Source: Xanthomarina spongicola (GTDB taxonomy: Bacteria > Bacteroidota > Bacteroidia > Flavobacteriales > Flavobacteriaceae). Taken from it: a stretch of DNA of 64,000 bases. The DNA lies in the NCBI RefSeq assembly GCF_003148645.1, contig NZ_QGGP01000001.1:496001-560000 (forward strand), in the 5' to 3' direction. The notes under the pieces are model-generated. The model did not search any database. It had not been told where the DNA came from and saw only the letters and a program-made list of their open reading frames with translations. The position numbers were made by a program, and so were the translations under genes. This document shows, one piece after another, positions 1 to 64,000 of the stretch (position 1 is its first letter; every line of letters begins with the position of its first letter).

Positions 1-1925
1 TCCCCAATAATAGTATCTGATTTAATGTCAACATAAGGATGATTAATGGGTTTAATATTTGCTTTTTTACTATATGTAAATTTGGTATTGTATTTACTAG
101 AATTAGTCGCTTTAGTAATATCGTGGTCAGTATCTGGAGTTTCAGAGAGATAAGCTTTTGTCCATGGATCTAACATCTTGTCGTAAGTAGCCCAAACTGC
201 TTCATTTTTATCTGTGTCTAAATAATAAACCAAACTATTAGGCTTAGGGTTTTCTTCATTAAAATCTGAATTTAAATGTGCAGAAATAAAACAACAGAAA
301 GCTAAAAGAAACAAAAGGTAAGACCATCTGTTTTTATATCTAAAAAACCCAAAAACACCAATACATAATGAGAATATTAATGACACTAATAAAGTTGTAG
401 CGATTATGGTTTTTAAACCTAAACCAACAGGAAACATTTTAACAAAAGGAGACAGTATTAATAAAGCTGGAAATAATAATAAGGTCATTAATATTAAGCT
501 TGGTTGTTTTTGTCGCACAAGAACAAATAAACTAATAAGTCCAAAATATACAGGAATAATAAAGAAACTTGCTCCTTTAAGTTGAAAGCTAATTACACCA
601 CAAATAACTAACCATAAAAATAATGGTGGTACAACTAAACTTGCTGTGTTTTCTGGCTTATAAACTTTATTATAAAGCCACATACAAATAGCTACAGAAA
701 GCAAACTAAAAGCCCAAATATAGGTATGTCCATTATATGTAAACCCATGAAGCATCTCGTTATACTGTGGGTAAATTGAGGTTAAAAATTTCCAGCCAAA
801 GAAACCAATACTCCCATTAATTAATAAAGCAGCAATTCCTGGTAAAAAACCTATTGCTATATGTTTAGAGTTTAAAGTTCTTTTATTTATGCCATAAAAC
901 ACTAATGCTATAAAAATAAGGATAGCTAAAATAAGCATGGGAATAATCCAAGAAAAAGGATAACTCACTGTTTTAAAAAGTGGAACATTAAAGTAAATGT
1001 CATCAGTATCACTTTTAATATGGTTGAGGTTAGCATCTGCAAAATAGTTTAGTAAAGGCATTAAATAACTTCCTTGATGCTCTAATGTATTTCGGTCTAA
1101 TCTTTTGTAGTTATCTAAAGATGTATGGTAATCGAAATGGTCGTCAATAAACGCAAAGTTAAAACCATCTATATTTCCCTCTTCTCTAAATCGGGTTAAA
1201 TCTGTATCGTTAGGGAGTTTTTTGTAGACACTATAAGCCAAAGAGTTTGCAACAGGATATTCTGGATTAGCCTCAATAAAACCAGAAATTAAATTATGAT
1301 TTCCTCCATTGGTTTCCATAAGCATATAGCTTGGTCCACCACTACCACGAGCTTCAAAATTCAAGACCAAACCTACATCTTTAGCCCATGGATGTTTAGT
1401 TACAAATAACGAAGCACCATTTAAGCCTAATTCTTCAGCATCAGAAAACAGAATAATAATATCGTTTTTCGGAATTTTATTTTCATGTAAATAAGCTCTT
1501 AATCCCTCTAGAATAGTCACAACTCCAGAACCAGCATCACTTGCTCCATAAGAAGCATGAGATTTGCTATCGTAATGGGAAAGCAGCATAAGTGCTTTTG
1601 TGTTATCAGAACCTTTTATCCTTGCAAGAATATTTTTGGGTTTTGTAATTGTTCCCCAATCTGTTAACACATAACCTTCTTGAATCTCAACTTCCAGTCC
1701 TAAATTCTCTAAAGCCTTTACAATATAATTTTTAACTACCTCATGTTCTGGACTACCAACATAATGAGGGTTTTTTGAAATTTCTTTTAAATGAATTAAT
1801 GCTCGTTGTGTAGAAAATGTATTATCTGGAGCATCTATAGATGAGATTTTGCTTGGTAATAAAGCTGAAAAACTCCAGTAAATTGCTATAACTATAAGAA
1901 CAATAGAAATTACTTTTTTTAACAT
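1..1925 (-). CDS. M28 family zinc aminopeptidase with C-terminal membrane domain (3' end cut by window)
   Basis: The reverse strand is open from an ATG at 1925 to the window edge, about 641 residues with no stop. The N-terminus has one hydrophobic segment. The M28 catalytic part follows, with the metal-binding series LLSHYDS, GASDAGSG, SDAEELG and DDHFDYHTS, matching the His, Asp, Glu-Glu, Asp/Glu, His order of the family. From about residue 340 the protein becomes strongly hydrophobic with several predicted transmembrane helices. The architecture resembles membrane-anchored ER-type M28 peptidases. Likely role: an exported or membrane-bound exopeptidase acting on peptides in the periplasm. 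It diverges from the CBS-domain gene at 2041. The C-terminus is not visible, so the number of helices and any extra domain are unknown. Confidence 0.88.
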   Translation of the reverse strand, partial: MLKKVISIVLIVIAIYWSFSALLPSKISSIDAPDNTFSTQRALIHLKEISKNPHYVGSPEHEVVKNYIVKALENLGLEVEIQEGYVLTDWGTITKPKNILARIKGSDNTKALMLLSHYDSKSHASYGASDAGSGVVTILEGLRAYLHENKIPKNDIIILFSDAEELGLNGASLFVTKHPWAKDVGLVLNFEARGSGGPSYMLMETNGGNHNLISGFIEANPEYPVANSLAYSVYKKLPNDTDLTRFREEGNIDGFNFAFIDDHFDYHTSLDNYKRLDRNTLEHQGSYLMPLLNYFADANLNHIKSDTDDIYFNVPLFKTVSYPFSWIIPMLILAILIFIALVFYGINKRTLNSKHIAIGFLPGIAALLINGSIGFFGWKFLTSIYPQYNEMLHGFTYNGHTYIWAFSLLSVAICMWLYNKVYKPENTASLVVPPLFLWLVICGVISFQLKGASFFIIPVYFGLISLFVLVRQKQPSLILMTLLLFPALLILSPFVKMFPVGLGLKTIIATTLLVSLIFSLCIGVFGFFRYKNRWSYLLFLLAFCCFISAHLNSDFNEENPKPNSLVYYLDTDKNEAVWATYDKMLDPWTKAYLSETPDTDHDITKATNSSKYNTKFTYSKKANIKPINHPYVDIKSDTIIG

Positions 1926-2040
1926 GACAAAAAGTTGTTGGTTAGTTTTATAAAAATAAGAAAATAATCTCAGCTAATTTCTAGTTAGGATAACTCATTA
2001 ATAATAAGTATATTTAAGATTAAAATTAAATTAATTAATC

Positions 2041-2508
2041 ATGGGAATAAAGAGTTTTCAAGGAGCAAGGAAGCAACAACAAAACACAACTGATGAAATG
2101 CCTTTTAAGGTAAGTGATATAATGTGCAAAGATCTTATAACTTTTAAACCAGAACAATCTGTTCAAGAAGTTATAGAGACACTTATAAATAATAAAATTT
2201 CTGGAGGTCCAGTTGTAAATGATAATAATGAATTAGTTGGAATTATTTCTGAAGGAGATTGTTTGAAACAAATAAGTGATAGCAGATATTATAATATGCC
2301 AATGGAGAGTGACAATGTAGAAAAGCGTATGATTAAAGATGTTGAAACAATTGATGGTAATATGAATGTGTTTGATGCTGCCAACAAATTTTTAGAGTCT
2401 AAAAGAAGACGATTTCCAATTGTAGAAAATGGGAAATTAGTTGGTTTAATCAGTCAGAAAGATATTTTAAAAGCTGCCATCGAGCTTAAAGGACATACTT
2501 GGAAATAA
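2041..2508 (+). CDS. Tandem CBS-domain protein
   Basis: A 155-residue soluble protein. After a polar tail of about 20 residues come two CBS domains (about residues 24-80 and 90-150), recognisable from VSDIMCKDLITFKPEQSV, GGPVVNDNNELVGIISEGD and the second-repeat RRFPIVENGKLVGLISQKD. CBS pairs bind adenosine nucleotides and usually act as energy-sensing regulatory modules. No catalytic domain is attached, so the partner is unknown. The gene is transcribed away from the M28 gene and converges on nadB with only 3 bp between stops. The ATG used is the first in frame after an AT-rich leader. An in-frame ATG at residue 20 would remove only the polar tail. Confidence 0.85.
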   Translation: MGIKSFQGARKQQQNTTDEMPFKVSDIMCKDLITFKPEQSVQEVIETLINNKISGGPVVNDNNELVGIISEGDCLKQISDSRYYNMPMESDNVEKRMIKDVETIDGNMNVFDAANKFLESKRRRFPIVENGKLVGLISQKDILKAAIELKGHTWK

Positions 2509-2511
2509 CAA

Positions 2512-4056
2512 TTAATTATCCACATTAAAATAACCACCTTTATTCTCTTTTCTATCTAAAGATTGACCAATAATTAAATGCGCCACATTTACCATGTTTC
2601 GTAACTCACAAAGTGTGGTGGTAATTTTAGACGTTCTGTAAAGCTCTTCAACTTCATTATAAATAACATCTAAATGTATTATCGCTTTTTTCAATCTGTT
2701 GTTACTTCTAACAATTCCAACATAATCACCCATTAAAGCTTGTAATTCTTTTAAGTTATGTTTTATTAATACATGTTCTTTTGGAATGCTAGTTCCATAA
2801 TCGTTCCAGTCTGGAATATGCTTGTTTTTTACCGAAATAGGATGATTGCAATGATATTTATAAATATTATGTGCATACACCAAAGCTTCTAATAAAGAGT
2901 TTGATGCTAATCTATTTGCACCATGTAATCCAGTTCTGGTACATTCGCCACAAGCAAATAAATTAGTAATGGAAGTTTTACCATTTGTATCTACTTCAAT
3001 GCCACCACATAAATAATGTGAAGCTGGAACTACTGGAATCCAATCTTTAGAAATATCTACATTATGCTCTAAACAAGTTTGATAGATATTTGGAAAATGA
3101 TTTTTAAAGGCTTCTAAATCTAAATGAGTACAATCTAAATACATACAGGAATCACCAGATTTTTTTAATTCTTTGTCTATGCTTTGAGAGACAATATCTC
3201 TAGAAGCTAATTCAGCTCTTTCATCATAGTTTGGCATAAATCTATCGCCATTTTTGGTTCTTAGGTAAGCGCCAAATCCTCTAACAGCTTCAGAAATTAA
3301 AAAGGCAGAACCTTCTGTATTTGTATATAAAGCTGTTGGATGAAACTGCACAAATTCCATATCTTTAATTCTAGCTTTAGCTCTATAAGCCATAGCAATA
3401 CCATCTCCTGTAGCAATAATTGGATTGGTGGTGTGTCCATATACAAAACCAATTCCACCTGCTGCTAAAACAGTACTATCTGCTTCAATAGTAAGAATAT
3501 TTCCGTTTTTTTGATTCAAGACATAAGCTCCATAACACCTAATATTTTCAGATACTTGTTTTAATTGGTGTTCGGTTATTAAATCAATGGCAAAATGATG
3601 TGTTAAAAGCGTAATATTTTCAAGCTGATGAACACGAGCCAACAATGCTCTTTCAATTTCGTAACCAGTTATGTCTTTGTGGTGTACCACTCGGTATTGA
3701 CTGTGTCCACCTTCTTTTCCTAAATCGAAATTTCCAGTTTGGTCTACATCAAATTGTGCTCCCCAAACCATAAGTTCTTTAAAACGTTTTGGGCCTTCGG
3801 TAATAACCATTTCCACAACAGTTTTATCGCATAAGCCATCGCCAGCAATCAAAGTGTCTTCTATGTGTTTTTGGAATGAGTCGGTTTTTTCGTCCAGAAC
3901 AACAGCAACACCACCTTGAGCATATTTAGTATTGGATTCGTCTTCGTTTCCTTTAGTAACAATCGTGATGTTTTTCTTTGGAAATTTTTCTGCAAATTTT
4001 ACAGCTAAAGTTAAACCTGCAACACCAGAACCAATAATAAGTAATTGGGTTTTCAT
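2512..4056 (-). CDS. nadB: L-aspartate oxidase
   Basis: FAD enzyme that oxidises L-aspartate to iminoaspartate, the first step of de novo NAD synthesis; it can use O2 or fumarate as electron acceptor. The 514-residue product starts MKTQLLIIGSGVAGLTLA, a dinucleotide-binding GxGxxG. It carries the typical TKYAQGG, EGGHSQYR, QFHPTAL and HGANRLASNSLLEA signatures of the succinate dehydrogenase/NadB flavoprotein family, and has a C-terminal helical domain. The open frame extends to 4089, but the extra 11 residues would overlap nadA. The ATG at 4056 lies just after the nadA stop at 4061 and begins exactly at the Rossmann fold, so it is preferred. It forms an operon with nadA. Confidence 0.95.
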   Translation of the reverse strand: MKTQLLIIGSGVAGLTLAVKFAEKFPKKNITIVTKGNEDESNTKYAQGGVAVVLDEKTDSFQKHIEDTLIAGDGLCDKTVVEMVITEGPKRFKELMVWGAQFDVDQTGNFDLGKEGGHSQYRVVHHKDITGYEIERALLARVHQLENITLLTHHFAIDLITEHQLKQVSENIRCYGAYVLNQKNGNILTIEADSTVLAAGGIGFVYGHTTNPIIATGDGIAMAYRAKARIKDMEFVQFHPTALYTNTEGSAFLISEAVRGFGAYLRTKNGDRFMPNYDERAELASRDIVSQSIDKELKKSGDSCMYLDCTHLDLEAFKNHFPNIYQTCLEHNVDISKDWIPVVPASHYLCGGIEVDTNGKTSITNLFACGECTRTGLHGANRLASNSLLEALVYAHNIYKYHCNHPISVKNKHIPDWNDYGTSIPKEHVLIKHNLKELQALMGDYVGIVRSNNRLKKAIIHLDVIYNEVEELYRTSKITTTLCELRNMVNVAHLIIGQSLDRKENKGGYFNVDN

Positions 4057-4060
4057 GTTT

Positions 4061-4987
4061 TTATTTTGAAAGTTCCAACATACGTTCAATAGGAATTAAA
4101 GCACGTTTTCTAATAGGCTCTGGAACTTCAATTTGTGGAGATTCGTTTAATAAACAATCGTATAATTTCTGCAACGTATTTACTTTCATAAATGCACATT
4201 CACTACAAGCACAGGTATTATCTTCTTCAGCAGGAGCAGGAATTAAAAGTGTATTTGGAACATCTTGCTGCATTTTATGAAGAATACCAGCTTCTGTAGC
4301 CACTATAAATTTTTCCTCTGGATGTTCTTTTACATAATTAATCATTCCAGCAGTAGAACCAATATAATTGGCGGCATCTAAAATATGTGCTTCAGATTCT
4401 GGATGTGCAATAATTTTTGAGCCTGGATGTTCGCTATATAATTTTAAAAGTTTATCTATTGAAAAGGCTTCATGAACAATACAAGAACCATCCCAAAGCA
4501 CTAAATCTCGACCAGAAATTTTACTAATATAATGCCCCAAATTTTTGTCTGGAGCAAAAATAATAGGTATTTCTTTCGGAACAGATTCTACAATTTTTAA
4601 CGCATTAGATGAGGTGCAAACAATATCGCTCATAGCTTTTATTTCAGCTGAGCAGTTTATATAAGTAATAACCAAATGGTCTGGATGTTTTTCTTTAAAA
4701 GCTTTAAAAGCATCAGGAGGACAAGAATCTGCTAAGGAGCAACCTGCTTTTAAATCTGGTAAAACCACTGTTTTAGTTGGGTTTAAAATTTTAGCAGTTT
4801 CTGCCATAAAGTGCACACCAGCAAATACAATAATATCTGCATCTGTTTCAGCTGCTTTTTGAGATAAACCCAAACTATCTCCAACATAATCTGCCACATC
4901 CTGAATTTCTGGCACTTGATAATAATGTGCTAAAATAACAGCATTCTTTTCTTTTTTTAAACGAAGGATTTCTTTTTTTAAGTCCAA
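4061..4987 (-). CDS. nadA: Quinolinate synthase
   Basis: Condenses iminoaspartate with dihydroxyacetone phosphate to quinolinate using a [4Fe-4S] cluster. The 308 residues match the short bacterial/thermophile-type NadA. Candidate cluster cysteines are C83 (AGCSLADSC), C169 (WDGSCIVHE) and one of the CACSEC group at 259-264. Conserved substrate-site stretches include [24 protein letters not shown] and [11 protein letters not shown]. It is first in the nadA-nadB operon. No nadC is visible in the window. A consensus -7 element and a palindromic operator candidate lie upstream (see 5020-5065), hinting at regulation by a CRP/FNR-type factor. Its Fe-S cluster is of a kind sensitive to O2 and NO, which fits the neighbouring nor locus. 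Confidence 0.95.
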
Positions 4988-5019
4988 AACATCTAAGTAA
5001 TTACGGATTTTATAAGAGG

Positions 5020-5027
5020 CAAATTTA
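5020..5027 (-). promoter_or_regulatory. -7 promoter element of nadAB
   Basis: Reads TAAATTTG on the reverse strand, a full match to the Bacteroidota -7 consensus TAnnTTTG, 33 bp upstream of the nadA ATG. No TTG is found at the usual -33 distance. The palindrome at 5048-5065 takes that place, as expected for an activator-dependent promoter. Confidence 0.6.
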
Positions 5028-5047
5028 TTAGGAACCTGCCATATAAA

Positions 5048-5065
5048 TTATGATATAAATCATAA
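5048..5065. promoter_or_regulatory. Palindromic operator candidate, CRP/FNR type
   Basis: Perfect inverted repeat TTATGAT-ATAA-ATCATAA. The core ATGAT-N4-ATCAT resembles FNR-type sites (TTGAT-N4-ATCAA). Its centre is 29.5 bp upstream of the nadA -7 element, the same distance as the palindrome upstream of norC. It could also serve the divergent Rrf2 gene, whose start is 65 bp away. The binding protein is not encoded in the window. Confidence 0.5.
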
Positions 5066-5129
5066 ACAAAGATAATGTTAATTAAAACAGGACAAAAATA
5101 TCTTTTTTATATATTTACAAAAAAATACT

Positions 5130-5597
5130 GTGTTATCAAATGCTTGTCAATATGCAATCAGATCAATTCTTTATTTAGGAATGCGTTCTGATGAAGAACA
5201 TAAAATTGGAGTAAAGGTTATTTCTAAGGAATTAGAAGTGCCTCAACCTTTTTTAGCCAAATTGCTACAACAATTAAATAAAAGCAATCTAGTTACTTCT
5301 ACAAAAGGACCTTATGGAGGTTTTTATTTAAGTGAAACAAATAAACAACATACAGTTTGGGATATTGTTTCTCTAATTGATGGAAACGAAAAATTTAATC
5401 AGTGTTTTTTAGGACTATCTAAGTGTGGAGATGATAATCCATGTCCTGTTCATTTTACAGTTTCAGCTTTCAAACAAAAATTATTTCAAGATTTTAAAGA
5501 AAAAACTATAGCTGAATTTGTAGAAGAAATTAAATTGAAGGGTCGCTATATATCTTTAAAATCATTCGAAATCCTAAAACCGGATTCAGACTCTTAA
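5130..5597 (+). CDS. Rrf2 family transcriptional regulator with three cysteines
   Basis: A 155-residue winged-helix regulator starting at GTG (LSNACQYAIRS, typical of the family start). The helix-turn-helix is around residues 27-58 and the wing is TKGPYGGFYL. Cysteines C92, C99 and C105 (spacing CX6CX5C) are placed as in the Fe-S binding members IscR and NsrR, so it probably carries an iron-sulfur cluster. Its 3' end overlaps the tail of the last gene of the nor locus by 12 bp in convergent orientation. By analogy with NsrR, an NO-sensing role is attractive, but a role in Fe-S homeostasis is equally possible from sequence alone. A weak -7 (TATATTTA) is at 5109-5116. It diverges from nadA. Confidence 0.85.
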   Translation: MLSNACQYAIRSILYLGMRSDEEHKIGVKVISKELEVPQPFLAKLLQQLNKSNLVTSTKGPYGGFYLSETNKQHTVWDIVSLIDGNEKFNQCFLGLSKCGDDNPCPVHFTVSAFKQKLFQDFKEKTIAEFVEEIKLKGRYISLKSFEILKPDSDS

Positions 5598-6911
5598 ACT
5601 ATTTATTAGCTTTTTTAAGATTGGCAAACCAATGATGCTGATACTTGTAGTTAAAGCAATGCCAAAGACAAAAAACGCCATATATACCCAAAATAAACTG
5701 TCTTGCATATTAGAAAAAGAGGTGTCGTTTCCTGCGTACATCCAATGACTTCTTTTGGCACCTGCTACCAACAAAGCTGAGAAAAATAAAAAGAGTGTGA
5801 TGTTAAATCCCCAAAGACCTCGTTTTATAAGTGTTTCTTGTTTTTTAGAGAAAGCAGATATTTTTGAAACAATATACAAAAGTGAAGCAAAAAGAATGGT
5901 TGTGTTTATGCCAATAGTTGTTCCCATAGAATGTGCAACTGTAATATGCGTACCATGTGTAAAGAAGTTAATGGCTGGTATGGAGAATAATAAGGCAATG
6001 ATTAGATTGATAAATATCCAGAAATCGGTTGTTACTAAAAATCTATAAGCTAATGGATATGAGTCTTTTTTAGTCTGGCTTAGGTTTTTCTTCCAATCGT
6101 AAATCATATAACCTAAAATTATCCATTCGGTCATACTTACACCATAAGCTACATATCTTATCCATGGTTGAGTAGGTAGGATATAAGTGTGGTGAGCCCA
6201 ACCAAACATCAAGTTTGTTAACCCAAGAAAATAGAAAAAGAAGGCTAATTTACCTCTACCTATAGCATCATTTCCTTTTATTCTTGCCATAACGTAAATG
6301 GAAATTCCATAAACCAACATATTCCATGAACCAACGAAAGAGCCATAAGATTTCCACTGAACCGTTAAATCTTTTATAACATGTTCTCTAAAATATGGAA
6401 ATAACCATAGATGAGCTTCTGTTAAATGAATCATCATAAAAACAATTCCAGTTCCCCACATCCAGTAATATACAGGCCAGTTTTTAACTTGCTTCAACAT
6501 GGTTTTAAAATAATTAATTCCAAAAAGAAGCCAGCCAAATAAAATGGGAATTGTTAAAATAGGCGTAAAAGCTAAGTACTCTCTACCTTCCATTCTTCCA
6601 AAAATATAAGACAGATAGATGCCTAAACCAGTTATAAGAAATACAATTAAATGAAGCTTCATTAATTTGTTTGAAAACAATTTCAATTTTTCAATTTGTG
6701 TAAGGTAAAAATAGATGCTTCCAGTTGCACAAAGCACTATCCATGTAATAACTGTCGTAACATGAAAAGGTCTCATTTTATGGAATGGAATGAGTTCTTT
6801 TAAAAATTCTGGAATAAGATATTGTAAGGCTGCAAATAAACCAAAAAGCATTCCAGTAAGTAATGCTGAAAGTGCTGTGATTAAAAAGATGATTGCTGCT
6901 TTATTTTTCAT
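5586..6911 (-). CDS. NorB-like heme-copper oxidase subunit I homologue with altered metal ligands
   Basis: A 441-residue protein with about 12 transmembrane helices, clearly related to cNOR/cbb3 subunit I and to the first NorB of this locus. Conserved: H50 (RPFH, low-spin heme ligand in TM2), the pair H240-H241 (GWAHHTY) and H327 (VAHSMG, heme b3 ligand). Changed: ungapped alignment from the His-His pair puts Y189 and V193 where NorB has the FeB ligand H187 and the active-site E191. M329 replaces the second TM10 histidine, H329. The PEE motif after TM2 is also missing. NO reduction by the normal mechanism is therefore doubtful. It may be an electron-transfer or NO-sensing relative, or a diverged catalyst. 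It overlaps the upstream NorC-like gene by 11 bp, so the two are co-translated. Confidence 0.82.
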   Translation of the reverse strand: MKNKAAIIFLITALSALLTGMLFGLFAALQYLIPEFLKELIPFHKMRPFHVTTVITWIVLCATGSIYFYLTQIEKLKLFSNKLMKLHLIVFLITGLGIYLSYIFGRMEGREYLAFTPILTIPILFGWLLFGINYFKTMLKQVKNWPVYYWMWGTGIVFMMIHLTEAHLWLFPYFREHVIKDLTVQWKSYGSFVGSWNMLVYGISIYVMARIKGNDAIGRGKLAFFFYFLGLTNLMFGWAHHTYILPTQPWIRYVAYGVSMTEWIILGYMIYDWKKNLSQTKKDSYPLAYRFLVTTDFWIFINLIIALLFSIPAINFFTHGTHITVAHSMGTTIGINTTILFASLLYIVSKISAFSKKQETLIKRGLWGFNITLFLFFSALLVAGAKRSHWMYAGNDTSFSNMQDSLFWVYMAFFVFGIALTTSISIIGLPILKKLINSLRV

Positions 6912-7332
6912 TTTTATATTCTAGTTCAACCCAACCATTAGGTTTAAATTTGGCGTTATAATTTGGGTAATATCCTGTGCTGTCAATAAATTTCAGATAA
7001 GTTACTAACGCTTCTTTTTCAGCTTCTGAAAAATTAAATTTTGGCATGGCTTTTACACCACTATTCAGGAAGGCTTTTATGTATAAAGGACCTTTATTCT
7101 CTGCACTATATACATTTGTTAAATCTGGGCCTAAGTAACCACCTAATCCATAAGTTTGATGACAAGACCAACAATTATTTTCTTGCCACAAACGTTGACC
7201 ATGTAAACCTTGTTCTGTTAATTTTATTGGGTTTTCATTTTCATTAGACGTGTAAATTAACCCATTAAATACCACGAAAAGTGTTATTAAAATGGTGATG
7301 ATAAAAAAATTATATTTTGTTTTTTGAGTCAT
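6901..7332 (-). CDS. Second NorC-like membrane-anchored cytochrome c
   Basis: 143 residues: one N-terminal transmembrane anchor (about residues 9-28), then a periplasmic c-type cytochrome domain. The heme site is C54-W-S-C57-H58 and the likely sixth ligand is M96 in KAMPKF. The pattern WQENNCWSCH, followed by a glycine-rich loop and a LGPDLTNV stretch, closely parallels the first NorC at 12251-12700, including the anchor. It lies 1 bp after the NorF-like gene and overlaps the ligand-altered NorB-like gene, so it is the predicted electron-entry subunit of a second NorCB-type complex. Heme ligation looks intact, unlike its partner's active site. Confidence 0.85.
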   Translation of the reverse strand: MTQKTKYNFFIITILITLFVVFNGLIYTSNENENPIKLTEQGLHGQRLWQENNCWSCHQTYGLGGYLGPDLTNVYSAENKGPLYIKAFLNSGVKAMPKFNFSEAEKEALVTYLKFIDSTGYYPNYNAKFKPNGWVELEYKNEK

Positions 7333-7333
7333 C

Positions 7334-7570
7334 TTAAATAATTAAAACCAGACTAATAAAAATAGTTAAACAAGCAATTAATAATACTTTCCAAAAAACG
7401 TTTGCATGACGTAATTCCATAAAATAAAAAGCAACAGCTAAAAATTTTAAAGCAGATAGAATCATGATTAATTGAGAAGCATAAGTTATTTGCGAATTTG
7501 AAACGATTGCTGAAAGCAAGGTTAAAGCAATAAGTACAATTAATATATATAAAAACGGTTTCTGTTTCAT
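7334..7570 (-). CDS. norF: NorF-like / cytochrome oxidase subunit IV family membrane protein
   Basis: 78 residues with three hydrophobic helices (about 6-25, 29-50, 57-77) and the LRHANVFWK loop typical of the subunit IV/NorF group. It follows norE by 1 bp, matching the usual norE-norF order. NorF is a non-catalytic accessory subunit in denitrifier nor clusters. The family call comes mostly from length, topology and position, as sequence signal in such short membrane proteins is weak. Confidence 0.72.
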   Translation of the reverse strand: MKQKPFLYILIVLIALTLLSAIVSNSQITYASQLIMILSALKFLAVAFYFMELRHANVFWKVLLIACLTIFISLVLII

Positions 7571-7571
7571 T

Positions 7572-8159
7572 TTAAAAAATCAAATAAATTACAGGAAATA
7601 ACAATAGCCAAATTATATCGCACATGTGCCAAAAGGTAGCACTTGCTTCAACATCTTCTAATATGAGTTTCTTAGGATTTTTAACCATAGTTCTTAAAAC
7701 CGAAGCTAAAATGACTAAACCAACTAATACATGAATCACATGAAAAAGTGTTAACATCCAATAGAATGAATAAAATGTATTGTAACCCATGGTTAGTCCA
7801 GCATCAATTTTATCTAAATATTCTACAGTTTTTAAACCTAAAAACAGCAAACCTCCAAGCATGGTGAGTTTTAAGTATAATTTAGATTTGGCGATATTAT
7901 TAACTTTTAAATTGACAACAGTAAGCGCCATAAAAAACCCACTAATCAATAAAAATAAGGTGTTTATGGCTCCAAAGGTGGTGTTTAATTGTAATCTCGA
8001 TTGGTGAAAAAGTTCAGGTTCGTCTTTACTATACCAAACCATGGCTACCAATACTGCTCCAAATGTTAAAAGTTCTAGATAGATAATTATCCACATTAAA
8101 ATACCTCCAGGTGGATAAAGAATATTCTTAGAGTTATGTTGTTGAATGACTGTTGACAT
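7572..8159 (-). CDS. norE: NorE-like / cytochrome oxidase subunit III family protein
   Basis: 195 residues with five predicted transmembrane helices. It begins with YPPGGILMWIIIYLELLTFG, resembling the start of the COX3 fold, contains LFHVIHVLVGL (the conserved helix of subunit III), and ends ATFWHMCDIIWLLLFP, the classic WHFVDxVWLxLF-like motif. NorE proteins are short COX3 relatives that assist cNOR function. Its ATG overlaps the norD stop by one base (TAATG), implying translational coupling. It is a subunit-III homologue rather than part of an oxidase, because no subunit II with a CuA site is nearby. Confidence 0.82.
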   Translation of the reverse strand: MSTVIQQHNSKNILYPPGGILMWIIIYLELLTFGAVLVAMVWYSKDEPELFHQSRLQLNTTFGAINTLFLLISGFFMALTVVNLKVNNIAKSKLYLKLTMLGGLLFLGLKTVEYLDKIDAGLTMGYNTFYSFYWMLTLFHVIHVLVGLVILASVLRTMVKNPKKLILEDVEASATFWHMCDIIWLLLFPVIYLIF

Positions 8160-9928
8160 TAACTTTGATGTTTTATTTTTTCGTAGAGTTTTACTAAAGA
8201 TTGCAATAACTCTACTGGTGTTGTTAATATTTGATAATGGTTTTGCCCAAACATTTGTGGCAAATAGTATTTAGCTTGTGCTTCTATGGCCAAAGCATAC
8301 GAGTTAATATTGCGTTGGTTTAACTCACGAAGCGCTTGTTTAACATCGTTAATGCCATATTTTCCTTCGTATTTATCGTAATCATTTGGCTTTCCATCCG
8401 AGATTAAAATAACCCATTTGTTTTTTGTATCTCGTGCGTCCAGTAAAGCTCCTGAATGTCGCAATGCTGCTCCAATTCTGGTATAACCACTAGGTTCTAC
8501 AGCTCCAATTTTGTGTTTGGCTTTATCCCAAGTATCGTCAAATCCTTTTAGAGTGAGGTAGGTTGCGTAGTTTCTGGTTTTGGAATAAAAGCTTTGAATA
8601 GAAAAATCTACGTTGAACTCGTTTAAAATTTCACCAAAAATAATAGAGACTTGTTTTTCAACATCAATCACTTTATTTCCTCCAGCATAACCATCGCTAG
8701 AAAGGCTGACATCTAATAAGATTAAAATAGATAAGTCTTTATCTTTTTTGCGTTTTGAAAGGTAGATTTTTTCTGAAGGTGTATGGCCAGAATGAATATC
8801 TACATATAGATCTGTTATAGCATCTAAATCAAAATCTTCTCCTTGCGTTTGTCTGCGTTGTTGTTGGTATTTGTTATTAACAGAAGTCAGCATTTTACGC
8901 AACCCTGTTAAGGTAGATGCGTTTTTTTGAATTGTTTTTTTATAATAAGCAGAATCAGTTTCTACTTGTGTTTTTGGATACACCTTACAGAATTTGGATT
9001 TGTATTCACGTTTGGAGTAATCCCATTCGTCGTAAGCAACATGAGGTGCTTCTGTATCTAATTCGGCACTTTCAGAAATAGTTGTATTTTCAATAAATTC
9101 TGCTTGATAAATGGAGTGAACTGGATCGTCAACACGTACTGTATGTTTCATGTTGAGGTCTTCTAAAGCATTGGCATGATCGTCTAAATCGTCGTCGCCA
9201 TCAAAATCTCTCCAACCACCTTCCCATTCTTCAGCAGTTTCAATTTTTTCAAAATTATGTGTCATCACATAATCTTCTTGTTGTTTTTTATCTATTTCTA
9301 AAGACGTAATTTCCTCGACTGCATTGGCTTTTAAAATAGTGTTTATTTCGTGGTCTATGGCTTTTTTTACTTGTTCTGAAATGTTATTTAAAACAGATTT
9401 CTTTAAAGTTTGAGGATCATTGCGCATCCATTTTCCATAAATAAAGCTTAAATCTTCTGGTGTCTTCTCTGTTGCAAATTTGAAATAATGCGTAATTAAT
9501 TCCTGATGAATTTGCTTGGTTATTGGAAACTGCTGAAACATCTCGTTTAGAATTAAAGTTGAAGTTTCAAGCGCCTTTTCACGAGCAGTCTCTAAAGTAA
9601 ATTCATCTTCAGCTGTAAAATTTAAATTCAAGTTTTTTTGAACAGATAGATAAACAATTCTAAAAATATAAAATTTGGTGTTCTGCTCTAAGGTTTGAAA
9701 TTCTGAAAATCGAGTTGGTAAGAAGAAGCTATTGTTTTTATAACCACCTTCACGTTCGGCTTCAAATATTTCTATAGCTTGACCTGTTATAGCTCTAGAA
9801 AAAATAGTTAGCCGTTGCTTTATGTCTTTTAACTTAACGGCATGTTCGATTGTTTCTTGAGCATTTTTTTTACGACGCTTTAAAAACTTTACAATTTTAG
9901 AATAGATAAATTCATCTGGCTCGAACAT
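8159..9928 (-). CDS. norD: NorD, VWA-domain NOR maturation protein
   Basis: 589 residues. The N-terminal two thirds is helical and charged, with an acidic linker (about residues 225-260). A von Willebrand A domain fills the C-terminus. The MIDAS motif is D406-V-S408-L-S410 with SGYTRIG and ISDGKPND supplying the later metal ligands. NorD works with the MoxR-type ATPase NorQ to insert the non-heme iron or otherwise activate cNOR. It follows norQ by 10 bp and is coupled to norE. Length agrees with the NorD family. Confidence 0.92.
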   Translation of the reverse strand: MFEPDEFIYSKIVKFLKRRKKNAQETIEHAVKLKDIKQRLTIFSRAITGQAIEIFEAEREGGYKNNSFFLPTRFSEFQTLEQNTKFYIFRIVYLSVQKNLNLNFTAEDEFTLETAREKALETSTLILNEMFQQFPITKQIHQELITHYFKFATEKTPEDLSFIYGKWMRNDPQTLKKSVLNNISEQVKKAIDHEINTILKANAVEEITSLEIDKKQQEDYVMTHNFEKIETAEEWEGGWRDFDGDDDLDDHANALEDLNMKHTVRVDDPVHSIYQAEFIENTTISESAELDTEAPHVAYDEWDYSKREYKSKFCKVYPKTQVETDSAYYKKTIQKNASTLTGLRKMLTSVNNKYQQQRRQTQGEDFDLDAITDLYVDIHSGHTPSEKIYLSKRKKDKDLSILILLDVSLSSDGYAGGNKVIDVEKQVSIIFGEILNEFNVDFSIQSFYSKTRNYATYLTLKGFDDTWDKAKHKIGAVEPSGYTRIGAALRHSGALLDARDTKNKWVILISDGKPNDYDKYEGKYGINDVKQALRELNQRNINSYALAIEAQAKYYLPQMFGQNHYQILTTPVELLQSLVKLYEKIKHQS

Positions 9929-9938
9929 GATTTTTTAT

Positions 9939-10781
9939 TTAAATCATTAAATCACATAAATCTGATAAGGCTTCGGTAATTTCTGTGTCGTCTGTTAATG
10001 GCTCTACAACAGCCACACGAACAGCTAGACGTTTTCCTAAACCAGTATGTATTAGTTTGGCAGCATCCACCAATAAACGTGTGGAAACGGTTTCAGTTAA
10101 GCCAAGTTCAGTTAGGTTACGAATTTTATTAGCAATTGAAACTAATTTTTTAGCAATTGAAGCATCAATTTGTGTTTCGTTTACTAATATTTCAGCTTCA
10201 TCTTTTTCATTTGGATAATTAAAAGCTAGTGCTATAAATCGTTGTCTTGTTGAAGGTTTTAATTCTTTAAACCCTTTTTGATAGCCAGGATTAAAAGATG
10301 CGACTAGCATAAAATCTGGATGTGCTTTTATAGTTTCGCCCAATTTATCGATATACAATTCTTTTCTATGATCTGTTAAGGAGTGAATAGCTACAATAAC
10401 ATCTGGTCTGGCTTCGGCAATTTCATCTAAATAAATTACGGCACCTTTTTTTACTGCTTTTGTTAGAGGTCCATCTATCCAAACAGTTTCGGCACCTTTT
10501 ATAATATAACGACCAATTAAATCTGTTGATGAAGTCTCTTCATGACAAGAAATAGTAATTAATTCCTTCTCTAATTTATAGGTCATGTAGTCCACAAAAC
10601 GGGTTTTTCCAGTTCCAGTAGGTCCTTTTAAGAGTACAGGAATTTTATTTTTGTAAGCATGTTCAAACACTTCAATTTCTTTAGCTATTGGTTTATAGAA
10701 AGGTTTTATTGTGTTTGTATGTTGCATTTCTGAATTCAAATTAGTTGAGTTTATAGCTGAATTGACTATCGTTTTTGACAT
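9939..10781 (-). CDS. norQ: NorQ, MoxR-family AAA+ ATPase
   Basis: 280 residues. Walker A is GPTGTGKT (53-60), Walker B is VIYLDE (115-120), and the later FNPGYQKGFKELKPSTRQRF stretch carries sensor and arginine-finger residues as in CbbQ/NorQ. Forms an ATPase ring that, with NorD, matures nitric oxide reductase. It is separated from norB by a 119 bp gap that holds a good promoter (10846-10879), so norQ onward can probably be expressed independently of norCB. The product starts at the ATG at 10781; the first 25 residues are low-complexity and may be poorly conserved. Confidence 0.93.
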   Translation of the reverse strand: MSKTIVNSAINSTNLNSEMQHTNTIKPFYKPIAKEIEVFEHAYKNKIPVLLKGPTGTGKTRFVDYMTYKLEKELITISCHEETSSTDLIGRYIIKGAETVWIDGPLTKAVKKGAVIYLDEIAEARPDVIVAIHSLTDHRKELYIDKLGETIKAHPDFMLVASFNPGYQKGFKELKPSTRQRFIALAFNYPNEKDEAEILVNETQIDASIAKKLVSIANKIRNLTELGLTETVSTRLLVDAAKLIHTGLGKRLAVRVAVVEPLTDDTEITEALSDLCDLMI

Positions 10782-10845
10782 GATTATAAAATTTAAAAGG
10801 CCCTTTAGTTAAAGATTTTTGAAGCGAGTAATTGTCAGGTATGAG

Positions 10846-10879
10846 CAAATTTAACTTCACTATCTATATATAACCAAAA
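10846..10879 (-). promoter_or_regulatory. Promoter upstream of norQ
   Basis: On the reverse strand, TTTTG (10875-10879), 21 bp spacer, then TAAATTTG (10846-10853). This fits the Bacteroidota -33/-7 pattern well. The first base of the transcript would be about 60 nt before the norQ ATG. Confidence 0.5.
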
Positions 10880-10900
10880 GGCCATTTCTGCTATTATTTG

Positions 10901-12244
10901 TTATAAATCGGATTCTAAATCTAAAGCTTCATCAGTTGGTTTTCCATGTTTTATAAAGTCCATGATATACATGATAATTCCTACTGTAAATAAAGTAGCA
11001 CAAAGAATTAATACCACAAAGTGTATACTAATTTCTGCTTGAACTTCCATAAAATCCATTTTGAATTTACGTTCAAGATATACTTGTGCAACACCTGCAA
11101 CACCAAAGGCAACTGTCATTCCTATCATTCCTACATTAGACATCCAAAAGGCTGCACGACCTACACTGCTATCGTATAATTTCCTTCCTGTCATATTTGG
11201 TAAAGCATAACTAATTATTGCAAGAACTATCATTGCATAAGCTCCCCAAAAAGCAAGGTGACCATGCATAGCAGTTACTAAAGTACCATGAGTATATAAG
11301 TTTGTTTGAGGTAAGGTATGTGCAAAACCTAATAATCCTGCACCAACAAAAGATACAATGGCAGAACCAAGAGTCCAGAATAAAGCTATTTTATTTGGAT
11401 GTTTCTTTTCACCTTTTCTATACATATTTACTGCAAACAATGCCATAGCTAAGAAAGCTAAAGGTTCTAGAGCAGAGAAAATACCACCAACAATTAACCA
11501 AATTTTATTTACACCAATGTAGTAATAGTGGTGACCAGTACCAAGAATACCAGATAGGAACGTTAATCCTACAATAACATAAAGCCATTTTTCGATAACC
11601 TCTCTATCGACACCAGTAAGTTTTATTAATAGAAAAGATAAGATACCTCCCATTATTAGTTCCCAAACACCTTCAACCCATAAGTGAACAACCCACCATC
11701 TAAAGAATGAATCTGTTACTTGACTATCGAAAGGAAGCATTCCAGGAATATATAGCAAAGCTGCAAACAATAATCCCATTGTAAGCACTAAAGCTGTAGT
11801 AGTTTTACGTTTACCTTTAAAAAGCGTTGCTAGAATTAGTCCCAAAAATAAGAGGACATTTACAACTACAAGATAATCTAATTGTCTAGGTATTTCTAAG
11901 AATTTACGTCCTTCCCACCAGTTAAAATGATAACCAATAACAGCAGCAACACCAACAACAGCAAGTGAAATTAATTGAACATAAGCCAATTTAACACTAA
12001 CTAATTCGCGTTGTGCTTCTTCTGGGATAATGTAGTATGCTGCTCCCATAAAACCGGAAAGTAACCATACAACTAATAAGTTTGTGTGCACAGCTCTTGC
12101 TGTGTTAAAAGGAATAAATTCATGGAGTCCATCGAATCCAATACGAGCAAAACCCATAATAAATCCGTAGGTAATTTGTAAAACGAGTAGTAGCATTGAA
12201 AAGGCAAAAAACCAATAGGCTACTTTTTGTGATTTATATTTCAT
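10901..12244 (-). CDS. norB: Nitric oxide reductase large subunit, canonical cNOR type
   Basis: 447 residues with 12 transmembrane helices. All expected ligands are present: H53 (low-spin heme, TM2), H187 and E191 in HLWVEGVWEL (FeB ligand and active-site glutamate), H238-H239 (FeB), H327 (heme b3) and H329 (low-spin heme) in MHGHLAF. The YYIIPEEAQREL motif after TM2 matches the calcium-region glutamates of cNOR. There is no N-terminal quinol-oxidase extension, so this is the cytochrome c-dependent form. It reduces 2 NO to N2O at the membrane. It is co-transcribed with norC, 6 bp upstream. No nirS/nirK or nosZ is visible, so detoxification or partial denitrification are both possible. Confidence 0.95.
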   Translation of the reverse strand: MKYKSQKVAYWFFAFSMLLLVLQITYGFIMGFARIGFDGLHEFIPFNTARAVHTNLLVVWLLSGFMGAAYYIIPEEAQRELVSVKLAYVQLISLAVVGVAAVIGYHFNWWEGRKFLEIPRQLDYLVVVNVLLFLGLILATLFKGKRKTTTALVLTMGLLFAALLYIPGMLPFDSQVTDSFFRWWVVHLWVEGVWELIMGGILSFLLIKLTGVDREVIEKWLYVIVGLTFLSGILGTGHHYYYIGVNKIWLIVGGIFSALEPLAFLAMALFAVNMYRKGEKKHPNKIALFWTLGSAIVSFVGAGLLGFAHTLPQTNLYTHGTLVTAMHGHLAFWGAYAMIVLAIISYALPNMTGRKLYDSSVGRAAFWMSNVGMIGMTVAFGVAGVAQVYLERKFKMDFMEVQAEISIHFVVLILCATLFTVGIIMYIMDFIKHGKPTDEALDLESDL

Positions 12245-12250
12245 AGTTAG

Positions 12251-12700
12251 TTAGTTTTTATTTCTTTCAATTTTGTCTTTAGCTAAAGGAGAGACTACAG
12301 TATCAAATCCGTTTAGATCAATGCCTCCAATCCAATCAAAGAAAGCTATTAGGTCATCAGCTTCTTCTTTTGTAAAACCGTAAGCAACCATTTTCCTCCC
12401 ATTAGGATTCCAAGGAATAGGAGACATTAATACAGCTTTAACGTAACCTTCGCCACGACGATCTAGTACTTTTGTTAATTCTGGAGCGTAGTAAGCTCCC
12501 TCACCTAAAATAGTATGGCAACCCATACAATTGTTTTCTTCCCATAACACTTTACCTCGAACTACCTGTTCGGTAATACCTTCGTGGTTGGTTTGGTCTT
12601 GACTTTTACTAAAAGAAAAAATGGTTAATCCTATAAAAATTAAGAATGTAACCACAGTACCTCCAAGGAAAAAAGCACGTGCTTGTTTTTTTGATAACAT
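12251..12700 (-). CDS. norC: Nitric oxide reductase cytochrome c subunit
   Basis: 149 residues: an N-terminal transmembrane anchor (about residues 8-30), then a cytochrome c domain with C58-M-G-C61-H62 and the probable axial ligand M104 (GRKMVAYGF). The WEENNCMGCHTILGEGAYYAPELT stretch, given here in pieces, is diagnostic for NorC. It passes electrons from periplasmic donors to NorB. It is the first gene of the leftward nor locus, with a consensus -7 element and a CRP/FNR-like palindrome upstream. Confidence 0.95.
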   Translation of the reverse strand: MLSKKQARAFFLGGTVVTFLIFIGLTIFSFSKSQDQTNHEGITEQVVRGKVLWEENNCMGCHTILGEGAYYAPELTKVLDRRGEGYVKAVLMSPIPWNPNGRKMVAYGFTKEEADDLIAFFDWIGGIDLNGFDTVVSPLAKDKIERNKN

Positions 12701-12747
12701 ATGATTAATGGTTAAATTAGTTAAAAAAGACCTTTTAATCTTTTAAA

Positions 12748-12755
12748 CAAAAATA
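12748..12755 (-). promoter_or_regulatory. -7 promoter element of norCB
   Basis: TATTTTTG on the reverse strand, matching TAnnTTTG, 48 bp before the norC ATG. No TTG is present at the usual -33 distance. The palindrome at 12778-12791 lies there instead, which suggests an activator-dependent promoter. Confidence 0.6.
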
Positions 12756-12777
12756 AAACGATGAATCCTTAAAAAAC

Positions 12778-12791
12778 ATGACATTCGTCAT
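12778..12791. promoter_or_regulatory. CRP/FNR-like operator candidate upstream of norC
   Basis: Perfect inverted repeat ATGAC-ATTC-GTCAT. Centre 12784.5, which is 29.5 bp upstream of the -7 element. This is close to the class II activator position (about -41.5 from the start point). The half-site shares its ATGA core with the palindrome upstream of nadA. Confidence 0.55.
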
Positions 12792-12851
12792 ATTATTAAA
12801 AAAGGCATTAAGAAAATATCTAAGGTGTGAGAGTGAAAATGTAACGAAAAA

Positions 12852-13202
12852 CTAACTTTCACGCTTTACTAATGCGTAATAATCGGCTTCTAAAGGGAGG
12901 TAACCTTGGTCATAAACAAAGTAATAAACTGTTCCTGCTTTTGTAGTATAAATACTAGTAAAATAGTTAAAATCGAAACCTCTTTCTATTAGTTTGGCTC
13001 TTGATGTTTTGGTTTTCTGTTCTGGATTGAGCTCTTCTAAAATTCTGTAATTTTTTCTCAATCTGTTATTGGTGTTTCTAATTAGGTTTTTAGAATCTTT
13101 ATTAACTCGATTATTAAATGAGTTTCTACAAGCGTCGCTGCAGAATTTTTTGTCAATTCTGCCTACAATTTTATCTCCACATTCAGGACATTGTTTTTGC
13201 AT
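12852..13202 (-). CDS. Small zinc-ribbon protein of unknown function
   Basis: 116 residues. The N-terminus has a treble-clef/zinc-ribbon pattern: CPECGDKI, then KKFCSDACRNSF, giving four cysteines for one zinc. A basic helical segment follows (RVNKDSKNLIRNTNNRLRKN), which suggests nucleic-acid binding, and then a C-terminal domain without a motif I recognise. Proteins of this shape are common in flavobacteria and resemble DUF2116-type ribbons. It sits between the norC promoter and an acetyltransferase, 25 bp downstream of the latter, so it is likely transcribed with that gene. Confidence 0.75.
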   Translation of the reverse strand: MQKQCPECGDKIVGRIDKKFCSDACRNSFNNRVNKDSKNLIRNTNNRLRKNYRILEELNPEQKTKTSRAKLIERGFDFNYFTSIYTTKAGTVYYFVYDQGYLPLEADYYALVKRES

Positions 13203-13227
13203 ATATATTATTTTTTAATAAAAGCCA

Positions 13228-13758
13228 TTATGGCTTTTCTATTTTATACCAACGTAAATTTACTTGCTCTTGTTCAAAATAAAAATCTTCCACATAGTGC
13301 AAACCTATTTTTAAGAGTGCATTGTGTGAAGCTTGATTCCCTAGTTCTGTAGTTGCATAAATTTCAGGAAGTTTCATATTATTAAAAGCATAATCTACAG
13401 AAGCTTTACCAGATTCTGTGGCAAAACCTTTTCCCCAAAAACGTTTTATTAGTCTATATCCAACATCGTAATATTTAGTAAAGCCATTCATGTTGTATTC
13501 GGTATTTAAACGCAAACCAGACCATCCAACAAAATCTCCAGAAGATTTTTCTATAACTGCAAATCTACCAATACCTCGTTCTTTATATTGTGTAAGAACA
13601 CTCTCTAAAATTATTCGCGATTCATCTATAGTTTTTACAGGTTTGTTTCTTAGAAACTTGTGTACTTCAGGATCAGAATCCAAAGCAAACATACCTTCTA
13701 GATCTGTTAATCTTAAGTCTCTTAATAGTAGCCTTTCTGTTTCAATATGAAAAGTCAT
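13228..13758 (-). CDS. GNAT N-acetyltransferase (RimJ/RimL type)
   Basis: 176 residues. Begins FHIETERLLLRDLRLTDLEG, the classic start of the RimJ/RimL acetyltransferase_3 group. The acetyl-CoA loop is around VGYRLIKRFWGKGFATESG (residues 103-120), and LGNQASHNALLKIGL is the family's C-terminal helix. Substrate unknown; homologues acetylate ribosomal protein termini or small molecules. The start codon overlaps the stop of the upstream DUF6265-like gene by 4 bp (ATGA), so they form an operon. Confidence 0.88.
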   Translation of the reverse strand: MTFHIETERLLLRDLRLTDLEGMFALDSDPEVHKFLRNKPVKTIDESRIILESVLTQYKERGIGRFAVIEKSSGDFVGWSGLRLNTEYNMNGFTKYYDVGYRLIKRFWGKGFATESGKASVDYAFNNMKLPEIYATTELGNQASHNALLKIGLHYVEDFYFEQEQVNLRWYKIEKP

Positions 13759-14258
13759 TTTTCTTTTTTATAATTAAATTTTACTTCTTCAGATGTCCCA
13801 TTTTCTTCAATAACAACATAAAGATTCATTTCATTTTCTGATACTTTTTCAAATGTAAATTGATCAAAATAAACTTTATTATTTTCAATTTTCACCAATT
13901 TAAAATCAACTGTTTCGTCTTTTTCTTCCCAGCCTTTAAAATCGTTTCCAAAGTGTTTTAGTTGTAACAAGAGAGTTTCCTCTACTTGTCTAATGCCTCC
14001 TAATTCATAAAAAACCACTTTATTATCGACCACTAGTTTAAAGCAAAACATCATGGAATCTCCAAGAGGAGGACTCCAGAATTCTTCGGTTATACCACCA
14101 AAAGCTTCACCTTTCCAATAGCCTTGAATCCAAGAAATATCTTCTAAACTAGCTTGAGGAGACATGCTGTTTTCTAAAAATTTTATGGTTTGTTCTTGTG
14201 CTATGCAATTCTGAGAAATAAAGAATAAAATTATAAAAAAGGTTGCTAAATGCTTCAT
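13755..14258 (-). CDS. Exported DUF6265-like protein
   Basis: 167 residues from the ATG at 14258; the frame extends to a TTG at 14279, but the signal peptide MKHLATFFIILFFISQNCIAQ begins here. The mature part contains DISWIQGYWKGEAFGG and EEFWSPPLGDSMMFCFK, which match a beta-rich family I know as DUF6265 (lipocalin-like, unknown function). Presumably periplasmic. Overlaps the acetyltransferase by 4 bp. A likely promoter combines TTTG on the reverse strand (14304-14307) with TATATTGC (14277-14284). Confidence 0.75.
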   Translation of the reverse strand: MKHLATFFIILFFISQNCIAQEQTIKFLENSMSPQASLEDISWIQGYWKGEAFGGITEEFWSPPLGDSMMFCFKLVVDNKVVFYELGGIRQVEETLLLQLKHFGNDFKGWEEKDETVDFKLVKIENNKVYFDQFTFEKVSENEMNLYVVIEENGTSEEVKFNYKKEK

Positions 14259-14301
14259 AAGTAACTGTTTGTGTTGCAATATAGTAAAAACAATAGTCGT
14301 T

Positions 14302-14327
14302 TACAAATGACTACAAACATTTACAAA
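14302..14327. repeat. Three TACAAA hexamers at exact 10-bp spacing upstream of ssb
   Basis: TACAAA occurs at 14302-14307, 14312-14317 and 14322-14327, one per helical turn on the same face. It lies in the divergent intergenic region between ssb and the DUF6265-like gene. Could be a regulator site array or curved DNA. Confidence 0.6.
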
Positions 14328-14428
14328 CGAATTTAATTAGTTAATAACCGACTATCATTTGCAAGTGGTTGCATCTTTGCCTTGTTGAATTGAACTAATG
14401 ACATTCAATATAATTAAAACCTTATCTT

Positions 14429-14761
14429 ATGAATACGTTAAGAAACAAAGTACAGTTAATTGGTAATTTAGGAAACGACCCAGAAATTATTAATCTTGAA
14501 TCAGGAAAAACATTAGCAAAATTTGCAATAGCAACTAACGAAAGTTATAAAAACGCTAAAGGCGAAAAAATAACTGATACCCAATGGCACAATGTGGTTG
14601 CCTGGGGGAAAACGGCAGAAATCATTGAAAAATATGTCACTAAAGGCAAGGAAGTTGCTATTGAAGGAAAATTAACATCTAGAAGTTACGAAACTAAAGA
14701 AGGTGAAAAACGCTACATAACAGAAGTGGTATGTAATGAGCTTTTGATGTTAGGTAAATAA
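14429..14761 (+). CDS. ssb: Single-stranded DNA-binding protein, short form
   Basis: 110 residues forming a single OB fold: LRNKVQLIGNLGNDPEI, KFAIATNESYKNAKGEK, DTQWHNVVAWGKTAEI, KGKEVAIEGKLTSRSYETKEG. It lacks the long glycine-rich linker and the acidic DDDIPF-like C-terminal tip that recruit partner proteins, ending instead at LLMLGK. Short SSBs like this are common in Bacteroidota and often act alongside a longer paralogue in competence, repair or conjugation. A strong terminator follows at 14786-14808. Confidence 0.92.
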   Translation: MNTLRNKVQLIGNLGNDPEIINLESGKTLAKFAIATNESYKNAKGEKITDTQWHNVVAWGKTAEIIEKYVTKGKEVAIEGKLTSRSYETKEGEKRYITEVVCNELLMLGK

Positions 14762-14785
14762 CATTTAAAAAGTATTTATTTAAAA

Positions 14786-14808
14786 AGCGACTTAGGTCGC
14801 TTTTTTTA
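14786..14808. terminator. Bidirectional terminator between ssb and the EamA gene
   Basis: AGCGAC-TTAG-GTCGCT stem-loop followed by T7 on the forward strand and preceded by A5. It ends ssb transcripts and overlaps the final codons of the opposing EamA gene. Confidence 0.85.
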
Positions 14809-15667
14809 TTTTAAAAATCTGTTTTTCTATGAAGGTTACACGTATGCCAAATAATAAAATAAAACCACCAAGAACCATTTGTAAAGAAATAGTTTCATCA
14901 ATAAACATCCAAGCTAAAAGAGATGCTAAAATACCTTGTCCCAATAAACTTACCGAAACTCTGGTTGCTCGCATATGTTGTGTCGCATAACTAATAAGAA
15001 ACCAAGCTAATAATTGACAAATTACAGCCTGAATAACTAAAACGAGCCAACCAGCATTAGTAAAGCCTGTAAATGGTTCGTTTATGGCATAGCTTACAAT
15101 GCCTAAATGAATTGAAGAAGCTAATAAACTTAAAGTCATAAATGAAATAACATTCATTGTTTTTAAGACCTCCTTACTAATTAACATATAAAAGGCATAA
15201 AGCACTCCAGAAAGTACTCCAAAACTAAAAGCTAAATCAAAATCTAGATTTTTAAATACTGTAAAACCAACCAACATCATCATTCCAAAAACAGCAATTA
15301 CAGTTCCAATCCAAAAATTAGTTCTCGGTTTATCTTTTATAAAAAATAACGATAAAACGCCTACCCAAACTGGAGATAAGTTTGTTAATAACGAAGCCTG
15401 AGTTGCTGTAGATTCTTGGATAGCTACATTCCAAACAGCCACGTCACTACCAAAAACAATTCCACAAAAAACGGCTAAAAGTCCAGCTTTTAAATCTGGG
15501 ATTTTAAATTGCTTACTTATTAGAACATAAGGAAGTAATAGCACTAGGGAAAACAACATTCTGTAAAATGCCGAAATAACGCCTGGAGTCAGGTTTAATT
15601 TTACCAAAATGGGGAATATAGAAATACAAAATATTCCAATAACTAATGCGATTCTTGCCTTCTTCAT
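14792..15667 (-). CDS. EamA/DMT-superfamily transporter
   Basis: 291 residues with ten predicted transmembrane helices in two EamA repeats (about 1-135 and 145-280). Typical features are ALVIGIFCISIFPILVKLNL at the start, AVFCGIVFGSDVAVWNVAI and the second-repeat GVLSGVLYAFYMLISK. DMT permeases export or import amino acids, nucleosides or other metabolites; the substrate cannot be read from sequence. A -7 element TACTTTTG is at 15700-15707. Its last codons form half of the shared terminator stem with ssb. Confidence 0.88.
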   Translation of the reverse strand: MKKARIALVIGIFCISIFPILVKLNLTPGVISAFYRMLFSLVLLLPYVLISKQFKIPDLKAGLLAVFCGIVFGSDVAVWNVAIQESTATQASLLTNLSPVWVGVLSLFFIKDKPRTNFWIGTVIAVFGMMMLVGFTVFKNLDFDLAFSFGVLSGVLYAFYMLISKEVLKTMNVISFMTLSLLASSIHLGIVSYAINEPFTGFTNAGWLVLVIQAVICQLLAWFLISYATQHMRATRVSVSLLGQGILASLLAWMFIDETISLQMVLGGFILLFGIRVTFIEKQIFKIKKAT

Positions 15668-15770
15668 ACAGGTATATTCAGTAACTGAAATTGAATCGGC
15701 AAAAGTACTTATTATTTATAGATTTGTATAAGACTAAGTTAGCCAATTATGGTAAAATATTATCCTGTTT

Positions 15771-17888
15771 TTACTTGTGAAGTTTTAATTGAATGCGTTT
15801 TCGTACTATATCTGCTTCCAGAACTTTTACTATAACTTGTTGATGTAAACTAACATGTGCATTTACATCACTTACAAAACTATCTGATAAATTGGACACA
15901 TGAATTAAACCACTTTCCTTGATTCCAACATCTACAAAAGCACCAAAATTGGTAATATTGTTAATAATGCCTGGAAGTAATTGTCCTTCTTGTAAATCGG
16001 TTATGGATTTAATATTTTGATTAAAGGTGAATACTTTGGCTTGCTCACGAATATCCAATCCAGGTTTTTCAAGTTCTTTAATAATATCTTGAAGTGTTGG
16101 TAATCCAACCGAATTGGTGCAATAAGGTTTTAAATCTATTTTTTGAAGTAAGGCTGAATTTCCAATTAAATCTGAAACATTCTTACCTAAATCTTTTGCC
16201 ATTTTTTCTACAATCGCATAACTTTCTGGATGTACAGCTGAATCGTCCAATGGATTTTTAGCATCTTTAATCCTTAAAAAAGCAACGCCTTGTTCAAAGG
16301 CTTTATCTCCTAAACGTGGTACTTTTTTTATATCGTTTCTGGATTTGAAGATGCCTTTTTCGGTTCTATAATTAAAAATATTTTCGGCTAATTTTGGACC
16401 AATTCCTGATACATAACTTAATAAACTGGTACTAGCTGTATTAATATTCACTCCAACAGCATTCACACAATTTTCAACAACATTATCTAATTCTTTTTGA
16501 AGCTTCGTTTGGTCTACATCGTGTTGATATTGTCCAACACCAATAGATTTGGCATCAATTTTAACCAGTTCTGCAAGAGGGTCTTGTAAACGCCTTCCTA
16601 TAGAAACAGAGCCACGAACGGTTACATCGTAATTAGGGAATTCATCACGAGCAATTTTGGAGGCCGAATAAATACTGGCTCCAGCTTCGCTTACTACAAA
16701 GACTTGAATATCGTTTTTAAATCTTATTTTTCTAATGATTGCTTCGGTTTCTCTAGAAGCAGTTCCGTTTCCAATTGCAATAGCTTCTATTTGATAAGCT
16801 TCAGAAAGCGAGCTTATTTTTTTCATGGCTCCAATGGTATCGCTTTTTGGAGGATGTGGATAAATGGTTTCGTTGTGTTTTAAATTCCCTTGGGCATCTA
16901 AACAGACTATTTTGCAACCTGTTCTAAATCCTGGATCGATTGCTAACACACGTTTTTCACCTAAAGGCGAGCCTAACAATAACTGTTTTAAGTTTTTAGC
17001 AAAAACATTAATGGCAGACTTGTCGGCTTTTTCTTTAGCGTTTTGAAGCGCTTCATTAGATAGAGATGGAAACAATAAGCGTTTATAAGCATCTTGAATG
17101 GCAATCTGTATTTGCTCTGAACAAGCATTCTTAGAACGTATGATGCGATCTTCAATTTTAGCAAGTGCTTTGTCGTTGTCAATAGAAATTTTAGATTTTA
17201 TAAAACCTTCCTTTTCGGCCCTTAAAATAGCCAACAATCTATGAGATGGAATGCGACTTAAGGCTTCTTCCCATTCAAAATAATCTCGATATTTTTGGGC
17301 ATTTTCATCGTCAACTTTCGATTTTACTACTTTGGTTGATATCATAGCAAAACGTTCTAATTGATGACGAATGTTGTTTCTAACATCTGTACGTTCGTTA
17401 ATCCATTCTGAAATAATATGTCTGGCACCTTCTAGAGCATCTTCAACAGAATCAACCTCTCCTTTTACATATTTAAAAGCAATGGATTCAATATCCGAAG
17501 CATTTTGGCTCATAATAATTTTAGCCAAAGGTTCTAAACCGTTTTTTCTAGCAGTTTCTGCTTTAGTTTTACGACTCTTTTTGAAGGGTAAGTAGAGATC
17601 TTCAAGCGTTATTAATTCTTGAGTTTTTTCAATTTTTTGTTTTAATTCTTCAGTTAAAACTTCTTGTTCTTCTAAAGCTTTTATAATGGTCGCTTTTCGT
17701 TTTTCAAGGGCTTCAAATAGTTCTTTATATTTTACGATATCTCCTATTTGAACTTCATCTAGATTACCAGTACGTTCTTTTCTATAACGTGAAATAAACG
17801 GAATGGTACAGGCTTCATTTAATAATTCGACTGTATTTTTTACTGAAGTTTCTGATAGTTTAGTTTGGGAAATTATATAGGAAATCAT
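15771..17888 (-). CDS. tex: Tex family RNA-binding protein with S1 domain
   Basis: 705 residues from the ATG at 17888. The frame extends to a TTG at 17993, but that stretch contains the terminator of the upstream gene (17921-17948), so the shorter start is chosen. Features in order: N-terminal Tex helical domain, YqgF/RNase H-like domain (VLAIDPGFRTGCKIV), helix-hairpin-helix motifs (SYVSGIGPKLAENIFNYR) and a C-terminal S1 domain (GIINNITNFGAFVDVGIKESGLIH). Tex proteins bind nucleic acid at transcription complexes and affect gene expression and stress tolerance. All domains are intact and the length is as expected. Confidence 0.93.
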   Translation of the reverse strand: MISYIISQTKLSETSVKNTVELLNEACTIPFISRYRKERTGNLDEVQIGDIVKYKELFEALEKRKATIIKALEEQEVLTEELKQKIEKTQELITLEDLYLPFKKSRKTKAETARKNGLEPLAKIIMSQNASDIESIAFKYVKGEVDSVEDALEGARHIISEWINERTDVRNNIRHQLERFAMISTKVVKSKVDDENAQKYRDYFEWEEALSRIPSHRLLAILRAEKEGFIKSKISIDNDKALAKIEDRIIRSKNACSEQIQIAIQDAYKRLLFPSLSNEALQNAKEKADKSAINVFAKNLKQLLLGSPLGEKRVLAIDPGFRTGCKIVCLDAQGNLKHNETIYPHPPKSDTIGAMKKISSLSEAYQIEAIAIGNGTASRETEAIIRKIRFKNDIQVFVVSEAGASIYSASKIARDEFPNYDVTVRGSVSIGRRLQDPLAELVKIDAKSIGVGQYQHDVDQTKLQKELDNVVENCVNAVGVNINTASTSLLSYVSGIGPKLAENIFNYRTEKGIFKSRNDIKKVPRLGDKAFEQGVAFLRIKDAKNPLDDSAVHPESYAIVEKMAKDLGKNVSDLIGNSALLQKIDLKPYCTNSVGLPTLQDIIKELEKPGLDIREQAKVFTFNQNIKSITDLQEGQLLPGIINNITNFGAFVDVGIKESGLIHVSNLSDSFVSDVNAHVSLHQQVIVKVLEADIVRKRIQLKLHK

Positions 17889-17916
17889 AAATTTATTTTG
17901 AAAGTCGAAAATACTA

Positions 17917-17948
17917 AAAAAACCTCGCAGAACATAGTCTGTGAGGTT
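17917..17948 (-). terminator. Rho-independent terminator after the NlpE-like gene
   Basis: Stem-loop AACCTCgCAGA/TCTGtGAGGTT at 17921-17948, with a T run on the reverse strand. It ends the metG-methyltransferase-NlpE operon just before tex. Confidence 0.8.
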
Positions 17949-18002
17949 TATAATATATAGTTTAAAGACTTTTTTTAATGCTTCAATAAGCAACTAATTA
18001 AG

Positions 18003-18494
18003 TTACTTAGCGTTCTCTTCTCCAGTTGATGAAATAGCTATCTGTTTTTTTAAGATATAAAAATCAGCTAATTCACCAGTCACTTTATTTCCAGATTTAT
18101 CAAGTTGAGTTAAAGTGTTTTCACCTACAAGATAAGTTGTTTCATTATCATCTGATAATAGGATTTTTTGACCATTATCTATCCATTTAATATAACCACG
18201 ACTATCGAAAACACCATCTTTTTTTCCTAAATAATTATCTTTAGAAATAAAAGTATGCCCATTAATAGTAATAGTTCTTTCTATGCCTTCACAATCGGCA
18301 CATGGAAGTGTACCTTTATAAGTTCCTTCCCAATCTAACGAGCTTTCACTTGAGTGGGAATCGATGACTACTTCTTCTTCAACGATTTCTACAATATTTT
18401 CTGAATTAGTTTCAGCATTCTTTTTTTCATTCGAATTACAACTAGTGAAGACTAATAGCACTAAAGTTGCAATGTGTATGTTTATTGCTTTCAT
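18003..18494 (-). CDS. NlpE-like copper resistance lipoprotein
   Basis: 163 residues from the ATG at 18494. The lipoprotein signal is MKAINIHIATLVLLVFTSC with lipobox VFTSC, followed by an acidic, low-complexity linker (Asn/Glu-rich). The core has WEGTYKGTLPCADCEGI, the CxxC-containing hallmark of the NlpE N-terminal domain, then the beta-barrel-like strands TITINGHTF, GYIKWIDNG and ADFYILKK. NlpE proteins sense surface contact and envelope or copper stress in enterobacteria; in Bacteroidota the role is unproven. It is last in a metG-methyltransferase-lipoprotein operon. The longer TTG start would overlap the methyltransferase and is rejected. Confidence 0.82.
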   Translation of the reverse strand: MKAINIHIATLVLLVFTSCNSNEKKNAETNSENIVEIVEEEVVIDSHSSESSLDWEGTYKGTLPCADCEGIERTITINGHTFISKDNYLGKKDGVFDSRGYIKWIDNGQKILLSDDNETTYLVGENTLTQLDKSGNKVTGELADFYILKKQIAISSTGEENAK

Positions 18495-18522
18495 AAATAA
18501 ATTAATGGTTACTTGATTAAAT

Positions 18523-19155
18523 TTAATGTCTTTTAAATAATGTATAAATATAAGGACGTTCGCCTCCAAACGGATTAATAAACGTATGATTGAAAGATGT
18601 AATAAGTTTAAAATCTGTTCCTAAATTATTTTGAAGCATCTCAACATTATAGCGTTTTAAATCTAAACCACAGCATTTTTCGGCACCATCGAGAGCAAAA
18701 ACGGCAATTAGCACATAACCATTTTTGGCAACTATTTTTTTAATAAGATTGAAATAAGCTGTTTGTTCTTTTGCTTGTAAAAAGAAATGAAGCACAGCTC
18801 TGTCAATCCATAAATCTATAGGTTCTATGTTTTGTAATTCTATAGGATTTGTTAAATCGTCTGTAATACAATTTAAGTCGTAGTTATGTGATTTTTTTAT
18901 ACGTTCTTTTAGTTTTTGTAAAGCTAAATCGCTTAAGTCGTTTGCTATTAGATTGAAGTAACCAGCATCTAATAAGGCATCGATTAAAGTCGTAGTTCCT
19001 ACACCAACATTTAAAATTCTGACATCTTTTTCAAGCTTACATGATTCAATAAGTTGCATGGTTTGAGCTGGGTTTTCTTCAAACCAACCCAATTGATTAT
19101 CGGCTTTATCATAAGCTCTGTTCCAGTGTTCTTTTAAATTTTGAGGGTTGTTCAT
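18523..19155 (-). CDS. Class I SAM-dependent methyltransferase
   Basis: 210 residues. Motif I is ILNVGVGTTTLIDALLDAGY (about residues 47-66), motif II is around LIANDLSDLAL, and LWIDRAVLHFFL corresponds to the DRAxxHF segment seen in thiopurine/tellurite-type small-molecule methyltransferases. The N-terminal HWNRAYDKADNQLGWFEENP matches the usual WDxRY..xxLPWFExxP entry of this group. Substrate unknown. It starts 3 bp after the metG stop, so expression is coupled. Confidence 0.85.
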   Translation of the reverse strand: MNNPQNLKEHWNRAYDKADNQLGWFEENPAQTMQLIESCKLEKDVRILNVGVGTTTLIDALLDAGYFNLIANDLSDLALQKLKERIKKSHNYDLNCITDDLTNPIELQNIEPIDLWIDRAVLHFFLQAKEQTAYFNLIKKIVAKNGYVLIAVFALDGAEKCCGLDLKRYNVEMLQNNLGTDFKLITSFNHTFINPFGGERPYIYTLFKRH

Positions 19156-19158
19156 TTG

Positions 19159-21288
19159 CTAACTAATATGCAATCCGTTATTAACTGAAGCATCATCAGG
19201 ATTTACAAACACCAATTTTCCTTCTGGAGTTTCCGTCATTAAAATCATCCCTTGACTTTCCACACCACGTAAGGCTCTTGGAGCCAAATTGACTAAAACA
19301 GTTACTTTTTTTCCAACTACTTCTTCTGGAGTGAAACTTTCGGCAATGCCTGAAACTATAGTTCTAACATCGATTCCTGTATCAACTTTTAATACTAAAA
19401 GCTTTTTAGCTTTTGGCATTTTTTCAGCTTCCAAAATAGTTCCAACTCTAATGTCTAATTTGGTAAAATCATCAAATGTAATTTCTTCTTTTTGAGGTTC
19501 TACTGTTTTGTTGGCTGCTTCATTAGCTTTTTTAGTGGCCAATAATTTATCTACTTGAGCTTGAACGGTTTCATCTTCAATTTTAGAAAATAATAATTCT
19601 GCTTTTCCTATTTTATGTCCAACTGGCAAAAGGATGTCTTTTGATGATATGTCGTTCCAACTTAGAGCGTCATTGCGAGACTCATTTTTTTGAGTCGTGG
19701 CAATCTCTTTGTTTGAGGAGATAACCACTTCGCTTTGCTTCTCGATATGACATAATCCTAAAATATCTTTTAATTTATTGGAAGTAAACGGTAAAAACGG
19801 TTCGCTTAAAGTGGCTAAAGCTGAAGCAATTTGTAAGGCAACAAACATAATGGTTTGCGTTCTGGCTTCGTCTTCTTTAATCACTTTCCAAGGCTCTTCG
19901 TCAGCTAAATATTTATTTCCAAGTCTGGCTAAATTCATTAATTCCTGACCAGCTTCACGAAACCTATATCGTTCTATTGAGCTTGAAATTACTGCTGGAT
20001 AAGCTTTAACCGTTGCTAAAGTTTCTTCGTCTATTTGAGAGAATTCAGATGGGCTTGGAACAATTCCGTTGTAGTATTTATTGGTTAAAACCACCACACG
20101 ATTGATGAAATTTCCAAAAATAGCTACTAGCTCGTTGTTGTTTCTTGCTTGGAAATCTTTCCAAGTAAAATCGTTATCCTTTGTTTCTGGAGCATTAGCT
20201 GTTAAAGCATAACGCATTACGTCTTGCTGATTTGGAAAATCTTCCAAATATTCTGGCAACCAAACAGCCCAGTTTTTAGAGGTTGATAATTTGTTTCCTT
20301 CTAAATTTAAAAACTCGTTTGCAGGCACGTTATCTGGTAAAATATATGAGCCTTCAGCTTTTAACATGGCTGGAAAAATAATGCAGTGAAATACAATATT
20401 ATCTTTCCCTATAAAATGCACTAGTTTGGTGTCTTTGTCTTTCCAATATGGTTCCCAATCTTTCCCTTCGCGTTCTGCCCATTCTTTGGTTGCAGAAATG
20501 TATCCAATTGGTGCATCGAACCACACATATAGCACTTTGCCTTCAGCATCTGGAAGTGGCACAGGAATTCCCCAATCTAAATCTCTGGTTACTGCTCTTG
20601 GTCGTAAACCATCGTCAATCCATGATTTTACTTGTCCATAAACATTAGGTTTCCAGTCTTTTTTATGACCTTTTAAAATCCACTCTTTTAAAAAGGCTTC
20701 ATGTTTATCTAAAGGTAAAAACCAGTGTTTTGTTTGTTTTAAAGTTGGTACATTGCCTGTTATAGCAGACTTCGGATTAATTAAATCTGTAGCATTGTGG
20801 CTTGTTCCACATTTTTCACATTGGTCGCCATAACTTTCTTCATTACCACATTTTGGGCAGGTTCCAACAACAAATCTATCAGCTAAGAACTGATTGGCTT
20901 CTTCATCGTACAATTGCTCTGTTACTTCTTCAATAAATTCGCCTTTATTGTATAAGGTTGTGAAGAATTCTGAAGCTGTATCATGATGAATTTTCGCAGT
21001 AGTTCTAGAATAATTATCTAATGAGATACCAAAATCTTCAAACGATTTTTTGATAATTGCATGATATTTATCAACAATATCCTGTGGTGAAACACCTTCC
21101 TTTTTCGCTTTAATAGTAATAGGAACACCATGCTCATCACTTCCACAAATAAAAGCAACATCGTTTCCTGTTAATCTTAAATAGCGAGCGTAAATATCTG
21201 CTGGCACATAAACACCTGCAAGATGTCCAATATGTATTGGTCCATTTGTGTAGGGTAAAGCAGCTGTTATGGTATATCTTTTTGACAT
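19159..21288 (-). CDS. metG: Methionyl-tRNA synthetase with C-terminal tRNA-binding domain
   Basis: 709 residues from the ATG at 21288, preferred over the ATG at 21324 because a -7 element (21312-21319) sits inside the longer version. Class I signatures: PIHIGHLAG and the KMSKS equivalent KLSTSK. The zinc knuckle is [18 protein letters not shown]. Anticodon-binding helices follow, then a C-terminal EMAP-II/Trbp-like domain ([19 protein letters not shown]). Residues about 513-540 are unusual: they are encoded by an 83 bp palindromic repeat inserted in frame between the anticodon-binding domain and the LLPVGHKIG linker. The core enzyme looks unaffected. It heads an operon with the methyltransferase and the lipoprotein. 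Confidence 0.95.
19669..19751. repeat. Palindromic repeat element inserted in frame in metG
   Basis: Outer arms GTCATTGCGAG and CTCGATATGAC pair at 9 of 11 positions. Inside are two hairpins: GACTCA-T6-TGAGTC (19679-19696) and GTGGCAATCTC with GAGATAACCAC, pairing at 9 of 11 positions. Ends of this type (GTCATTGCGAG ... GCAATCTC) occur in dispersed intergenic repeats of flavobacteria. Here it is read through as about 28 codons. Confidence 0.75.
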
Positions 21289-21311
21289 TATTAGAACTTT
21301 TTTTGAATCCA

Positions 21312-21319
21312 CAAAAGTA
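21312..21319 (-). promoter_or_regulatory. -7 promoter element of metG
   Basis: TACTTTTG on the reverse strand matches TAnnTTTG and lies 23 bp before the ATG at 21288. It helps fix the metG start. A divergent TACTTTTA (21350-21357) serves the LD-carboxypeptidase gene. Confidence 0.5.
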
Positions 21320-21362
21320 CACATTTTAAGAGCGAATTAGAAAAAAAATGTACTTTTACAAT

Positions 21363-22379
21363 ATGACAAAAAAGACCTTACTTTTAAGCTTATTCAGTCT
21401 GATATTTTTCTTCGAAGAAAATAATCTATCTGCACAAGAAACACTAACATATAAAACACAAGTTTTGATACAGCCTCCATATTTAAAAGCTGGCGACACA
21501 GTTGCCATTGTAGCACCTTCAGGAATATTAAAAAATAAAACTGGCGAAGTACAACAAGCTGAAAATTTACTTAAAAGTTGGGGATTGAACGTGGTTGTTG
21601 GAAAACATGTGTTTAGTCAAGACAATCATTTTGCTGGAACAGATGATGAACGTTATGAAGATTTCCAAAAAGCTATGGACGATCCATCTATAAGTGCTAT
21701 TTGGTGTGCTCGTGGAGGTTATGGGACTGTTAGAATTTTAGATAAATTAAACTTTTCTATGTTTAGAGAAAACCCTAAATGGTTGATAGGATATAGCGAT
21801 ATTACAGCTTTGCACAATCAATTTCATAACGAAGGTTTTGAAACCATACATGCTTTAATGTGTACTAGTTTAACAGATAATCTTGACAATATTTCAGAAT
21901 CCATTTCAACATTTAAAGATGCTATTTTTGGGGAGCCTTTAAGCTACACACTAAAAGGAACAGATTATAATCGAGTTGGAACAATTAAAGCACCTTTGGT
22001 TGGTGGAAATTTAACCATGTTACATACCATGTTGGGTTCTAAAACGAGTATTGATACCAGTGGTAAAATATTGTTTATTGAAGAAATAGGTGAATATAAG
22101 TATCATATTGACAGAATGTTACAAAGTTTAAAACGAGCAGGTTATTTTGATAATTGTGCAGGTGTTTTGGTTGGAGACATGAGTAAAATGCGTAAAAACA
22201 CAACTCTTTGGGGAACATCAATAGAACAACTTATTTTAGATGCGCTTGCAGACTATAATTTCCCAATTGCATTTAATATGCCAGCTGGACATGAAAAAGA
22301 TAATCGCGCAATGATATTTGGAAGAACAATTGATATGACTGTTGAGAAGGATAAAACGGTTGTAGTTTTTGAAAAATAA
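21363..22379 (+). CDS. LD-carboxypeptidase (peptidase family S66)
   Basis: 338 residues from the ATG at 21363; the upstream ATG at 21348 overlaps the -7 element. A signal peptide (MTKKTLLLSLFSLIFFF...LSA) directs export. The family S66 landmarks are all present: IVAPSGILKNK, the nucleophile region LIGYSDITALH (Ser), ARGGYGTVRIL, FIEEIGEYKYHIDRML (Glu) and NMPAGHEKDN (His). The Ser-Glu-His triad therefore appears complete. Enzymes of this family remove the terminal D-alanine from murein tetrapeptides for recycling; with a signal peptide, this one probably acts in the periplasm. It is divergent from metG. Confidence 0.9.
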   Translation: MTKKTLLLSLFSLIFFFEENNLSAQETLTYKTQVLIQPPYLKAGDTVAIVAPSGILKNKTGEVQQAENLLKSWGLNVVVGKHVFSQDNHFAGTDDERYEDFQKAMDDPSISAIWCARGGYGTVRILDKLNFSMFRENPKWLIGYSDITALHNQFHNEGFETIHALMCTSLTDNLDNISESISTFKDAIFGEPLSYTLKGTDYNRVGTIKAPLVGGNLTMLHTMLGSKTSIDTSGKILFIEEIGEYKYHIDRMLQSLKRAGYFDNCAGVLVGDMSKMRKNTTLWGTSIEQLILDALADYNFPIAFNMPAGHEKDNRAMIFGRTIDMTVEKDKTVVVFEK

Positions 22380-22587
22380 AAAAGGACTTTCTATAAAATC
22401 TAAAATGAATGTATAGGATTTATTAATTGATCAATTCAATATTCTTCTAATTTAAGAGTGTAGTTCATCGATAAAAGTAAGAAAAAGCTTTCAAAAATAA
22501 TATTTTTAATGCAACTCAACGAATAAATTGTTTTATAATCGACAATCCTTATTACCTTATAATTAAATAACCCAAAATCTACAAATT

Positions 22588-23163
22588 ATGAAAAAACTTA
22601 CTAGTGTTATGGCTGTATTGTTCTTATCGGTTCTTATAGGTTGTTCAAGTGAACAATTAGATGACCAACAATACAATCAAAAAAAGAAAATTAAAAGTCA
22701 AGAATTAGAATTACCTGATTTAAATCCTAATACAAATACAGGAGGACATTGTGTTTATACAAGTCTTATAGCTGGTCAGCATCATACTGCTGGAGCTGTA
22801 ACTATAGATGTTGTTGGTAATAACTTAATAGTAACTTATACCACAAATGAAGATTGGACTCTAGGCACAACTCATTTAAGCATTGGAGTATGTGAAGAAG
22901 GTTGGGTGCCAACAACAGGTTCTGGTAATCCACAAATTGGACATTTTGAATTTACAGAACCTTATTATGAATCACCACATCAAGTGGTATATATCATTCC
23001 AATAACAGATATTGGAGATAATTACTGCTTTGCTGCTCATGCAGAAGTTGAAGGGCCTACTGGTGGAGAAACAGCTTGGGCTGAAGGTTCAGGGTTTTCT
23101 GGTAATAGCTGGGCAATGTATTCAGAATTTAATTTATCTAGTTGTAATACTTCTCAAGGTTAA
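22588..23163 (+). CDS. Lipoprotein of unknown function
   Basis: 191 residues. The signal MKKLTSVMAVLFLSVLIGC ends in lipobox LIGC, followed by Ser-Ser-Glu, a sequence compatible with outer-membrane retention, though flavobacterial surface signals vary. A charged linker (residues 20-45) precedes a beta-rich domain rich in aromatic residues and glycine, with cysteines at HCVYTS, IGVCEEG, DNYCFAAHAEV and SSCNTS that may form disulfides. I do not recognise a named family. The single-gene unit has a 208 bp upstream region and a strong terminator (23197-23230). Confidence 0.78.
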   Translation: MKKLTSVMAVLFLSVLIGCSSEQLDDQQYNQKKKIKSQELELPDLNPNTNTGGHCVYTSLIAGQHHTAGAVTIDVVGNNLIVTYTTNEDWTLGTTHLSIGVCEEGWVPTTGSGNPQIGHFEFTEPYYESPHQVVYIIPITDIGDNYCFAAHAEVEGPTGGETAWAEGSGFSGNSWAMYSEFNLSSCNTSQG

Positions 23164-23196
23164 TTAACCAGAGATTGGTTTACAGTTATCAATTAT

Positions 23197-23230
23197 AGCT
23201 GAGCAAGATATTCTTGTTCAGCTTTTTTTA
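23197..23230 (+). terminator. Terminator of the lipoprotein gene
   Basis: AGCTGAgCAAGA-TAT-TCTTGtTCAGCT stem-loop followed by T7. Confidence 0.88.
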
Positions 23231-23279
23231 TATAAATAGTTTTAAATGAAATGTTTTAAAGGAGTAAAAGTTATGATAA

Positions 23280-23633
23280 TTATAACAATCGCTTCTGAAA
23301 TATATAAAATAATATAGCTCCTAAAAAATAGAGAAATACATCTATAGGGTCTCCAGTATATCGCGTGTTGAGTTTTGGCATAAGCCACTCAAAATAAATA
23401 GCGTAATAAGTTGTCATAATTAAAATGATGCTTAAAGGAGCGTAAATAGCATCTGTTTTTTTTATAAATCGAAGGATTGCCAGACTTAGACTTAATACAA
23501 TAGGCATACAAAGAAAATCATTTACATAAGAATAAATCCATGACGGAAGTGGCAATGCCAATCTGCTTGCAAAATATATAAACAAAGCAATTAAACAGAA
23601 AACTAAAAAGATAGGATTTTTTAAAATTTTCAT
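23280..23633 (-). CDS. Small four-helix membrane protein of unknown function
   Basis: 117 residues from the ATG at 23633. The frame runs 20 residues further, but this ATG overlaps the stop of the upstream zinc-ribbon gene by 4 bp (ATGA), the usual coupling. Four hydrophobic helices are predicted with little soluble sequence. YFEWLMPKLNTRYTGDP suggests a conserved loop. I recognise no named family. It probably works with, or is simply co-expressed with, the upstream zinc-ribbon membrane protein. Confidence 0.65.
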   Translation of the reverse strand: MKILKNPIFLVFCLIALFIYFASRLALPLPSWIYSYVNDFLCMPIVLSLSLAILRFIKKTDAIYAPLSIILIMTTYYAIYFEWLMPKLNTRYTGDPIDVFLYFLGAILFYIFQKRLL

Positions 23634-23926
23634 GCGACAATAGCTGAAATTAACCAAGCAATAAACATTCCAATAGCCATAAATACAAGCCAAATAGAAC
23701 GAATGATTTTGGCGCTAATTCGGACTAAAAAATACCGATGATTAACATATTTTTCAAAAAAAGAAGGTTCCTTTTCTATAGATTTAGCTTGTTTTAAGCG
23801 TTCCTCTTCTTGTTTTTTAAAAGCTAATTCACGTCTTATTTTATAGGAAAGTACGGTTTTACATTCTTCGCAATAATCTCTATTCGTATTATAAACACCA
23901 CAATTAGGACATTTAATGGTAGCCAT
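23630..23926 (-). CDS. Zinc-ribbon membrane protein of unknown function
   Basis: 98 residues. The N-terminal rubredoxin-like zinc ribbon is IKCPNCGVYNTNRDYCEECKT (two CxxC pairs). It is followed by a charged helix rich in Lys, Glu and Arg (residues 28-50) and a C-terminal transmembrane helix (about 76-96). This domain layout is found in small bacterial membrane-tethered zinc-ribbon proteins; function unknown. Coupled by 4 bp overlap to the next membrane gene. Confidence 0.72.
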   Translation of the reverse strand: MATIKCPNCGVYNTNRDYCEECKTVLSYKIRRELAFKKQEEERLKQAKSIEKEPSFFEKYVNHRYFLVRISAKIIRSIWLVFMAIGMFIAWLISAIVA

Positions 23927-24036
23927 GTTACTGGTTCTTTAATTAATTTACAAAAGTACCACTTATTGAATGAATTTTTTGATTGAATTAACCTTAAACA
24001 TTGTTAAATGGCTAAGAGTTGGTTATCTTTAATTTA

Positions 24037-24044
24037 TAAATTTG
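24037..24044 (+). promoter_or_regulatory. -7 promoter element of yraN
   Basis: TAAATTTG, a full consensus match, 30 bp before the ATG. The transcript would start almost exactly at the palindromic repeat at 24051, so that repeat forms the 5' leader. Confidence 0.5.
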
Positions 24045-24050
24045 CAGGAA

Positions 24051-24073
24051 GAGATTCCTGCTTGCGCAGGAAT
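24051..24073 (+). repeat. 23 bp palindromic repeat in the yraN leader
   Basis: GAGATTCCTGCTTGCGCAGGAAT (read as GAGATTCCTGC, then TTGCGCAGGAAT) folds into an 8 bp stem ATTCCTGC/GCAGGAAT. It ends 1 bp before the start codon. A related copy lies inverted after the gene at 24440-24462. Confidence 0.75.
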
Positions 24074-24074
24074 T

Positions 24075-24440
24075 ATGGCACAACACAACGAACTTGGAGA
24101 ATGGGGAGAACAATTTGCTACTGAATACCTTGTAAAAAAAGGCTATGATATTTTAGAGCGAAATTATTTTTATGATCGAGCTGAAGTAGACATTATTGCT
24201 AAATCTAAAGAAGGGAATTGCATTGTTTGTGTTGAGGTAAAAACTAGAAATTCTGATATGTTTGGCGATCCACAAAGTTTTGTAAGCAAAGGGAAAATCA
24301 AGCTTCTAGTAAAAGCTATGGATGCTTATTTAATTGAAAAAGATATTTCATTTGAAACACGTTTTGATATTATAGCAATTATAAAAAACAAATCTACAGA
24401 AGAACTCATACATTATGAAAATGCGTTTTATCACTTTTAA
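24075..24440 (+). CDS. yraN: YraN/UPF0102 family putative endonuclease
   Basis: 121 residues from the ATG at 24075; the TTG start 33 bp upstream would translate the repeat and the -7 element, so it is rejected. Motifs: GEWGEQFATEYLVKKGYDILERN, AEVDIIAKSKEG and CVEVKTRNSD correspond to the ExnD-ExK nuclease core of this Holliday-junction-resolvase-like family. Cellular role is unproven; recombination or RNase HII-linked repair has been suggested from gene context elsewhere. The gene is bracketed by inverted copies of the same small repeat. Confidence 0.9.
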   Translation: MAQHNELGEWGEQFATEYLVKKGYDILERNYFYDRAEVDIIAKSKEGNCIVCVEVKTRNSDMFGDPQSFVSKGKIKLLVKAMDAYLIEKDISFETRFDIIAIIKNKSTEELIHYENAFYHF

Positions 24441-24489
24441 TTCCTGTGAAAAAGGGAATCTCATCCAAATACAAAAGAGGGAATCTCAT
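24440..24489 (-). repeat. Inverted copies of the 23 bp repeat after yraN
   Basis: 24440-24462 read on the reverse strand gives GAGATTCCCTTTTTCACAGGAAT, matching the copy at 24051 at both ends with a changed loop. A further partial copy (GAGATTCCCTCT on the reverse strand) lies at 24476-24489. Together they fill the convergent gap between yraN and mfd. Confidence 0.7.
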
Positions 24490-24492
24490 TTG

Positions 24493-27400
24493 TTAGTTTA
24501 CAATTGGCCTTAAAACTGCTAAAGCCTGTTTTACGGATTTAATATTTTCGAAGCTTAATAATAAACGTAAGCCATTTCTGGTTTGTTTTTCTTTCATTCT
24601 ACAGGCTCCTGAATGAGATTGTACATATTGTAAAACCTTTGTAAAGCCATTACTTTGATAAAAGCCACTTTTTTGATCTGTTATAAAATATCCAATCAAC
24701 TTGCCTTGTTTCATAATTACTTTCTCAAGCCCCATTTTAGTAGCAATCCATTTTATACGTACACTATTTAATAAGTCGGTTACTTGAATTGGCAACTCAC
24801 CAAAGCGATCCACTATTTCAGATTCAAATTTTTGTAGCTCTTCTTCTGTTTTAATATTATTAAGTTGGGTATAAAGATTTAGACGCTCGGAAATATTATT
24901 CACATAATCGTCTGGGAAAAGCAATTCGAAATCCGAATCGATAGTGATGTCCTTTACATATTCTTTTTCTTTGCCATCGTCTTCATATAAATCTTTAAAC
25001 TCATTTTCTTTAAGTTCTTCAATAGCTTCGTTTAATATTTTCTGATAAGTATCAAAGCCAATATCGTTTATAAAACCACTTTGTTCGCCACCCAATAAAT
25101 CTCCAGCACCACGAATTTCCAAATCCTTCATAGCAATATTAAAACCGCTACCAAGTTCAGAAAACTGTTCTAAAGCTGTAATTCGTTTCCTGGCATCTTC
25201 TGTCATGGCAGAATATTCTGGTGTTATAAAATAACAGAAAGCTTTTTTATTGCTTCGTCCAACACGTCCACGCATTTGGTGTAAATCGCTTAGTCCAAAA
25301 TTATTGGCATTATTAATAAAGATGGTGTTTGCATTTGGAACATCGAGCCCACTTTCAACAATGGTTGTGCTTACTAAAACATCAAATTCACCATTAATAA
25401 ATGCTAACATTAAATTTTCAAGTTTTTTACCATCTAGTTGTCCATGACCAATACCAATCTTGGCATCTGGAACCAAACGTTGAATCATTCCAGCAACTTC
25501 TTTAATATTTTCAATGCGATTATGAATAAAGAAAATTTGTCCACCACGTTGAATTTCATAAGTAATTGCATCTCTTATAGCTTCTTCGTTAAAACGAATT
25601 ACATGACTTTCTATAGGATATCGGTTTGGTGGAGGCGTTGTTATTACTGATAAATCACGAGCTGCCATTAAACTAAACTGAAGCGTTCTAGGAATTGGAG
25701 TAGCAGTAAGGGTTAACACATCTACATTTTCTTTAAGCGTTTTTAGTTTTTCTTTAACTGCAACACCAAACTTTTGCTCTTCGTCAACAATCAATAAACC
25801 TAAATCTTTAAACTTGACATTTTTATTTACTAACTGATGTGTTCCAATAATAATATCCACATTTCCAGCCTCTAAACCCTCTAGAGTTTCTCTTTTTTCT
25901 TTGGCAGTTCTAAAGCGATTTAAATATTCTACAGTAACAGGAAACTCTTTTAAACGCTCTTTAAAAGTTCTAGAATGTTGGTAGGCTAATATAGTTGTTG
26001 GCACTAAAACAGCTACTTGTTTGCCATTATCTACAGCTTTAAAAGCTGCACGAATAGCCACTTCGGTTTTACCAAAACCAACATCACCACAAACCAATCT
26101 GTCCATTGGTCTTTGGCTTTCCATATCTGCTTTTATGTCTGCAGTTGCTGTGGTTTGGTCAGGTGTGTCTTCGTAAATAAAAGAAGATTCTAATTCCAGT
26201 TGCATATAACTATCTGGATGATATTGATAACCTTTATCTAACTTGCGTTTTGCATACACTTGAATCAAGTTAAAGGCAATTTCTTTAACTCTGGATTTAG
26301 TTTTTTGTTTTAGGTTTTTCCAAGCAGCAGATCCTAATTTGTATATTTTTGGAGGCTTGCCATCTTTACCATTAAACTTAGTGATTTTATGGAGTGAATG
26401 GATGCTTAAATAAAGCACATCTCGTTCGCCATAAACCAGTTTTATAGCTTCCTGTTTTTTGCCTTCAACATCTATTTTCTGTAAACCACCAAATCGACCA
26501 ATTCCATGATCTATATGTGTTACATAATCGCCAATTTCAAGATTTGTAAGTTCCTTTAAAGTAATAGCTTGTTTTTTTGCATACCCATTTTTTAAATGAA
26601 ACTTATGGTAACGCTCAAAAATTTGATGGTCTGTATAACAAGCAATCTTAATGTCATTGTCTATAAATCCTTGAAAAAGTGATAATACAATAGTTTTATA
26701 ATGCACGTCCTGTTCAACATCTTCAAAAATATCATGAAAACGTTTGGCTTGTTGTTCGCTTGAACAAGCTATGTAATTTGTAAAACCTTTATCGTGATTC
26801 GTGTTTAGGTTTTCAATTAATAAATCGAATTGTTTATTAAAAGAGGGTTGAGGTGTGGTGTTAAATTGAATAATACTGTTATTACTAAAAACAGACTGTG
26901 TACCAAACTCTACCAAAGTATAATCCAGTAATTGTTTTTTTAATAAGGAGGAATTACAGAATAACTCTTCAGGTTCTGCATGTTTTAATTCGGACGATAA
27001 ATTTTTAAATGCTTCAACAGCTTTTTCAAAGAAATCGTCGATTCTTGAAAACATTAAATCGCTATTTTTAGTAAAAACTACTGTTTTTGAAGCGATATAG
27101 TCTAAAAAACTCTGTCTGCTTTCTTCTAAAAATTTGTTAGCAACATTAGGAATGATGTTTATTTTTTTAATTTGTTCTGTAGAAAGTTGTGTTTCCACAT
27201 CGAAGGTTCTAATACTATCTACTTCATCTCCAAAAAACTCAATTCTATAAGGCTCATCATGTGAAAAGGAGAAGACATCTACAATACCTCCTCGCACTGA
27301 AAATTCGCCAGGTTCGGTAACAAAATCAACTCGTTTAAATTTGTATTCAAACAAGACTTCGTTTACAAAATCGATAGATAGATTATCATTAACAGATATT

Positions 27401-27831
27401 TTTAGTGTGTTTCGTTCCAGTTCTTTTCTGGTAACTACTTTTTCGAATAAAGCATCAGGATAGGTAACAATTATGGCTGGTTTTTTACGTGAATTAATTC
27501 GGTTTAAAACTTCAGCTCTTAAAAGCACATTGGCATTATCTGTTTCTTCAATTTGGTAAGGTCTTCTATAGCTTCCAGGATAGAAAAGCACATCTTTATC
27601 ATTCAATAAAAACTCTAAATCGTTTAAATAAAAAGCAGCTTCTTCTTTATCGTTAAAGATAAGTAAGAACGGTTTGTCTATTTGTTTAAATGTTTCAGTT
27701 AAAACAAAAGATAGAGATGAGCCTACAAGTCCTTTTAAATGTGTTTTACTTTGATTTTTGGCAATAGTAGTTTGCAGATTTTGCGTTTGCAAAGCCTGTG
27801 CATATTTTTGCGAGAGAAGAGTTTTACTCAA
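24493..27831 (-). CDS. mfd: Transcription-repair coupling factor
   Basis: 1112 residues, full family length. Displaces RNA polymerase stalled at DNA lesions and recruits UvrA. Domains in order: N-terminal UvrB-like region (residues 1-350), RNA-polymerase-interaction domain (LTNLEIGDYVTHIDHGIGRFGG), helicase motifs I-VI (Walker A GDVGFGKTEVA, motif II DEEQKFG, TATPIPRTLQF, QMRGRVGRS), and the C-terminal TRCF domain. The start is TTG (MSKTLLSQKY), since an in-frame stop lies just upstream and no ATG fits. A consensus -7 element (TATATTTG) is at 27870-27877. Confidence 0.95.
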   Translation of the reverse strand: MSKTLLSQKYAQALQTQNLQTTIAKNQSKTHLKGLVGSSLSFVLTETFKQIDKPFLLIFNDKEEAAFYLNDLEFLLNDKDVLFYPGSYRRPYQIEETDNANVLLRAEVLNRINSRKKPAIIVTYPDALFEKVVTRKELERNTLKISVNDNLSIDFVNEVLFEYKFKRVDFVTEPGEFSVRGGIVDVFSFSHDEPYRIEFFGDEVDSIRTFDVETQLSTEQIKKINIIPNVANKFLEESRQSFLDYIASKTVVFTKNSDLMFSRIDDFFEKAVEAFKNLSSELKHAEPEELFCNSSLLKKQLLDYTLVEFGTQSVFSNNSIIQFNTTPQPSFNKQFDLLIENLNTNHDKGFTNYIACSSEQQAKRFHDIFEDVEQDVHYKTIVLSLFQGFIDNDIKIACYTDHQIFERYHKFHLKNGYAKKQAITLKELTNLEIGDYVTHIDHGIGRFGGLQKIDVEGKKQEAIKLVYGERDVLYLSIHSLHKITKFNGKDGKPPKIYKLGSAAWKNLKQKTKSRVKEIAFNLIQVYAKRKLDKGYQYHPDSYMQLELESSFIYEDTPDQTTATADIKADMESQRPMDRLVCGDVGFGKTEVAIRAAFKAVDNGKQVAVLVPTTILAYQHSRTFKERLKEFPVTVEYLNRFRTAKEKRETLEGLEAGNVDIIIGTHQLVNKNVKFKDLGLLIVDEEQKFGVAVKEKLKTLKENVDVLTLTATPIPRTLQFSLMAARDLSVITTPPPNRYPIESHVIRFNEEAIRDAITYEIQRGGQIFFIHNRIENIKEVAGMIQRLVPDAKIGIGHGQLDGKKLENLMLAFINGEFDVLVSTTIVESGLDVPNANTIFINNANNFGLSDLHQMRGRVGRSNKKAFCYFITPEYSAMTEDARKRITALEQFSELGSGFNIAMKDLEIRGAGDLLGGEQSGFINDIGFDTYQKILNEAIEELKENEFKDLYEDDGKEKEYVKDITIDSDFELLFPDDYVNNISERLNLYTQLNNIKTEEELQKFESEIVDRFGELPIQVTDLLNSVRIKWIATKMGLEKVIMKQGKLIGYFITDQKSGFYQSNGFTKVLQYVQSHSGACRMKEKQTRNGLRLLLSFENIKSVKQALAVLRPIVN

Positions 27832-27869
27832 GACAATTTATTTTAATGAATCGTTGATTCTAAGAATTG

Positions 27870-27877
27870 CAAATATA
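27870..27877 (-). promoter_or_regulatory. -7 promoter element of mfd
   Basis: TATATTTG on the reverse strand, 38 bp before the TTG start of mfd. Confidence 0.45.
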
Positions 27878-27981
27878 AAGGTTAGTATTTAATAATAGAT
27901 TGATTTTATTTCCTGAATTACTTCCTTTTTATAAGAGATAAAAAAAGCAAAATTTATATTTTAAAAGGTATTATCTTTGAC

Positions 27982-27989
27982 TATATTTG
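27982..27989 (+). promoter_or_regulatory. -7 promoter element of the TerB-like gene
   Basis: TATATTTG, 23 bp before the ATG at 28013. A second match, TATCTTTG, is at 27972-27979. Confidence 0.45.
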
Positions 27990-28012
27990 CACGACTTTAA
28001 AAACAAAAAAAT

Positions 28013-28444
28013 ATGTCATTTTTAGATTTATTCGATAGTGGGTTTAAACAACGCAACGAAGACCATTTTGCAGCAATTGTTAGAGTGGCAATGGACGATG
28101 GAATTATAACAGAAGAAGAGAAGGCGTTTTTAGACCGTTTGGCTAGAAACCTTGATATAAGTGAAGATAAGTATAAGGAAATTCTTAAAGATTATAAGTC
28201 TCATCCAATAAATCCTCCAACATCTTACGATAGACGTTTAGAGCGTTTATATGATTTATCTCGTATGGTTTATGTAGACCATATTAAAGGAGATCACGAA
28301 GAATTTGTACTTAGAAAAATAGCAGTAGGTTTAGGTTTTTCTCCAGATAACGTAAAATATGTGGTTGATAAGGCTTTAACTTTAGTAAGTAATGGTGTTG
28401 ATTTAGAGACCTTTATTGAAGAAATAAGAAATATGAACAGATAA
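28013..28444 (+). CDS. TerB-like tellurite-resistance domain protein
   Basis: 143 residues, all helical. The AIVRVAMDDGIITEEEKAFLDRLARNL stretch (from about residue 21) and the later VYVDHIKGDHEEFVLRKIAVGLGF are the paired acidic repeats of the TerB fold, with metal-binding acidic residues DDG and EE. No other ter genes are near, so a stand-alone stress or signalling role is more likely than tellurite resistance proper. Monocistronic, with its own -7 element and a strong terminator at 28469-28494. Confidence 0.85.
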   Translation: MSFLDLFDSGFKQRNEDHFAAIVRVAMDDGIITEEEKAFLDRLARNLDISEDKYKEILKDYKSHPINPPTSYDRRLERLYDLSRMVYVDHIKGDHEEFVLRKIAVGLGFSPDNVKYVVDKALTLVSNGVDLETFIEEIRNMNR

Positions 28445-28468
28445 TATTATTCTGTACTTAAATAAAAA

Positions 28469-28494
28469 AGCGAGCTATTAGCTCGCTTTTTTTA
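28469..28494. terminator. Bidirectional terminator between the TerB-like gene and fbp
   Basis: AGCGAGCT-ATT-AGCTCGCT stem with A6 before and T7 after, serving both converging transcripts. Confidence 0.9.
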
Positions 28495-28511
28495 TGTTTA
28501 TATAGAAAATT

Positions 28512-29519
28512 TTATTTGGCATTGCGCATAAACTCTTCAGCTTTTTCAACCATGTTTTTGCTGCCACAAATAAAAGGTACTCTTTGGTGTAATTCTGTTG
28601 GCTCAATATCCATAATTCTATTAAAGCCATCACTTGCTTTTCCATTTGCCTGTTCTGCTAAAAATGCCATAGGATTACATTCGTAAAGTAAACGTAATTT
28701 ACCGTTTGAGTCTTTAGAGCTTTTAGGATACATGTAAATACCACCTTTAATCATGTTTCTATGAAAATCTGAAACTAAAGAACCAATATACCTACTAGTA
28801 TATGGTCTGTCTCCTTCTTCCATTTGGCAATATTTAATATAATTTTTTACTCCTTGAGGAAAATGAATGTAGTTTCCTTCGTTTACAGAATAAATATTTC
28901 CATTTTCTGGAAATTCCATATTTGGATGAGATAAATAGAAAGTGCCAATAGCTGGATTTAGAGTAAACCCGTTAACACCATCGCCAGTTGTATAAACCAA
29001 CATTGTAGAAGTTCCATAAACAACATAACCAGCAGCTACTTGCTGACTCCCTTTTTGAAGAAAATCTTCCAGTGTTACTGGAGTTCCAACAGGAGTAACG
29101 CGTCTGTATACCGAAAAAATAGTCCCAACCGAAACATTAACATCAATGTTTGAAGAGCCATCTAAAGGGTCTATAAGAACTATATATTTGTTTTGATGGT
29201 TTTCATCTCTACTATTAATGCTAATAAAATTATCCTCCTCTTCACTTGCTATACCACAAACTATGTTTCTGTTTTTAAGTGTTTGAATAAATTTATCATT
29301 TGCGTAAACATCTAGTTTTTGTTGATCTTCACCTTGAATATTTGTGTCTCCAGCAGCACCAATAATATCTACTAAACCTGCTTTATTAACTTCGTGATTA
29401 ACTACTTTTGCTGCTAAGCGAATAGAATTAATTAGTCGTGATAATTCTCCAGAAGTATATTTAAAAGACTTTTGATTCTCAATAATAAATTCTCCTAAAG
29501 TTTGATTTTTTCTTGACAT
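28512..29519 (-). CDS. fbp: Fructose-1,6-bisphosphatase, class 1
   Basis: 335 residues from the ATG at 29519 (the frame continues to a TTG at 29567 but [12 protein letters not shown] is the normal start). Hydrolyses fructose 1,6-bisphosphate in gluconeogenesis. Metal-site motifs are [11 protein letters not shown], the lithium-sensitive phosphatase signature [22 protein letters not shown] (in pieces) and the substrate loop [23 protein letters not shown]-terminal NGKASDG and [10 protein letters not shown] are also conserved. A near-consensus promoter (TTG, 18 bp, GATATTTG) lies at 29545-29573 on the reverse strand. Confidence 0.95.
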
Positions 29520-29642
29520 GAAGTTGTATTGTGTTGTTAGTATTGCAAATATCGTATTTTTTAACAAACTACAACGTTTTCGAAACGGATTAATAATATA
29601 AAATAGGCAACTTTAAACTATCTTTAACCCAAATTTTTTTAA

Positions 29643-30122
29643 ATGAATATTTCAATTCGTAAAGCCATAAAGGAAGATATGACTGCTGTTCTTATTTTAA
29701 TTAAAGAATTAGCTATATTCGAAAAAGAGCCAGACGCTGTTGAGATAACTGTAAAAGATTTAGAACAAGATGGTTTTGGGAATAATTCAAAATTCCATTG
29801 CTTTGTAGCTGAAACAAAAAATAGAATTGAAGGAATAGCCTTAGTTTATATGCGCTATTCTACATGGAAGGGTTCTGTATTACATTTAGAAGATTTAATT
29901 GTAAGCAAGAGTATGAGAGGGAATAACATTGGAACGATGTTACTGGATGAAGTAGTTAAGTATGGCCATCAATTAGGTGTTAAACGAATTAGCTGGGAAG
30001 TATTGGATTGGAATGAATCTGCTATTGAGTTTTATGAAAAGAAAGGAGCTAATGTCATGCGAGATTGGGACGTGGTTCAACTAGACGAAAAAGGTATAAA
30101 AGCATATTTATCAAAATTATAA
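29643..30122 (+). CDS. GNAT N-acetyltransferase (diamine acetyltransferase-like)
   Basis: 159 residues, single GNAT domain. The order IRKAIKEDMTAVLILIKELAIFEKEP, ALVYMRYSTWKG, LHLEDLIVSKSMRGNNIGTMLL (acetyl-CoA loop RGNNIG) and WEVLDWNESAIEFYEKKGA is that of spermidine/diamine acetyltransferase-like GNATs. Substrate not proven. Its stop shares one base with the aspartokinase start (TAATG), so the two genes are translationally coupled. Confidence 0.88.
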   Translation: MNISIRKAIKEDMTAVLILIKELAIFEKEPDAVEITVKDLEQDGFGNNSKFHCFVAETKNRIEGIALVYMRYSTWKGSVLHLEDLIVSKSMRGNNIGTMLLDEVVKYGHQLGVKRISWEVLDWNESAIEFYEKKGANVMRDWDVVQLDEKGIKAYLSKL

Positions 30123-31372
30123 TGCAAGTATTTAAATTTGGTGGCGCATCTGTAAAAGATGCCAATGGTGTAAAAAACTTAGTAAATGTTTTAAATAAAA
30201 CAGGATATAAAAACACGTTGGTTGTAGTCTCTGCCATGGGAAAAACAACCAATGCTTTAGAGATTGTAATTACTAATTATTTTAATAAAAAGAGCGAATT
30301 ACAAAGTTCTCTTCAAGAAGTAAAAAAGTTTCACAATGCTATTTTATTAGACTTATTTGAGAACGAGAAGCATAAAGCTTTTAAAAAAGTTAATAATTTC
30401 TTTAATGAGTTAGCTTTGTTTTTAGAGACTAATAAATCGCCAGATTACAATTTTGTTTATGATCAAGTTATAGGTTTTGGCGAAATGGTTTCAACCACAA
30501 TTATTAGTGAATATTTAAACGAAGTTGGTTTAAAGAACAACTGGTTGGATGTAAGAGATTATATTAAAACAGACAATTATTATAGAAGTGCCAATGTTAA
30601 TTGGGAAGTTACTCAAGCCCAAATTTCTAAACAATTTAACAAAAATGTTTTAAATATTACACAAGGATTTTTAGGGAGCGATTCTAACAATTTTACAACA
30701 ACTTTAGGAAGAGAAGGAAGTGATTATACTGCTGCCATTTTCGCCTATTGTTTAAATGCAGAAAGTGTTACTATATGGAAAGATGTTCCAGGTGTTTTAA
30801 ATGCAGATCCACGTTATTTTGAAAACGCTCAATTACTTTATAAAATTTCTTATCGTGAAGCTATAGAGTTAGCATTTTATGGAGCTTCTGTTATTCATCC
30901 AAAAACGTTACAACCTTTACAAAGAAAAGAAATTCCTTTATACGTAAAATCTTTTTTAGAACCTGAAAATAAAGGCACCATAGTATGTAAAGAGGTTGGT
31001 TTAGAACCAAACATTCCATGTTTTATTGTAAAGAAAAATCAAGTTTTAATCTCTTTATCTTCATTAGATTTTTCATACATAGTAGAAGATAATATTAGTG
31101 AGATTTTTAAACTATTGCATCTATACAAAATGAAAGTAGATGTTATTCAAAACTCTGCTATTAGTTTTTCTGTCTGCGTAGATAATATGTACCAAAATTT
31201 AGACAAGTTATTACAGCATTTAAAAGCAAAATTTAAAGTAACTTGTAATGAAAATGTGTCTTTATATACTATAAGACATTATAATGAAGCTGCAATAAAT
31301 CAACTAGAAAAGGATAAAAAGGTGTTGCTGAAACAATTAACTCAAGAAACTATGCAAATAGTTACTAAATAA
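30122..31372 (+). CDS. Aspartate kinase
   Basis: 416 residues from the ATG at 30122; a longer TTG frame inside the acetyltransferase gene is spurious. Starts MQVFKFGGASVKDANGVK, the KFGGxSV nucleotide-binding signature. Further kinase motifs are GFGEMVSTTI and TTLGREGSDYTAAIFA, followed by KDVPGVLNADPR and C-terminal ACT-type regulatory repeats (about residues 290-400). It catalyses the first step of the aspartate pathway (lysine, threonine, methionine). It is monofunctional, with no homoserine dehydrogenase or decarboxylase fused. A main isozyme (thrA- or lysC-like) may be elsewhere. Confidence 0.92.
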   Translation: MQVFKFGGASVKDANGVKNLVNVLNKTGYKNTLVVVSAMGKTTNALEIVITNYFNKKSELQSSLQEVKKFHNAILLDLFENEKHKAFKKVNNFFNELALFLETNKSPDYNFVYDQVIGFGEMVSTTIISEYLNEVGLKNNWLDVRDYIKTDNYYRSANVNWEVTQAQISKQFNKNVLNITQGFLGSDSNNFTTTLGREGSDYTAAIFAYCLNAESVTIWKDVPGVLNADPRYFENAQLLYKISYREAIELAFYGASVIHPKTLQPLQRKEIPLYVKSFLEPENKGTIVCKEVGLEPNIPCFIVKKNQVLISLSSLDFSYIVEDNISEIFKLLHLYKMKVDVIQNSAISFSVCVDNMYQNLDKLLQHLKAKFKVTCNENVSLYTIRHYNEAAINQLEKDKKVLLKQLTQETMQIVTK

Positions 31373-31393
31373 ACAATTTCATTACATTTGTAT

Positions 31394-33226
31394 ATGAGCC
31401 ATCAACCAGATAAAGGATTAGTTACAGCAAAAGAAGTAGCTAAAGCCATACAAATAGATTCCTACGGTTTTGTAGGAACTTTTATTGGGTGGATACTTAT
31501 GAAGGTCCTTAAAATATCTACGCTCAATAGGATTTATAATAGAAACAAACACCTTGAGAAATTAGAATTCTTAAATGGGATTTTAGGGGAGTTTCAAATT
31601 AAGTTCGAAATTCCGGAAGAAGACTTAAAACGTTTGCCTAAAGAAGGCGCTTACATTACAGTTTCGAACCATCCACTTGGTGGCATAGATGGTATATTAC
31701 TTTTAAAATTAATGCTTGAACAAAGAGAGGATTTTAAAATAATAGCCAATTTTCTTTTACATAGAATAGAGCCATTAAAACCTTACATTATGCCAGTAAA
31801 TCCTTTTGAAGACAGGAAGGATGTTAAATCTAGTATTGCTGGTTTTAAAAATGCGATAAAACATTTACAAGAAGGTCATCCACTTGGTGTGTTTCCTGCA
31901 GGTGAAGTTTCAACATATAAAGATGGAAAACTTTTAGTAGATAAACCTTGGGAAGAAGCAGCTATGAAATTAATTAAAAAGGCTGAGGTTCCTGTTGTAC
32001 CAATCTATTTTCATGCGAAAAACAGTCAATTATTCTATAAGTTATCCAAGATTAGTGATACGTTTAGAACAGCTAAATTACCTTCGGAATTGTTAACTCA
32101 AAAACGAAGAACTATAAGAGTTAGAATAGGAAAACCAATTTCTATTGCAGATCAAAAGGAACATCAATCTCTTGAAGATTTTTCAGAATTTTTAAGAAAG
32201 AAAACCTATATGCTTTCTAATTCTTTCGATGAGAAAGGTAACTTGTTGAGCAATTTTTCTACGTCGTTAAAAGTACCAAAACCACCAAAACGGATTGTTA
32301 CTCCAATATCTAAGGAGGTAATGAATAAAGAGGTAGAGGCCTTAAGAAAAGGGGACTTTAGATTGTTACAAAGTAAGAATTACGAAGTGTTTTTAGCAAC
32401 TTCTAAAGACGTTCCAAATATATTAAGAGAGATAGGACGATTACGTGAAATTACTTTTAGAGAAGTTGGGGAAGGTACTAATGAAGCTATAGATCTAGAT
32501 ACATTTGACTCTTATTACCACCACATGTTTCTTTGGGATAGCGAACAAGAATTGGTTGCTGGTGCCTATAGAATGGGATTAGGTTCACAAATCTTTGCAA
32601 AACATGGTATCGATGGTTTTTACCTTCAAGATTTATTTAGGTTCGAGCCGGAATTATTTAAAATGATGAGCGAATCTATAGAAATGGGAAGGGCTTTCAT
32701 TATTAAAGACTACCAACAAAAACCCATGCCATTATTTTTGCTTTGGAAAGGCATTGTACATACTACGTTGCGTTATCCTGAACACAAATTTTTAATTGGT
32801 GGTGTAAGTATTAGTAATCAGTTTTCAAATTTCTCAAAATCGTTAATGATTGAGTTTATGAAATCTCATTATTACGATCCTTATATTGCACAATATGTGC
32901 ATCCAAAAAAAGAGTTTAAAGTAAAACTGAAAGATGCAGATAAAGATTTTGTTTTCGACGAAACGGAAGCAGATTTAAATAAGTTCGATAAGATAATTGA
33001 TGAGGTAGAACCAGGAGCATTGCGTATGCCAGTATTACTAAAAAAGTACATTAAGCAAAATGCTAAATTAGTTGCATTTAATGTGGACCCACTTTTTAAT
33101 AATGCTGTAGATGGTTTAATGTATATAAAAATCGCCGACTTACCAGAAAGCACAGTAAGACCTGTAATGGAAGAATTCCAGGCAGAATTAGAACAAAAGC
33201 TCTCTGAACAGAATGGAGATTCTTAA
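31394..33226 (+). CDS. olsF: Bifunctional acyltransferase, OlsF-like (ornithine/amino-acid lipid synthesis)
   Basis: 610 residues from the ATG at 31394 (a TTG lies 6 bp upstream). The N-terminal half (about residues 60-270) is a PlsC-type O-acyltransferase: SNHPLGGIDG, IMPVNPFEDRKD and GVFPAGEVSTYKDGK. The C-terminal half (about 310-590) is an OlsB/hemolysin-type N-acyltransferase: NYEVFLATSKDVPNILREIG, LRE(I)TFREVGEGT and EMGRAFI. This fusion is the architecture of OlsF, which makes ornithine lipids in Serratia and Flavobacterium johnsoniae; glycine lipids are an alternative product in Bacteroidota. Acts at the cytoplasmic face of the inner membrane. Both halves look intact. Confidence 0.85.
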   Translation: MSHQPDKGLVTAKEVAKAIQIDSYGFVGTFIGWILMKVLKISTLNRIYNRNKHLEKLEFLNGILGEFQIKFEIPEEDLKRLPKEGAYITVSNHPLGGIDGILLLKLMLEQREDFKIIANFLLHRIEPLKPYIMPVNPFEDRKDVKSSIAGFKNAIKHLQEGHPLGVFPAGEVSTYKDGKLLVDKPWEEAAMKLIKKAEVPVVPIYFHAKNSQLFYKLSKISDTFRTAKLPSELLTQKRRTIRVRIGKPISIADQKEHQSLEDFSEFLRKKTYMLSNSFDEKGNLLSNFSTSLKVPKPPKRIVTPISKEVMNKEVEALRKGDFRLLQSKNYEVFLATSKDVPNILREIGRLREITFREVGEGTNEAIDLDTFDSYYHHMFLWDSEQELVAGAYRMGLGSQIFAKHGIDGFYLQDLFRFEPELFKMMSESIEMGRAFIIKDYQQKPMPLFLLWKGIVHTTLRYPEHKFLIGGVSISNQFSNFSKSLMIEFMKSHYYDPYIAQYVHPKKEFKVKLKDADKDFVFDETEADLNKFDKIIDEVEPGALRMPVLLKKYIKQNAKLVAFNVDPLFNNAVDGLMYIKIADLPESTVRPVMEEFQAELEQKLSEQNGDS

Positions 33227-33234
33227 ATTAATAT

Positions 33235-33606
33235 CTACAAAAATTTAAACCACTCTTGAAACTGATTTCCTAATAATGGAATTGGTTTCATTTCTCCACT
33301 TAAAGAACCAACTAAACTTATAATCCACAAAATAAGAATACCAATATTAACAAACCAACCAATTACAGGAATAAAACTTAAGACTAAAAAGAAAAGCATG
33401 ATGCCTAAAACTTGTCTAATATAAAATGAAGCATACTCACTCTTGTTATTGTTGTTCATTATTAAGGCAATAATCCAACCTATTAACGTAATGTGAGCAA
33501 TAATTGCCACATTTTTACCATCACTTAAAACTTCTTTAGCATCTTTAGAAAACTCTTGAGCTTTCTCTTTGGCTTCATCTCCAAAACTTTTTTCTTCTTC
33601 AGACAT
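33235..33606 (-). CDS. DUF4870-like small membrane protein
   Basis: 123 residues. A charged N-terminal helix (about 1-30, EKSFGDEAKEKAQEFSKDAKEVL) resembles apolipophorin/YtxH-like helices. It is followed by three transmembrane helices with the DUF4870 pattern: NVAIIAHITLIGWIIALIMN, EYASFYIRQVLGIMLFF and FIPVIGWFVNIGILILWI. Function unknown. It converges on olsF with an 8 bp gap. Confidence 0.78.
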   Translation of the reverse strand: MSEEEKSFGDEAKEKAQEFSKDAKEVLSDGKNVAIIAHITLIGWIIALIMNNNNKSEYASFYIRQVLGIMLFFLVLSFIPVIGWFVNIGILILWIISLVGSLSGEMKPIPLLGNQFQEWFKFL

Positions 33607-33666
33607 GATTTTTAATTTTAAAGATTAATATATTAAAGATAGTGAAAATTAGATAGTTACAAGCAC

Positions 33667-33927
33667 TTATTTTTTCCAACGTTCTAATTTTGGAATGCCT
33701 TTTGTGAAAAATCCAGCTAAGAATCCTGGAAACCCCATGCTTTTTAATTTGTCTTTAACAAAAACTTGCATTTGTTGTGCAGAAATATCTGGTTGAAGAA
33801 ATTTACCGTCTTCAAAACAATAGCTACAATACATATTGTTCTTGGTTCCATCGGCATTAGTTGAGCCTCCTTTAGGGTCTTTTTTTAAGGGCATGGCACA
33901 ACTTTGACAAATTTTATATGTTTTCAT
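33667..33927 (-). CDS. Small zinc-ribbon protein
   Basis: 86 residues. Zinc-binding cysteines are CQSCAMPL and NNMYCSYCFEDG, the signature of a small zinc-ribbon family with a following helix (ISAQQMQVFVKDKLKSMGFPGF). Role unknown; the domain often occurs in proteins induced by stress. It lies 12 bp downstream of the VOC gene and is probably co-transcribed with it. Confidence 0.78.
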   Translation of the reverse strand: MKTYKICQSCAMPLKKDPKGGSTNADGTKNNMYCSYCFEDGKFLQPDISAQQMQVFVKDKLKSMGFPGFLAGFFTKGIPKLERWKK

Positions 33928-33939
33928 CTTGTTTATGGT

Positions 33940-34326
33940 TTATTGAAAAGCCTTATCTACAGGTTCCCAAAGCTCTATTTTATTTCCATCGTTATCTAAA
34001 ATCCATCCAAACTTTCCATAATCGTACTCTTCTATTTGGCCTACAATTGTTACACCTTCTTCTTTTAAAGTTGCAAGTAATTCATGAAGGTTTTCTACAC
34101 GATAATTAAACATAAAGTCTTTTTTTGAAGGCTCATAATATTTAGTGTCTTCTGCAAACGGACTCCATTGTGTGGAGCAATCATTACCATCTTTATCTTT
34201 CCACCAAAAAGTACATCCATAATCGTCGGTATTAAATCCTAGATGTTTTTTATACCAATCTTTAGCAGCTTTTGGGTCTTTACTTTTAAAAAACAAACCA
34301 CCAATTCCAGTTACCCTTTTTTTCAT
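33940..34326 (-). CDS. VOC/glyoxalase-like superfamily protein
   Basis: 128 residues forming one vicinal-oxygen-chelate unit of two beta-alpha-beta modules: FFKSKDPKAAKDWYKKHLGF and the second module FMFNYRVENLHELLATLKEEGV...FGWILDNDGNKIELWEP. The final IELWEP carries the usual metal-ligand glutamate. VOC proteins include glyoxalases, dioxygenases and antibiotic-binding proteins; the substrate cannot be assigned. It likely forms an operon with the zinc-ribbon gene downstream. Confidence 0.85.
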   Translation of the reverse strand: MKKRVTGIGGLFFKSKDPKAAKDWYKKHLGFNTDDYGCTFWWKDKDGNDCSTQWSPFAEDTKYYEPSKKDFMFNYRVENLHELLATLKEEGVTIVGQIEEYDYGKFGWILDNDGNKIELWEPVDKAFQ

Positions 34327-34332
34327 ATTTAT

Positions 34333-34350
34333 TTTCCACGAAAGTGGAAA
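34333..34350. repeat. Palindrome TTTCCAC-GAAA-GTGGAAA
   Basis: Perfect 7 bp stem in the gap between the VOC gene and the DUF1801 gene, with no T run on either side. It resembles small dispersed palindromes of flavobacterial genomes rather than a terminator. Confidence 0.6.
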
Positions 34351-34380
34351 TCTTTTAGTTAAACTATTATTATAATACTA

Positions 34381-34399
34381 CAAGGTTTTTAAAACCTTG
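34381..34399. repeat. Palindrome CAAGGTTTT-T-AAAACCTTG
   Basis: Perfect 9 bp arms around a single T, 30 bp from the previous palindrome. It is downstream of the DUF1801 gene and may contribute to termination, but flanking TACTA and CAGG suggest the dispersed CTACAAGG...CCTTGTAGG repeat type. Confidence 0.6.
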
Positions 34400-34411
34400 C
34401 AGGATAATATA

Positions 34412-34867
34412 TTATTTTTTTAATGTTTTTTCATAAATACCTATCCAATCATCAATAGTCATTTTTCTTACTAATTCGGCTATAAGCTCATAAGGGATAT
34501 CTTCAATTTTTTTAAAACGAACACAACTTTTACCCATGTCTAATTTACGTTTACTATGCTTTGGAAATTCTTTAATAAACCAATCATGAATCTCAGGGTT
34601 TGCATAAATTCCAGAATGGTAAAAGTTTATAGAATTTTTCTGTGAGGCAAAACTCATAAATGGCAAAGGTATTTTTGGGTCGCAATGGTAACCATCCGGA
34701 TAAACAGAATGTGGTACATAATAACCTATCATTCCATATTGGATGCCTTCTTCAAATCCTTTTGGAAGATTTTTATTTATAGTTTCTCGAAGTTTTTTTA
34801 AGACCTCTTTTCGTTCTTCAGGAACTTGATTAATATAGTCTTCTGGAGTGTCTGCTTTATATTGCAT
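34412..34867 (-). CDS. DUF1801 family protein
   Basis: 151 residues. The opening TPEDYINQVPEERKEVLKKLRETINKNLP and GFEEGIQYGMIGYYVP match the DUF1801 (YdhG/IraI-like) fold. C-terminal GKSCVRFKKIEDIPYELIAELVRKM is also typical. Biochemical function unknown; members are small cytosolic alpha/beta proteins, sometimes with phosphate-loop-like binding sites. Monocistronic as far as can be seen. Confidence 0.85.
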   Translation of the reverse strand: MQYKADTPEDYINQVPEERKEVLKKLRETINKNLPKGFEEGIQYGMIGYYVPHSVYPDGYHCDPKIPLPFMSFASQKNSINFYHSGIYANPEIHDWFIKEFPKHSKRKLDMGKSCVRFKKIEDIPYELIAELVRKMTIDDWIGIYEKTLKK

Positions 34868-34894
34868 GCTTTTGTATTTCTTTATGTTATAAAG

Positions 34895-35839
34895 TTAACA
34901 AAATTTCTCTTTAATTTTATTGACTATAGTTTGTGCTAATTTTTCTTTGCTTTCAATAGTCCATCCAGCTACATGAGGTGTTAAAATAACATTCTCGGCT
35001 TTTATTAAATATTGAAATGCCAGTGGCATTTCTTCATCATTTCTGTTAAATAAATTCTCAAATGAGGTTTTTTCGTATTCTAAAACATCTAATCCAGCTC
35101 CTAAAATTTTTCCTGTTTTTAAAGCCGAAACCAAATCGTCTGTGACAACACTTTTTCCACGAGCAGTATTTATAAACCAAAATGGTTTTTTGAATTGATT
35201 AATAAAATTGTTGTTAATCATATTTAAAGTTAGAGATGTTTGTGGTGTATGCAGACTAACCACATCTACTTTTTCTTGAAATTCTTTTAAGGAGACTTGT
35301 TTGGCATTTTTATCGCCTACGTTCTCCTTAATATCGTAACAAAAAACGTTTACATCGAAACCTAAAAGTTTTTTAGCAAAGGCTTTTCCCATGTTTCCAT
35401 AACCAATGATGCCAATTGTTTTTCCATCTAATTCAACACCTCTATTAGCTTCGCGTTGCCACTTTCCTTCTTTAACTTCTTTATCTGCTTTGTTAAGCTT
35501 ATTAAATAAAGATAGGAGCATGGCCAGACTATGTTCTCCAACAGCATTTCTATTGCCTTCTGGAGCAGAAATAAGATGTATTCCTTTTTTTTGGGCATAG
35601 TCGCAATCAATATTTTCTAATCCAGCACCAACTCGTCCAATAAATTTTAGGTTTAAAGCTACATCCAGAAAATGTTTATCTATGGTAAAACGACTTCGAA
35701 TAATCATGCCATCATAATCTAAAATTTTAGCTTCTATTTCAGGTTTTGAGGAAGTATAATCTTCATCGTTTTGAAAACCTAAATCGTTTAGTTGCTCTAT
35801 TAGAAGTGGATGATTTGTATCTAAGTGAAGAATTTTCAT
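34895..35839 (-). CDS. D-2-hydroxyacid dehydrogenase (phosphoglycerate dehydrogenase-like)
   Basis: 314 residues. The NAD-binding Rossmann motif is TIGIIGYGNMGKAFAKKL (about residues 142-158). Catalytic residues are expected in INTARGKSVV (Arg), the GAGLDVLEYE region (Glu) and LTPHVAGWTIES (His). SAPEGNRNAVGEHSLAMLLSL is the family's hinge. It lacks a C-terminal ACT domain, so it is either the short form of SerA or another 2-hydroxyacid dehydrogenase. No serC or serB neighbour supports a firm assignment. Confidence 0.85.
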   Translation of the reverse strand: MKILHLDTNHPLLIEQLNDLGFQNDEDYTSSKPEIEAKILDYDGMIIRSRFTIDKHFLDVALNLKFIGRVGAGLENIDCDYAQKKGIHLISAPEGNRNAVGEHSLAMLLSLFNKLNKADKEVKEGKWQREANRGVELDGKTIGIIGYGNMGKAFAKKLLGFDVNVFCYDIKENVGDKNAKQVSLKEFQEKVDVVSLHTPQTSLTLNMINNNFINQFKKPFWFINTARGKSVVTDDLVSALKTGKILGAGLDVLEYEKTSFENLFNRNDEEMPLAFQYLIKAENVILTPHVAGWTIESKEKLAQTIVNKIKEKFC

Positions 35840-35897
35840 ATTTATTTATTGCAAAGGAAGTATCTTATTAATTTTTTAGTAAAAGTAAACAAATTAT

Positions 35898-35923
35898 GAG
35901 ATGCTGAAACAAGCTCAGCATGA
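35898..35923. repeat. Palindromic repeat ATGCTGA-N7-TCAGCAT
   Basis: A hairpin with 7 bp arms flanked by GAG and GAC just after the cupin gene. On the reverse strand it reads GTCATGCTGAGCTTG, a form of dispersed repeat I associate with flavobacterial intergenic regions. It may also end the cupin transcript. Confidence 0.6.
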
Positions 35924-35929
35924 CTAAAA

Positions 35930-36295
35930 TTAAATTTTTGGATAATGTGTTTGTGTTTTTTCGTGTTGAACTTTTCCTGTATGAGCTATTGAAAGTTTTT
36001 CGAAAAGAAGTACATGTACTTCTTCGTTATTTTTGGTTGTTGGATTATGTTCAACACCTTTTGGAACTACAATAATTTCGCCTTGTTTTACTATTTCTGT
36101 TCTGTCTCTAAATTGCATGTAAAGCGTGCCTTTAATGACTTGAAATAGTTCGTCTTCATTGTCATGGCTATGCCAAACAAATTCACCTTTTAGTTTTGCT
36201 AATATAACCTGCATGTTATCTACTACAGCAATTTGATGTGGATGCCAGTTTTTGCTAAATTTTGTAAACTTTTCTTCGATATTTATGGCTTTCAT
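35930..36295 (-). CDS. Cupin-domain protein
   Basis: 121 residues, one beta-barrel cupin. Cupin motif 1 is WHSHDNEDELFQVIKGTL (His, His, Glu metal ligands) and motif 2 is EIIVVPKGVEHNPTT (His). Metal binding looks intact. It could be a small-molecule-binding regulator, isomerase or dioxygenase; no neighbour narrows this. The ATG at 36295 is the first available. Confidence 0.85.
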   Translation of the reverse strand: MKAINIEEKFTKFSKNWHPHQIAVVDNMQVILAKLKGEFVWHSHDNEDELFQVIKGTLYMQFRDRTEIVKQGEIIVVPKGVEHNPTTKNNEEVHVLLFEKLSIAHTGKVQHEKTQTHYPKI

Positions 36296-36316
36296 ATTAT
36301 AAATTTACGAAGTTTT

Positions 36317-36399
36317 GCGTTAGGGATTGAAATGGAAATCCTTTTTGTGACATAAGAGCAAAAAGATTGTAGTGGAAAGCCCGACCTTTATGGTAACGC
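36317..36399. repeat. 83 bp intergenic repeat with GCGTTA/TAACGC ends
   Basis: Starts GCGTTAGGGATTG and ends with ATGGTAACGC, so the ends form an inverted repeat. Inside are GGATT...AATCC and an AAAGCCCGACCTTT segment. It fills the gap between the cupin gene and mgtE. I associate this type of terminal sequence with repeats scattered through flavobacterial genomes. Confidence 0.65.
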
Positions 36400-36407
36400 C
36401 AAAAAAA

Positions 36408-37781
36408 TTAAAAACCTAAAATAAGTTTGGCTATTAGAAAGTAGGTTAAAATCCCAAACACATCATTACTTGTTGTTATAAATGGTCCAGTGGCTACAGC
36501 AGGATCAATACCTCTTTTATCTAAGAATATGGGAATAAATGTGCCAATAAGTGCAGCCATAACTATAACTGCTACTAAGGCAATAGCAATGGTTATAGAT
36601 ACAATATATGGTGTTCCAAATGCAAAATGCGTAATGGCTAATCCTATTAATGCAATTGCAACCCCGTTTACTAAACCTAATAAGAATTCTTTAAATAAAC
36701 GTTTTAAAATGTTACCATCTACACTATCGTTTGCCAAACCTTGAACTACAATTGCAGATGATTGAACACCTACGTTTCCAGCTGTTGCTTGGATTAATGG
36801 CACAAAGCTTAGAAGCACAATAAAGTCTCCCATTTCTCCATTAAAGTGTTCTATAATGCTTGCTGCTCCCAGACCTCCAAACATACCTATTAATAGCCAT
36901 GGTAAACGAGCAATTGTTAATTTCCAAATACTATCGTCTGCTTCAACATCTCGGGAGATACCAGCTGCCAATTGGTAATCTTTTTCGGCTTCTTCTTTCA
37001 TGACATCTACAATGTCATCAATGGTAATTCTACCTAAAAGTTTTTGATTATCATCCACTACAGGAATGGCTTCTAAATCGTATTTCTGCATTACTTTTGC
37101 TACATCTTCGGCATCATCATGAACATTTACAGAGTCTACATTCGAGTTTGATATTTCAGCTATTTTTTGTTCGCTTTTTGCAGTAATTAAGTCTTTTAAA
37201 GAGAGTCTTCCTATTAACCTATCTTGTTTGTCTACCACATAAATGGAATGAACTCTTGTAACATCTTTTGCTTGTCCTCTTATTCTGCGCATACAGCCAG
37301 CTACTGTCCATGTTTCGTAAACTTTAACCAGTTCTTTTGCCATAAGTCCACCTGCAGAATCCTCATCATAAGCCATAAGCTCCCGAATCTCTGCTTTGTG
37401 TTCTTCGTCTTCAATTTGTGAAATAACTTCAGCCTGTCGCTCTTCTGGTAGCTCGCCAATTATATCTGCAGCATCATCTGTGTCTAACTCTTCAATCTCT
37501 TCTGCAATCTCTTTGTTAGATAAGTTTTTTAAAACCTTTTCTCGATTGTCTTCATCGAGTTCCATTAAGATTTCAGACGTAGTCTCTGAATCCAACAATT
37601 TAATAATATAGACGGCTTCTTCTAAATCTAACTCGTCTAAAATTTCTGCAATATCTGCATGATGATACTCTTTTAGAATGAGTTGAAGTTCCTTATCGTT
37701 TTTAGTTTCAATAAGTAATTCTACTTGTTCTATAAGTTCATCGGTGAGTTCAAATTGTATGTTATCGTTTTCTTCAGACAA
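36408..37781 (-). CDS. mgtE: Magnesium transporter MgtE
   Basis: 457 residues with full MgtE layout: acidic N-terminal superhelical domain (about 1-130), two CBS domains (about 135-255; VHSIYVVDKQDRLIGRLSLKD and IPVVDDNQKLLGRITIDDIVDV), a connecting helix, and a C-terminal five-helix channel domain with PLIQATAGNVGVQSSAIVVQGLA. The acidic N and CBS domains sense Mg2+ and gate the channel. It follows rsmA by 5 bp in the same direction, so they form an operon. Confidence 0.94.
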   Translation of the reverse strand: MSEENDNIQFELTDELIEQVELLIETKNDKELQLILKEYHHADIAEILDELDLEEAVYIIKLLDSETTSEILMELDEDNREKVLKNLSNKEIAEEIEELDTDDAADIIGELPEERQAEVISQIEDEEHKAEIRELMAYDEDSAGGLMAKELVKVYETWTVAGCMRRIRGQAKDVTRVHSIYVVDKQDRLIGRLSLKDLITAKSEQKIAEISNSNVDSVNVHDDAEDVAKVMQKYDLEAIPVVDDNQKLLGRITIDDIVDVMKEEAEKDYQLAAGISRDVEADDSIWKLTIARLPWLLIGMFGGLGAASIIEHFNGEMGDFIVLLSFVPLIQATAGNVGVQSSAIVVQGLANDSVDGNILKRLFKEFLLGLVNGVAIALIGLAITHFAFGTPYIVSITIAIALVAVIVMAALIGTFIPIFLDKRGIDPAVATGPFITTSNDVFGILTYFLIAKLILGF

Positions 37782-37786
37782 TGGAT

Positions 37787-38587
37787 TTAGTTATTTAAGT
37801 CGTTTTCTATTAAGGTAGTTAGTCTTATAAACTCGACAACACTTAATTGTTCTGGACGCATTCCAAAGATACTATCTTCTCTTAAATTATCGCTTAAATT
37901 CAAAGTTTTTAAACTGTTGCGAAGTGTTTTTCTTCTTTGTTGAAAAGCTGTTTTTACAACTTTAAATAATAAGTCTTCACTACACGAGAGTGTGTAATTT
38001 TCTTTTCTTTTAAGTAATAACACACCAGATTCTACTTTTGGAGGTGGATTAAAAACGCTTGGAGGAACTGTAAATAGGTATTCAGCATCGTAAAACGCTT
38101 GGGTTAATACAGATAATATTCCATAGACTTTACTGCCTTCTTTCGAGCAAATACGTTGTGCTACTTCTTTTTGAAACATACCTGCAAATTCTGGAATTTG
38201 ATCACGCATTTCTAAAGTTTTAAAAACGATTTGAGTAGAAATATTATAAGGAAAATTTCCAATAATAGCGAAGGGTTCGTTTTCGAAAACCTCGTTTAAA
38301 TTGTATTTTAAAAAGTCTTGTTCAATAACTCTATCTGCTAAATTTAAATAGTTATTTTTTAAATATTCTACAGATTCTGGATCTATTTCAATAACATGTG
38401 TTGTTGTTTCTTTTTTTAACAGATACTTTGTTAGAACTCCCATTCCTGGACCAATTTCGAGCACATGTTTGTAGCCTTTAAAAGATAATGAATTTGCAAT
38501 TTTTTCAGCAATAGATTCATCGTTTAGAAAGTGTTGTCCTAAATATTTTTTTGCTTTTACTTGATGTTGGTTTGCGTTTTGAGCCAC
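37787..38587 (-). CDS. rsmA: 16S rRNA dimethyladenosine transferase
   Basis: 266 residues, starting with GTG ([22 protein letters not shown]). Dimethylates two adjacent adenosines of the 3' hairpin of 16S rRNA during 30S assembly. Motif I is [16 protein letters not shown], motif IV is [10 protein letters not shown] (the NxPY signature) and the C-terminal [10 protein letters not shown] is also typical. Length matches the family. It is the first gene of an operon with mgtE. Confidence 0.95.
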
Positions 38588-38628
38588 GAATTCACGAATA
38601 TTTGATTGTAAAGGTATATTATATTAAT

Positions 38629-38650
38629 GGATTCCTACTTTTCAAGGAAT
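38629..38650. repeat. Degenerate copy of the yraN-type palindrome
   Basis: GGATTCCTACTTTTCAAGGAAT has the same ends (GATTCCT ... AGGAAT) and almost the same length as the element at 24051-24073. It lies between rsmA and the DUF4286 gene. Confidence 0.45.
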
Positions 38651-38655
38651 AATGA

Positions 38656-38979
38656 TTATTTAAAGGTTACTGAATACTCATCCACTATTTGAAGCTCTGT
38701 TCTAAAGGCTAACATTTTATCTGCGAACTTTTTTAAACCTTCAATTCTCATTTTTTCTGCATCTTCTTTGTAATATGCCTCTAGTGCTTCTCTTGAATAA
38801 GATCTGTATTGTACAGAATAGGTGTGACCACCAAGTTCTTCTTCTACCAATACTTTTGTAAGCGTTGCTTTTTCAAATTTACCAGTTGCTAAAACTTGTG
38901 GAATATGTTCTTTAATCCACAGAAGCCATTCGTCATGTATGCTTTCGTCAATATTTACAGTTACGTTATATATAATCAT
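38656..38979 (-). CDS. DUF4286 family protein
   Basis: 107 residues forming a ferredoxin-like alpha/beta unit. Starts MIIYNVTVNIDESIHDEWLLWIKEHIP, matching DUF4286, and continues with YSVQYRSYSREALEAYYKEDAEKMR. Related to dimeric alpha-beta barrel proteins. Function unknown. A single gene between acetyltransferase and rsmA units. Confidence 0.85.
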   Translation of the reverse strand: MIIYNVTVNIDESIHDEWLLWIKEHIPQVLATGKFEKATLTKVLVEEELGGHTYSVQYRSYSREALEAYYKEDAEKMRIEGLKKFADKMLAFRTELQIVDEYSVTFK

Positions 38980-39059
38980 TTTTTAAGTTATAAGTGTCTG
39001 AATTTAAATGTGCCTAAAGTTATTATCACTTAAAATAATAGCCTGTTAAAATTTGAATT

Positions 39060-39575
39060 TTATAATAAATCCTTTGCAAATAACAGAAGTTCTTCGTCAT
39101 CTTCAAAGGGTTTGACTCTTTTTTCAAAAGATAACCCTAATTTTTCTAATAACTTAATAGAATTTGTATTTGTAGGTAATGTTATGGCCAAGATTTTATC
39201 GAGATGGAATTCTTCTTTTGCTAATTTTAAAATAGCTTTGGACGATTCAAAGCCAAAGCCTTTACCTTCGTAAGCTGGTAACATTGCAAAGCCTATATCT
39301 GCATGGTCAAGCTTCTCTCGTTTAATGAGTCCACATGTGCCAATGGTTTTATTGTTTTCTTCTTTAAACTGAAGTTTATAGAATCCAAAACCGAAGGTCT
39401 TATAGCTTTTAAGGTGGCCATTTTTTATAGCTTCTTCGGCTTGTTTTAAGGTTTTTATATTACGCTCCCCAATATATTTTTTCCAGTTTGGTGTATTAAC
39501 TAATTCTAAAAAAAAGTCAGCATCCTCTAATGTGATTTTTGAAATTATTAGTCGTGATGTTTCAGCTATTTTCAT
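39060..39575 (-). CDS. GNAT N-acetyltransferase (RimJ/RimL type)
   Basis: 171 residues. IAETSRLIISKITLEDADFFLELVNTP is the family opening. KTIGTCGLIKREKLDHADIGFAMLPAYEGKGFGFESS holds the acetyl-CoA loop, and LPTNTNSIKLLEKLGLSFE the C-terminal helix. Substrate unknown. It lies 4 bp after the TPR gene's stop and is therefore in its operon. Not closely similar to the acetyltransferase at 13228. Confidence 0.88.
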   Translation of the reverse strand: MKIAETSRLIISKITLEDADFFLELVNTPNWKKYIGERNIKTLKQAEEAIKNGHLKSYKTFGFGFYKLQFKEENNKTIGTCGLIKREKLDHADIGFAMLPAYEGKGFGFESSKAILKLAKEEFHLDKILAITLPTNTNSIKLLEKLGLSFEKRVKPFEDDEELLLFAKDLL

Positions 39576-39579
39576 TGAA

Positions 39580-41355
39580 TTAATTTATAGAATCTCCACG
39601 TAGTAATCTAAAATTATTTCTAGCTTCAACATAGTAAATACTATCTTCATACTCAAACACTATTTTTTCATAGAGTTCTTTTGCTTTATCAGGTTTATCG
39701 AGCTTTTTGAAATACAGTTCTGCTAAATAAAAATAGGCATCATCTGCAAGAATATCGTCGCTAAAATTTGTAATAATGCTTATGTAGTTTTCTTGTGCTT
39801 TAAGATACTCTTGTTTTTTATAAAATAAATTTGCTTGTTTAAATAAGGCTTGGTCCTCTATGCTTTCGCCTTTGTGCTCTTTTAAAATTTGGTCTAATAA
39901 TAAAATAGCTTCATCTGTTTTGTTTTGAAAAGCCATTAAATCTGCTTTAGCATAAAGTTTTAAACCAGCTTGTGTTGAGTCTTCAAACTTATTATCCGTA
40001 ATTAAAAGCATAAGTTCTAAAGCATCGTTTGCTATTAGTTGAGAAGTAGATGATTTTAGTATTTTTAGTTGAGATTCTGCCCATTGAAAATCTCCTTTAT
40101 AGTAACTGGTTTTAGCTACTTTAAAACGTGCTTCTTGCGAAATCGTACTATTTTTTAAATTACGTTGTATTTGTGAGTAGTAAATTAATGCTTCATTAAA
40201 TTTTTCTTGTAAAACTAAAATATCTCCAAGCTCTAGTTTGGCTTCTGCCTCTTGAAATGAAGACAACGGAAGCTCTAATGTTTGTTTTAAAAACGAAATA
40301 GCTTCGGTAGGATTATGCTTGTAGAAAGCTAAAAAATGAGCGTAAGATTTTTGAATATAAAATGTTTGTGTAAACATTCCATAAGTATAAAAAACATCTT
40401 GATACTGTTTTGAAATTTCGTTGTATTCTGATTCTAAAGCTATTTTGGTTTTAATCTCTATTAGATAATAGGTTGCAGTTAGTTTAGTATCTATGTCTTG
40501 GGCAATATCTGTTATGTATGAAAATATTGAAATAGCAGTTTCGTATTCACTATCGTTTGATGCAATATGAGCAAGTTCTTCAATTCTATTTAAGCTTTCA
40601 GGTTGTCTATAGAAAATGGCTTTTTCTTGAGCAAATGCTTTTTTATAATCTTTTTGTTGAACAAAAAGCCAGCTTAGCATTTCGTTCCATAGTAAGTTAG
40701 GCTCTTGCTGAATTTTTTTTAGAAGAATTCGTTTTAAAATTAGGTTGTTTTCGTTATCACTATTTTCGCTTATAAAATCGCTGAATGCTCGTTTTATAGT
40801 GTTTAAATAGGTATTGTTTAATTCAACAAAATTTAAATAGCTATCAAACATTTTTTCTACATTACCTTGTTCGCCATAAATTCTTGCTAATTGAATATTA
40901 AAGTTTAAATCTGGTTTTAATAACATGGCTTTTTCGTAAGCTGTTATAGCCTGTTCTAATAAAGATCTGTCTTCAAAAGTTTTGCCAATAATAAAGACAT
41001 AATTTGGGTTTTCGTCTAATGTAGCTATCGCATCATTGTAGTATTTATTAGCATTTACCAACTCGTTTTTTAATTGATAATTATATCCTAGCTCTATTAA
41101 TAGAGGTGGATAATTAATTCTAGACATTTGGTTTAGAAGAAGTGTTTCAGCTTCATCTAGTTGTTCTAATTGTTGATGAGATTTTACTAACTGTAAAAGA
41201 TATGTGTTGTTGTTAGGCGTTTTTTTATGTAGTGTTTGGTAAGAAAGTAGCGCTTTTTCGAAGTCTCCATTTTTAAAATATTCTGAAGCTACAAGGTCTT
41301 CTTGAGAAAAGACATTGAAACTAAACAAAAAACATATTAAAAATAAAAATCTCAT
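39580..41355 (-). CDS. Exported tetratricopeptide-repeat protein
   Basis: 591 residues. The signal peptide MRFLFLICFLFSFNVFSQ is followed almost entirely by TPR helices (for example ASEYFKNGDFEKALLSYQTL, AITAYEKAMLLKPDLNFNIQ, ALFKQANLFYKKQEYLKAQ and DAYFYLAELYFKKLDKPDKAKELYEKI). The C-terminal repeats are of the YbgF/outer-membrane-assembly type. It presumably acts in the periplasm as a protein-interaction scaffold; the partner is unknown. A weak -7 (TATATTTA) is just upstream. Co-directional acetyltransferase follows. Confidence 0.85.
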   Translation of the reverse strand: MRFLFLICFLFSFNVFSQEDLVASEYFKNGDFEKALLSYQTLHKKTPNNNTYLLQLVKSHQQLEQLDEAETLLLNQMSRINYPPLLIELGYNYQLKNELVNANKYYNDAIATLDENPNYVFIIGKTFEDRSLLEQAITAYEKAMLLKPDLNFNIQLARIYGEQGNVEKMFDSYLNFVELNNTYLNTIKRAFSDFISENSDNENNLILKRILLKKIQQEPNLLWNEMLSWLFVQQKDYKKAFAQEKAIFYRQPESLNRIEELAHIASNDSEYETAISIFSYITDIAQDIDTKLTATYYLIEIKTKIALESEYNEISKQYQDVFYTYGMFTQTFYIQKSYAHFLAFYKHNPTEAISFLKQTLELPLSSFQEAEAKLELGDILVLQEKFNEALIYYSQIQRNLKNSTISQEARFKVAKTSYYKGDFQWAESQLKILKSSTSQLIANDALELMLLITDNKFEDSTQAGLKLYAKADLMAFQNKTDEAILLLDQILKEHKGESIEDQALFKQANLFYKKQEYLKAQENYISIITNFSDDILADDAYFYLAELYFKKLDKPDKAKELYEKIVFEYEDSIYYVEARNNFRLLRGDSIN

Positions 41356-41411
41356 AGCATTACTTTCTGTAAATATAACAAATGTGATTTGTAGAAAATG
41401 TAAATGTTATT

Positions 41412-41444
41412 ATAAAAAAAATGCCTGAAGTTATTCAGGCATTT
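41412..41444 (-). terminator. Terminator after the serS / small-ORF unit
   Basis: AAATGCCTGAA-GTTA-TTCAGGCATTT (41419-41444) with a T run on the reverse strand (41412-41420). It ends leftward transcripts, which supports a leftward transcription unit reaching here. Confidence 0.85.
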
Positions 41445-41530
41445 ACCAACCAAAATAAATGTGCTATTAATCTTGTTTTATTTAACATGATTCAAATACT
41501 CGATTGGGGCAATTCTATATTACTAATACT

Positions 41531-41689
41531 TTATTTAGTTGAAACAATAGTATTTGTATTATTTTCAGATTTAAATAAATCAAAATCTGAAGATAAAACT
41601 TTACTAGCAATAACTATTAAAGCAATTAGTAGAAAAATACGTTTTACATTTTTCAAAATAAGTAGGTTTTTGTTTGGGAGTACTAACAT
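41531..41689 (-). CDS. Possible 52-residue secreted or membrane peptide
   Basis: ATG at 41689 to TAA at 41531. The peptide opens MLVLPNKNLLILKNVKRIFL and has a hydrophobic stretch LLIALIVIASKVLS and a polar tail (SDFDLFKSENNTN). It looks like a signal peptide or single transmembrane anchor with a short mature part. Support: it lies in the same direction as serS, a weak -7 (TTCCTTTG) precedes it by about 20 bp, and a leftward terminator follows at 41444. An overlapping forward-strand frame (41421-41705) begins inside that terminator and is less likely. No homology claim is made. Confidence 0.4.
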   Translation of the reverse strand: MLVLPNKNLLILKNVKRIFLLIALIVIASKVLSSDFDLFKSENNTNTIVSTK

Positions 41690-41798
41690 CAAAAAAATAA
41701 TTTAATAAACAAAGGAAATTGCCAAAAAATCGTTAAACAACGTCTTTTTTTGTCATTTTATCGAAAAAACATAAATAAAAGTAAGAAAAATCCTATGG

Positions 41799-43070
41799 TT
41801 AATTTATTATTTTAAATCCAGTATATGGTATTAAAACATCAGGAATCAAGATACCATCTTTAGTTTGATAATTTTCTAAAATACCAGCAAGTACTCTAGG
41901 TAATGCAAGTGAACTTCCATTTAATGTATGTGCCAATTCGTTTTTACCTTCATTATTTTTAAAACGAAGTTTAAGTCTGTTGGCTTGAAAAGTTTCAAAA
42001 TTAGAAACAGATGATATTTCTAGCCATCTATCTTGTGCTGTTGAAAACACTTCAAAATCGAATGTCAGGGCAGAAGTAAAGCCAATATCTCCACCACAAA
42101 GTCTTAAAATTCTATATGGTAATTTTAGTTCTTTTAAAATATCTTTTACATGATTTACCATTTCGTCTAAAGCTTGATAAGAACGGTCTGGATGTTCTAC
42201 ACGTAAAATTTCAACTTTATCAAATTGGTGCAATCTGTTTAAACCTCTTACATGTGCTCCATAGCTTCCAGCTTCGCGTCTAAAACAAGGTGTATAGCCT
42301 GTTATTCCAATTGGTAATTGAGATTCGTCTAGAATTACATCTCTAAAAATATTAGTTCCTGGCACTTCGGCAGTTGGAATTAAATATAAATTATCTTCAG
42401 TAACATGATACATTTGGCCTTCCTTATCTGGCAATTGTCCAGTTCCAAAACCTGAGGCTTCATTTACTAAAAGTGGTAATTGATATTCAGTATAACCAGC
42501 TTCAGTATTCTTATCTAGAAAATAAGCAATTAAAGCACGTTGTAATTTAGCGCCTTTTCCTTTGTAAACAGGAAATCCTGCTCCTGTAATTTTATTACCT
42601 AGGTCGAAATCGATGATATCGTATTTTTTTGCTAATTCCCAATGAGGAATAGCTTCACTATGTAAAACGGGAATATTACCTTCTCTATATATTTCTTCGT
42701 TATCATCTTCTGTAGAACCACTTGGTACACTTGGATGAGGTACGTTTGGAATTTTGTAAAGTAATTGATTTAAAGCTTCTACAATGTCGTTAAGTCTTTC
42801 AGTTAAATTTTTGCTATTCTCTTTAAGCTGGATAGTTTTTTCTTTTAAAACATTAGCTTCAGCTGCTTTTCCTGATTTGTATAAGTCTCCAATTTTTTTA
42901 GACAAGCTGTTGGATTCTGCCAAGACATTATCTAAAAGGGTTTGAGTTTGACGTCTGTCTTCATCAATAGAAATAACATCATCAATCATTTGAGTAGCAT
43001 CTATATTTCTAATAGCTAATCGTTTTATAACATCTTCTTTATTTTCTCTAATAAAAGGGACTTGTAACAT
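41799..43070 (-). CDS. serS: Seryl-tRNA synthetase
   Basis: 423 residues, class II synthetase. The N-terminal antiparallel coiled-coil arm that binds the tRNA long variable arm is at about residues 30-100. Catalytic motif 2 is FRDVILDESQLPIGITGYTPCFRREAGSYG (in part; CFRREAGS conserved) and motif 3 includes HTLNGSSLALPRVLAGILENYQ. It charges tRNA-Ser (and tRNA-Sec where present). Last main gene of a ribF-HTTM-serS run, but with its own -7 element TAAATTTG at 43091-43098. Confidence 0.95.
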   Translation of the reverse strand: MLQVPFIRENKEDVIKRLAIRNIDATQMIDDVISIDEDRRQTQTLLDNVLAESNSLSKKIGDLYKSGKAAEANVLKEKTIQLKENSKNLTERLNDIVEALNQLLYKIPNVPHPSVPSGSTEDDNEEIYREGNIPVLHSEAIPHWELAKKYDIIDFDLGNKITGAGFPVYKGKGAKLQRALIAYFLDKNTEAGYTEYQLPLLVNEASGFGTGQLPDKEGQMYHVTEDNLYLIPTAEVPGTNIFRDVILDESQLPIGITGYTPCFRREAGSYGAHVRGLNRLHQFDKVEILRVEHPDRSYQALDEMVNHVKDILKELKLPYRILRLCGGDIGFTSALTFDFEVFSTAQDRWLEISSVSNFETFQANRLKLRFKNNEGKNELAHTLNGSSLALPRVLAGILENYQTKDGILIPDVLIPYTGFKIIN

Positions 43071-43090
43071 GGAATGAAAAATTTAAGCGA

Positions 43091-43098
43091 CAAATTTA
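43091..43098 (-). promoter_or_regulatory. -7 promoter element of serS
   Basis: TAAATTTG on the reverse strand in the 33 bp gap between the HTTM gene and serS. No matching TTG at -33. Confidence 0.4.
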
Positions 43099-43103
43099 CG
43101 TAA

Positions 43104-44435
43104 TTACTTAGTAAAATAATCTTCATTTGAGGGTAAAATCCAATCGCTATGTTTAAAAATTTGCCAAGGAACAGAGGCTAAATCCACTTCAGGATTTATA
43201 AGCTGTTGGTAAGGTCTTCCATTAATGCTTATTTTACAATCTATATAAATAGAAACATCTTCTTCTCCTTTTTTAAGATACTCTTCTTTTAAATGTTGAG
43301 AAAATTGCCAAATTACGTCTGGTTTTGTTGAAGCTAAATGAATTTGTTTATTAGATAAATAATCATTCAGATTTATAGTTGTTGGTTTTTTTGTTTTATT
43401 ATTTACAACTTTATAGATAGCAAAACCTTGTTTGGAACGCAGCATCATTCTCCATGATAATCTGTGACCTTCTTCTGTCCAAAGCACATTGTCTTTTATA
43501 AAATGATGTCTTAAAGGAAGAGCTATTTGAATAATGAAATAAATAGAAAAAACGGTTATTAAAAGGTTTCTATATATAGGAATAAACACTTCATCTTTAT
43601 TATAAAATGGCTTCCTTTTTAAGAACATATTATGAATGGTTTTAGGCTCAAAAAAGAAAAGTGCAAAGGCTAAAGATAAATATGGGAAAATGCCAACCTG
43701 GAAAACAATTGAATTAAACAAATGAAAGAATATAGATGCGAAAAAAGCCCACCTTCTTGTTGGTTTAAAAAGTAATAATGGAATTATTAAACCATCGAAT
43801 AAAATACCACCATAAGCTAAGAAATAATGTATCCATTTTTCTTGTAACAACTCACCAACAAGTAAGTAATGTTGTTTGCCTTTCATTAATATTTCAATAA
43901 ACCTGGTATCTAACCAATCTGGATATAGCTTAGCTATTGCTCCATACGAATAGACAATAAACATTTGTAAAATAAAAACTAAACGACACCAATTAGGCAT
44001 TGATATTTGGTTGATGCTTGGATTATTTCTTACATCTAATGAATAATATTTATTAGCTGGTTGAAATACCATTATAGCACTTAATAAAATCAATAAATAA
44101 TAATGATTATTATAAGATGCTTTTTGCATAAAATAAGTTCCTGCCCACAAAATGGTAAACATAATGGTACTAAAACGATATTTATAGCCAAGCATGATGC
44201 ACAAGCCAAAAACACCCATTAATAGGTAATAAGCGTACATCCAGTTGCCAGGAAGTGGTTGTAACCATTCGAAACCTATAAAAGAAAAAGTAAATTCTGG
44301 ATCTATAAGGGTTCTTTTAATCCAACCTGTAAAAATAGCACCTACAGACTCTAAAAAACATAACAGACCAAAAATGATTCTAAATACAATTAAAGAACTA
44401 TTGTCAATATGTTTGAAAAGTAGTTTATTAAGCAT
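43104..44435 (-). CDS. HTTM-domain (vitamin K-dependent gamma-carboxylase-like) membrane protein
   Basis: 443 residues. The N-terminal 300 residues contain several transmembrane helices of the HTTM fold: SLIVFRIIFGLLCFLESV, LIDPEFTFSFIGFEWLQPLPG and YFMQKASYNNHYYLLILLSA are the conserved blocks. The C-terminal 130 residues are soluble and follow the carboxylase-like pattern (WRMMLRSKQGFAIYKV). Bacterial HTTM proteins are related to eukaryotic gamma-carboxylase but often lack its activity; whether this one modifies glutamates is unknown. The ATG overlaps the end of ribF by 8 bp. Confidence 0.85.
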   Translation of the reverse strand: MLNKLLFKHIDNSSLIVFRIIFGLLCFLESVGAIFTGWIKRTLIDPEFTFSFIGFEWLQPLPGNWMYAYYLLMGVFGLCIMLGYKYRFSTIMFTILWAGTYFMQKASYNNHYYLLILLSAIMVFQPANKYYSLDVRNNPSINQISMPNWCRLVFILQMFIVYSYGAIAKLYPDWLDTRFIEILMKGKQHYLLVGELLQEKWIHYFLAYGGILFDGLIIPLLLFKPTRRWAFFASIFFHLFNSIVFQVGIFPYLSLAFALFFFEPKTIHNMFLKRKPFYNKDEVFIPIYRNLLITVFSIYFIIQIALPLRHHFIKDNVLWTEEGHRLSWRMMLRSKQGFAIYKVVNNKTKKPTTINLNDYLSNKQIHLASTKPDVIWQFSQHLKEEYLKKGEEDVSIYIDCKISINGRPYQQLINPEVDLASVPWQIFKHSDWILPSNEDYFTK

Positions 44436-45363
44436 GATGCTTATTTATATAGTTTAAAGAGGTTGTTTTGTCTTTTTGTAATTGAATTTTAAGGTCTTCA
44501 ATTGAATCGAATTTTTGCTCATCTCTAATTCTATCTAAAAGTTCAATAGTTAAAGTTTTATTATAGATAGATTCATTAAAATTGAAAAAATGAACTTCTA
44601 TGGATTGTTGGTTGTTAGATTTTATAGTTGGGTTTGTGCCAATATTCATCATTCCATAAACAGTTTGATTTTTATAGATAGTTTTAACAATATAAGCACC
44701 TAGTTTTGGGATGAGTTTGTAAGTTTCCTTTATATTTAAATTAGCAGTAGGAAAGCCAATGGTGTTTCCTAAGCTTTTACCTTTAACAACTTTTCCAGTT
44801 AGCATAAAGTAATTTCCTAAATATTTATTTGCTGTTTTAACATCGCCTTCAACTAAAGCATTTCTAATTTTTGTGGAACTTACTGAAACCTCATTAATGT
44901 CTTGAGCTGAAATTTCTTCAACATCAAAATCATATTGTATACCAAAGGCTTTTAGATCTTCAATGTTTGCCGAACGATTTCTTCCAAAATGGTGGTCGTA
45001 ACCAATAATAATTTTTTTGGCATGAAGTTGTTTAACTAAAATTTCTGAAACAAATTCTTCTGCAGTTAAACGTGAAAAATCTTTTGTAAATTTCTTAATT
45101 ATTAATACATCTAAACCAAGTTGTTTTAAAATAAGACTACGTTCTTCAATGGTATTTATAAGTTTAATATTAGCATCGTTCTGCAAGACCATTCTTGGAT
45201 GAGGGAAAAAGGTAAGCACAACAGATTGTAAACCACTCTTTTTTGCAGTATTTACTAATCTTTCGATAATTTTTTTATGACCAATGTGGACACCATCAAA
45301 GGTGCCAATTGTAACCACTGTTTTCGAATTAAAATCTGCTGGTAAGGAATCGAAAATTTTCAA
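44428..45363 (-). CDS. ribF: Bifunctional riboflavin kinase/FAD synthetase
   Basis: 311 residues. N-terminal FAD synthetase: VVTIGTFDGVHIGHKKII (nucleotidyltransferase HxGH) and VLTFFPHPRMVL. C-terminal kinase: GKVVKGKSLGNTIGFPTANL and YGMMNIGTNPTI. It makes FMN and then FAD. The start codon is TTG at 45363; an in-frame stop lies just upstream and no ATG fits. A consensus -7 (TATTTTTG, 45380-45387) lies immediately after the terminator of the upstream metalloprotease gene, so the leader is about 12 nt. Confidence 0.94.
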   Translation of the reverse strand: MKIFDSLPADFNSKTVVTIGTFDGVHIGHKKIIERLVNTAKKSGLQSVVLTFFPHPRMVLQNDANIKLINTIEERSLILKQLGLDVLIIKKFTKDFSRLTAEEFVSEILVKQLHAKKIIIGYDHHFGRNRSANIEDLKAFGIQYDFDVEEISAQDINEVSVSSTKIRNALVEGDVKTANKYLGNYFMLTGKVVKGKSLGNTIGFPTANLNIKETYKLIPKLGAYIVKTIYKNQTVYGMMNIGTNPTIKSNNQQSIEVHFFNFNESIYNKTLTIELLDRIRDEQKFDSIEDLKIQLQKDKTTSLNYINKHHA

Positions 45364-45379
45364 ACGTTTATTATTTCTT

Positions 45380-45387
45380 CAAAAATA
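45380..45387 (-). promoter_or_regulatory. -7 promoter element of ribF, abutting a terminator
   Basis: TATTTTTG on the reverse strand. A candidate -33 TTG lies inside the terminator stem, 22 bp upstream. Promoter and terminator thus share DNA. Confidence 0.5.
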
Positions 45388-45421
45388 AAAAAAGAGGATT
45401 GATAAACATCAATCCTCTTTT
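45388..45421 (-). terminator. Terminator of the first M43 metalloprotease gene
   Basis: 14 bp stem AAAAGAGGATTGAT (45390-45403), loop AAAC, ATCAATCCTCTTTT (45408-45421), T run on the reverse strand. Nearly identical to the one at 48476-48507. Confidence 0.9.
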
Positions 45422-45442
45422 AAGTTTATTTAGTATTAAAAT

Positions 45443-48292
45443 TTATTTCTTAATGAAAGGTAAAGAAATTTGATTAGATTCTTTAGCTATTTTAATAAAA
45501 TACATACCATTACTTAAAGTTGAAGTATTAACCGTTAAGTCTGATTCGTTACTAATTTCTTTATTTAGTACTACCTGACCTAACATGTTATAAATAACAT
45601 AGCTATCTGGTAACTCATTTGCATTAGCTAAGGAGATGTTAAGTACACCAGAAGTTGGATTTGGAAACATACTGAACCCTTCAAGTATATTTTCTTCAAC
45701 GCTTAAATATGCATTAAGTGGTCCAAAATAGAAATCTCCATCTGCACCTGTAAAACTTCCTTCAAGAGTAACATCGGTTGCGCCATAACTTCCAATAGTT
45801 GCAGGAACAATATCTTCAACATTACCATTTACTTCTCTTATTATGTATAAATCTGCCCTTACTTGACCAGTAGCAGATTCCCAACCAGTAATTTCAGCAT
45901 TTGTAAAATAGAAAGTAGCCATAACATCACCAGCTGTATTTCCAGAATCAGTGCCAATTGTAAATGCTTTATCCATTACAAATTCGCCAGAATCTGGATT
46001 TTCATACATTTGTGCTCCAGTACCAGCACGCATAACAGAGATGTCAGCACAACCATAATCAAAACTATCATTGTTTTGTACTTCAGCCATAATATTCGCG
46101 GAAGTACTATCATAAGCATAAGCTGAACCAGATCCATTTAAATCCATCTGAGCAGAAGTGCCAGTATTTACAGTTGTTTGAACAGAATTTTGAATAAAAG
46201 TTGTTACGCTAATATCATCTAACATAAAGATATAGCTATCTGCTGATACTTCATGAATAGCAATATAGATGTCCATACCATCGAAAGCAGATAAATCAAA
46301 TACATATTCTGTCCAAGCCGTAGGAGCCGATTGATAAGGTGATTGTGGTGCCGGTGAACTTGGTTGTATGGTTGCAAAATTTGATAAATCTGTATCTGAT
46401 GTAGATACTTTAACATTAAAGCGTTCTAACCCCCAAGTAGGATCTTGTGTTTTGGCCCAGAAACGTAATTCACTGTTAACTCCAGTAAGACTTATTTGAG
46501 GTGTAATTATATGATCATCATTTTGAGCAGTTCCATTAGGTGTATCTGTTGCTGCAAAACAATAATAGCCTTGGTTGCCACTATGTGGATTCCATGATGC
46601 TGGTAAAGTACCACCAGTAACTTGAGAAGGATCAAAAACAATAAATGTTCCTGTGTAATATTGGTTAGTCCATTCATATGGATCACCTTCACCGTAAGTA
46701 GCATTACCATCACCATCATCCATTGTCCATCCACCAATTGGGCTAATATCGAAAGTATTATAACTTTCAAAATCATCACTAAACAATGTAACTACAGAAC
46801 CAAGATTTGGACTGTTATCATCATTCAAAATAGTATAAGTTAACGTTTCAGAACCATTTGTTGCTAATTCAGCATCTCCACCATTGGCATTTAAAGTCAT
46901 GTCAACAATAATTGTTTCGTCAGCTTCAACAAATCCATCTTCAAATATTCTAAGCATTAGGTCTTGACTCGAATTGTCTCCAGATGCAAAAGTTACAGAT
47001 GGAGTTAAAATTTCAAAATCTGTCATATTTGTTGCTGAACCACTTACTGAAAAAGTGACTGTTGCATTAGCTGATGCTCCTATAGCAATATTAACAGGTA
47101 TATTAACATCTCGAGCGATACAACTTGTGCCTTCTAATTCGTTCACTATTGGTGTGCCAAAAGCAATTGTAGGAGTAGAGTTTCCAGTGTTTGAGTTTGG
47201 TAAGTTTGATATACCAGTAGCATTTTCAAGAACTGTTATCATTCTACTAACTTGATCGTTAGTAAATATATTCATACAAGCATCATTTGTGTAATCCATG
47301 TAGTTTTCAACCATATCGTTTCCTAAACCATCACTAGGACAACGGTCAATAGTAGGGCAACCTCCATTAGAAGTTGTAGAATCAGGAGTGTCTGCACAAT
47401 AATCATCGTTTGTACAAGCAGATGTATCTCCCCAAATATGCCTTAATCCTATCCAGTGACCAACTTCATGTGTTAAAGTACGACCTAAGTTATAAGGAGC
47501 AGCTGTTCCTGGATTTGCTACAGAACCTACACTTCCAGCAAGTACAACTACACCATCTGTTTGAGCTGAACCTCCACTTGTAGGTAAACCTGGTAATGTT
47601 GAATTTGATGGGAATTGCGCATATCCTAATAACCCACCACCAAGATTTGCTGTCCAAATATTTGCATATAAAGAGCGATCCCATATAGTTGCAGGTTTAA
47701 TCGTATTGTCTAGTGCTGTTGTAGAAATTGTTCCTGGATAGCCATAAACTCTATCGATTCCTGGCTCTGCTAAAGTGTTTCCACTTGGATCAATTACTGC
47801 CGGAATAAAATTAATTTCAGCATCGGCAGCTGCAGCATGTGTGCTTCCTGCTAAATTTCTAAAATCTATATTTAATTGGTCTATCTGCGCTTGTATTTGT
47901 GATGCAGATAAATCGTTAGCATCTCCAGCAGAGCCAGTAAGCACATGAAATATTATTGGAATATTAACTACTGCACGCCTAAAGGTTCCGTTTGCCTTTT
48001 CTTCAGCTATTCGTTGATTACGAGCTTCGATTAAAGGTGCTAACCAATTTTCAAATTCTTCTTTAGATTGAATTGAAGGGTCGTTTTGTCTACGTAAGGC
48101 TTCCATTTCTACAGTTGCACATCTTACATAACCTGTTTCTTCAAAATGTCTTTGATTTTCTTCTGTTAATTGTAAAGGTTCATTAGATAAAATACTTGTA
48201 GCTAAACTTGTTTTTTGTTGCGCTTGCAAACTAAAAACCATTAAAAGCATAAATAAACCTAATAAAACTTTTTTAAAGTCGTTCTGTTTCAT
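45443..48292 (-). CDS. Secreted M43 (pappalysin-type) metalloprotease with T9SS sorting domain, copy 1
   Basis: 949 residues. Signal peptide (to about 25), propeptide with RCATVEMEALRRQ (C58, possible cysteine switch), then the catalytic domain: HEVGHWIGLRH at 275-285 with zinc ligands H275, H279, H285 and catalytic E276, and the Met-turn NYMDYT (M332). Cysteine-rich DTP loops follow the family. After it come a Calx-beta-like domain (about 375-500), a cleaved-adhesin/MAM-like jelly roll (DDFESYNTF), and a type IX secretion C-terminal domain (SMFPNPTSGVLNIS ... GMYFIKIAKES). Likely an extracellular protease. The paralogue at 48529 is immediately upstream. Confidence 0.92.
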   Translation of the reverse strand: MKQNDFKKVLLGLFMLLMVFSLQAQQKTSLATSILSNEPLQLTEENQRHFEETGYVRCATVEMEALRRQNDPSIQSKEEFENWLAPLIEARNQRIAEEKANGTFRRAVVNIPIIFHVLTGSAGDANDLSASQIQAQIDQLNIDFRNLAGSTHAAAADAEINFIPAVIDPSGNTLAEPGIDRVYGYPGTISTTALDNTIKPATIWDRSLYANIWTANLGGGLLGYAQFPSNSTLPGLPTSGGSAQTDGVVVLAGSVGSVANPGTAAPYNLGRTLTHEVGHWIGLRHIWGDTSACTNDDYCADTPDSTTSNGGCPTIDRCPSDGLGNDMVENYMDYTNDACMNIFTNDQVSRMITVLENATGISNLPNSNTGNSTPTIAFGTPIVNELEGTSCIARDVNIPVNIAIGASANATVTFSVSGSATNMTDFEILTPSVTFASGDNSSQDLMLRIFEDGFVEADETIIVDMTLNANGGDAELATNGSETLTYTILNDDNSPNLGSVVTLFSDDFESYNTFDISPIGGWTMDDGDGNATYGEGDPYEWTNQYYTGTFIVFDPSQVTGGTLPASWNPHSGNQGYYCFAATDTPNGTAQNDDHIITPQISLTGVNSELRFWAKTQDPTWGLERFNVKVSTSDTDLSNFATIQPSSPAPQSPYQSAPTAWTEYVFDLSAFDGMDIYIAIHEVSADSYIFMLDDISVTTFIQNSVQTTVNTGTSAQMDLNGSGSAYAYDSTSANIMAEVQNNDSFDYGCADISVMRAGTGAQMYENPDSGEFVMDKAFTIGTDSGNTAGDVMATFYFTNAEITGWESATGQVRADLYIIREVNGNVEDIVPATIGSYGATDVTLEGSFTGADGDFYFGPLNAYLSVEENILEGFSMFPNPTSGVLNISLANANELPDSYVIYNMLGQVVLNKEISNESDLTVNTSTLSNGMYFIKIAKESNQISLPFIKK

Positions 48293-48475
48293 AATTCACT
48301 AATTAATAAGTTGATTTTAAGTGTGTTTAATATGTAAATTTAAATAAAATTAACAAGAAAATATTATATAAAAAGCTCTAATTGAGTATTAATGAAGTTT
48401 TTTTAACATAAAACGTATTAATAGAATGTTTTTAAAAGTTGAAGTATTTGATCAATTTTAAAAATTTTTGACAAA

Positions 48476-48507
48476 AAAAGAGGATTGATAAGCATCAATC
48501 CTCTTTT
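48476..48507 (-). terminator. Terminator of the second M43 metalloprotease gene
   Basis: 14 bp stem AAAAGAGGATTGAT/ATCAATCCTCTTTT with loop AAGC. It differs from the copy after the other metalloprotease only in one loop base, so the duplication included the terminator. Confidence 0.9.
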
Positions 48508-48528
48508 AAGTTTATTTGGTAATAAGGG

Positions 48529-50538
48529 TTATTTCTTAATAAACGGTAAAGAAACTTGATTAGATTCTTTAGCTATTTTAATAAAATACATTCCGTTGCT
48601 TAGGTTAGATGTGTTTATTGATAAATCAGATTCATTCGAGATTTTATTACTCATGATTTCTTGACCTAACATATTGTAAATAGCATACGCATCTGGTAAA
48701 TTAGTATTTGTTGACTTTATATTAAGAACTTGAGATGTTGGATTTGGGTAAATACTTAAAGAAGTACTTAATTCAAATTCAGACGTACTTAAAGAAGCTG
48801 TAGAAATTGTTGTAGCCTCTTCTGCAGCAAATTCGGCACCTGTAAAAATTATTGTCCCTGTATTATCTGACAGTTCATAAGATCCGGTTCCATAATCACA
48901 GCAAATACCATCTCCATAAGAATCATAAATTGTAAATGTGTAACATTCATTATCCTCAATAGTGAATGATTCGTTGTAAGTTGTATTACTAGAAAGAGAA
49001 CCGCTACCATATAAAACCGTACCACTAGAATTTGTAAATTCCCAAGTTGTTTCACTTCCGTAGTCATCGGTTACTAATTCTAATTCAATGCTCGTTGAAC
49101 CCATAAAAGAAGTTCCAAAATCAAAATTTTCAGAATCAACATCATTTACAACATTCATATCTGTTCCTCCATTAGGACTTGTAATATTAACATTGAAAGT
49201 ATGTGATCCTGAAGTTGATGAAGTTGTAGGAAGATTAATTACTTCAGAGTCTCCAGTATTAGCTAGATTTCCTGACCAAAAATAATCTGTTGGAGTGTTT
49301 CCATCAATATCATAGCTTATTGTAATAGAGGTTATAGGATTATTTCCTGTATTAATTAATTCAATTTCAGGTGTAATTGTGTACTCACAATCAACTAGAT
49401 TTAAATTGTTTATTTTTATTCGACCATCTAAATCGTAAACCGTAACAGGATTACCTGTTGGTGAGCTTGGAAGACTTGAAAGACCAGTGGCATTTTCTAG
49501 TGCAGTAACCATTCTGCCAACCTGATCGTTAGTGAAAATATCCATACAAGCATCATCTGTATAATCCATATAGTTTTCAACCATATCTACATCACCACCA
49601 GCACAAGAATCTACACTTGGACATCCAAAGTTTGCACCACCAGCATTAGGTGTATCTGCACAATAATCATCCACAGTACAACCACCATCTCCCCAAATAT
49701 GTCTTAAACCTATCCAGTGACCAATTTCATGAGTTAACGTACGACCTAAGTTATATGGAGCAGCTGTTCCTGGATTTGCAACAGAACCAACAGTTCCAGC
49801 AAGTACTACTACACCATCTGTTTGTGCAGAACCACCACTTCCTGGCATACCTGGTAATGTTGAATTTGAAGGAAATTGTGCATAACCTAATAAACCACCA
49901 CCTAAATTAGCTGTCCAAACGTTAGCATATAAAGAACGATCCCAAATAGTTGCAGGTTTAACGGTTCCATCCATAGATGATTGTGATTGTGTGCCAGTAT
50001 ATCCATAAACTCTATTAATTCCTGGCTCGGTTAAAGCAATTCCATTTGGATCTACTGTTGCTGGAATAAAGTTTATTTCAGAATCTGCAGCTGCAGCATG
50101 TGTACTACCTGCTAAATTTCTAAAATCAATATTTAATTGGTCTATTTGTGCTTGTATTTGCGCTTCCGATAAATCGTAAGCATCACCTGCAGAACCAGTA
50201 ATAACATGAAATATAATTGGAATATTATATTCTATACGTCTAAAAGTTCCGTTAGCTTTTTCTTCAGCAATTCGTTGTTTACGTGCCTCAATTAAAGGCG
50301 CCAACCAATTTTCAAATTCTTCTTCAGATTGGATTGAAGGATCGTTTTGTCTACGTAAAGCTTCCACTTCTACAGTAGCACATCTTATAAATCCTGTTTC
50401 TTCTAAGTGTCTTTGATTTTCTTCAGTTAGTTCTAGATTGATCTGTTTTTTTGGTGCCTTTTGTTTTTCTTGTGCTAATAAGAAAACTGGCATGCAAAAA
50501 AAGGTTAAAATCATAAATTTTAAAGTAATTTTTTTCAT
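48529..50538 (-). CDS. Secreted M43 (pappalysin-type) metalloprotease with T9SS sorting domain, copy 2
   Basis: 669 residues, very similar to the 949-residue neighbour in the signal, propeptide (RCATVEVEALRRQ), catalytic domain (HEIGHWIGLRH, 270-280) and the last 80 residues. The middle differs: instead of Calx-beta and adhesin domains it has a CARDB-like region (NLVDCEYTITPEIELINTG...) and a repeat with WEFTNSSGTVLYGSG and DSYGDGICCDYGTGSY. The T9SS domain begins SIYPNPTSQVLNIKS. The shared ends with a different centre imply duplication followed by domain replacement. The two proteases may cleave different targets through different accessory domains. Confidence 0.92.
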   Translation of the reverse strand: MKKITLKFMILTFFCMPVFLLAQEKQKAPKKQINLELTEENQRHLEETGFIRCATVEVEALRRQNDPSIQSEEEFENWLAPLIEARKQRIAEEKANGTFRRIEYNIPIIFHVITGSAGDAYDLSEAQIQAQIDQLNIDFRNLAGSTHAAAADSEINFIPATVDPNGIALTEPGINRVYGYTGTQSQSSMDGTVKPATIWDRSLYANVWTANLGGGLLGYAQFPSNSTLPGMPGSGGSAQTDGVVVLAGTVGSVANPGTAAPYNLGRTLTHEIGHWIGLRHIWGDGGCTVDDYCADTPNAGGANFGCPSVDSCAGGDVDMVENYMDYTDDACMDIFTNDQVGRMVTALENATGLSSLPSSPTGNPVTVYDLDGRIKINNLNLVDCEYTITPEIELINTGNNPITSITISYDIDGNTPTDYFWSGNLANTGDSEVINLPTTSSTSGSHTFNVNITSPNGGTDMNVVNDVDSENFDFGTSFMGSTSIELELVTDDYGSETTWEFTNSSGTVLYGSGSLSSNTTYNESFTIEDNECYTFTIYDSYGDGICCDYGTGSYELSDNTGTIIFTGAEFAAEEATTISTASLSTSEFELSTSLSIYPNPTSQVLNIKSTNTNLPDAYAIYNMLGQEIMSNKISNESDLSINTSNLSNGMYFIKIAKESNQVSLPFIKK

Positions 50539-50680
50539 AATGTGTATTAATTAATAGTTTTGAGAGTAATAAGGGACTAAAATATAAATAAATATCAGAA
50601 TAATGTTAGATACAAAGTGCAAATTTTGAATTTGTAATAATAATTTAACATAATATGTATTAGTAATAAATTTTAAAAAT

Positions 50681-50714
50681 AAAAAAGGGAAGCTAATTTA
50701 GCTTCCCTTTTTTA
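50681..50714 (-). terminator. Terminator of pth
   Basis: GGGAAGCT-AATTT-AGCTTCCC (50687-50707) flanked by A6 before and T6 after. It overlaps the end of pth and ends leftward transcripts. Confidence 0.85.
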
Positions 50715-51347
50715 TTTTCCATTAAAGGCATTCATGGTATTATTAATGCCTGCTGTACCAAAAGATTTAATTAATTCTATTGATTTATCAAGTCGTTCAG
50801 GGAGTTTTTTATTTTCCTCTTCATCCCATTCTCCTAAAACATAATCTACTTGAGATCCTTTATTAAATTCATTACTAATTCCAAATCTAAACCTATTATA
50901 ATTAGTAGTATTTAATTTGTCTTGAATATCTTTTAATCCGTTATGTCCACCATCACTACCTTTGGTTTTAAGTCTAAAAGTCCCAAAAGTTAAATTTAAA
51001 TCATCAGTAATTATTAGAAGATTTTCTAAAGGTATTTTTTCTTTTGTAAGCCAATAAAGAACTGCTTTACCACTTAAATTCATATAGGTACTTGGCTTTA
51101 ATAAAATAAAGGTTCTTCCTTTAAATTTGTATGTAGTTAGGTCTCCTAATTTTTGTGTAACAAAAGACAGGTCTTCTTTTTTTGCTAAATGATCTAATAT
51201 TTTAAAACCAATATTGTGTCTGGTGTTTGCATATTTTTCGCCAATATTACCAAGACCAACAATTAAAAATTTTTTCATTGTGTTTGTTTCTTCACTATAA
51301 ATAGGAGTATCCTGTTTACTAAAAAGATTTTTTAAGAAGTTACACAT
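50712..51347 (-). CDS. pth: Peptidyl-tRNA hydrolase
   Basis: 211 residues on the longest frame. Releases peptides from peptidyl-tRNA. The core starts at MKKFLIVGLGNIGEKYANTRHNIGF (an internal ATG at 51278), with catalytic His in TRHNIG and the motifs KPSTYMNLSGKAV and TDDLNLTFGTFRLKTKGSDGGHNGLK. The preceding 23 residues (MCNFLKNLFSKQDTP...) are not part of the usual fold. The start is uncertain: with the ATG at 51347 the leader after the -7-like TATTTTTA (51362-51369) would be very short, with 51278 it is about 80 nt. The terminator of rplY stands just upstream. Confidence 0.9.
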   Translation of the reverse strand: MCNFLKNLFSKQDTPIYSEETNTMKKFLIVGLGNIGEKYANTRHNIGFKILDHLAKKEDLSFVTQKLGDLTTYKFKGRTFILLKPSTYMNLSGKAVLYWLTKEKIPLENLLIITDDLNLTFGTFRLKTKGSDGGHNGLKDIQDKLNTTNYNRFRFGISNEFNKGSQVDYVLGEWDEEENKKLPERLDKSIELIKSFGTAGINNTMNAFNGK

Positions 51348-51370
51348 TTTATTTATTTGTGTAAAAATAA

Positions 51371-51402
51371 AAAAAGCATTCTGAATTATTCAGAATGCTT
51401 TA
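51371..51402 (-). terminator. Terminator of rplY
   Basis: AAGCATTCTGAA/TTCAGAATGCTT hairpin (51374-51400) with a T run on the reverse strand, between rplY and pth. Confidence 0.85.
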
Positions 51403-51423
51403 GTATAAGTTAAACTGTTAGGT

Positions 51424-52074
51424 TTATTCTTGAGTTTCTGCAGCTACTTCTGGAGTTTCTCCTCCTTCAGTAGTTCCTTCTGCTCCTTCTGTTTCTTCAT
51501 CATCATCTTCAGCAGCAACAACCATTGCAGCTCTAGCACGTTTAATTTGACAAACAACTGTATTGTCTGGATGCATTATGTTGAAAGCTTCGTTTTCTAA
51601 AGCAGTAACATATAATTTGTTTCCAATTTTTAAAGGTGTAATATCTACCTCTATAAAATCTGGTAAGTTTTTTGGTAAAGCTTTGATACGTAATTTACGT
51701 GCGTTTTTACGTAATACACCACCAGCTTTAACACCTTTAGAATTTCCAATAAAATGTACTGGAATTTCCATCATAATTGGTTTGTCTTCATATAACTGAT
51801 AGAAATCTATATGTAAAATTTTATCTGTTACAGGATGAAACTGAATATCTTGCATAATAGCATTATAAGTTTCACCATTATCTAAAGCAATTGCAACTGT
51901 ATGCGCATTAGCCGTATATACAAGTTTTGAGAAGGCTAATTCTTCAGCTGTAAAATGAACTGGTTTGTCTCCTCCGTATAATACGCAAGGAACCTGACCA
52001 GCATTACGTAAGGCTTTTGTTGCTTTTTTGCCCACGCTTTCTCTTTGAGATCCGTTGATTGTAATTGATTTCAT
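51424..52074 (-). CDS. rplY: 50S ribosomal protein bL25, long (CTC) form
   Basis: 216 residues. The N-terminal L25 domain binds 5S rRNA ([32 protein letters not shown]), and a C-terminal TL5/CTC domain follows ([33 protein letters not shown]). The last 30 residues are acidic and low-complexity ([17 protein letters not shown]), common in flavobacterial L25. It lies 25 bp after prs and before pth, the conserved prs-rplY-pth order of bacteria. Confidence 0.95.
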
Positions 52075-52099
52075 TGTTTGTGTTTATATTAATTATTAA

Positions 52100-53041
52100 T
52101 TACATTATAAATTTTGAACTAATTGATTTGTTGTAATGGACATTATGCATTACATCTGCAAAAAGTTCGGCACAGCTTAAAACTATTATTTTGCTGCTTT
52201 TATGTTTTAGAGGAATTGAATCTGTTACAATTAATTCTTCTAGTTTTGAGTTTTTAATTTTTTCATAAGCATTTCCAGACAAAATAGGATGTGTACAAAT
52301 AGCACGAACACTTAATGCACCACGTTCTATCATTAAATCGGCTGCTTTTGTTAATGTGCCAGCTGTGTCTACCATATCGTCCACCAATACAACATTTTTA
52401 CCTGTTACATCTCCAATTAATTCCATATGAGAGATGGTATTTGCTTTTGCTCTTTGCTTATAGCAAATAACCACATCACTTTCTAACGCTTTAGAATACG
52501 CATAAGCTCTTTTCGATCCTCCCATATCTGGAGAAGCAATAGTTAAGTTGTCTAGATTTAAACTTTTTAAATAAGGTAAAAATATAGTTGAAGCAAAAAG
52601 GTGATCTACAGGTTTTTCAAAAAACCCTTGAATTTGATCGGCATGCAAATCCATTGTAATTATTCGAGTTGCTCCAGCAGCTTCCAACATCTTTGCAACT
52701 AATTTAGCAGCAATTGGTACTCTTGGCTTGTCTTTTCTATCTTGTCTAGCCCATCCAAAATAAGGAAGTACAGCTGTTATATGTCTTGCAGATGCACGCT
52801 TAGCTGCATCAATCATTAATAACATTTCCATTAAATTTTCTGGACCTGGATGTGTAGAACCTATAATAAAAACACGAGTCCCTCTTATGGATTCTTCATA
52901 AGATGGTTGAAACTCACCATCGCTATAAGTAGAGGTTATAACATTGCCTAATGGAACACCGAAAGCACCTGCAATTTTAATAGCAAGCTCTTTACTTTGT
53001 GTACAAGTAAAAATTTTAGCCTCTGTTTTAGCGTTTGGCAT
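52100..53041 (-). CDS. prs: Ribose-phosphate pyrophosphokinase
   Basis: 313 residues. Makes PRPP from ribose 5-phosphate and ATP for nucleotide, His, Trp and NAD synthesis. Key motifs: FACTYSDGEFQPSY-like start (TSTYSDGEFQPS), YFGWARQDRK (catalytic flexible loop), TMDLHADQIQGFF, and the PRPP-binding loop NVVLVDDMVDTAGTLTKAA. Length and motifs match class I PRPP synthetases. It is first in prs-rplY(-pth), with a full promoter at 53093-53122. Confidence 0.95.
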   Translation of the reverse strand: MPNAKTEAKIFTCTQSKELAIKIAGAFGVPLGNVITSTYSDGEFQPSYEESIRGTRVFIIGSTHPGPENLMEMLLMIDAAKRASARHITAVLPYFGWARQDRKDKPRVPIAAKLVAKMLEAAGATRIITMDLHADQIQGFFEKPVDHLFASTIFLPYLKSLNLDNLTIASPDMGGSKRAYAYSKALESDVVICYKQRAKANTISHMELIGDVTGKNVVLVDDMVDTAGTLTKAADLMIERGALSVRAICTHPILSGNAYEKIKNSKLEELIVTDSIPLKHKSSKIIVLSCAELFADVMHNVHYNKSISSKFIM

Positions 53042-53092
53042 TGTTAAACTGTTGTTTTGTAACGAATTAAATCGTTTTTATTAAATGAGGTG

Positions 53093-53122
53093 CAAATTTA
53101 GGAATTTATTTCAACTCCAAAA
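53093..53122 (-). promoter_or_regulatory. Promoter of prs
   Basis: On the reverse strand TTTTG (53118-53122), 17 bp, TAAATTTG (53093-53100), a good match to the Bacteroidota -33/-7 pattern. The mRNA leader would be about 45 nt. Confidence 0.6.
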
Positions 53123-53144
53123 GCATAAAAGGGACTAATTTTAA

Positions 53145-53174
53145 TTGTTTGTGCTATTTTATTTTATAATTTTG
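53145..53174 (+). promoter_or_regulatory. Promoter of tRNA-Leu
   Basis: TTG (53145-53147), 19 bp, TAATTTTG (53167-53174), then 11 bp to the tRNA. It diverges from the prs promoter. Confidence 0.6.
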
Positions 53175-53185
53175 CAGTCTATTTA

Positions 53186-53267
53186 GCTCAAGTGGCGGAA
53201 TTGGTAGACGCGCTGGATTCAAAATCCAGTTCTTTCGAGAGTGTGGGTTCGATTCCCACCTTGAGTA
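53186..53267 (+). tRNA. tRNA-Leu (anticodon CAA)
   Basis: Cloverleaf folds clearly: acceptor GCTCAAG paired with CTTGAGT (first pair is G-U), D arm TGGCGGAATTGGTAGACG, anticodon arm CTGGA-TTCAAAA-TCCAG with anticodon CAA, a long variable arm as expected for a class II tRNA, and T arm GTGGG-TTCGATT-CCCAC. Discriminator A; CCA is not encoded. Reads UUG codons. Confidence 0.95.
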
Positions 53268-53277
53268 CTCAGATAAT

Positions 53278-53304
53278 AAAAGACACACAATTTGTGTGTC
53301 TTTT
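53278..53304 (+). terminator. Terminator after tRNA-Leu
   Basis: AAAAGACACAC and GTGTGTCTTTT form an 11 bp stem around AATTT, directly after the tRNA. Confidence 0.8.
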
Positions 53305-53385
53305 ATGTTTAAATTAATGATGCTTTTATTGTCATTTCGTTATAAATTGTATATTTGAAAACACCCAAATAAACGACAATAAACA

Positions 53386-53976
53386 ATGTTTGATAATTTC
53401 TGGTTTCACGTAGAGTATGGCATCAATCACGTATTAGATATAAATGCCTACGATCATGTTCTCTTTTTAATAGTTCTAGCAGTACCATATCTTTTTAAAG
53501 ATTGGAAACGTGTTTTACTGTTAGTTACTTTATTCACATTGGGTCATACCCTTTCTTTAGTTTTAGCAGCTTATAATGTAGTGAGTGTTAATGGTCAATT
53601 AGTAGAATTTTTGATTCCAGTAACTATTTTAATGGTTGCACTTTTCAATGTATTTACAGCAGGAAAAGGAGCTCAAAAAGAAAAAGTTGGCGTTCTGTTT
53701 TTCTCCACATTATTCTTTGGGTTAGTTCATGGATTGGGTTTTGCAAGAGAATTTAGAATGTTAGTTGGACAGTCTGATAACAAATTAGTAACTCTTTTAG
53801 AATTTGCTCTAGGTATTGAAATTGCTCAAGTAATTATTGTTTTTGTAGTGCTATTTTTAGGTTACATCATGCAAACTGTTTTTAGATTTTCTAAACGCGA
53901 TTGGGTTATGGTAATTTCGGCAGTTGTGGTTGGATTAGTTATTCCAATGATTTTGAATAGCGATTTATTAGCTTAA
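53386..53976 (+). CDS. HupE/UreJ-like membrane protein
   Basis: 196 residues with six hydrophobic helices. The N-terminal HVEYGINHVLDINAYDHVLFLIVLAVPY is the HupE/UreJ_2 signature, with a D-x-x-D/H helix that could bind metal. Further conserved blocks: FTLGHTLSLVLAA and LFFGLVHGLGFAREFR. HupE proteins are linked to nickel or cobalt uptake, or hydrogenase accessory roles; no hydrogenase or urease genes are in the window, so the substrate is open. Confidence 0.82.
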   Translation: MFDNFWFHVEYGINHVLDINAYDHVLFLIVLAVPYLFKDWKRVLLLVTLFTLGHTLSLVLAAYNVVSVNGQLVEFLIPVTILMVALFNVFTAGKGAQKEKVGVLFFSTLFFGLVHGLGFAREFRMLVGQSDNKLVTLLEFALGIEIAQVIIVFVVLFLGYIMQTVFRFSKRDWVMVISAVVVGLVIPMILNSDLLA

Positions 53977-54095
53977 AATAACCTTCATTTTTACCTAAAG
54001 TTTTCATAAAACTTTAATTCTCTGGTTGTAATTAAAATACTTACAACCTATCTTCGTTGTATATTATTAAATTAGATTTTCACTTTGAGATATAT

Positions 54096-54527
54096 ATGAA
54101 AGAACACAAACTACTTAAATACGATAAAGCTTATTTAAGAATTGCAAAAGAATGGGGAAAACTATCTTATTGTGAACGTAAACAAGTTGGCGCAATTATT
54201 GTAAAAGAAAGAATGATTATTTCTGATGGATTTAATGGCACACCAACTGGGTTTGAAAATTATTGTGAAGACGACGAAGGTTATACCAAATGGTATGTTT
54301 TGCATGCTGAAGCCAATGCAATTTTAAAAGTAGCGTCTTCAACACAATCTTGTAAAGGAGCTACATTATATATTACCTTATCTCCTTGTAAGGAGTGTAG
54401 TAAATTAATCCATCAAGCAGGAATTGTTAGAGTTGTATATAAAGAAGCATATAAAGACGATTCAGGATTGCAATTTTTAAAAAAAGCAGGAATTGAACTT
54501 GTATTAATAGAAGATTTAAAAGCTTAA
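54096..54527 (+). CDS. Cytidine/deoxycytidylate deaminase family protein
   Basis: 143 residues from the ATG at 54096; an upstream TTG frame start is unlikely. Zinc site: LHAEANAIL (His, catalytic Glu) and SPCKECSKLI (two Cys). The layout YLRIAKEWGKLSYCERKQVGAIIVKE and ISDGFNGTPTGFENYCED is that of dCMP deaminase/ComEB-type enzymes, which supply dUMP from dCMP. Its stop overlaps the start of the S41 protease by one base (TAATG). Confidence 0.9.
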   Translation: MKEHKLLKYDKAYLRIAKEWGKLSYCERKQVGAIIVKERMIISDGFNGTPTGFENYCEDDEGYTKWYVLHAEANAILKVASSTQSCKGATLYITLSPCKECSKLIHQAGIVRVVYKEAYKDDSGLQFLKKAGIELVLIEDLKA

Positions 54528-56119
54528 TGAGGCTAAAGAAAAAATATATCCCACTTATTATTGGTGTTGCAATTGCAGCAGGAATATACATTGGGGGAAA
54601 ATTAAATTTCACTGATACGTCTGATAGATTATTTACAAAAAACAGCAAAAAGGACAAACTTAATAGACTTATAGATTATATAGATTACGAATACATTGAC
54701 GATGTTAATACAGATAGTATTGTAGATGTAACAGTAAATGGCATTTTAAATAATCTAGATCCACATTCGGTATATATTCCAAAAGAAGATATGCAACGTG
54801 TAACCGATAATATGAAAGGCGATTTTGTAGGTATTGGCATTAATTTTTATACTTATAAAGATACCATTACAGTAATTAGAGCTGTAGAAGGAGGTCCAAG
54901 TGAAAAAGCTGGGATTATTGGAGGAGACAGAATTATTATGGCAAATGGCGATTCTATTTTTGGCAAAGATTTTAACAATAACGATATCATTAAAAAATTA
55001 AAAGGGCCTATTAATACCATAGTCGATTTAAAAGTTTACAGAAGAGGTGAGCCAGAACTTTTAAATTTTTCTGTGAAAAGAAATCATATTCCAATAAGAT
55101 CTGTTGATGCAGCTTACATGCTTACAGATAAGTTAGGTTATATTAAAATTAACCGTTTTGCAGAATCCACTTATAAAGAATTTAAAAAGGAACTTACTAA
55201 ATTGCAAAAAGCTGGAATTAAAGAATTAGCAGTCGATTTACGAAATAATCCTGGAGGTTTTTTAGGTGTTGCCGAACAAATTGTAGATGAATTTCTTGAA
55301 GACGACAAGCTTATTTTATTCACTAAAAATAAAAGAGGTGATATTGAAAAAAGCTATGCTACAAAAAAAGGCACATTTGAAAAAGGAAAAGTTTACGTAC
55401 TAATAGATGAAAACTCAGCTTCAGCAAGCGAAATTATAGCAGGAGCATTACAAGATAACGATAAAGGAACTATTGTTGGACGTCGTTCTTATGGTAAAGG
55501 GTTGGTGCAAAGAGAAATGGAGTTAGGAGACGGAAGTGCAGTTAGACTAACCGTTTCAAGATACTATACACCAACAGGTCGCTCCATTCAGCGTTCTTAT
55601 GAAAACGGAAATAGAGATTATTACGACGAGTATTTCGATCGATTAAATAGTGGCGAACTTTTAGATCCTGAAAAAATTGAAGTAGCAGATTCTTTAAAAT
55701 TTACAACTCCTAATGGAAAAGTTGTTTATGGAGGAGGTGGTATTATTCCAGATGTGTTTGTGCCTTTAGATATGAGTATGCAAAACGAAACACTTACTTT
55801 TTTAGACAGAAGAGGGTTTATTAGCAATTTTGTTTTCGAACTTTTAGAAAAAGATCGTCATGCTTACGATAATATTTCAAGAAAGGAGTTTATTATGAGC
55901 TTTCAGTTTAACGACGATATGGTTTTGGATTTTCAAAATTATTTAAATGAAAAGACAAAAGCCAATATTACATTTGTTGCCTACAACGAAGAAGTTAAAC
56001 AATATATTAAAGCCACTTTAGCAGACCAACTTTATGGAAATGGCGCTTTCGAAGAAGTTATCAATCAAAAAGATATTATGATTGAAGAGGTTATAACATT
56101 GAGTAATAGAGTGGATTAA
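54527..56119 (+). CDS. S41 family C-terminal processing protease
   Basis: 530 residues. One N-terminal transmembrane or signal segment (YIPLIIGVAIAAGIYIGGKL), a PDZ domain (about 85-170, FVGIGINFYTYKDTITVIRAVEGGPSEKAG), then the tail-specific protease domain with the serine in DENSASASEIIAGAL and the lysine in GRRSYGKGLVQ (Ser-Lys dyad). Cleaves C-terminal tails of periplasmic proteins. The gene ends 4 bp inside the convergent flavoprotein gene. Confidence 0.93.
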   Translation: MRLKKKYIPLIIGVAIAAGIYIGGKLNFTDTSDRLFTKNSKKDKLNRLIDYIDYEYIDDVNTDSIVDVTVNGILNNLDPHSVYIPKEDMQRVTDNMKGDFVGIGINFYTYKDTITVIRAVEGGPSEKAGIIGGDRIIMANGDSIFGKDFNNNDIIKKLKGPINTIVDLKVYRRGEPELLNFSVKRNHIPIRSVDAAYMLTDKLGYIKINRFAESTYKEFKKELTKLQKAGIKELAVDLRNNPGGFLGVAEQIVDEFLEDDKLILFTKNKRGDIEKSYATKKGTFEKGKVYVLIDENSASASEIIAGALQDNDKGTIVGRRSYGKGLVQREMELGDGSAVRLTVSRYYTPTGRSIQRSYENGNRDYYDEYFDRLNSGELLDPEKIEVADSLKFTTPNGKVVYGGGGIIPDVFVPLDMSMQNETLTFLDRRGFISNFVFELLEKDRHAYDNISRKEFIMSFQFNDDMVLDFQNYLNEKTKANITFVAYNEEVKQYIKATLADQLYGNGAFEEVINQKDIMIEEVITLSNRVD

Positions 56120-56718
56120 ATTTTATCATGAATCTTAACATGCTCACCATTATTCCAAAGCGTTAAAATGTCTGTTGCCACTTGAGTTCCACTACCACAA
56201 GCAATAGCAAATTGACTTCGCCATCCAGCTAAAGTCCCTGTCACATAAAGGTTTTCTTCTATTTTATGATCTGTATTTTTCAACCAGATTCTATTTTTTT
56301 CAGCTTTTGCTCTTGGATGAGGTTCTATGTATTTTTCTAAACCTTCAATAGTTATTAAATTGGTGTATCCAACTGCTACAACAACAATTTTGGAGTTATA
56401 TTCAGCCTTATTAGTTTTTACTAAAAAGCCATTTTCAGCTTTAACAATTTCACATACTTTTTCATGTTCTATTTGCTTAACATGTGGATATAAAGATGCA
56501 AGTTGGTGCATGCCATTTTCAAGTATAGATTCTCCAGTTGTTCCTGGAGTTAATCCTAAAACATTATTAAATAGAGCGTTTTGTAGATGAGACGTTTTTT
56601 GATGTAATATAATGCCAATCTGTTTGTTTTTAGCAAATTCTTGTTTTTTTGCAGAACCTAAAACCAAGGCACAAGACATGCCAGAAGCTCCTCCACCAAT
56701 AATTAAAACATCGAACAT
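56116..56718 (-). CDS. Short thioredoxin-reductase-like FAD protein lacking the NADPH domain
   Basis: 200 residues against about 310 in thioredoxin reductases. The FAD-binding GGGASGMSCALVLG is intact, followed by LGLTPGTTGESIL (substrate loop) and the second FAD segment LYVTGTLAGWRSQFAIACGSGTQVA. The whole NADPH-binding domain with its CxxC redox pair is absent; the two FAD halves are joined directly. This single-domain shape occurs as a small family in Bacteroidota and other bacteria and is not a frame disruption. Electron donor and substrate unknown. Start codon overlaps the stop of the small membrane gene by one base. Confidence 0.8.
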   Translation of the reverse strand: MFDVLIIGGGASGMSCALVLGSAKKQEFAKNKQIGIILHQKTSHLQNALFNNVLGLTPGTTGESILENGMHQLASLYPHVKQIEHEKVCEIVKAENGFLVKTNKAEYNSKIVVVAVGYTNLITIEGLEKYIEPHPRAKAEKNRIWLKNTDHKIEENLYVTGTLAGWRSQFAIACGSGTQVATDILTLWNNGEHVKIHDKI

Positions 56719-56921
56719 TATTTATTTTGTTTTATCTGTTTTTCAATTTTTTTTGAAAGTCTTAAAATTTGCAATAAAATTAAAGCACACATAGAGGCTA
56801 GAATAGTAATAAAGGCTATAATGCTTTCTTCTTCAAAAGGAGCATTAAAATTAACCTGAGTAAAATTGTAAATTATTAATACAATTGCAAGTATTGATAA
56901 CAAAATCTTGAAAATCTTCAT
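56718..56921 (-). CDS. Small membrane protein of unknown function
   Basis: 67 residues with two hydrophobic helices (IFKILLSILAIVLIIYNF and IAFITILASMCALILLQIL) and a basic C-terminus (RLSKKIEKQIKQNK). Translationally coupled (TAATG) to the short flavoprotein gene. I recognise no family. The coupling suggests that it may anchor or support the flavoprotein, but this is inference. Confidence 0.65.
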   Translation of the reverse strand: MKIFKILLSILAIVLIIYNFTQVNFNAPFEEESIIAFITILASMCALILLQILRLSKKIEKQIKQNK

Positions 56922-57011
56922 GAGTTAAGTGTTTATTTTCTTGTTGCAAATTTCGATAATTTGAAACGAATATTAGAATCTTTTTGACGTTTTATTTATG
57001 CTTTTAAAATG

Positions 57012-57019
57012 TATATTTG
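57012..57019 (+). promoter_or_regulatory. -7 promoter element of the DUF3109 gene
   Basis: TATATTTG ends 4 bp before the ATG at 57024. Transcription would start at or just before the start codon, so the mRNA is probably leaderless. It excludes the upstream ATG at 57009 as the true start. Confidence 0.5.
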
Positions 57020-57023
57020 CCAC

Positions 57024-57593
57024 ATGTTTCAATTAGGAAAAACCATCGTTTCAGAAGATATTATTGAGAAAGATTTTCTCTGTAACCTTTCGGCATGCAA
57101 AGGTGCTTGTTGTATTGATGGCGATGCTGGAGCTCCACTGGAGGATAGTGAAACAAAAATTCTTGAGGATATCTATCCAAAAGTAAAACCTTTTTTAAGA
57201 AAAGAAGGGATTGAAGCTATTGAAAAACAAGGCGTTTTTATTACAACAGAATTTGGAGATTTTGAAACTCCTTTAATTAATAATGCAGATTGTGCTTATG
57301 TTATTTTTGACAAAAAAGGGACTGCTCTTTGTGCAATTGAAGAAGCTTATAATCAAGGTGTTGTAAGCTGGAAGAAACCTGTTTCTTGTCATTTATATCC
57401 TATAAGAGTAAAAGATTATAGCGAGTTTTCGGCAGTTAATTATGATAAATGGGAAATTTGTGACGATGCTTGTACTTTAGGAAAAGAACTTCAAGTGCCA
57501 ATTTATAAATTTGTAAAAGAGGCATTAATAAGAAAATTTGGGGAAGATTGGTATGCAGAATTAGAGAATGTAGCTAAAGGATTCAATAAATAA
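57024..57593 (+). CDS. DUF3109 (YkgJ-like) cysteine-rich protein
   Basis: 189 residues from the ATG at 57024. Cysteine pattern: FLCNLSACKGACCIDGDAGAPL near the N-terminus, then NADCAYV, GTALCAIEEAY, KPVSCHLYPIRV and WEICDDACTLG. This resembles the CxxCxxxCC zinc- or iron-sulfur-binding family containing YkgJ. Conserved across Bacteroidota, function unknown. It has its own -7 element and is not part of an operon. Confidence 0.85.
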   Translation: MFQLGKTIVSEDIIEKDFLCNLSACKGACCIDGDAGAPLEDSETKILEDIYPKVKPFLRKEGIEAIEKQGVFITTEFGDFETPLINNADCAYVIFDKKGTALCAIEEAYNQGVVSWKKPVSCHLYPIRVKDYSEFSAVNYDKWEICDDACTLGKELQVPIYKFVKEALIRKFGEDWYAELENVAKGFNK

Positions 57594-57602
57594 AATTCTC
57601 TA

Positions 57603-59582
57603 TTAAGCAGTTTTTAAAACAAATGTTTTTATTGGAATGTTTACAATAACCTTTGTTCCTGAAGGGTTTTCGTTTTCAAATAAATCTATAATTTCAATTT
57701 TATAATCGTTTATAAAATCTTTTGAAAAGTTTTCTAACCTAGCTTTTGTAATGTCTATACCTACAGATTTTCGTTTTAATTTTTTTTGTTCTTTTATTTT
57801 TTCAGAAACAGATCTACCAACACCATTATCTGTTATAGTAATAGTAATGTAGCCTGGATTTTTTTGATTAACATCTAAATAAATGTTTTTTTCTCCTGTT
57901 TTAGAAGATAAACCATGCCAAAGAGCATTTTCTAAAAAAGGTTGCAAAATTAATGAAGGAACTTTAATAATAGATGGATTTACATCTGTTTCTATGGATG
58001 TTTTGTAATTAATTTCATTTGAAAAACGCATATTTTCAATATTCATATAAAGATCCATAGTATCTAACTCGTCTTGTAGAGAAATCTCTTTTTCGGTTGA
58101 AGCGATAAGTATTTTTCGAATGAGTTTAGAAAATTTGTTTAAATAATAAACAGCGTTTTCCTTTTCATTATTAATAATATAAAGTTTTATAGAGTTTAGT
58201 GAGTTAAAAATAAAATGAGGATTCATCTGGTTACGTAACATCTCTTGCTCTAGTGTTACAATCTTTTTTTCATTTTTTAATCTGTGTTGCCTTTGTAGAA
58301 TAACAAAAAAGCCAACAATTAATATACCTCCAAGTAAGCTTAAGAGTAAAATTTTACGGTTTTGTATTAGTTTTAATTTTACAATTTCGTTTTCGCTAGC
58401 CAATGCTTTTATTTGATTGTTTTTCTTTTCGCTTTCATATTTTAGAATTAAATCGCTTACATATTGAAAGTTTTTTTCGTTAGTAATTGTTTTATCTAAA
58501 TCTACATACAGTTGATAGAATTGAAGAGCAGTTTTATAATTTGCTAACTGTTCATTTAATTGTGAAAGATATTTGTAGGCTTCAGATTCTTGAGATTTTA
58601 AATTGAATTTTTTTGCAATATTTAATGCTTCGTTTAAATTATTTTCAGCATCATTAAAATTATTCAGTTTTAAATTTATCAAACCTAGATTGGCATAAGA
58701 TAGCGATATATAATATTGATCATTAGTAATTTTAGCCCTTTCTAATGCGTTTTCAATAACTGGTAAAGCCTCTTTGTAGTCGCCTTTTAAAATATCTAGT
58801 TTTCCAATACTATTATAGCAAATAACACGACCAATATCTGAGTTTATTTCGTTGTTGTATTTTAAGGAAGTTTCATAATTAAGCAAGGCAACATCAATAT
58901 TTCCTTTAGCTTCTTGGGCATAACCAATATTATGATAATTAATTGCTAAGCCTAATTTATTATCTAGTTCTTTTTCAATTTCTAAAGATTTATAAAAGAG
59001 TTCTAATGCTAAATCATATTGTTTAAGAGCTAAATAAATATTTCCCATACTGTTTTGAGAAATAGCAATACTGTGTTTTAATTCTAGAGTAATTGGCTTT
59101 ACAGTTTCAGCTAAATCTAAAGCTTCCTTATGGTAGTCTAATGCTGTTCTAATTACGTCCAGTCTTCTATAGACTACTCCTAACATGTTTAAGCTTACAA
59201 CTTGTAAATCTATGTTTTTTGCCTCTTTAGCTATATCTAAAGCTTCTTGATGAGTTTCTATAGCTTTATCGTAAATCGAGAGATTTCTATAGTTTTCTCC
59301 TAGCATATTTAAGGAGTAGCTTTGGCCTTCTAAATAATTAGTTTCTCTACTTTTAATTAATAAAAACTGCATCTTTAGTGTGTCGTTTTTAACATTGCTG
59401 AAAGTAGAATCTAAAACTTTATAAATAGGTGTTTTATCTATTAAAAAATTATTTATTTCAGATTTAAATTTGGAGTCTATTTCATTTTGAGAGATACTAG
59501 TAAAGGGGAAATATAAAAGAATTAGAAGCAGAGCTATTATTTTTTTTAAAGACATTTTAGAAAAATAAAAATAACGTTTCAT
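57603..59582 (-). CDS. LytS-type histidine kinase with TPR sensor domain
   Basis: 659 residues. A signal peptide (KKIIALLLILLYFPFTSISQ) precedes seven or so TPR repeats (about 60-370, for example AIETHQEALDIAKEAKNIDL). A short coiled region and one transmembrane helix (KILLLSLLGGILIVGFFVIL) follow, then the His_kinase module with H456 in MNPHFIFNSLNSIK and an ATPase domain (FLENALWHGL, TDNGVGRS). This is the flavobacterial TPR-LytS architecture. The partner is the LytTR regulator, 4 bp upstream; an alternative start is the ATG at 59555. The signal is unknown. Confidence 0.92.
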   Translation of the reverse strand: MKRYFYFSKMSLKKIIALLLILLYFPFTSISQNEIDSKFKSEINNFLIDKTPIYKVLDSTFSNVKNDTLKMQFLLIKSRETNYLEGQSYSLNMLGENYRNLSIYDKAIETHQEALDIAKEAKNIDLQVVSLNMLGVVYRRLDVIRTALDYHKEALDLAETVKPITLELKHSIAISQNSMGNIYLALKQYDLALELFYKSLEIEKELDNKLGLAINYHNIGYAQEAKGNIDVALLNYETSLKYNNEINSDIGRVICYNSIGKLDILKGDYKEALPVIENALERAKITNDQYYISLSYANLGLINLKLNNFNDAENNLNEALNIAKKFNLKSQESEAYKYLSQLNEQLANYKTALQFYQLYVDLDKTITNEKNFQYVSDLILKYESEKKNNQIKALASENEIVKLKLIQNRKILLLSLLGGILIVGFFVILQRQHRLKNEKKIVTLEQEMLRNQMNPHFIFNSLNSIKLYIINNEKENAVYYLNKFSKLIRKILIASTEKEISLQDELDTMDLYMNIENMRFSNEINYKTSIETDVNPSIIKVPSLILQPFLENALWHGLSSKTGEKNIYLDVNQKNPGYITITITDNGVGRSVSEKIKEQKKLKRKSVGIDITKARLENFSKDFINDYKIEIIDLFENENPSGTKVIVNIPIKTFVLKTA

Positions 59583-59586
59583 TACA

Positions 59587-60321
59587 TTATAATTTGTTTA
59601 AAAAATCTGTTTTTCTTAGTCTGGCAACAGGTATTTTGTCGTTAGACTCCATAACTACATAACCGTCGTTTTTTACAAACTCTTTAATTTTATTTAGATT
59701 TATAATATAAGAATTGTGAATTCTAAAAAAATAGTTTTCTGGTAAAAGGGCATCTATTTCTTTTATTTTTTTTGTAACAACCATTTTTTGATTATTGGCC
59801 ATTATAAAAGTACTATAATTTCCATCAGATTCGATATATAAAATATCGTCTACGTTTAAAAAAACGAGTTTGCCATCTGTGTTTATAATAACTTTTTTTT
59901 GTTTTAAACCTGCATTAAAATTTAATAAGACTTCTTCAACTTTAGCAGAAGATATATTACTATTGTGAAATTTTTTAATCTTTTTAATAGTTTCCTTTAA
60001 ATCATCAGAATCTATAGGTTTTAATAAATAATCTATCGCTTCATTTTTTAAAGCTTTTAAGGCATACTCATTATATGCTGTTGTAATAATAATGGCAAAA
60101 TCTTTTTGTGTTAAGGATTCTAGAAACTGAAACCCATCCATAGTTGGCATGTTTATATCTAAAAACAAACAATCTGGCGTGTGTGTTTTTAAATATGCTA
60201 TAGCCTCTTCGGGTTTTGTGAAAGTTTCAATAACTTGAATTTCGTTGCTAAAATTAGCTAATTCCCATGTTAAGCTTTGTATAGCTTTAGTTTCATCGTC
60301 TACAATTACTGCTTTTATCAT
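59587..60321 (-). CDS. LytTR-family response regulator
   Basis: 244 residues. The receiver domain has the acidic VDDE and phospho-acceptor D55 (LFLDINMPTMDG), plus the conserved ITTAYNEYALKAL and YLLKPID. The LytTR DNA-binding domain (about 140-240) has VNVDDILYIESDGNYSTF and FFRIHNSYIINLNKIKEF. First gene of the pair with the kinase. A consensus -7 (TATATTTG, 60327-60334) lies 5 bp before the ATG, so the mRNA is probably leaderless. LytTR-like repeats upstream suggest autoregulation. Confidence 0.94.
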   Translation of the reverse strand: MIKAVIVDDETKAIQSLTWELANFSNEIQVIETFTKPEEAIAYLKTHTPDCLFLDINMPTMDGFQFLESLTQKDFAIIITTAYNEYALKALKNEAIDYLLKPIDSDDLKETIKKIKKFHNSNISSAKVEEVLLNFNAGLKQKKVIINTDGKLVFLNVDDILYIESDGNYSTFIMANNQKMVVTKKIKEIDALLPENYFFRIHNSYIINLNKIKEFVKNDGYVVMESNDKIPVARLRKTDFLNKL

Positions 60322-60326
60322 AAACT

Positions 60327-60334
60327 CAAATATA
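60327..60334 (-). promoter_or_regulatory. -7 promoter element of the LytTR regulator operon
   Basis: TATATTTG on the reverse strand, ending 5 bp before the ATG at 60321. No TTG at -33; the inverted LytTR-like repeat at 60365-60375 is 31 bp upstream. Confidence 0.5.
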
Positions 60335-60364
60335 GCAATATATTATTTTGTTTAGCCTTTTATA

Positions 60365-60471
60365 TGTATAGTTGGCTGCAATTTTTGTATAAAGAGTATT
60401 TATCTTCCTATTAACTAAGTAAATGTAATAATTAGATTACCAATTATACAGTATTTGTTACCAACTATACA
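60365..60471. promoter_or_regulatory. LytTR-like binding repeats
   Basis: Direct repeats TTACCAATTATACA (60437-60450) and TTACCAACTATACA (60458-60471) have a 21 bp period, two helical turns, as LytTR sites do. An inverted copy, TGTATAGTTGG, is at 60365-60375. They lie directly upstream of the LytTR regulator gene. Confidence 0.6.
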
Positions 60472-60570
60472 AAATCTCATTTTTGTATTATAAAATCTTT
60501 GATATTTGTAATGCTATTAATTAAGGGATATGCATTTCATTTTATAATGTTTGCTATTAATCGATCTAAA

Positions 60571-60598
60571 AAGACCAGTTCAAGCTGGTCTTTTTTTA
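60571..60598 (+). terminator. Orphan forward terminator
   Basis: AAGACCAG-TTCAAG-CTGGTCTT stem followed by T7. No annotated forward gene precedes it within the intergenic region, so it may end a small RNA. Confidence 0.75.
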
Positions 60599-60898
60599 TG
60601 CAAAAAATTCTAAAGAAGTATTGCTAAAGAATATAGTGGCTGCCTATCATTCTTTATTGTTTAACACGTATTTTCATACAGTAATAAATTTAATTCACAA
60701 AAAAATAAGTGCTTAATAGTCAGCTAGATAACGCTTAAATAGATATGCGATTCATAATAATTGACAGATTACTTTTGTTAAAAACTTGTTGACAATGTTT
60801 ATAACTTAACCTTTCATTTTCAATCTCATTTTTGAATCTTTGTTAGCCCCAAATCACATCAAAATTTTCGTTTCACAATTTAAAAACACTAAAAAATA

Positions 60899-61879
60899 AT
60901 GTCTCAAGTAACAGAACCAATATTGCTAGAAAATAAGGATAGATTTGTAATATTTCCAATTCAACACCATGATATTTGGGAATGGTACAAAAAATCTGAA
61001 GCAAGTTTTTGGACTGCTGAAGAAATAGATTTACACCAAGATCTTACAGATTGGAAAAGTAAATTGAATGATGATGAGCGCTATTTTATTAAACACATAT
61101 TAGCTTTTTTTGCAGCTAGTGATGGAATTGTGAATGAAAACTTAGCAGAAAACTTTATCAATGAAGTTCAATATAGTGAGGCAAAGTTCTTTTACGGATT
61201 TCAAATAATGATGGAAAACATACATAGTGAAACCTATTCGCTATTAATAGACACCTACGTAAAAGACGAAAAAGAAAAAGACCAACTTTTTAATGCTTTA
61301 GATAATTTTCCTGCCATAAAGAAGAAAGCAGATTGGGCTTTAAAATGGATAGAATCACCAAGTTTTGGTGAGCGTTTAATTGCTTTTGCAGCAGTAGAAG
61401 GAATTTTCTTTTCAGGAGCATTTTGCTCTATTTTTTGGTTAAAAAAACGTGGCTTAATGCCAGGATTAACTTTCTCTAACGAGTTAATTTCAAGAGATGA
61501 AGGTGTGCATTGCGACTTTGCAGTACACCTACATAACAAACACTTGGTTAATAAAGTGCCTAAAGAACGTATTAGAGAAATTCTTATTGATGCGTTAGAT
61601 ATAGAACGTGAATTTATTACAGAATCTTTACCAGCAAGTTTAATTGGCATGAACGCTAAATTAATGTCGCAATACTTAGAGTTTGTAACAGATAGACTTT
61701 TAAGCGAATTAGATTGTGAAAAAGAATATAACACTGCTAATCCATTCGATTTCATGGACATGATATCGTTACAAGGAAAAACAAATTTCTTTGAAAAACG
61801 AGTGTCAGAGTACCAGAAAGCAGGTGTTTTAAATAAAGAAGAGGAAGAGGATAAATTTAAATTTGACGCCGATTTTTAG
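60899..61879 (+). CDS. nrdB: Ribonucleotide reductase class Ia, small subunit
   Basis: 326 residues. Supplies the radical for deoxyribonucleotide synthesis. All-helical ferritin-like fold with metal ligands in [58 protein letters not shown] and [13 protein letters not shown]. The C-terminus FKFDADF provides the NrdA-docking tail. It is followed after 187 bp by nrdA. The nrdB-nrdA order is usual in Bacteroidota. Confidence 0.95.
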
Positions 61880-62066
61880 CAAGCAACCCAAGAATATAAA
61901 ATAAGTTAATAGCAATCTTTTTATTCAATATTTCAAGTAAATATTCAGTTAACTTATTTCCAATAATTATTTAAATTATAAGTGTTTCAATTGTTTTTGA
62001 ATACTTAAACCAACTAATTAATCCATTTTCTGAAGGTGTTCAGAAAAATTTAAAAACGTGTAAAAT

Positions 62067-64000
62067 ATGTATGTAGTAAAAAGAGATGGCCACAAAGAAC
62101 CAATGATGTTCGACAAAATCACTGCTAGAGTGAGAAAGTTATGTTATGGATTGAACGATTTAGTAGATCCAGTAAAAGTAGCCATGCGTGTTATTGAAGG
62201 ATTGTATGATGGTGTAACAACAAGTGAACTTGATAATCTTGCTGCTGAAATTGCTGCAACAATGACTACAGCTCATCCAGATTACGCCAAATTAGCTGCA
62301 AGAATTTCAGTATCCAACTTACATAAAAACACAAAGAAAACCTTTAGCGAGGTTATGCACGATTTATACACTTATGTAAACCCAAGAACAGGTAAAGATG
62401 CGCCATTATTATCTGATGAAGTTTACAAAGTAATCATGGATAATAAAGAAAAATTAGACTCTACTATTATTTATAATCGCGATTTTGGATACGATTATTT
62501 TGGATTTAAAACATTAGAACGTTCTTATTTATTAAAGTTAAATGGCGAAATTGCCGAACGTCCTCAACATATGTTAATGCGTGTTTCAATTGGAATTCAT
62601 TTAAACGATTTAGATGCTGCAATCGAGACTTACGAGTTAATGTCTAAAAAATATTTTACACACGCTACACCTACACTTTTTAATTCTGGAACACCAAAAC
62701 CACAAATGTCTTCTTGTTTTCTTTTAACCATGAAAGACGATAGTATTGAAGGTATTTACGATACATTAAAACAAACAGCTAAAATTTCTCAATCTGCAGG
62801 TGGAATAGGCTTAGCAATACATAATGTTCGCGCAACAGGAAGTTACATTGCAGGAACAAATGGCACATCTAACGGAATTGTACCAATGCTTCAAGTGTTT
62901 AATGACACTGCTAGATATGTAGATCAAGGAGGAGGAAAGCGTAAAGGTAGTTTTGCTATTTATATTGAAACTTGGCATGCAGATATTTTCGATTTCTTAG
63001 ATTTAAAAAAGAATCATGGGAAAGAAGAAATGCGTGCAAGAGACTTATTCTATGCTATGTGGATTTCAGATTTATTCATGAAACGTGTGCAAGAAGATGG
63101 AGAATGGACTTTAATGTGTCCAAACGAATGTCCAGGATTACCTGAAACACATAGTGAAGAATTTGAAGCACTATATTTAAAATATGAAGCAGCAGGAAAA
63201 GGACGTAAAACAATAAGAGCTCGTGAACTTTGGGAGAAAATTTTGGAATCTCAAATTGAAACTGGAACGCCTTATATGTTGTATAAAGATGCTGCAAACA
63301 GAAAATCTAATCAGAAAAATTTAGGAACCATTCGTTCTTCAAATTTATGTACAGAAATCATGGAGTACACATCTCCAGATGAAGTTGCTGTGTGTAATTT
63401 AGCATCTATTGCTTTGCCAATGTTTATTAAAAATGGTGAGTTTGACCATAAAGAGTTATATAAAATAACGAAACGCGTTACCAAAAACTTAAATAAAGTA
63501 ATCGATAGAAATTACTATCCTGTTATTGAAGCAGAGAACTCTAATTTCCGTCACAGACCAATAGGTTTAGGTGTTCAAGGTTTAGCAGATACGTTTATAA
63601 AATTACGTATGCCTTTTACAAGCGATAAAGCCAAGAAGTTAAATCAGGAAATTTTCGAGACATTATATTTTGCTGCTGTAACAGCAAGTATGGAAGAAGC
63701 AGAAAAAGAAGGTCCTTACAAAACGTATAAAGGCTCACCAATTAGTAATGGCGAATTCCAGCACAACCTTTGGAATGTAAAAGACGAAGAATTAAGTGGA
63801 CGTTGGGATTGGGCTAAACTACGAAAAGAGGTTAAAAAACATGGTGTTAGAAACTCTTTGTTAGTAGCTCCAATGCCTACAGCAAGTACATCTCAAATAT
63901 TAGGAAATAACGAATGTTTTGAACCATATACCTCTAACATCTACACACGTCGTGTGTTATCTGGAGAATTTATTGTAGTTAATAAGCACCTTCTAGAAGA
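62067..64000 (+). CDS. nrdA: Ribonucleotide reductase class Ia, large subunit (3' end cut by window)
   Basis: 644 residues are visible from the ATG at 62067, open to the edge. An N-terminal ATP-cone ([25 protein letters not shown]) provides allosteric activity control. The catalytic barrel includes [16 protein letters not shown] (first active-site Cys), [28 protein letters not shown] and [13 protein letters not shown] (Asn-x-Cys-x-Glu thiyl-radical site and partner Cys). [24 protein letters not shown] is also typical. The C-terminal redox cysteines lie outside the window. Confidence 0.95.

Follow-up and report, generated by a model that had tools for sequence, protein, structure and literature searches.

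A second NorC/NorB-like pair with altered metal- and heme-ligand positions at the end of a nor locus in Xanthomarina spongicola

In the 64,000-nucleotide stretch of the Xanthomarina spongicola genome analyzed here (the window), a minus-strand nor operon has the order norC-norB-norQ-norD-norE-norF-norC2-norB2, and its last two genes raise the question of what a NorB-like subunit does when ligands characteristic of its active site are replaced. A sequence-only reading had held that an extra NorC-like cytochrome and a NorB-like subunit end this locus, and both open reading frames are indeed real, with Pfam matches and gene order in agreement. It also held that the pair may form an undescribed complex, which stands to the extent that the family is separate, conserved, changed in its ligand set, and apparently undescribed; a tyrosine as replacement ligand and a tie to norF are not supported.

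The norC2-norB2 locus

The two genes, for which norC2 and norB2 are working names (Table 1), overlap by 11 bp, and the 3' end of norB2 shares 12 bp with the convergent Rrf2-family gene, whose product scores above the rrf2_super cut-off and under that of the NsrR model. NorC2 has a CxxCH heme motif at residues 54 to 58 together with Met96. Pfam finds no domains beyond COX1 and cytochrome c in NorB2 and NorC2, and no fused signaling domain. NorB2 is above no NCBIfam cut-off, the best match being CcoN with 39.8 of 583 bits, and it is one of four COX1-family proteins in the window's genome.

Table 1. Genes of the nor locus and its flank in the window
Gene	Description	Coordinates	Strand	Match or basis of name
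nadB-like	L-aspartate oxidase	2512..4089	-	named by eye
nadA-like	quinolinate synthase	4061..4987	-	named by eye
Rrf2-family regulator	NsrR/IscR-like, convergent	5130..5597	+	Rrf2 88.6 bits
norB2	NorB-like subunit, 441 aa	5586..6911	-	COX1 family 110.4 bits (cut-off 34.8, PF00115)
norC2	NorC-like membrane-anchored one-heme cytochrome c, 143 aa	6901..7332	-	Cytochrome_CBB3 42.9 bits
norF	COX4_pro; upstream in operon of norC2-norB2	7334..7570	-	
norE	COX3; upstream in operon of norC2-norB2	7572..8159	-	
norD	cNOR maturation	8159..9928	-	operon position and homologues
norQ	cNOR maturation	9939..10781	-	operon position and homologues
norB	canonical cNOR catalytic subunit, full histidine set; comparison protein	10901..12244	-	COX1 213 bits
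norC	canonical cNOR cytochrome c subunit	12251..12700	-	

NorB2 ligands and relationships

NorB2 has the COX1 fold and sequence of the heme-copper oxidase superfamily, and the pair is most like cNOR (PDB 3o0r and 4xyd), with a NorC-like cytochrome and a 12-TM-type NorB-like subunit. The best PDB folds for the AlphaFold2 model of NorB2 (pLDDT 88.8, pTM 0.92) are cNOR (Foldseek TM 0.83 to 0.86) and then cbb3 oxidase, and the profile matches are cNOR (5.8e-26), cbb3 (1.9e-15), and qNOR (7.2e-5). The model is weakest around the distal site, with mean pLDDT of 57 for residues 181 to 190 and 59 for residues 241 to 250; the control model of canonical NorB, with 15 near-identical rows, has a pLDDT of 49.9 and is no fair control for confidence at this site.

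Ligands were compared in an alignment of 81 NorB2 sequences (the window and 80 loci from Bacteroidota and Pseudomonadota) with 17 NorB rows from cNOR, of which one is cut. The loci are the best 80 of 95 relatives from a short-pattern search, which favors close relatives, and the 81-row counts use open reading frames from all 80 loci and the window, some cut or over-long. A second alignment, A1, has 70 rows (the window and 69 of the 80 loci) and leaves out L082, which has stop codons, L058 and L080, which are cut by contig ends, and, against redundancy, L023, L025, L027, L028, L032, L033, L035, and L045. The Pseudomonas aeruginosa numbering of the cNOR histidines (60, 207, 258, 259, 347, and 349) and of Tyr73 matches the chain alignment, as do the glutamate positions, whose numbering and roles follow the account in PMC3431322.

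NorB2 keeps four of the six histidines of the sextet described as the superfamily signature (PMC3413370). As in cNOR, and as the sequence-only reading had stated, there are histidines at H50 (His60; 80/80 rows having the residue), H240 and H241 (258 and 259; each 81/81), and H327 (347; 81/81), and E111, the counterpart of the Glu135 described as a Ca ligand between the hemes of cNOR (PMC3431322), is likewise present in 81/81. Y67 (Tyr73) is found in 76/81 rows and H322 in 80/81. Unlike cNOR, NorB2 has a variable residue at position 189, the place of His207 (Y55/G13/T10/V2/L1), and no histidine anywhere in TM6 in any of the 81 rows, so the missing histidine is independent of the alignment register; alignments to cNOR made by phmmer and by profile concur on the TM6 GxW register. 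Glutamate never occurs at the positions of Glu211 (V44/T36/I1), Glu215 (N81), or Glu280 (T79/S2), that of Glu138 is mixed (A35/E34/S5/V4/T2/M1), and the second low-spin-heme histidine, His349, is methionine in all 81 rows (Met329). NorB2 thus has two of the three FeB histidines and no counterpart of Glu211, and the alignment agrees with the earlier placing of Tyr189, Val193, and Met329 at His187, Glu191, and His329 of the window's NorB. Met329 together with H50 would imply a low-spin heme with His/Met ligation.

The variability of position 189, with Tyr in 55/81, led us to reject Tyr189 as a fixed or substitute ligand. In A1 all 18 Pseudomonadota rows have Tyr at this position, and the 52 Bacteroidota rows have Y34/G11/T4/V2/L1; tyrosine may be ancestral here, yet dispensable. 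Fifty-eight NorB2 columns are invariant across the 70 rows and two phyla, and the family-specific invariants include E165, K187, G190, G194, N197, Y201, N233, W238, Y243, R252, Y256, M260, E262, N302, and N336.

Insertion of FeB into cNOR is reported to need NorQ and NorD, and exchanges of D220 and E222 in Paracoccus denitrificans NorB to give an inactive cNOR without FeB (PMC9976466). These residues are D213 and E215 of the window's NorB, by a numbering offset of 13 (Glu135/Glu122 in PMC3431322) and the chain alignment. At the D213 position NorB2 has Asp in 27/81 rows and Glu in 14/81, and at the E215 position it has V21/I17/Y15/L10/M5/F4/P3/A3/S2/T1. The NorD-contact glutamate present in cNOR is thus absent from all 81 rows, so that NorB2 probably does not depend on NorQD, in keeping with a distal site that has no conventional FeB.

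Against four near relatives, norB2 has dN/dS ratios of 0.048 to 0.066 and norB of 0.018 to 0.028, rough values since dS is often >1; NorB2 evolves faster, with 88 to 94% identity versus 97 to 99% for NorB. In a 54-row tree NorB2 forms one clade (100/99) and the cNOR and qNOR-like rows another (100/99), and a topology joining NorB2 with cNOR is rejected (p-AU 0.0048, with a program warning of long branches). The cNOR rows are not one clade, with two Woeseiaceae NorB rows standing apart (92/62), and these long branches and the split cNOR make the exact place of NorB2 provisional. A NorB2 clade outside cNOR and qNOR is nonetheless well supported by these comparisons, as are its ligand losses. The pair may work like cNOR, but falls outside cNOR by both its ligands and its tree position.

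The proposal that the known families have kept all three FeB/CuB histidines must be qualified, as putative NO dismutases (Nod) are described as having Asn in place of one coordinating His and Gln in place of a nearby Glu (PMC3413370). NorB2 resembles these qNOR-like proteins in having lost one coordinating histidine and in its changed catalytic glutamate. Nod, however, is described as a single qNOR-like chain thought unable to take external electrons, whereas NorB2 is paired with a cytochrome c subunit encoded by a gene of its own, its lost histidine has no consensus polar replacement (Asn never occurs there), and another of its histidines has become Met; the 441 residues of NorB2 include no qNOR N-terminal domain, and the tree places it apart from the qNOR-like rows. 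The cbb3 oxidases are of the same superfamily type, but the aligned CcoN has a TM6 histidine and NorB2 has none; among the neighboring genes listed for the loci, no CcoO or CcoP gene was noted. In eNOR, sNOR, gNOR, and CuANOR the active-site residue differs from the cNOR glutamate (Q, N, D, and N, respectively; table A4 of PMC8756737), and the second subunit of sNOR, gNOR, and eNOR is described there as cupredoxin-type, in contrast to the c-type cytochrome NorC2; by these descriptions NorB2 would be set apart from the four classes. In the literature covered here, which does not include the NOR-diversity work of Murali et al., we found no earlier account of a family in which a B-metal histidine and a low-spin-heme histidine are both missing.

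Partner, neighbors, and carrier genomes

The partner cytochrome is retained in the relatives: NorC2 is encoded directly upstream of norB2 in 77 of the 80 loci by script, and in 78/78 where upstream DNA is visible (L058 and L080 start inside norB2, and L074 has NorC2 with an over-long NorB2 open reading frame). The pair thus shares with cNOR a cytochrome c subunit encoded beside the NorB-type subunit, and the NorC2 rows have CxxCH in 78/79 and Met96 in 79/79. A fixed place after norF was not found, with norF directly in front in only 6 of the 80 related loci.

Within 8 kb, the 61 loci called Bacteroidota (among them one MAG titled Chlorobiota, L011) have nadA (39), nadB (39), Rrf2 (34), norD (23), norE (21), ric (20), norB (17), nrdD (10), and nosZ (2) genes. 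The 19 Pseudomonadota loci have an Lrp-type gene (16), a CtaA-like gene (6), or a HemN-like gene (4), and no nor, nadAB, Rrf2, or ric genes beside norB2; the nad, ric, nrd, Lrp, CtaA, and HemN neighbors were named by eye. In 21 loci nadA follows norB2 in the same orientation at a distance of up to about 130 nt, which suggests a norC2-norB2-nadA-nadB operon.

Among 199 Flavobacteriaceae genomes, 9 carry NorB2, 25 carry cNOR (E <1e-200), and 98 carry NosZ. The nine NorB2 carriers are enriched for cNOR (6/9, p 1.4e-4) and nosZ (9/9, p 0.0014), and NorB2 thus goes with nitrogen-oxide metabolism in this family; three of the nine lack cNOR. A set of 296 genomes across the phylum gave six NorB2 matches at 1e-20, of which three are full-length, one is truncated where its contig ends (G477), one is partial (G381), and one is weak and doubtful (G438). 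NorB2 is carried by 27 of the 107 genomes in the family that includes G504, a MAG titled Woeseiaceae (E <1e-170; the next match is at 8e-20).

The carrier set comprises 51 distinct genomes, with G075 and G519 (same contig and coordinates) counted once; many are MAGs, and no completeness value is available for those identified by way of loci. Searches with NorB, which covered cNOR- and qNOR-type proteins, found cNOR in 15 carriers, long qNOR-like proteins in 5 carriers, of which one also has cNOR, and a cNOR-like fragment in 1, and detected neither cNOR nor qNOR in the other 31. NirK is above cut-off in 18 carriers and NirS in 11, and neither was found in 22. NosZ (PF18764) is present in 28 of the 51, all Bacteroidota, and a full NosZ query gave no match in the remaining 23. 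A general tie of NorB2 to NosZ is rejected, since the 9/9 in Flavobacteriaceae stands against 0/15 Pseudomonadota carriers, and NosZ is also absent from 8 of the 36 distinct Bacteroidota genomes in the carrier set.

In eleven carriers nirK or nirS is present without a detected cNOR or qNOR (G024, G488, G503, G504, G505, G509, G511, G513, G514, G518, and G525). Two of these, Aequorivita aquimaris (G024) and A. viscosa (G488), have nirK and nosZ, and by gene content the NOR step is the only one of their predicted denitrification steps that is unaccounted for. Sediment Woeseiaceae are reported with NirS/NirK and/or NorBC (PMC12175321), and Woeseiales nirS transcripts were reported from Arctic sediment (PMC7451513). 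A tie to nirS was tested in Woeseiaceae and not found, the NorB2 pair not tracking nirS (11/27 carriers versus 45/80 others, p 0.19); the carriers without NirS include assemblies of 1.1 to 2.0 Mb. We note that in this family G536 has the NorB2 pair as well as a cNOR-like norCB beside nirS, that G531 gives no NorB2 match of carrier strength (E <1e-170) and has norCB next to nirS, and that in G504 and G505 nirS is present and norCB is not beside it.

Proposed function and implications

We favor, with a probability of roughly 0.45, the reading that NorC2-NorB2 is a distinct, functional, two-subunit C-type heme-copper-superfamily complex that consumes NO at a distal site lacking the third histidine. 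As to activity, a cytochrome-c-linked NO-handling enzyme, either an NO reductase or a detoxifier, is the most likely inference from the sequences. Electrons would pass from the cytochrome c pool to the heme c of NorC2, on to a low-spin heme b with His/Met ligation, and then to the high-spin heme, which, held by H327, would bind NO beside a distal site with the His-His pair and no third histidine, possibly metal-free. NO would be consumed there, by reduction or in some other way, either to detoxify it or because the pair stands in for the NO reductase in nitrogen-oxide-metabolizing bacteria, which often lack cNOR. The cNOR-nearest fold and profile matches, the conserved residues, the dN/dS ratios, the constant cytochrome partner, the nor, ric, and Rrf2 neighbors, the enrichment of the Flavobacteriaceae carriers for cNOR and nosZ, the absent NorD-contact glutamate, and the 31 of 51 carriers without detected cNOR or qNOR, 11 of them with nirK or nirS, argue for this reading. 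Counting against it are the loss of one B-metal histidine and of the glutamates at positions 211 and 280, on which cNOR activity is reported to depend critically (PMC3431322), together with the lack of nirS tracking, the 22/51 carriers without either Nir, the 0/15 Pseudomonadota with NosZ, and the low model confidence at the distal site. A fuller version, possible but doubtful, is a separate class that would consume NO through a His/Met low-spin heme and a distal site that has two histidines or, if metal-free, relies on Lys187 and Glu262, without NorQD loading, and would supply the NO-reduction step in nirK or nirS bacteria that lack a known nor gene.

The lost TM6 histidine and catalytic glutamate positions, the absent NorD-contact glutamate, and the nearby regulators (Rrf2 in 34/61 Bacteroidota loci and the Lrp-type gene in 16/19 Pseudomonadota loci) would also suit a heme complex with little or no catalytic activity, such as a sensor of NO or O2, a buffer, or an electron relay, whose B-metal site has been lost. 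We consider this rather unlikely; a heme-only protein would have no need of the His-His pair kept in 81/81 rows, and neither NorB2 (441 aa) nor NorC2 (143 aa) has a fused signaling domain. Quite unlikely is a different reaction or direction, for example NO to nitrite with electrons passing to cytochrome c, or O2 reduction: the invariant Met329, as part of a high-potential His/Met heme, would fit, as would the carriers without either Nir, including the small Woeseiaceae assemblies without NirS, but cNOR and nosZ are overrepresented among the Bacteroidota carriers, and none of the changed residues in NorB2 indicates a specific alternative substrate. That the pair serves cNOR as an accessory or regulatory subunit is very improbable: although the window's pair lies within the norCBQDEF operon, and norB is within the fetched stretch at 17/61 Bacteroidota loci, the pair has its own NorC-like partner, and the carriers without cNOR (3/9 in Flavobacteriaceae, and 31/51 without cNOR or qNOR) largely refute this reading and exclude an obligate accessory. 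A decaying norB duplicate, which the faster evolution of NorB2 might suggest, has a practically negligible probability given its low dN/dS, its columns invariant across two phyla, and its separate clade (p 0.0048), and no three-histidine homologues of which it could be one degraded copy appeared among the 81 rows.

Should NorC2-NorB2 consume NO, NO chemistry would not require a B-metal site of three histidines, and some genomes with nir and without nor, or taken to be only N2O reducers, would need re-reading. In oxygen-deficient zones most nir-carrying MAGs are reported to lack nor, and routes of NO removal beyond the known ones have been suggested (PMC10359470). A recent genome survey describes a Nor database of seven NOR classes and other heme-copper oxidases from which sequences without conserved ligand-binding domains were curated away (PMC12569097), a step that would probably drop the NorB2 family. 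If the pair does not consume NO, it would be a heme-copper scaffold conserved in nature with its B site stripped, and as such a test of what the B metal is for.

Calcium-site residue in NorB and NorB2

At the position of Glu135 (P. aeruginosa numbering), the calcium ligand between the hemes, NorB2 carries Glu in all 81 members (the window protein and those of the best 80 of 95 related loci), in contrast to canonical flavobacterial NorB, which has Lys. The aligned residue in the window's canonical NorB is Lys114, and Lys is found in 16 of 16 comparison NorB sequences that have the residue.

Regulators and neighboring genes

The Rrf2 regulator in the window has three cysteines with spacing that, by eye, is like that of NsrR/IscR-type cluster binders. 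Pseudomonadota loci such as L106, L107, and L108 code for an Lrp-type regulator divergent from norC2, and a gene resembling heme A synthase (CtaA) comes after the regulator gene. Woeseiaceae-family assemblies of 1.2 to 1.8 Mb (L106, L107, and L109) have norC2-norB2 without NirS, and the pair adjoins probable iron(III) ABC transporter genes, named by eye. In two Woeseiaceae-family genomes (L102 and L103), nirS and a TonB-receptor-like gene adjoin a cNOR-like norCB; both genes are also present in two others (L104 and L105), with norCB absent at that place. A conserved gene of ∼600 amino acids (cluster C11) is near norB2 in 17 of the 61 loci called Bacteroidota, including L011, titled Chlorobiota.

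Features near norB2 and the comparison NorB
Feature	Locus	Coordinates	Remark
nadA and nadB	Window	2512-4987	
Rrf2 regulator	Window	5130-5597	12-bp overlap with norB2 3' end
Canonical NorB	Window	10901-12244 (-)	
C11 gene	L011	2098-3900	

Proximity to nadA and nadB

In the window, as in 21 other loci of the family (L013, L038, and L092 among them), nadA and nadB lie a short distance downstream of norB2, often with operon-like spacing. NadA is an iron-sulphur enzyme, and it is therefore possible that norB2 and nadAB are tied through NO damage to the NadA cluster.
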